DNA of 18,791 bases from Congregibacter sp. (GTDB taxonomy: Bacteria; Pseudomonadota; Gammaproteobacteria; Pseudomonadales; Halieaceae), in the NCBI GenBank assembly GCA_013911345.1, contig JACETJ010000009.1, positions 1 through 18,791 of the forward strand, written 5' to 3'. Numbering within the stretch: position 1 is the stretch's first letter; the number at the start of each line of letters is the position of its first letter. Under the pieces are notes generated by a model. It ran no database searches. It saw only the letters and a list, made by a program, of their open reading frames with translations, and was not told the origin of the DNA. Position numbers and translations under genes: made by a program. This document shows, in pieces, positions 1-18,791 of the stretch.

Positions 1-194
1 ATATCCATCAGAAAGGCCTGAGCCTTGGCTCGATTGCCCTTCCGTACCTGATCCATATAAGAGGGGTAGGCGATACCCGCCAAAATCGCGATGATGGCCA
101 CCACAATCATCAACTCGATCAAGGTAAAACCGCGTTGTCGCGCGATATGCCTGCCCATCGGTCGATGAGTCAAAGTGAATGGCTGCGGTTTCAA
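1..194 (-). CDS. pilE: PilE-type type IV minor pilin (3' part outside window)
   Basis: Only the N-terminal 64 residues or so are present; the gene runs off the left edge. The prepilin signal is RQRG^[16 protein letters not shown], with Gly at -1, Phe at +1 and Glu at +5, followed by the hydrophobic alpha-1 helix and IAYPSY. The next part, [21 protein letters not shown], resembles the PilE branch of minor pilins (NR..AQ..L.D after the helix) more than a major PilA. In that family the prepilin is cleaved and N-methylated by PilD and works in the pilus as a minor subunit. I chose the TTG at 194 because an AGGAGGGG ribosome binding site lies just upstream (198-205). The only nearby ATG, at 158, has no visible site and would give a 10-residue leader rather than 22. 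The gene follows the pilW-like gene and a 59-residue pilin-like ORF on the same strand. Family assignment is strong; the PilE versus PilA choice is an inference from about 50 mature residues. Confidence 0.85.
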
Positions 195-197
195 ATT

Positions 198-205
198 CCC
201 CTCCT
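198..205 (-). promoter_or_regulatory. Strong ribosome binding site that decides the pilE start
   Basis: On the minus strand this reads AGGAGGGG. The AGGAGG core lies 5 bases before a TTG at 194 that is in frame with pilE. The downstream ATG at 158 has no comparable site, so the TTG is the preferred start. Confidence 0.6.
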
Positions 206-215
206 GGACCACCTT

Positions 216-248
216 ATTGCAAAACGCGCTTTCATTGCAAATTGCAAT
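216..248. repeat. Three ATTGCAA repeats upstream of pilE
   Basis: ATTGCAA occurs at 216-222, 234-240 and as the adjoining ATTGCAAT at 241-248. The last two form a near-palindrome, ATTGCAAATTGCAAT, at 234-248. The cluster sits 22 to 54 bases upstream of the pilE start, inside the only non-coding stretch of the pilin cluster (195-298). It could be a regulator binding site, but it does not match a spaced -24/-12 sigma-54 promoter. Its function is unknown. Confidence 0.3.
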
Positions 249-298
249 ACCTATGTGACACTTTACGCTCTTTTTGGGTGGCTACCAGCCCCAAGTTT

Positions 299-478
299 TC
301 ACGAATCTTGGGAATTTGCAACGTTTTGACGGGTTGAATGCCAGTCAGCCAAAGCGAGCTGATACGGCCCTATCAGCGCCATCGTAGTGAGAGTGAGCAA
401 CAGCACCACAAATGTGAGGGCGAAGAACCCATGGCTTTTCTGGAGGCCCCCCATGGATTCGCATCCGTTTGCATTCAT
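299..478 (-). CDS. 59-residue pilin-like micro-ORF in the pilX position
   Basis: A short ORF starts with ATG at 478, 13 bases after the pilW-like stop, and ends with TGA at 299. It encodes 59 residues. Residues 13-17 are QKSHG, followed by the hydrophobic stretch FFALTFVVLLLTLTTMALIG (residues 18-37), then a short polar tail ending NSQDS. A Gly before a hydrophobic helix near the N terminus is the layout of a class III prepilin signal. Thr, not Glu, is at +5, and PilX/GspK-type minor pilins also lack Glu at +5. Full-length PilX is normally about three times longer, so this would be a helix-only PilX or a remnant. An alternative ATG at 454 would give a shorter leader. No strong ribosome binding site is visible, and translation could be coupled to the upstream gene. 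A 7-base inverted repeat (GCTGATA/TATCAGC, 358-377) lies within it. Function is inferred from position and shape only. Confidence 0.5.
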   Translation of the reverse strand: MNANGCESMGGLQKSHGFFALTFVVLLLTLTTMALIGPYQLALADWHSTRQNVANSQDS

Positions 479-491
479 TTAAGAGGACATT

Positions 492-1379
492 TCAGTAAGA
501 GGGAATCAGTAGTCGCACGGCACGCAGAGGCGGCAGATCTATATGCCGACTGAATGGATCAACCGTGAGCGCCAGCTGGATAATGGATGGCGGTGGGTTC
601 TGAGGTGAATCGATGAGGGCCTCATCGCTCCACCCCGTCTGGCCCTGTGCTACTTGGCCAAGAACTTCAAGGCGCTGTATCTGCCATTCGCGGATGCCCG
701 ACACCAACACTTCTGCCTGCGTCCATCGATAAATCGGTCCTCGCGCCAAAACATGCAGTCGTAGCTCCGGCGCGCCCGTGGCGCCCGCAACATCCCGGTG
801 GCTCAGCACCATACGCTCCAACCGCCCCCACGCAGCGCCTTCTGTACAATCCGCAGTGCCAACCACCGAATCCTGCCAATCCACCCACCATGGACCCGTC
901 GGCACCGCCTCGCCGCTCTCTCTCACCTCACACTCAGTAGGCCGCAGACGATAACCCGCAGAGTCATCACAAGTAGCGAAACAGGGATGGATCATTTCCA
1001 GATACAGCGCTTTACCAAGAGCCGAGCCAGGTAAGCACGGTGCGTCGCTCAGTTCGATAATGTCGAGACCGCCCCAGGTTTTTAACGGGCCCGCGGCGTC
1101 GGGAGGCTGGCACGGATCGGCAGGCGCCGGCCACTCAATCACCGCCTTTGAGCCTGAATCGCCACCCATCCAGCCCTGTGGCATCCGAGCACGACTCATG
1201 GCAGCGTCCAGAAATTGATCTATCTGCCCTAAGCGCAGACTTTGATCACTCTTCGCTGCCACCCGCTGAACGCCGCTAATTGCGGAGGCACTGGTGGCAA
1301 CCAGCGCGGCCACCATCGCCAGTACCAGCGCATTGGCAATGAGGCATTCGACCAGAGAGAAGCCAGCTACTGAGCGCAT
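492..1379 (-). CDS. pilW: PilW-like type IV minor pilin
   Basis: The 295-residue protein starts MRSVAG^FSLVECLIANALV: Gly at -1 (residue 6), Phe at +1 and Glu at +5, then a hydrophobic helix to about residue 32. The long, variable C-terminal part with several Cys residues and the large size for a pilin fit the PilW/PilJ class, which in the known systems forms part of the minor-pilin tip complex that primes pilus assembly. It lies in the order expected for pilW, after a PilV-like gene (70-base gap) and before the pilX position. The start ATG at 1379 gives a normal 6-residue leader, although the ribosome binding site (AAGAAG) is weak. No domain beyond the N-terminal methylation helix can be named with certainty, so the symbol rests on position, length and signal peptide. 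Expected location: inner membrane before assembly, then the pilus. Confidence 0.75.
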   Translation of the reverse strand: MRSVAGFSLVECLIANALVLAMVAALVATSASAISGVQRVAAKSDQSLRLGQIDQFLDAAMSRARMPQGWMGGDSGSKAVIEWPAPADPCQPPDAAGPLKTWGGLDIIELSDAPCLPGSALGKALYLEMIHPCFATCDDSAGYRLRPTECEVRESGEAVPTGPWWVDWQDSVVGTADCTEGAAWGRLERMVLSHRDVAGATGAPELRLHVLARGPIYRWTQAEVLVSGIREWQIQRLEVLGQVAQGQTGWSDEALIDSPQNPPPSIIQLALTVDPFSRHIDLPPLRAVRLLIPSY

Positions 1380-1449
1380 CAGCGCACGCTTCTTATTGAG
1401 CGAGTTGCCGCGGCTGTGGTGGCACCCGACAGTCGATGCCTCTCCAGCA

Positions 1450-1842
1450 TCAGTGCAACGTGCTCGCGAGCTGGGCTGATAGTTGATGGCCGTGCGTGTC
1501 GCGCCACGTTAGCCTGAAAACGCCGCCGCTTGTGATCTCGACGCGATGATCGAACAGGTGCTTGAGTCGATCGGCAAGCGTCTGGCAGGTATCGGCAAGC
1601 TGTGGGCGGAGCGGGCCACTGCAGAAGTCCAAGGCTGCGTGCGCATCGCCCATCATATGCGCGAGTGCCGACCATTCTCTCAAAACCGCGGCAGCCGCAT
1701 GGGTTTGGATAATGTGTTGGTGGAGCATTGTGATTTCCGCCGCGAACTGGAGTATGCCGAGCATGCCGGCGAAACCGATGGCACTGGCAATCAGATACTC
1801 GAGCAATACTAGCGAGCCTCCGCGTCGACCATTTCGCTCCAA
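1450..1842 (-). CDS. pilV: PilV-like minor pilin with non-standard prepilin signal
   Basis: The 130-residue protein begins MERNGRRGGSLVLLEYLIAS, followed by AIGFAGMLGILQFAA. The helix with IGFAGMLG and the later REWSALAHMMGDAHAALDF region resemble PilV, which usually has IGLLG and a conserved post-helix segment. The cleavage site is unusual. If cleavage follows Gly9, +1 is Ser and Glu falls at +6. If Glu is kept at +5, the -1 residue is Ser10. The gene overlaps the upstream pilin gene by 34 bases (its ATG lies inside that gene), which suggests coupled translation. It sits between a PilE/FimU-like gene and the pilW-like gene, as pilV does. As a minor pilin it would join the tip complex. The pilin family is fairly sure; the PilV label is supported by order and helix sequence. 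Confidence 0.7.
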   Translation of the reverse strand: MERNGRRGGSLVLLEYLIASAIGFAGMLGILQFAAEITMLHQHIIQTHAAAAVLREWSALAHMMGDAHAALDFCSGPLRPQLADTCQTLADRLKHLFDHRVEITSGGVFRLTWRDTHGHQLSAQLASTLH

Positions 1843-2201
1843 ACGCCTAAGTGATTGAGCTGGAGATCCGGCAGTGAAGGGGTCTTAGCCATCAAGTGCA
1901 ATAAGAACGCCCGATCGTCCGCATCGATCTGGAGACGATAGGCATCCGCGACGCTGGGGGACAACGTGATCAAGCCCGGAAGCTCTACGGGCGTGGCATA
2001 CCGGCCGTGGCGCGACAGGAAATCGCGTTGCGCTATATCGAGGCGCAGCAGCACCCACTTAGCCTCTCTGAGCACTGCCTGATGCTGGTGAGTACGCCAC
2101 GATGGCAAGGCGATGCCGGCCAGCAATGAGATCATCACCAGCACTATCAGGATTTCTATTAATGAGAAGGCCCCCAACCGAGACCGGATGCGCGGCACCA
2201 T
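1809..2201 (-). CDS. PilE/FimU-like minor pilin with Ala at -1 and no cysteines
   Basis: The 130-residue protein starts MVPRIRSRLGA^FSLIEILIV, with the helix continuing through SLLAGIALPSW. Glu is at +5 and Phe at +1, but the residue before the predicted cut is Ala, with Gly at -2. The C-terminal part (AYRLQIDADDRAFLLHLMAK, then D..LNHLGVWSE) matches the PilE-type pilin domain, in which a D..C..L.L...G motif is usual. Here no Cys exists anywhere in the protein, so the usual C-terminal disulfide loop cannot form. I chose the ATG at 2201 because it gives an 11-residue leader; upstream in-frame sequence looks non-coding and contains an inverted repeat. It is first in the minor-pilin cluster, where fimU stands in Pseudomonas, and would be a minor pilus subunit. 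It follows clpB on the same strand after a 111-base gap with a strong hairpin. Confidence 0.75.
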   Translation of the reverse strand: MVPRIRSRLGAFSLIEILIVLVMISLLAGIALPSWRTHQHQAVLREAKWVLLRLDIAQRDFLSRHGRYATPVELPGLITLSPSVADAYRLQIDADDRAFLLHLMAKTPSLPDLQLNHLGVWSEMVDAEAR

Positions 2202-2256
2202 GATGTCCGCCCTGTTACACGAGATCAGAGACAGTTTGTAATAGGCGGTGCAGCAA

Positions 2257-2290
2257 CCACAGATCACCGGTCGAGACGGGTGACCTGTGG
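2257..2290 (-). terminator. 12-base-pair inverted repeat after clpB, probable terminator-like hairpin
   Basis: CCACAGATCACC (2257-2268) and GGTGACCTGTGG (2279-2290) are complementary over 12 positions with one mismatch, which becomes a G-U pair in minus-strand RNA. The loop is 10 bases. It begins 22 bases after the clpB stop, the right place for a terminator separating clpB from the pilin cluster. No run of U follows on either strand, so it may instead be an RNA end-protecting or pausing structure. Confidence 0.45.
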
Positions 2291-2312
2291 CGGTTGAAGC
2301 TGGGCTTCGGCC

Positions 2313-4928
2313 CTACGCGGCTTCCGAGACAGCGGCCGCCTTGCTGAAAGCAAACTCGCCTCTCTCCAGCCTGACCTCGACCGTATCGCCCGGAGCGAAC
2401 GCACCAGCCAATATTCCTTCGGCCAGCGGGTTCTCGATCAATCGTTGCATGGCGCGCTTGAGTGGTCGCGCACCGTAGACCGGGTCGAAGCCCTCATCGG
2501 CCAGATGCGACATCACCTCTGCATTCACAGACAGCGCCAGCGACCGATCGGCAAGTCGCGCCCTCACTGCAGCCAGCTGTAGCTCGGCAATATCGGCGAT
2601 GTGGGAGGCGTCCAGCGCGTGGAACACCACTGACTCATCAATTCGATTGAGCAGTTCTGGCGCGAAGTGCATTGCCACATCGGCCATCACTTTTGCCTCA
2701 ATGGTCGCCTTCATCGCGCCGCTGTCAGCTTTGGCGGCTTGTGGCTCAAATGCCTCCCGAAAGTGCTCTGAACCCAGGTTCGACGTCATCACCACCACCG
2801 TATTGCGAAAATCCACGGTGCGGCCCTGCCCATCGGTCAGCCGACCATCCTCAAGAACCTGGAGCAAAATATTGAAGACATCCTTATGGGCCTTTTCGAC
2901 CTCATCAAGGAGCAGCAGCGAGTAGGGTCGGCGGCGCACTGCTTCAGTGAGGTAGCCACCCTCTTCGTAGCCCACGTAGCCAGGGGGTGCGCCGATCAAG
3001 CGCGCAACAGAGTGTTGCTCCATGAACTCTGACATGTCGATGCGCACCATCGCCTGCTCGCTGTCAAACAGATAATCGGCCAGCGCCTTGCACAGTTCGG
3101 TCTTGCCCACACCCGTCGGCCCCAAGAATAGAAATGAGCCATTGGGTCGCTGTGGGTCTGCCAATCCGGCCCGGGCACGACGTACGGCGTTCGACACGGC
3201 CACCACAGCTTCTTGCTGTCCCACCACCCGCTCGTGCAGCGCTGCCTCCATGTGTAACAGTTTTTCTCTGTCTCCCTCGAGCATCTTGGCAATCGGAACA
3301 CCGGTCCACTTAGAGACCACCTCGGCGACCTCCTCCTCGGTCACGCGCGATCGGAGAAGAGTCGGCTCCGGCTGATCCTCAGCGGACGCCGCCTGAAGTC
3401 GGCGCTCCAGATCGGGCAGCAGCCCATGCTGAATCTCCGACATCCCAGCCAGGTCTCCTGCGCGGCGAGCAACCTCTAAATCCAGCTTGGCCTGCTCAAT
3501 GTCGCTTTTTATCTGAGTTGCTCCCTGCACCGCCGCCTTCTCGGCCAGCCACACTTCCTCAAGGTCAGCGTACTCCCGCTCGATCACCTCAATCTGCTCA
3601 TCGAGCTGATTCAGCTCCTTCTCTGCAGCGGCGGAATCCTCTTTTTTCACGGCTTCACGTTCAATCTTGAGCTGAATCAAGCGCCGCTCGAGGCGGTCCA
3701 TGGACTCGGGCTTCGAATCGATCTCCATCCTGATGCGACTGCCCGCCTCATCGATCAGATCAATCGCTTTGTCAGGCAGTTGCCGGTCTGTGATGTATCG
3801 CTGGCTGAGTCTTGCCGCCGCAATAATGGCGCTGTCGCTGATATCGACGCTGTGATGCACCTCGTAACGCTCTTTTAGCCCGCGCAGAATGGCAATGGTG
3901 TCCTCCTCGCTGGGCTCATCCACCAGCACCTTCTGGAAACGCCGCTCCAGCGCAGCATCTTTCTCGACGTACTGCCGATACTCGTTCAACGTTGTGGCGC
4001 CGACACAGTGGAGTTCACCGCGGGCCAGCGCCGGCTTCAGCATATTGCCTGCGTCCATCGACCCCTCTGCCTTGCCAGCACCCACCATCGTGTGCAGCTC
4101 ATCGACAAATAGAATGATGCGGCCTTCCTCTTTGCCCAGTGCGTTCAGCACCGCCTTCAGCCGCTCTTCAAAATCTCCACGGAATTTCGCGCCTGCCAAC
4201 AGCGCGCCCAGATCCAGCGCCAAAATCCGCTTGTTCTTAAGCCCTTCTGGCACTTCACCGTTAACCACCCGTTGCGCCAAGCCCTCAACGATTGCGGTCT
4301 TGCCCACACCAGGCTCACCGATCAACACCGGATTGTTTTTGGTTCTTCGCTGAAGCACTTGAATAGTGCGACGAATCTCCTCGTCTCTGCCAATCACGGG
4401 GTCCAGCTCGCCAGCCTCGGCGCGCGCGGTCAGGTCCACCGTATATTTCTCCAGCGCCTGACGCGTTTCCTCCGATTCAGCGGTACTGACCGACTCTCCC
4501 CCTCGCGCTTGATCCACAGCTTGAGAGAGAGTCTCGACAGAGATACCCGCGTCCTTCATTAAAGGGGCTGTCGACGATGCATCGAGCATCGCGAGCAAGA
4601 CTGTATCCGTGGAAATGTAGGCATCCTCCGCCTGCTGCGACAATTTATCGGCGCGGTTCAAGAGTCGCTGGGTCTCCTGACTGATATGAATATCCTCAGC
4701 GCCTGAAACCGTGGGCACACCGTCCAATGCAACATCTACCGCGCGTTGTAACGACTCAGTGTCTGCGCCGGCGGCCCGCAACAGGGCGTGGCAAGGTGAC
4801 CCCGTTTGGCCCAGCATGGCTTTGAGGATATGCACTGGCTCAATAAAAGGGTGATCCCGCCCTACAGCTATGGATTGCGCCTCTCCGAGGGCCGCCTGTA
4901 AAGAATGCGTCAGCTTATCCATGCGCAT
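2313..4928 (-). CDS. clpB: ClpB protein disaggregase (Hsp100 AAA+ chaperone)
   Basis: The 871-residue protein is close to the family length and aligns across its length with ClpB. It has an N domain (1-145), first AAA+ module with Walker A GEPGVGKT (204-211) and Walker B ILFVDE (272-277), a coiled-coil middle domain rich in Glu/Lys/Ala, a second AAA+ module with GPTGVGKTE, pore loop GYVGYEEGG and the [11 protein letters not shown]alker B, and a C-terminal VYGARPLKR box. ClpB is a cytosolic ring hexamer that, with DnaK, pulls proteins out of aggregates after heat stress. I chose the ATG at 4928 ([11 protein letters not shown]), which matches the known N terminus and has AAGGAG 6 bases upstream. 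An in-frame ATG at 5003 is rejected because it lies upstream of the likely transcription start. The first pore loop reads KFRGDFEE, with Phe249 where ClpB usually has Tyr. A sigma-32-type promoter precedes the gene. Confidence 0.97.
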
Positions 4929-4943
4929 CGCTCTCTCCTTGTT

Positions 4944-4956
4944 CCCGCTTTGCGGG
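4944..4956 (-). promoter_or_regulatory. Small GC hairpin in the clpB leader next to the ribosome binding site
   Basis: The minus strand reads CCCGC-AAA-GCGGG, a perfect 5-base-pair stem with a 3-base loop. It ends 3 bases before the AAGGAG ribosome binding site (4935-4940) of clpB. With transcription starting near 4969, the hairpin would occupy the middle of a leader of about 40 bases. It could stabilise the mRNA or affect ribosome access. A role in temperature response is only a possibility. Confidence 0.4.
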
Positions 4957-4975
4957 TCAGCTTTGTCTAAGAGAG

Positions 4976-5004
4976 ATATTGGGGGTCTAAACCCCCTTTT
5001 CAAG
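4976..5004 (-). promoter_or_regulatory. Heat-shock (sigma-32, RpoH) promoter of clpB
   Basis: On the minus strand CTTGAAA (4998-5004) and CCCCAATAT (4976-4984) are separated by 13 bases. This is a near-perfect match to the RpoH consensus (CTTGAAA, 11-16 bases, CCCCATNT). The predicted start of transcription is near 4969, giving a leader of about 40 bases before the clpB ATG at 4928. ClpB is a classical RpoH target in proteobacteria. The spacer and -10 together contain the palindrome GGGGGT-TTAG-ACCCCC (4981-4996). Confidence 0.85.
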
Positions 5005-5028
5005 TAGGGGCATTATTCGGGGTCGCGG

Positions 5029-5075
5029 GGCCAGAAGAGGCACCCGTGCCTCTCCGGCCTGCAGCAAAGAGAGGC
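5029..5075 (-). terminator. Terminator-like hairpins after pgeF, two alternative stems
   Basis: AGAGGCAC (5036-5043) pairs perfectly with GTGCCTCT (5046-5053) around a 2-base gap. An outer GGCC pair (5029-5032 with 5056-5059) extends it across a small internal loop. A second stem, GCCTCTC (5048-5054) with GAGAGGC (5069-5075), uses the same middle segment and so excludes the first. The structure starts about 30 bases after the pgeF stop and ends before the clpB promoter. It plausibly ends rluD-pgeF transcription, but only TCTTCT, not a long U run, follows. Confidence 0.45.
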
Positions 5076-5104
5076 GTGAGTGCAACGCGTCGGTGTTTTT
5101 GGCC

Positions 5105-5845
5105 TCAACTTCGCCACACCAGCGTCGCCATACGGCCGGACTGAGCGCCATCGCGTCGATAGGAAAAGAAATGCTCGGGCTCACCAAAGGTGCATCGCCC
5201 GGCACCTGAAATCTGCTCTACACCGGCTCGGGTCAACCTGAGGCGCGCAAGCTGCACTAAATCAGCCATCCAGCGATCTTCCTGCTTTTCCGAAGGCGCA
5301 AAACACGCGGCCGCGGCATCGCCATCAGCTCCCTCGAACGCAGCTTTTACCTCTGGGCCGACTTCATAGGCCGCGGCACTGATTGCCGGGCCCAGCCACG
5401 CGGTCAACGACTCTGGCTCAACCGGCATGGCCCGCAACAGCGACTCCAGTACACCTGCCGCTAAACCCCGCCAGCCCGCGTGCGCAATACCCACACATCG
5501 CGCTTCTTGGCCCACAAACACCACAGGCAAACAATCGGCAGTCAGCACGGCCAGTGGCTGATTCCGCTCGCGGGTCCATTGCGCATCGGCCTCCGGTACA
5601 TGCTCTATACCCGCCTCCACCGAGGTTGCGCCGTGTACCTGACGAATCCAGTGAACATGCTGTGTGGGCAGATGTGCCGACACTCTGCGGCGGTTTTCCG
5701 CGACACAGTGCGATAGATCCCCAACATGGTCTCCTAAATTGAGCGAATCGTAAGGGGCTTGGCTCACACCGCCACTGCGCATCGTCACGCGAATCTCAAC
5801 CCCGTCCAGTCCCACATCAGGCGCGAGCACAGGAACCGACTCCAT
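5105..5845 (-). CDS. pgeF: Peptidoglycan editing factor PgeF (YfiH, DUF152 family)
   Basis: The 246-residue protein carries the zinc-ligand set of the YfiH/multicopper-oxidase-like family: His71 in RQVHG, Cys105 in TADCLPV and His122 in AHAGWRG. The C-terminal segment is GRCTFGEPEHFFSYRRDG. In E. coli PgeF (YfiH) removes wrongly built UDP-MurNAc precursors carrying L-Ser in place of L-Ala; other members were reported to act on purine nucleosides. It is a cytosolic enzyme. I chose the ATG at 5845, whose A is also the last base of the rluD stop (TGATG overlap), with GGAGGA 9 bases upstream inside rluD; a GTG or ATG further upstream is unnecessary. The tight junction shows an rluD-pgeF operon, an arrangement common in gammaproteobacteria. 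A 176-base gap with hairpins and a heat-shock promoter separates it from clpB. Confidence 0.93.
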   Translation of the reverse strand: MESVPVLAPDVGLDGVEIRVTMRSGGVSQAPYDSLNLGDHVGDLSHCVAENRRRVSAHLPTQHVHWIRQVHGATSVEAGIEHVPEADAQWTRERNQPLAVLTADCLPVVFVGQEARCVGIAHAGWRGLAAGVLESLLRAMPVEPESLTAWLGPAISAAAYEVGPEVKAAFEGADGDAAAACFAPSEKQEDRWMADLVQLARLRLTRAGVEQISGAGRCTFGEPEHFFSYRRDGAQSGRMATLVWRS

Positions 5846-6831
5846 CAGGCGGGATCCTCCTCCGACAAACAATGAATGAGATCCGCCAAGTCTCGGGGAA
5901 TGGGTGCTGAAAAGTGCATCGACTCAGACGAGTCGGGGTGTAGGAAAGTCAGCTCACGGGCATGCAAGGCCTGACGGGGAAAGGATCTCAGCGCCGACGC
6001 CAGGCGCTCACTGGCGCCAGCGGGTCGAGCTGCGCGCCCTGCGTAGACCGGGTCGCCCACCAGGGGGTGCTTGCGCCACGCCAGATGCACTCGAATCTGA
6101 TGCGTGCGGCCAGATTCCAGGCTGACATCGAGTTCCGTGTGCGCCCCAAACCGTTGTGCTATCCGGTAATGGGTGACGGCGGGCTTGCCATCAGGCACCA
6201 CCGCCATCTTGGTGCGAGAGGTCGGATGACGCCCTATGGGTCCTTCAATGGTGCCACCACCTGAGAACGTGCCGCGACACACCGCACTGTAGACCCGACT
6301 AACCGAGCGCTCCGCCAACTGCGCCACCAGTGACTTATGAGCCAGAGATGAGCGCGCTGCGACCATGACGCCAGAAGTGTCTTTGTCCAGACGGTGCACA
6401 ATGCCCCCTCGGGGCAAGGCTGACATCTCGGGTGCATGGGCCAGCAGCCGGTTAACCAGTGTCCCGCTGTGGTGCCCAGCCGCCGGGTGTACCACGAGTC
6501 CGGCGGGCTTATTCAGCACCACTACATGATGATCCTCGTAGAGAATATCCAGCGGCAGGTCCTCGGCACCCCACTCAACCCTGTCCTCCGACTCGGGCTC
6601 CAAATAAAGCTCGTCATCGACCACAACCTTATCGCGCGGCTTCGCGGTGAGCCGATTTCGTAAAAGGCGTCCCTCTTTGATCCACTCTGCCAGGCGACTG
6701 CGTGAAAATTGCGGGAAAAGGGACGCCGCCGTCGCGTCGAGCCTCGCACCATGCGACTCCGCCGGCACCCTGACAGAAATCGGCTCCTCTGCGGCTAAAA
6801 CTTCATCATCCAAGCGCTGTGACTCCCGCAC
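5845..6831 (-). CDS. rluD: 23S rRNA pseudouridine synthase RluD
   Basis: The 328-residue protein has an N-terminal S4 RNA-binding domain (about 25-85, with FSRSRLAEWIKEGRLLRN) and a RluA-type pseudouridine synthase domain with the catalytic motif HRLDKDTSG (Asp149). Also present are LVVHPAAG, GRTHQIRVH and HPLVGDPVY. RluD makes the pseudouridines of helix 69 in 23S rRNA and helps late 50S assembly. There is no ATG at the N terminus. GTG at 6831 is the longest start, but TTG at 6813 has GGGAG 9 bases upstream and is a real alternative, removing six residues. The gene is divergent from bamD with only 26 bases between the starts, the same divergent arrangement as in E. coli. It overlaps pgeF by 1 base. 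Identification is secure; the exact start is not. Confidence 0.95.
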   Translation of the reverse strand: MRESQRLDDEVLAAEEPISVRVPAESHGARLDATAASLFPQFSRSRLAEWIKEGRLLRNRLTAKPRDKVVVDDELYLEPESEDRVEWGAEDLPLDILYEDHHVVVLNKPAGLVVHPAAGHHSGTLVNRLLAHAPEMSALPRGGIVHRLDKDTSGVMVAARSSLAHKSLVAQLAERSVSRVYSAVCRGTFSGGGTIEGPIGRHPTSRTKMAVVPDGKPAVTHYRIAQRFGAHTELDVSLESGRTHQIRVHLAWRKHPLVGDPVYAGRAARPAGASERLASALRSFPRQALHARELTFLHPDSSESMHFSAPIPRDLADLIHCLSEEDPA

Positions 6832-6857
6832 AGTTGCGTTTACACTACGAGCCCTGA

Positions 6858-7772
6858 ATGTACCACGGTGGACGTTTCGTCTTGGTTTCCCGCAACATCT
6901 TTATCAGCGTGCTCTTGCTCGCGCTCATGACGCTCTCATCAGGCTGTTCCTGGTTTGGCGGTGATGATGACGATCTAGTCGCTGATTCGGGCGAGCAGCA
7001 ACTTTACCGCGAGTCCCAGCGGCACCTGAAAAATGAAAATTTCAGCCTCGCCGTGCGCAGCCTGCAAATGCTGGAGAGCCGCTATCCGTTTGGACGCTAC
7101 GCCGAACAAGCACAGCTGGAACTGATATACGCGCACTATGGCGCTTACGAATACGCCGCGGCCAATGAAGCTGCTGATCGCTTTATCCGGCTCCACCCTC
7201 GACATCCCAGTGTCGATTACGCGTTCTACATGAAAGGCTTAGCTGCCTACGACATTGAGCCCGGCTTTTTTTCGCGCTTCATACCCTCAGACGACACGAA
7301 ACGTGATGTGAGTCACATTCAGATCGCTTTCGCTGAGTTTTCTCAATTATTGGCGCGCTACCCAGACAGCGCCTATGCTCCCGATGCGCGACAACGGATG
7401 GTGCACATGCGCAACATGCTGGCTCGCCACGAAATCCATGTCGCCAATTACTACTTCCGACGCGGCGCCTATATGGCCGCGCTGAATCGGGGTAAGTACG
7501 TCGTCGAACATATGCAACAGACGCCGAGTGTGGCTGACGGGCTTGCGATTATGGCGCAGGCTTATCTTTTGCTGGACTTGAATGACCTCGCGGAGGACTC
7601 GATCGACGTGCTCTGCGAGAACTTCCCGGATCACCCGAACCTTGCCTCAGACTGCACCTTCGATAGCGTCTATACCATGGACGGCTTGCGGCGATCGTGG
7701 ATTAATCGCTCGTCGCTGGGTTTGTTTGACCCGCCCAAGCCGCCTCAGTTCAATTACCGGCCGAAGTCCTGA
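6858..7772 (+). CDS. bamD: Outer membrane protein assembly factor BamD (ComL)
   Basis: The 304-residue protein has a lipoprotein signal: hydrophobic IFISVLLLALMTL and then SSGC, with the lipid-modified Cys at residue 30 followed by Ser, which favours outer-membrane sorting. An Asp-rich linker follows, then TPR repeats from about residue 47 (YRESQRHLKNENFSLAVRSL, LESRYPFGRYAEQAQLELIY). BamD is the essential lipoprotein partner of BamA in folding outer-membrane proteins. The ATG at 6858 lacks a clear ribosome binding site; a TTG at 6882 with GGTGGA upstream would remove eight residues and still leave a full signal peptide. The last part (SSLGLFDPPKPPQFNYRPKS) is a polar tail. The gene is divergent from rluD and convergent with nadE, whose stop lies 5 bases away. 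Confidence 0.95.
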   Translation: MYHGGRFVLVSRNIFISVLLLALMTLSSGCSWFGGDDDDLVADSGEQQLYRESQRHLKNENFSLAVRSLQMLESRYPFGRYAEQAQLELIYAHYGAYEYAAANEAADRFIRLHPRHPSVDYAFYMKGLAAYDIEPGFFSRFIPSDDTKRDVSHIQIAFAEFSQLLARYPDSAYAPDARQRMVHMRNMLARHEIHVANYYFRRGAYMAALNRGKYVVEHMQQTPSVADGLAIMAQAYLLLDLNDLAEDSIDVLCENFPDHPNLASDCTFDSVYTMDGLRRSWINRSSLGLFDPPKPPQFNYRPKS

Positions 7773-7777
7773 TTACG

Positions 7778-9394
7778 CTATTGTGTGGCGCGCCAGGCCC
7801 AGGTGATGGGGTAGCGGCGGTCACGACCAAATGCACGACGTGAAATCCTGACCCCCACCGGGGCTTGTCGCCGCTTGTATTCATTGAGATCGACCAGCCG
7901 CACGACGCGCTCGACGTCCTCTTCCGAGAACCCTGCTTTCAGCATGTCGGTTTTAGAGGCATCTTGCTCTACGTAGAGTTCGATGATCTGATCCAGTACC
8001 TCGTAGGGTGGAAGGCTGTCCTCGTCCTTTTGATCGGGCGCCAGCTCAGCACTTGGCGGCCGGGTAATCACACGTTCAGGGATACAGGAGCCCAGCGTGT
8101 TGCGATAGCGCGCCAACGCGTATACCAGCATTTTTGGGCAGTCCTTTAGCACATCGAAACCGCCGGCCATGTCCCCATACAATGTGGAGTAACCCACCGC
8201 CAGCTCACTTTTGTTACCCGTGGTCAGCACCAACAGATTCTTCTTGTTGGAAATCGACATCAACAGCACACCGCGGCATCGAGCCTGCAGATTCTCCTCG
8301 GTAATATTGGGCGCCAGACCCTCAAATTCGTCAGCCAGCACCGACATGAATGACTCATACAAAGGTGCGATGGAAAGATTACTGAATCGCACTCCCAAGG
8401 CCGCCGCTTCTGCCTCGGCATCCTCAATGCTCATCGACGCGGTGTAGTGGAATGGCATCATGACTGCCTCGACTCGCTCTGGGCCCAGAGCGTCGACAGC
8501 AACAGCAAGCGTCACTGCAGAATCAATGCCGCCTGATAAACCCAACACCACGCCGGGAAAACCATTCTTGTTGACGTAATCTCTCATCCCCAAGACCAAT
8601 GCCTGCCAAACAGACTCAAGGTCCTCTCTTGGCGAGACCGTTTCACCGGGCACCACACGTAAAGCTGATGACGTATCTAGGGAAACCGGCACCAAGGCCT
8701 CGGCAAAGGTTTCAGCACTGACGCAAAGCGCCCCTTGCGCATCAACAGCAAATGAACCTCCGTCAAACACGAGTTCATCCTGACCCCCTACCTGATTAAC
8801 GTAGAGAATCGGTAATTGATGCGCGTCGGCACAGGAGCTGACTCGCGCAAGACGCTCCAACTGCTTTCCTCGATGAAAGGGCGAGGCATTGATATTGATG
8901 AGGATACCGGCACCCGCTGCTTTGGCTTGCGCAACGGGTTCGTCATGCCAGATATCCTCACAAATTGTGAGTGCTACCGAGATGCCGTGAACCGAGACGA
9001 CGCAAGCCTCGCTACCGGCGGTAAAATACCGTTTTTCATCAAACACCTGATAATTCGGCAGGCACTGCTTGTCGTACTCCGCTATCAAAGATCCCTGATG
9101 AATCACACCTGCACTGTTGAACAGCGTCTCGCCGCGCAACTTGGGGTAGCCAATAACAACCGCCAGCTCAGCGGGTAATTGCTCGCACAAGCGTGCGACC
9201 GCTGCATCCGTGCGCACCATCAGGTCATGGCGCAGGAGTAAATCTTCAGGTGGGTAGCCTGTCAGCGTGAGCTCTGGAAATACGACGATCGTCGCGCCCT
9301 GATCTCGCTGCGCGACACTCACCTCGAGTATGCGCCGAGCATTGCCTGCGATATCGCCCACGAGCGTATTGATCTGCGCCATGCAGATTTTCAT
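7778..9394 (-). CDS. nadE: Glutamine-dependent NAD+ synthetase NadE
   Basis: The 538-residue two-domain enzyme has an N-terminal nitrilase-type glutaminase with the Glu41 (FPELTLTGYPPEDLL), Lys109 (EYDKQCLPNY) and Cys145 (TICEDIWH) triad. A C-terminal ATP-pyrophosphatase domain has LGLSGGIDSA (SGGIDS at 287-292), TTGNKSE and the SAELAPDQKDED segment. It converts deamido-NAD+ to NAD+ using ATP and ammonia released from glutamine, the last step of NAD synthesis, in the cytosol. ATG at 9394 is chosen because GAGG stands 7 bases upstream; an ATG at 9400 is too close to it. It is transcribed toward bamD and away from pilS. The C terminus (RRAFGRDRRYPITWAW) is intact. Finding nadE between bamD and pilS departs from the Pseudomonas order as I remember it. 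Confidence 0.96.
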   Translation of the reverse strand: MKICMAQINTLVGDIAGNARRILEVSVAQRDQGATIVVFPELTLTGYPPEDLLLRHDLMVRTDAAVARLCEQLPAELAVVIGYPKLRGETLFNSAGVIHQGSLIAEYDKQCLPNYQVFDEKRYFTAGSEACVVSVHGISVALTICEDIWHDEPVAQAKAAGAGILININASPFHRGKQLERLARVSSCADAHQLPILYVNQVGGQDELVFDGGSFAVDAQGALCVSAETFAEALVPVSLDTSSALRVVPGETVSPREDLESVWQALVLGMRDYVNKNGFPGVVLGLSGGIDSAVTLAVAVDALGPERVEAVMMPFHYTASMSIEDAEAEAAALGVRFSNLSIAPLYESFMSVLADEFEGLAPNITEENLQARCRGVLLMSISNKKNLLVLTTGNKSELAVGYSTLYGDMAGGFDVLKDCPKMLVYALARYRNTLGSCIPERVITRPPSAELAPDQKDEDSLPPYEVLDQIIELYVEQDASKTDMLKAGFSEEDVERVVRLVDLNEYKRRQAPVGVRISRRAFGRDRRYPITWAWRATQ

Positions 9395-9545
9395 GACCAT
9401 CCCTCTGCCTGATACATCAGAGCTGAAAACCGGAGGCGAAGGTTACCGTATTTCCCGACGCCGAGGCGATCTGCTGCGCCGCGGCTGATTGTTGGAAGCC
9501 TGCAGCGACCGCCGCGCGATCACGATTGGCTGATATAGTGAACCC
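9395..9545. other. Divergent intergenic region between nadE and pilS
   Basis: This 151-base region must hold the promoters of both nadE and pilS. A TATAGT hexamer (9534-9539) lies 6 bases before the pilS ATG, too close for a normal leader, and no good -35 is found 17 bases upstream of it. The imperfect palindrome CTCTG...CAGAG lies near 9403-9422 beside nadE. No confident promoter can be called. Confidence 0.3.
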
Positions 9546-11189
9546 ATGGCGATTAACCACCCCGCCGTCACTGGCAAAGCAACAAAGCGAACAATGGCTC
9601 CGCGTCGTGCGGGTGCCGAGGTCGCCAAGTTGCTGTCCCTCTACAACGTCTATCGTGCGGTGCTGGGCATCGTGATCCTGACCCTTGGACTCGCCGACGC
9701 TACCCGGCTCACCAAAATTGAGGGGTATCACGCCGGACTCATCTGGCTTGCTGTGATCTGGCTGACCAGCGCGGTGCTGCTGTTCTGGCAGGTCAGGTTC
9801 ATCGCCAGCAAGGCAGACGGCGGCCCCTTGGGGGTCATCCTTTTTGATCTGGTAATGATCGCGTTTCTAGTGAGACTCGGCCAGCCACTGGGACCGGGGC
9901 TCCCTCTCCTTTATCTGCTCACAGTAGCCGCCGCCGCCTTGCTGATCTCCAATCGCATCACGGCGACTGCTGTGGCGGCGTTGGCAACCATCGCGATTCT
10001 GTCCGATAGCACATATCAACTCCAGCAAGGCATGATCGATGCCAACGGCATGTTGTCGGCAGGGCTACTAGGGTCGTTAATCTTTTTGATTTCACTGCTC
10101 TTGCAGCAGATCGCCGGCAAAATGAAGACCATAGAAGAACTGGCTGATGCAGCAACAACCCAGGTCGCAACGTTAGAAGAGCTGAACGAGCAGGTGATTG
10201 CACATATGACAACCGGCGTATGCCGGGTTTCGGCTGACAATCGTGTCACTGCTATCAATCAGGCGGCTGCTCAGTTGCTAGATCTGCCGAGAGCCGGTAT
10301 CTCAATTCCTGTTGATCGGCTCCACAGCACCCTAGCCGAACACATTCATCTCTGGCAGTCAGGCCAGCACACGATCGCGAGACCTTTCAAAGTTCACCCG
10401 GAGGGTAAGCCACTGCTCCCCGAGCTCGTCCGTATCGGGCATGATTTTGAACCAGAGACTTTGCTCTTCGTGGAGGACTACACCCCCATCACCGAGGCCG
10501 CTCAGACACTGAAGCTCAATGCTCTGGGTAAGCTGACCGCCAGCATCGCCCACGAAATCCGTAACCCCCTCGCGGCGATCAGCCACGCCTCTCAGCTACT
10601 GGATGAGAGCATCGATGATCCATCCGAGCACAAGGCGCTGCGAGATATCATTTTCACCAACACCCAGCGGGTCAATGAGATCATCGAGAATGTGCTGCAA
10701 CTCTCGCGTCGCGAAGAGGCGAGGCAGGAACCTCTAGACTTGTTGGCCTGGCTTCATCTTTTCGTCCCTGAGTATGAGCAGGGTCAAACCCATCCCAACT
10801 GTGTGAAGCTGTCGGCGCCCGCGCCAGTGGGCCAGATTGTGTTTGATGCGGGTAATTTGCGCCGGGTGCTGACTAATTTGCTGGATAACGGCATCCGGCA
10901 CGCGGGCGAGCATACTGGGCAATTTACTGTCACACTTGCGTTGACAAAAGATGAGCTGACCAATCGGGCGCACATGGATGTGATTGACGCGGGGACCGGG
11001 GTGCCAGAAACCCTGCTGGACCGTCTCTTTGAACCTTTTTTTACGACTTCGCCAACCGGTAGCGGATTGGGTTTATATCTGTGCCGCGAACTGTGCGATA
11101 GCAATGGTGCAACCCTGACCTACGATCGCACACCAGAAGGCCAATCCCGTTTCAGGGTATCCGTTCCGTTGCAAGGCTTAACAAAGTGA
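9546..11189 (+). CDS. pilS: Type IV pilus sensor histidine kinase PilS
   Basis: The 547-residue protein has about six hydrophobic membrane segments between residues 36 and 190, a PAS-like cytosolic domain (about 215-315, with VSADNRVTAINQAAAQLL), the HisKA dimerisation domain with phospho-acceptor His336 (ASIAHEIRNPLAAISHASQL), and the ATPase domain with the N box (NLLDNGIRHAG, Asn448), DAGTGVP and GSGLGLYLC. This is the standard PilS layout: an inner-membrane kinase that phosphorylates PilR and sets pilin expression. The start is uncertain: ATG at 9546 has no ribosome binding site, and an ATG at 9594 would remove 16 residues without losing any membrane helix. The gene overlaps pilR by 4 bases (GTGA), so the two are co-transcribed. 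It does not sit next to a full minor-pilin cluster; fimT lies just beyond pilR. Confidence 0.95.
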   Translation: MAINHPAVTGKATKRTMAPRRAGAEVAKLLSLYNVYRAVLGIVILTLGLADATRLTKIEGYHAGLIWLAVIWLTSAVLLFWQVRFIASKADGGPLGVILFDLVMIAFLVRLGQPLGPGLPLLYLLTVAAAALLISNRITATAVAALATIAILSDSTYQLQQGMIDANGMLSAGLLGSLIFLISLLLQQIAGKMKTIEELADAATTQVATLEELNEQVIAHMTTGVCRVSADNRVTAINQAAAQLLDLPRAGISIPVDRLHSTLAEHIHLWQSGQHTIARPFKVHPEGKPLLPELVRIGHDFEPETLLFVEDYTPITEAAQTLKLNALGKLTASIAHEIRNPLAAISHASQLLDESIDDPSEHKALRDIIFTNTQRVNEIIENVLQLSRREEARQEPLDLLAWLHLFVPEYEQGQTHPNCVKLSAPAPVGQIVFDAGNLRRVLTNLLDNGIRHAGEHTGQFTVTLALTKDELTNRAHMDVIDAGTGVPETLLDRLFEPFFTTSPTGSGLGLYLCRELCDSNGATLTYDRTPEGQSRFRVSVPLQGLTK

Positions 11190-12556
11190 GTCGGCCTTGC
11201 ATATTGCTGGTTGATGACGAACCAGACTTGCTGACGCTGTTAAAAATGACGCTGTCTCGCATGGAGCTAGATACCATCACCGCAGGGACGCTGGCTGAGG
11301 CGCGCGAGGCCCTGACCAAACGTCAACCTGACCTCTGCCTCACGGACATGAAGCTCCCGGACGGCAATGGCCTCGACTTAATTGCCGAGATACAACAGCG
11401 TTATCCCGAGCTGCCTGTCGCCATGATGACAGCGCATGGCAGCGTAGAGACCGCCATTGAGGCCTTGAAATTGGGCGCGTTTGATTTCGTCAGTAAACCC
11501 GTCGCGCTGGATCGTTTGCGCGACCTCGTCACCCAGGCATTGAAGGTCAGTGCTGCGCCGAATTCACCGGCTAACGATATGCTCATTGGTGAGACGCCTG
11601 TCATGGCGACCCTCAAACGCGACATACACCGACTATCGCGGAGTCAGGCGCCAGTCCACATTCACGGCGAATCGGGGGTCGGCAAAGAGGTAGTCGCAAG
11701 ACTCATCCACGAGTCAGGTCCCCGGGCAGCGGGGCCATTTCTGGCAGTGAACTGCGGGGCTATTCCTGCTGATCTGGTTGAAAGTGAGTTGTTTGGACAT
11801 CGCAAAGGCGCTTTCACGGGGGCTACGGCAGACAAACCCGGCCTGTTTCAGGCCGCCGATGGCGGCACGCTGCTCCTGGATGAGATTGCAGATCTGCCGC
11901 TACCCGTTCAGGTCAAGCTCCTTAGGGCAATTCAGGAGAAAGCCGTGCGCCCGATTGGCGCGCAGAAAGAAACCTCGGTCGATGTCAGGCTCATGAGTGC
12001 TACGCACAAAAATCTATTGGATGAGGTGCGCAGTGGGCGTTTTCGCGACGATTTATATTATCGGGTCAATGTGATTGACCTCATGGTGCCGCCGCTGAGG
12101 AATCGTCGGGCAGACATTCCACTGATTGCCAATCACATCCTCAGGCAAATGGCGCAGAGCGCCGATGGCCGGGCACTCAGACTGAGCGATCGCGCCGCAG
12201 CGCAACTGATGACCCATGATTTCCCGGGCAATATCCGCGAACTGGAAAATATCCTCGCCCGATCAGCCGCACTACTAGATGGTCATATCATCGATACGGG
12301 CAATCTAGAGCTCGGTGATGTAGCCGGCTCAAACCGTATAGACCAACAGCCTGCCGATGAGGCTGTGACAGGCTCAGCGCAAGACTTACCAAACGCGACC
12401 AACGACCTGGACGGCTACCTTGCCAATATTGAGAGAACCGTGATCGAGGCGGCGCTGCAAGCACACCGATGGAACCGCACAGCCACCGCCAAGTCGCTGG
12501 GCATCACTCTGCGGAGTCTTCGTTACCGGCTGAAGAAACTGGGGATCGAAGACTAA
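11186..12556 (+). CDS. pilR: Type IV pilus response regulator PilR, sigma-54 activator
   Basis: The 456-residue NtrC-family regulator has a receiver domain with Asp10/Asp11, phospho-acceptor Asp54 (LTDMKLPDG), Thr82 and Lys104. The AAA+ domain has Walker A GESGVGKE (161-168), the sigma-54 contact loop GAFTGA (208-213), Walker B TLLLDE and the DFPGNIRELEN segment. A C-terminal Fis-type helix-turn-helix follows (about 428-453, NRTATAKSLGITLRSLRYRL). PilR activates sigma-54 promoters, classically pilA, when phosphorylated by PilS. The start is GTG at 11186, in a GTGA overlap with the pilS stop, with AAGG 9 bases upstream. It is convergent with fimT, whose stop lies 8 bases downstream. No good -24/-12 target promoter was found in this window, so the main pilin target is probably elsewhere. 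Confidence 0.95.
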   Translation: MSRPCILLVDDEPDLLTLLKMTLSRMELDTITAGTLAEAREALTKRQPDLCLTDMKLPDGNGLDLIAEIQQRYPELPVAMMTAHGSVETAIEALKLGAFDFVSKPVALDRLRDLVTQALKVSAAPNSPANDMLIGETPVMATLKRDIHRLSRSQAPVHIHGESGVGKEVVARLIHESGPRAAGPFLAVNCGAIPADLVESELFGHRKGAFTGATADKPGLFQAADGGTLLLDEIADLPLPVQVKLLRAIQEKAVRPIGAQKETSVDVRLMSATHKNLLDEVRSGRFRDDLYYRVNVIDLMVPPLRNRRADIPLIANHILRQMAQSADGRALRLSDRAAAQLMTHDFPGNIRELENILARSAALLDGHIIDTGNLELGDVAGSNRIDQQPADEAVTGSAQDLPNATNDLDGYLANIERTVIEAALQAHRWNRTATAKSLGITLRSLRYRLKKLGIED

Positions 12557-12564
12557 TTGCTGTT

Positions 12565-13095
12565 TCACCCAGGGCAGGTTCCCCACTGGGAAACCAGACG
12601 CGGGCGGCCCAAGCGATTTGTCACCACCGACCAGTTTTGACTCAGCGCGCACACCGAGAGCGTGAGGTTGCGGCTGCCCAGACCACGCTGATCCCATCGC
12701 AGCTCGCCGGTGACCGCTCGTAACCCACTGCGATCAGTGACTGTCACACCCTGAACCGGCTGCCAAACTCGCATCAGCTCAAGACCCTCAGCTGTCTCCG
12801 CCATCGCGGCGATTTGCTCGCCAAAATGGCCTGCGCAGGAAGGCCTGCCGGCCAAGATGTGACTGACAGGGCAGAGAATCACGGGCATGCCCTCCATTTG
12901 CGCTTTGGTGCGGGCGAACTGCATGGCAGCGTAGAGCTGCAGCGCGCCGGCTTTAGCCCGCGCCGTAGCGAGCTGATCTCTGAATGATGGCAGCGCCACC
13001 GCCAACATTATCGCGATAATGGCAATGCTCACCAGGCACTCGACTAGCGTCAGGCCACTTTGGCTCAGGGGAACTCGTCGATAAGCGCGCATCAT
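12565..13095 (-). CDS. fimT: FimT/GspH-family minor pseudopilin
   Basis: The 176-residue protein begins MMRAYRRVPLSQSG^LTLVECLVSI, with Gly14 before the cut, Leu at +1 and Glu at +5, and a helix to IMLAVALPSF. The body fits GspH/FimT pseudopilins: ARAKAGALQLYAAMQFARTKAQMEG, then VILCPV and a C-terminal SVCALSQNW...GRPRL segment. Four Cys residues follow the helix (two near 80-92, two late). Start ATG at 13095 has AAGG 7 bases upstream; the next ATG at 13092 is also possible. Known FimT proteins are minor pilus parts, some linked to DNA binding during natural transformation. The gene lies 134 bases downstream of ispH on the same strand and is convergent with pilR, and no other minor pilin gene follows it, unlike the clustered arrangement in Pseudomonas. 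Confidence 0.85.
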   Translation of the reverse strand: MMRAYRRVPLSQSGLTLVECLVSIAIIAIMLAVALPSFRDQLATARAKAGALQLYAAMQFARTKAQMEGMPVILCPVSHILAGRPSCAGHFGEQIAAMAETAEGLELMRVWQPVQGVTVTDRSGLRAVTGELRWDQRGLGSRNLTLSVCALSQNWSVVTNRLGRPRLVSQWGTCPG

Positions 13096-13229
13096 GCAGT
13101 GACCTTATGGGCACTAATGAGCGCCCACCAGATCCCCGGGAAGAAAAGACGGTTGTAGGGGCAGTTACTAGCTAAGGAAGGTTGAGTTCACTCAACGACG
13201 GCAAGCTCGGCAACGCATCGCGATAAGGG
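13096..13229. other. Intergenic region between ispH and fimT
   Basis: This 134-base gap has no ORF of note. GTTGAG-TTCA-CTCAAC (13181-13196) forms a 6-base-pair stem about 34 bases after the ispH stop, without a U run, so it is a weak terminator candidate. TTGAGT and TAGTAA on the minus strand resemble -35 and -10 elements but with a 19-base spacing. Whether fimT is read through from ispH or has its own promoter is undecided. Confidence 0.3.
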
Positions 13230-14186
13230 TCAGTCTTCCACTGCCACCGTTGGAATACGCAATTCCTTAGGCAGAGAGAAGGTAATGTTTTCCTCGCGAC
13301 CGTCGAGATCTCGTACCGCTAGGCCGCCGTGATCCTTGAGGGTGTCCACGACCTCCTTAACCAGCAGCTCCGGAGCCGATGCACCTGCCGTGACACCAAT
13401 ACGCGGTTTCCCCAAAAGCCACTGCGGGTCGATCATGCTGGCATCATCAATGAGATAAGCGCTCGCGCCGCAGCGTTCAGCCAGCTCTCGCAATCGGTTT
13501 GAGTTGGAGCTATTGGTCGAACCAACCACCAGCACCAGATCCACCTCATCGGCGAGCGACTTCACCGCATCCTGACGATTTTGCGTGGCGTAACAGATGT
13601 CATCCTTCCTCGGCCCCTGAATCTCGGGGAACTTGGCGCGCAATGCATCAATGACCTTGGCCGTGTCATCGACAGACAACGTGGTCTGAGTCACAAACGC
13701 CAAAGATGCCGGATCAACCACCTCTAGCGAGGCCGCCTGCTCTTCATCTTCGACCAGATAGATCTTGCCACCCTGCGATGTATCGTAGCGGCCCATGGTC
13801 CCCTCAACCTCAGGGTGTCCTGCGTGACCAATCAGCACGCACTCTTTTCCAGCGGCGCTGAAAGCGGCCACTTCAACATGGACTTTGGTCACCAAGGGAC
13901 AGGTGGCATCGAAAACCTGCAAGCCTCGGCCCTCGGCCTCGTCCTGTACCGCCCGGGAGACGCCGTGGGCACTGAAGATCACGATCGCATCATCTGGCAC
14001 CTCGGCCAGCTCATCGACAAATACCGCGCCGCGTGTGCGCAGATCATCGACCACATGACGGTTATGCACGACTTCATGGCGCACATAGACCGGGCCACCG
14101 AAGACTTCCAGCGCTCTATTAACGATGTCGATCGCCCGATCAACACCGGCACAAAAACCCCTTGGATTGGCGAGTACGATGTCCAT
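13230..14186 (-). CDS. ispH: 4-hydroxy-3-methylbut-2-enyl diphosphate reductase IspH (LytB)
   Basis: The 318-residue enzyme has the three cluster-binding cysteines in place: Cys12 (RGFCAGV), Cys96 (DATCPLV) and Cys198 (ICYATQNRQ). The conserved substrate residues are also present: His41, His74 (SAHG), His124 and Glu126 ([10 protein letters not shown]), and SSNSNRL. IspH carries a 4Fe-4S cluster and makes IPP and DMAPP in the last step of the MEP isoprenoid pathway, in the cytosol. I chose ATG at 14186, which shares its A with the fkpB stop (TGATG); a TTG three bases upstream would add one residue. It belongs to the ribF-ileS-lspA-fkpB-ispH operon. No Shine-Dalgarno is obvious, so translation is probably coupled to fkpB. 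Confidence 0.97.
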
Positions 14187-14632
14187 CAATGCAATTCCGC
14201 AGGCTCCACGCGTGCAATCTTCACTTTGAAATGAATAGTACGCCCAGACAGCGGATGATTGAAATCCACTGTCACCGTCTCTTCACTCACTTCGGCGACC
14301 ATACCCGGCACCTCTCCACCGGCTGCATCCGCGAAGGTGAACACCATGCCCGGCTCCAGCGGCGTCTCAGCATCGAAGTCTGCCCTCGGAATCGTCTGAA
14401 TGTTGTCGTCCTGTGGCTCTCCGAATCCTTCATCAGGTGGAACACGGAACTCGGCCTCGTCACCTGCGCGCATGCCCAATAGCCGCCTCTCAAAACCGGG
14501 CAACAGCGAGCCGTCTCCCATCACAAAGGACACGGGGTCATGACCAAAATTAGAGTCAACTTCCTCCCCCGTTTCCAGCGCCAGGGAGAAATTGAGCGTG
14601 ACACGCGTGTTGGCTTCGATTTCCAGATTCAT
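14186..14632 (-). CDS. fkpB: FKBP-type peptidyl-prolyl isomerase FkpB (SlpA)
   Basis: The 148-residue protein has the SlpA-type FKBP fold with inserted IF domain: an N-terminal beta strand [57 protein letters not shown], the insert around [15 protein letters not shown], and the closing [17 protein letters not shown]. It is expected to be a cytosolic prolyl isomerase and folding helper. A much longer in-frame ORF runs upstream, but that part lies inside lspA and is proline-rich without family match; ATG at 14632 fits the family start and lies 4 bases after the lspA stop. No ribosome binding site is visible (the upstream stretch is C-rich on this strand), so coupled re-initiation is likely. It overlaps ispH by 1 base. 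Confidence 0.92.
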
Positions 14633-14636
14633 GACG

Positions 14637-15167
14637 TCAGGATACGGGGGGGGTGGCGGTCTGGGAAGAGCGGCCAAAGACCGCACCCACGAGCACCCAA
14701 ACAGCACCGACGGTAATCGCGGAATCAGCGAGGTTGAATGCTGGCCAGTACCAGTTCTCGTAGTGCAGCGATATAAAATCGACAACGTGCCCAAGCAAGA
14801 GTCGGTCAAGCAGATTACCGATCCCGCCACCAAGTATCAGGCCAAGAGGAATAACCAGACCCCGGTCTGACGGGCTCAACCGAAATAGCCAGCCGACAAT
14901 AAAGACGCTCACGAGAAGCGCAACGCCCGCCAGGAACCATCGCTGCCAGCCCCCCGCGCCGGCCAGAAAACTGAACGCCGCGCCGGTGTTATAGGTCAGC
15001 ATCCAGTCAAACCAGCTGGTCACACTTTGCGGGTTGCGGAATTCAAGCACTGTTACGGCGATCTGCTTGGTCCACTGATCGAGCCCGATCACCACCAAGG
15101 CGATGATCAAAGCTATCCACGGACGTTGCCCGACGGCAGCAAGCCAGCCCCTGTCAGGCAAACTCAC
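14637..15167 (-). CDS. lspA: Lipoprotein signal peptidase LspA
   Basis: The protein has four membrane helices and the two aspartate motifs of family A8: [19 protein letters not shown] and FNLADSAI, plus the conserved LDQWTKQ and [10 protein letters not shown]. LspA is the inner-membrane aspartyl protease that cuts signal peptides from diacylglyceryl-modified prolipoproteins such as the BamD encoded nearby. Start choice: GTG at 15167 has GGAG 6 bases upstream and overlaps the ileS end by 14 bases, giving 176 residues, near the usual length. ATG at 15185 and TTG at 15188 would add six or seven residues but show no ribosome binding site. Fully within the ileS-lspA-fkpB operon, an arrangement conserved across gammaproteobacteria. 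Confidence 0.94.
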
Positions 15168-17958
15168 GCACCTCTCCGGGTCCATCAATATTGGTCACAC
15201 AGCGCCCACAGAGCGTCGGGTGGGCACTGTGCTCGCCCACGTCGGGTCGACGGTGCCAACAACGCTCACATTTTTCACTAGCGGCCGGTTCCACCTGAAT
15301 CCGCAGCGCCATGCCCTCTGCGTCCACCACGCCATCTGGCGCGCTACTCGTCTCCGCAACGGTGGCCTCGGAAGTGATGAGGACAAAACGCAGCTCATCA
15401 CCCAGACTGCGCAGTCGTTCCGACAACGGCCCCTCCGCATACAAGGTCACAGCAGCGTCGAGTGAGCCACGCAAATTACCCTGCTCACGGGCCAGCTCCA
15501 GGGCTTTGTTGACCTGCTGGCGCACGCTCATCATCTCGGACCAAAAGTCGGCATTCAGTGGGCCTTCTGTCTCGGGAGCGGGCAGCGCGTCATACCACTG
15601 CGTGAGGAAGACCGAATCGACTCTCTCCCCTGGCATATTTTCCCAGAGTTCTTCGGCCGTAAAGCTGAGAATGGGCGCGATCCAGCGGCAAAGTGCCTCA
15701 GCCAGGTGGAAAAGGCTGGTTTGCGCGGAGCGACGTGGGAGCGAATCGCTGGCCGTGGTGTACTGGCGGTCCTTGATAATATCGAGGTAGAAGCCACCCA
15801 ATTCGCCACTGCAGAAGTTATGCAGTCGGTGGTAAACATGATGGAACTGATACTCGTCATAGGCGGTGCGCAAGTCGCTCTGTAACGCATGGGCCTGACC
15901 CAGAATCCAGCGGTCAAGGGGCAGCAACTGCTCAATCGGCAATGCATCTGTCTGCGGATCAAAACCCGCTAGATTAGCGAGCAAAAACCGCGCCGTGTTC
16001 CGTATCCTGCGGTAAGCGTCCGCCGTTCGCTTGAAAATCTCATCGGAAGCGGAAATCTCGTTGCGGTAGTCCGCGGCCGAGACATATAACCGCAGCACGT
16101 CCGCACCGAGGTCCTTCATGGCCTTGTCCGCCGGAATGATGTTGCCGAGCGACTTCGACATTTTTCGCCCTTCACCGTCGACGGTAAAGCCGTGGGTCAG
16201 CACCTCTCGGTAAGGCGCGGTGTCCTGCGTACCGATGGCTGTCAGTAACGACGATTGGAACCAGCCTCGATGCTGGTCAGAACCCTCCAGATACAGGTCT
16301 GCCGGCCAATTCAGCCCCTCTCGCTGGTGCAATACGCACTCGTGGGTCACCCCCGAGTCAAACCAAACATCGAGCGTATCGGTCACCTTCTCGTAGTTTT
16401 CTGCGTCTTCGCCCAGTAGCTCGCCAGGGTCGAGGTCGAACCAGGCGTCAATACCATGGCTCTCCATCCGCACCGCAACCTGCTCCATCAACGCCTGAGT
16501 ATCTGGGTGCAGATCACCCGTCACCTTGTGCACAAACAGTGCGATCGGCACGCCCCAGGTCCGCTGGCGCGAGATACACCAGTCAGGCCGATCCGCTAGC
16601 ATGCTGTCGATGCGCGCACGGCCCCAATCGGGGATCCATTGCACACCCTCAACCGCTTTCTGGGCCGCCGACAGCAGGCCGTTGCCCGTCATGCTGATGA
16701 ACCACTGAGGTGTCGCGCGGAAAATAATAGGCGTCTTATGCCGCCAACAATGAGGATAGCTGTGCTGAAAAGGCTCGTGACATAGCAATATGCCGCGCTC
16801 GGACAGCGCCGCGACAATGTCATCGTTAGCCTTAAAGATATGCTGGCCAGCGAATACCGGCGTGTCTGGGTGGTATACGCCATTACCGCCGACCGGGTTA
16901 TAGACCTCAAGGTCATAGCGCTGACCCATGTCAAAGTCTTCAAGACCATGTGCTGGCGCGGTATGCACACAGCCTGTGCCTGCCTCAGTGGTCACATGAT
17001 CGCCGAGGACAATCGGTACAGGTGTCTCATCGAAGGGGGGCAGCAGTAGCAAGCCCTCCAGCGCGCTGCCTTTGGCTCGTCCAACGATCTCAGCAGTATC
17101 AGCCCCAAAACGCTGGGCACAGGTGTCGGCCAATGCTTCGGCGACGACGACACGGCGACCATTGAAGGCCAGCAACACGTAATCCAGCTCCCCCGACAAG
17201 GCCACACCGCGATTGGCAGGAAGCGTCCAGGGTGTGGTCGTCCAGATGGCCAGCTCGACGGGCTCGCTCTCATCGCAACCGAGTTGCTTTGACACCGCAG
17301 CGCGATCGACAAACGGAAACGCCACGTCGATGGCAGAGGACTGCTTGTCGCGATACTCGACCTCCGCCTCCGCCAACGCGGATCCACAGTCCAGACACCA
17401 GTGCACTGGCTTAAAGCCCCGGTGCAAATGCCCGCGATCAATGATCTTTGCGAGGGTGCGAACAATGTTCGCCTCAAACCGGAAGTCCATGGTCAGATAG
17501 GGATTGTCCCAGTCACCAAACACGCCCATCCGGACGAAGTCAGCTCTCTGGGCTTCCACCTGCTTGCCCGCATAATCGCGACAGTGCTGCCTGAATTCGC
17601 CGGCCGTCACTTTGTGACCGGGCTTGCCGACCTTCTTTTCAACATTGAGCTCAATCGGCAAGCCGTGACAATCCCAGCCGGGCACATAGGGGGCATCAAA
17701 TCCAGACAGCGTCTTGGACTTGATAATGATGTCCTTGAGGATTTTATTGATGGCGTGGCCCACGTGAAGATCACCGTTCGCATAGGGCGGGCCATCGTGG
17801 AGGATGAACTTTGGCCTGCCCTGCCCCACCTCGCGAATTTGGGCATAGAGATTCATCTTCGACCACGCCTTCAGGCGATCGGGTTCACGCTGCGCCAGAT
17901 TGGCCTTCATCGGAAAATCTGTTTGCGGCAGATTCAGCGTGGCTTTGTAGTCGCTCAT
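15154..17958 (-). CDS. ileS: Isoleucyl-tRNA synthetase
   Basis: The 934-residue class I synthetase has the HIGH-type motif as HVGH (65-68, in [13 protein letters not shown]), the KMSKS loop in [10 protein letters not shown] near residue 600, a CP1 editing domain with [12 protein letters not shown] and [12 protein letters not shown], the anticodon-binding region, and a C-terminal zinc finger with Cys897, Cys900, Cys917 and Cys920 (CERCW...CGRC). These features mark the bacterial type (IleS1) rather than the mupirocin-resistant eukaryote-like type. It charges tRNA-Ile in the cytosol. ATG at 17958 starts [19 protein letters not shown], the usual N terminus, 3 bases after the ribF stop. No strong ribosome binding site is visible, which suggests coupling with ribF. 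Confidence 0.98.
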
Positions 17959-17961
17959 AGG

Positions 17962-18791
17962 TTATCCGTGGTCTGCCAGCCAGGCGCTAGCGCTGGCCTT
18001 GTCCGCCGCGATACCCTCTTTCAGGGCATCCAACGACGGGAATTTCTGCTCTTCTCGCAGTTTATGTTTAAACCGCACCGTCAATCGCTCGCCATATAAA
18101 TTTGGCGCACCTTCCAACACGTGGACCTCGAGTGTTGCCTCGAGACTCTCGCCAATGGTCGGCTTTACCCCAACATTGGCGACCCCGGGCGCCGCCTCTA
18201 GACCGCCACCCGACACCCTCACCGCATAAACACCTTGTAACGGAGATCGGATACGGTGCAAGGCAATGTTGGCAGTCGGCGCATCCAGCTGCCGACCCAG
18301 CTTTTGCCCATGCTGTACACGACCTGCCATTTCAAACGGGCGCCCCAGTAGCTGCTCTGCCTTCTCGAAATCTGCCTCAGCGAGCGCGGCGCGAATGCGC
18401 GTGCTGCTAACACGCTCCCCTGCCTCCTCGCGGGTCGGCGTGGGGGCGACAGCATAGCCAAATTCATCCGCTAACGCGCGGACATAATCCAGATCGCCCT
18501 CTCGTCGATTGCCAAACCGAAAGTCATCGCCAAAAGCCAGATACTTAACGCCGAGCCCTTCCACAAAGACATGCTCTACGAATTCACGCGCACTGAGCTG
18601 TCGCAATGCTTCATTGAAGGGCAAACACAGGACACGATCGACTTCACAGGCCTCGAGCAGCGGCCATTTATCGCGCAGCGTCGTAATCCGGGGCGGTGCT
18701 TCGAGCGGGCGTAAGTATTCCCGTGGCAAGGGCTCGAAAGTCACCACCGTAGTCGGCATACCCCGCGCACGGGCCTGCTGCCTGAGATGCG
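17962..18791 (-). CDS. ribF: Bifunctional riboflavin kinase/FAD synthetase RibF (5' part outside window)
   Basis: The N terminus lies beyond the right edge: the reading frame stays open to 18791, and the visible part begins HLRQQARARG-MPTTVVTFEP, which is internal in RibF. The FAD synthetase domain continues with VLCLPFNEALRQLSAREFVE, the conserved LAFGDDFRFGNRREGD and SSTRIRAAL. The riboflavin kinase domain carries LGRQLDAPTANI, GVYAVRV and a late RFKHKLREEQKF. The enzyme makes FMN and then FAD in the cytosol. An internal ATG at 18759 should not be taken as the start. It is the first visible gene of the ribF-ileS-lspA-fkpB-ispH operon, a common arrangement. Confidence 0.95.
   Translation of the reverse strand, partial: HLRQQARARGMPTTVVTFEPLPREYLRPLEAPPRITTLRDKWPLLEACEVDRVLCLPFNEALRQLSAREFVEHVFVEGLGVKYLAFGDDFRFGNRREGDLDYVRALADEFGYAVAPTPTREEAGERVSSTRIRAALAEADFEKAEQLLGRPFEMAGRVQHGQKLGRQLDAPTANIALHRIRSPLQGVYAVRVSGGGLEAAPGVANVGVKPTIGESLEATLEVHVLEGAPNLYGERLTVRFKHKLREEQKFPSLDALKEGIAADKASASAWLADHG

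Follow-up and report, generated by a model that had tools for sequence, protein, structure and literature searches.

The window, that is, the whole stretch of Congregibacter sp. DNA analysed here (18,791 nucleotides), carries on its minus strand an operon-like run of genes in the order clpB, fimU', pilV', pilW', a short ORF and pilE. The presence of one short ORF in the operon direction between the pilW-like stop and pilE, claimed in the initial annotation, was confirmed. Its 59-codon frame opens with ATG at 478 and closes with a stop at 301-299; 13 bases separate its start from the pilW-like stop (494-492), and 140 bases lie between its end and the probable pilE start (ATG 158). A 51-residue form, beginning at an in-frame ATG at 454, matches the start of an identical database protein (P0001). 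Since 122 ORFs in the window reach 50 aa or more, the length of this ORF is by itself weak evidence, and the case rests on conservation. The features considered are the following.

299..478, minus strand: headless minor-pilin-like ORF in the K/PilX slot, 59 aa (51 aa from the alternative ATG)
428..430, minus strand: Gly-1 codon, predicted prepilin-peptidase site SHG/FFA; the sole invariant column of 125 aligned sequences
302..427, minus strand: predicted mature chain of 42 residues (about 21 hydrophobic, Pro-Tyr-Gln, short polar tail), from the translation and family alignments
492..1379, minus strand: pilW' (GspJ-like), 295 aa, prepilin leader MRSVAG, Glu5
1450..1809, minus strand: pilV' (I slot), leaderless in relatives; GTA (1809-1807) at the start position in the window, next codon TTG
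1809..2201, minus strand: fimU' (H slot), chosen ATG 2201 (GTG 2267 in the ORF listing); Ala at -1, Glu5
3..158, minus strand: N-terminal part of pilE, running off the window, chosen ATG 158 (GTG 212 in the ORF listing); N_methyl match, E 6.6e-12
2313..5003, minus strand: clpB, the upstream neighbour in the window and in relatives whose locus extends that far
234..306, no strand: conserved DNA blocks (290-306, 256-275, 234-247) around the ORF stop and upstream of pilE, from an alignment of 6 loci

In the predicted product, a leader with QKSHG at its end precedes some 21 hydrophobic residues and a further 21 or so, which bears out the earlier description of a Gly followed by a hydrophobic helix and a short remainder. 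The absence of Glu at +5 also stood: Thr occupies this position in the window, and Glu occurs there in 0 of 125 aligned sequences and 0 of 35 genome copies.

Conservation in Halieaceae

A single-sequence search returned 22 homologues of 47-70 aa and a family-profile protein search 154, of which 120 were listed; because the latter admitted only candidates of 0.55-1.75 times the query length (7992 scored), its lengths are biased, and the genome search was run with no length limit. A 25-member profile (E 0.01) detected the ORF in 34 of 140 family genomes. A pilW' counterpart, as read from the pilW' search, is present in 37 of the 140. In that search, 63 genomes passed E 1e-6; 26 of them, with weak (at most 48.9 bits) and mostly N-terminal matches, were assumed to hold ordinary PilW, not individually checked, and omitted, while G090 and G111 (about 50-55 bits) were kept because PilV' adjoins. 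The 38th set-carrying genome, G093, contributes PilV' alone, located at the edge of a contig.

In 33 of the 34 genomes the ORF lies downstream of pilW' on one contig, and in G087 the two are on separate contigs. In G111 the slot is filled by a short ORF (L176) that the profile missed, and in G009 and G090 the contig stops short of the slot, which places them outside the 35 testable genomes. In all 35, a short ORF occupies the slot, with 33-59 residues after Gly-1. The initial annotation had stated that its reading would fall if the ORF were not conserved in related genomes or if frames were disrupted there; conservation is complete across the testable set, and frame-disrupting changes were found in none, except that in G013 (L085) the open frame before Gly-1 offers no ATG, GTG or TTG. 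The assembly of G013 may be poor, because its pilW' is broken too. The hallmark of a type IV pilin, a Gly-ended leader before a hydrophobic helix, is seen throughout, with the start codon missing in one of 35 copies; in G113 (L177) the nearest usual start is 33 codons from Gly-1, so that a leader of at least 33 residues is needed there. Of the 125 aligned sequences (the window ORF plus 124 proteins from databases), all but one end 33-50 residues after Gly-1; the exception, P0059, lies on a short contig and has 93. Gly-1 itself is kept in all 125.

An order-level search of 390 genomes, sampled from a larger group, gave six matches: four were in genomes already identified, one (L134) fell on the beginning of a PilX-like protein of full length, and one (L135) on an ORF unrelated to the family. 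On this sample, the ORF is likely restricted to Halieaceae. Weak matches at L101, at L102 (the GspK-like N-terminus of a protein encoded next to genes for type II secretion) and at L104 were judged spurious by eye, and none recurred in the 140-genome profile search; G073 and G076 each contain one additional weak profile match elsewhere in the genome. The neighbouring pgeF product (255 aa) reaches up to 68% identity to Luminiphilus and other Halieaceae assemblies (L001-L014), which makes a Halieaceae source very probable. In two Halieaceae loci (L006, L007), clpB is followed almost directly by an ilvB-like gene and the minor-pilin set is absent. Among the matches listed, members of the ORF family are annotated as 'hypothetical protein', with one permease name and one UniRef 'Cell division p...'; annotation gives no hint, because the ORF and pilV' are small or without the usual marks.

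Purifying selection and the DNA around the stop codon

The proposed dN/dS comparison was carried out by the Nei-Gojobori method on 27 within-group pairs, which are non-independent, using the 34 codons that start at Gly-1, and shows purifying selection on the ORF. Pooled pS was 0.54 and pooled pN 0.12, pS exceeded pN in 27 of 27 pairs, and the ratio ranged from 0.00 to 0.35 in the 21 pairs with computable dS (six were saturated). Neither a gene remnant nor a pure DNA signal would be expected to combine low pN with high pS.

The DNA around the stop codon is conserved as well. The core of the 290-306 block recurs in 6 of 6 loci and the 256-275 and 234-247 blocks in 5 of 6, with some changes; together they cross the ORF stop toward pilE and may belong to the pilE promoter region. 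Because of this overlap the last ORF codons need caution, and it could be argued that the ORF's conservation merely reflects promoter signals at its 3' end, the more so as the L012 protein ends four codons sooner, though its DNA continues alike. Such signals would account for the last codons at most, however, and not for the substitution pattern in the 34 codons from Gly-1; besides, several family members precede ilvB rather than pilE. We regard this explanation as exceedingly improbable.

Partner genes of the set

FimU' has an N_methyl match (E 4.5e-4) just below the family cut-off; its -1 residue is Ala in the window, L012 and L190, and Gly in L130, L188 and L191. The structure model of PilW' has a GspJ-like fold, with EpsJ as the top Foldseek match (E 0.1), and the model of PilV' gave no clear fold match to GspI; in Foldseek, neither model produced an E below 0.001. 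PilW' carries Gly or Ala in place of Glu5 in some lineages (L099, L129, L130, L087), and pilW' is broken by frameshifts or a stop in L012, L013 and L087, through decay or assembly error.

PilV' also departs from the usual pattern, as it appears to lack a type III signal peptide. ATG or GTG immediately precedes the helix start ([LWM][ILVF][DE]) in 19 of 25 pilV' loci (a 26th, L097, is cut and was left out), five further loci have ATG, GTG or TTG at most 4 codons before the acidic residue, and the window has GTA. An upstream stop leaves at most 8 codons in eleven loci (L003 and L086 being one genome), hence no room for a leader, and all 31 database homologues at E 1e-5 begin at the helix Met (M-L-L-[DE] or similar). 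At L084 and a few other loci, a leader ending in Ala could precede the helix. The ten distinct ordinary PilV sequences from the clade that served as a control each carry Gly-1, preceded by an open stretch resembling a leader; since the search pattern called for FTLIEVLVT and, at -1, one of Gly, Ala, Ser and Pro, this shows the leader and Gly-1, not Glu5 independently. That the ORF and PilV' are both unusual within one set suggests that assembly of the complex departs from the textbook.

PilB was over the family cut-off in 21 of the 38 set-carrying genomes, many of whose assemblies are fragmented. A Fisher comparison with genomes lacking the set (21/38 versus 3/18, p 0.009) was given no weight; its comparison group was picked by genome number, and of the 90 genomes that passed the PilB cut-off it took in 89. 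Elsewhere in the window, at 9546-13095, genes were noted for a sensor kinase and for an NtrC-like regulator; judged by eye, the two resemble PilS/PilR. Not far from them, and close to ispH, is a separate pilin of FimT type with a GspH match.

Class assignment and alternative readings

In the current view, the growing filament is capped by K-class pilins such as PilX, which also carry PilY1, and to our knowledge all known PilX proteins possess heads. The ORF shares with PilX/GspK its place as the fourth gene after H-, I- and J-class pilins (J assigned by fold, the other two solely from position and helix), a Gly-ended leader and a hydrophobic helix without Glu5. It differs in that the stop codon, 33-59 residues after Gly-1 in all 35 genomes, leaves no large, lollipop-like head, as the initial annotation had supposed, and in that its set is without a pilY1 of its own. 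PilX_N (PF14341) matched neither the window ORF nor any of 25 members; among the 38 set-carrying genomes it gave 12 matches, none at the ORF. In searches against Pfam and NCBIfam the window ORF belonged to no family, while family members gave scattered weak matches to 9 Pfam families (best DUF7327, E 0.004) and weak matches to 4 NCBIfam families, including two members against a prepilin model (E 0.0045). A PDB sequence search with the family profile returned six sequences at E 0.5-2.6 (MshA at E 1), none convincing. In G072 and G074, a longer K-like protein (L260, L261) begins Gly-Tyr-Val-Thr-Thr, like some headless members, and is a possible source of the family.

The short major pilin of Geobacter and the Flp pilins carry Glu5, which the ORF lacks, and they are major subunits, whereas the ORF sits in a minor-pilin set. 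The likeness is in size: helix-only pilins are already described as major subunits, the Geobacter chain being almost only an N-terminal helix (PMC4471445, PMC10191384) and the Flp pilins of Tad (T4c) very short and possibly helix only (PMC4471445). Flp belongs to another system, and no Flp family appears among the Pfam or NCBIfam matches of the ORF. Several FimU-PilV-PilW-PilX sets per genome are described for Myxococcus xanthus, yet there each cluster brings its own PilY1, and every one of the 12 minor pilins bears a type III signal peptide (PMC7541494). A literature search of titles and abstract openings found neither a headless K-class pilin nor a leaderless minor pilin described.

The earlier alternative that the ORF is a decayed pilX, a full-length gene that lost its head, fits its position, and the loss would be tolerable because relatives retain full-length PilX elsewhere; the missing usual start codon in G013 also points this way. 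These full-length genes lie in a separate set downstream or elsewhere, not at the ORF position, where one in sister strains would, according to the initial annotation, have refuted its reading. Shortness in every testable genome, pS above pN in every pair and an invariant Gly-1 make decay highly improbable. A split pilin, in which the ORF supplies the helix and a separate protein the head, has a precedent in the Geobacter major pilin (PMC10191384), but no conserved head ORF was seen by eye in the ORF neighbourhood, where the 3' neighbour is either pilE, together with the ordinary set, or ilvB, except in one group with different genes or genes of opposite orientation; we consider it improbable.

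Rather unlikely, though to be taken more seriously, is a small membrane protein that remains in the inner membrane, whether or not PilD processes it, and regulates the assembly of pili without joining the filament. Its size and single helix would suit such a role, and polymerisation of the set may be atypical, given the leaderless PilV' and the loss of Glu5 from PilW' in some lineages. The invariant Gly-1, however, suggests processing, and both the slot and the helix match a K-class pilin.

The reading that we favour, with moderate confidence, is that the ORF is a protein-coding gene for a headless GspK/PilX-class minor pilin, closing a second FimU-PilV-PilW-X set in part of Halieaceae, and that its helix primes a filament with PilW' at the tip. 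The headless helix-only pilus subunit offered by the initial annotation thus fits the data, its processing and incorporation into a pilus being predictions. The prepilin would insert into the inner membrane and be cleaved by PilD after Gly-1; the mature helix of 33-59 residues without Glu5 would then become the first filament subunit, packed against the helices of PilW' and PilV'. In published work, assembly begins with the minor pilins H, I, J and K, which make up the tip, and a subunit lacking Glu5 serves as the cap (PMC10191384); the predicted tip in Kingella consists of PilW, PilX and PilV with bulky heads (PMC12607826). A helix-only K may keep the membrane contact and lose the PilY1 surface; with neither a K head nor pilY1 in the set, the tip is proposed to expose the PilW' head rather than PilY1. 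The outcome would be a second kind of pilus-initiation complex alongside the ordinary one. Against this, a headless K might not prime at all, given the heads of known PilX and the finding, in M. xanthus, that PilY1.3 failed to accumulate without PilX3 (PMC7541494). Further points against the favoured reading are the lack of a PilX_N match, the scattered and weak Pfam and NCBIfam matches, the start codons of G013 and G113, and PilB in only 21 of the 38 set-carrying genomes, many of them fragmented.

More tentatively, and less probably than not, both oddities may belong to one stripped-down initiation complex, in which a helix-only K and a leaderless I (fMet start, acidic residue at 4 or 5) nucleate PilW'-headed, PilY1-free pili. 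If true, initiation would require neither a K head nor PilD processing of I. A natural, conserved headless K would offer a direct test of whether the helix alone starts a pilus, and the leaderless PilV' poses the same question for prepilin processing.
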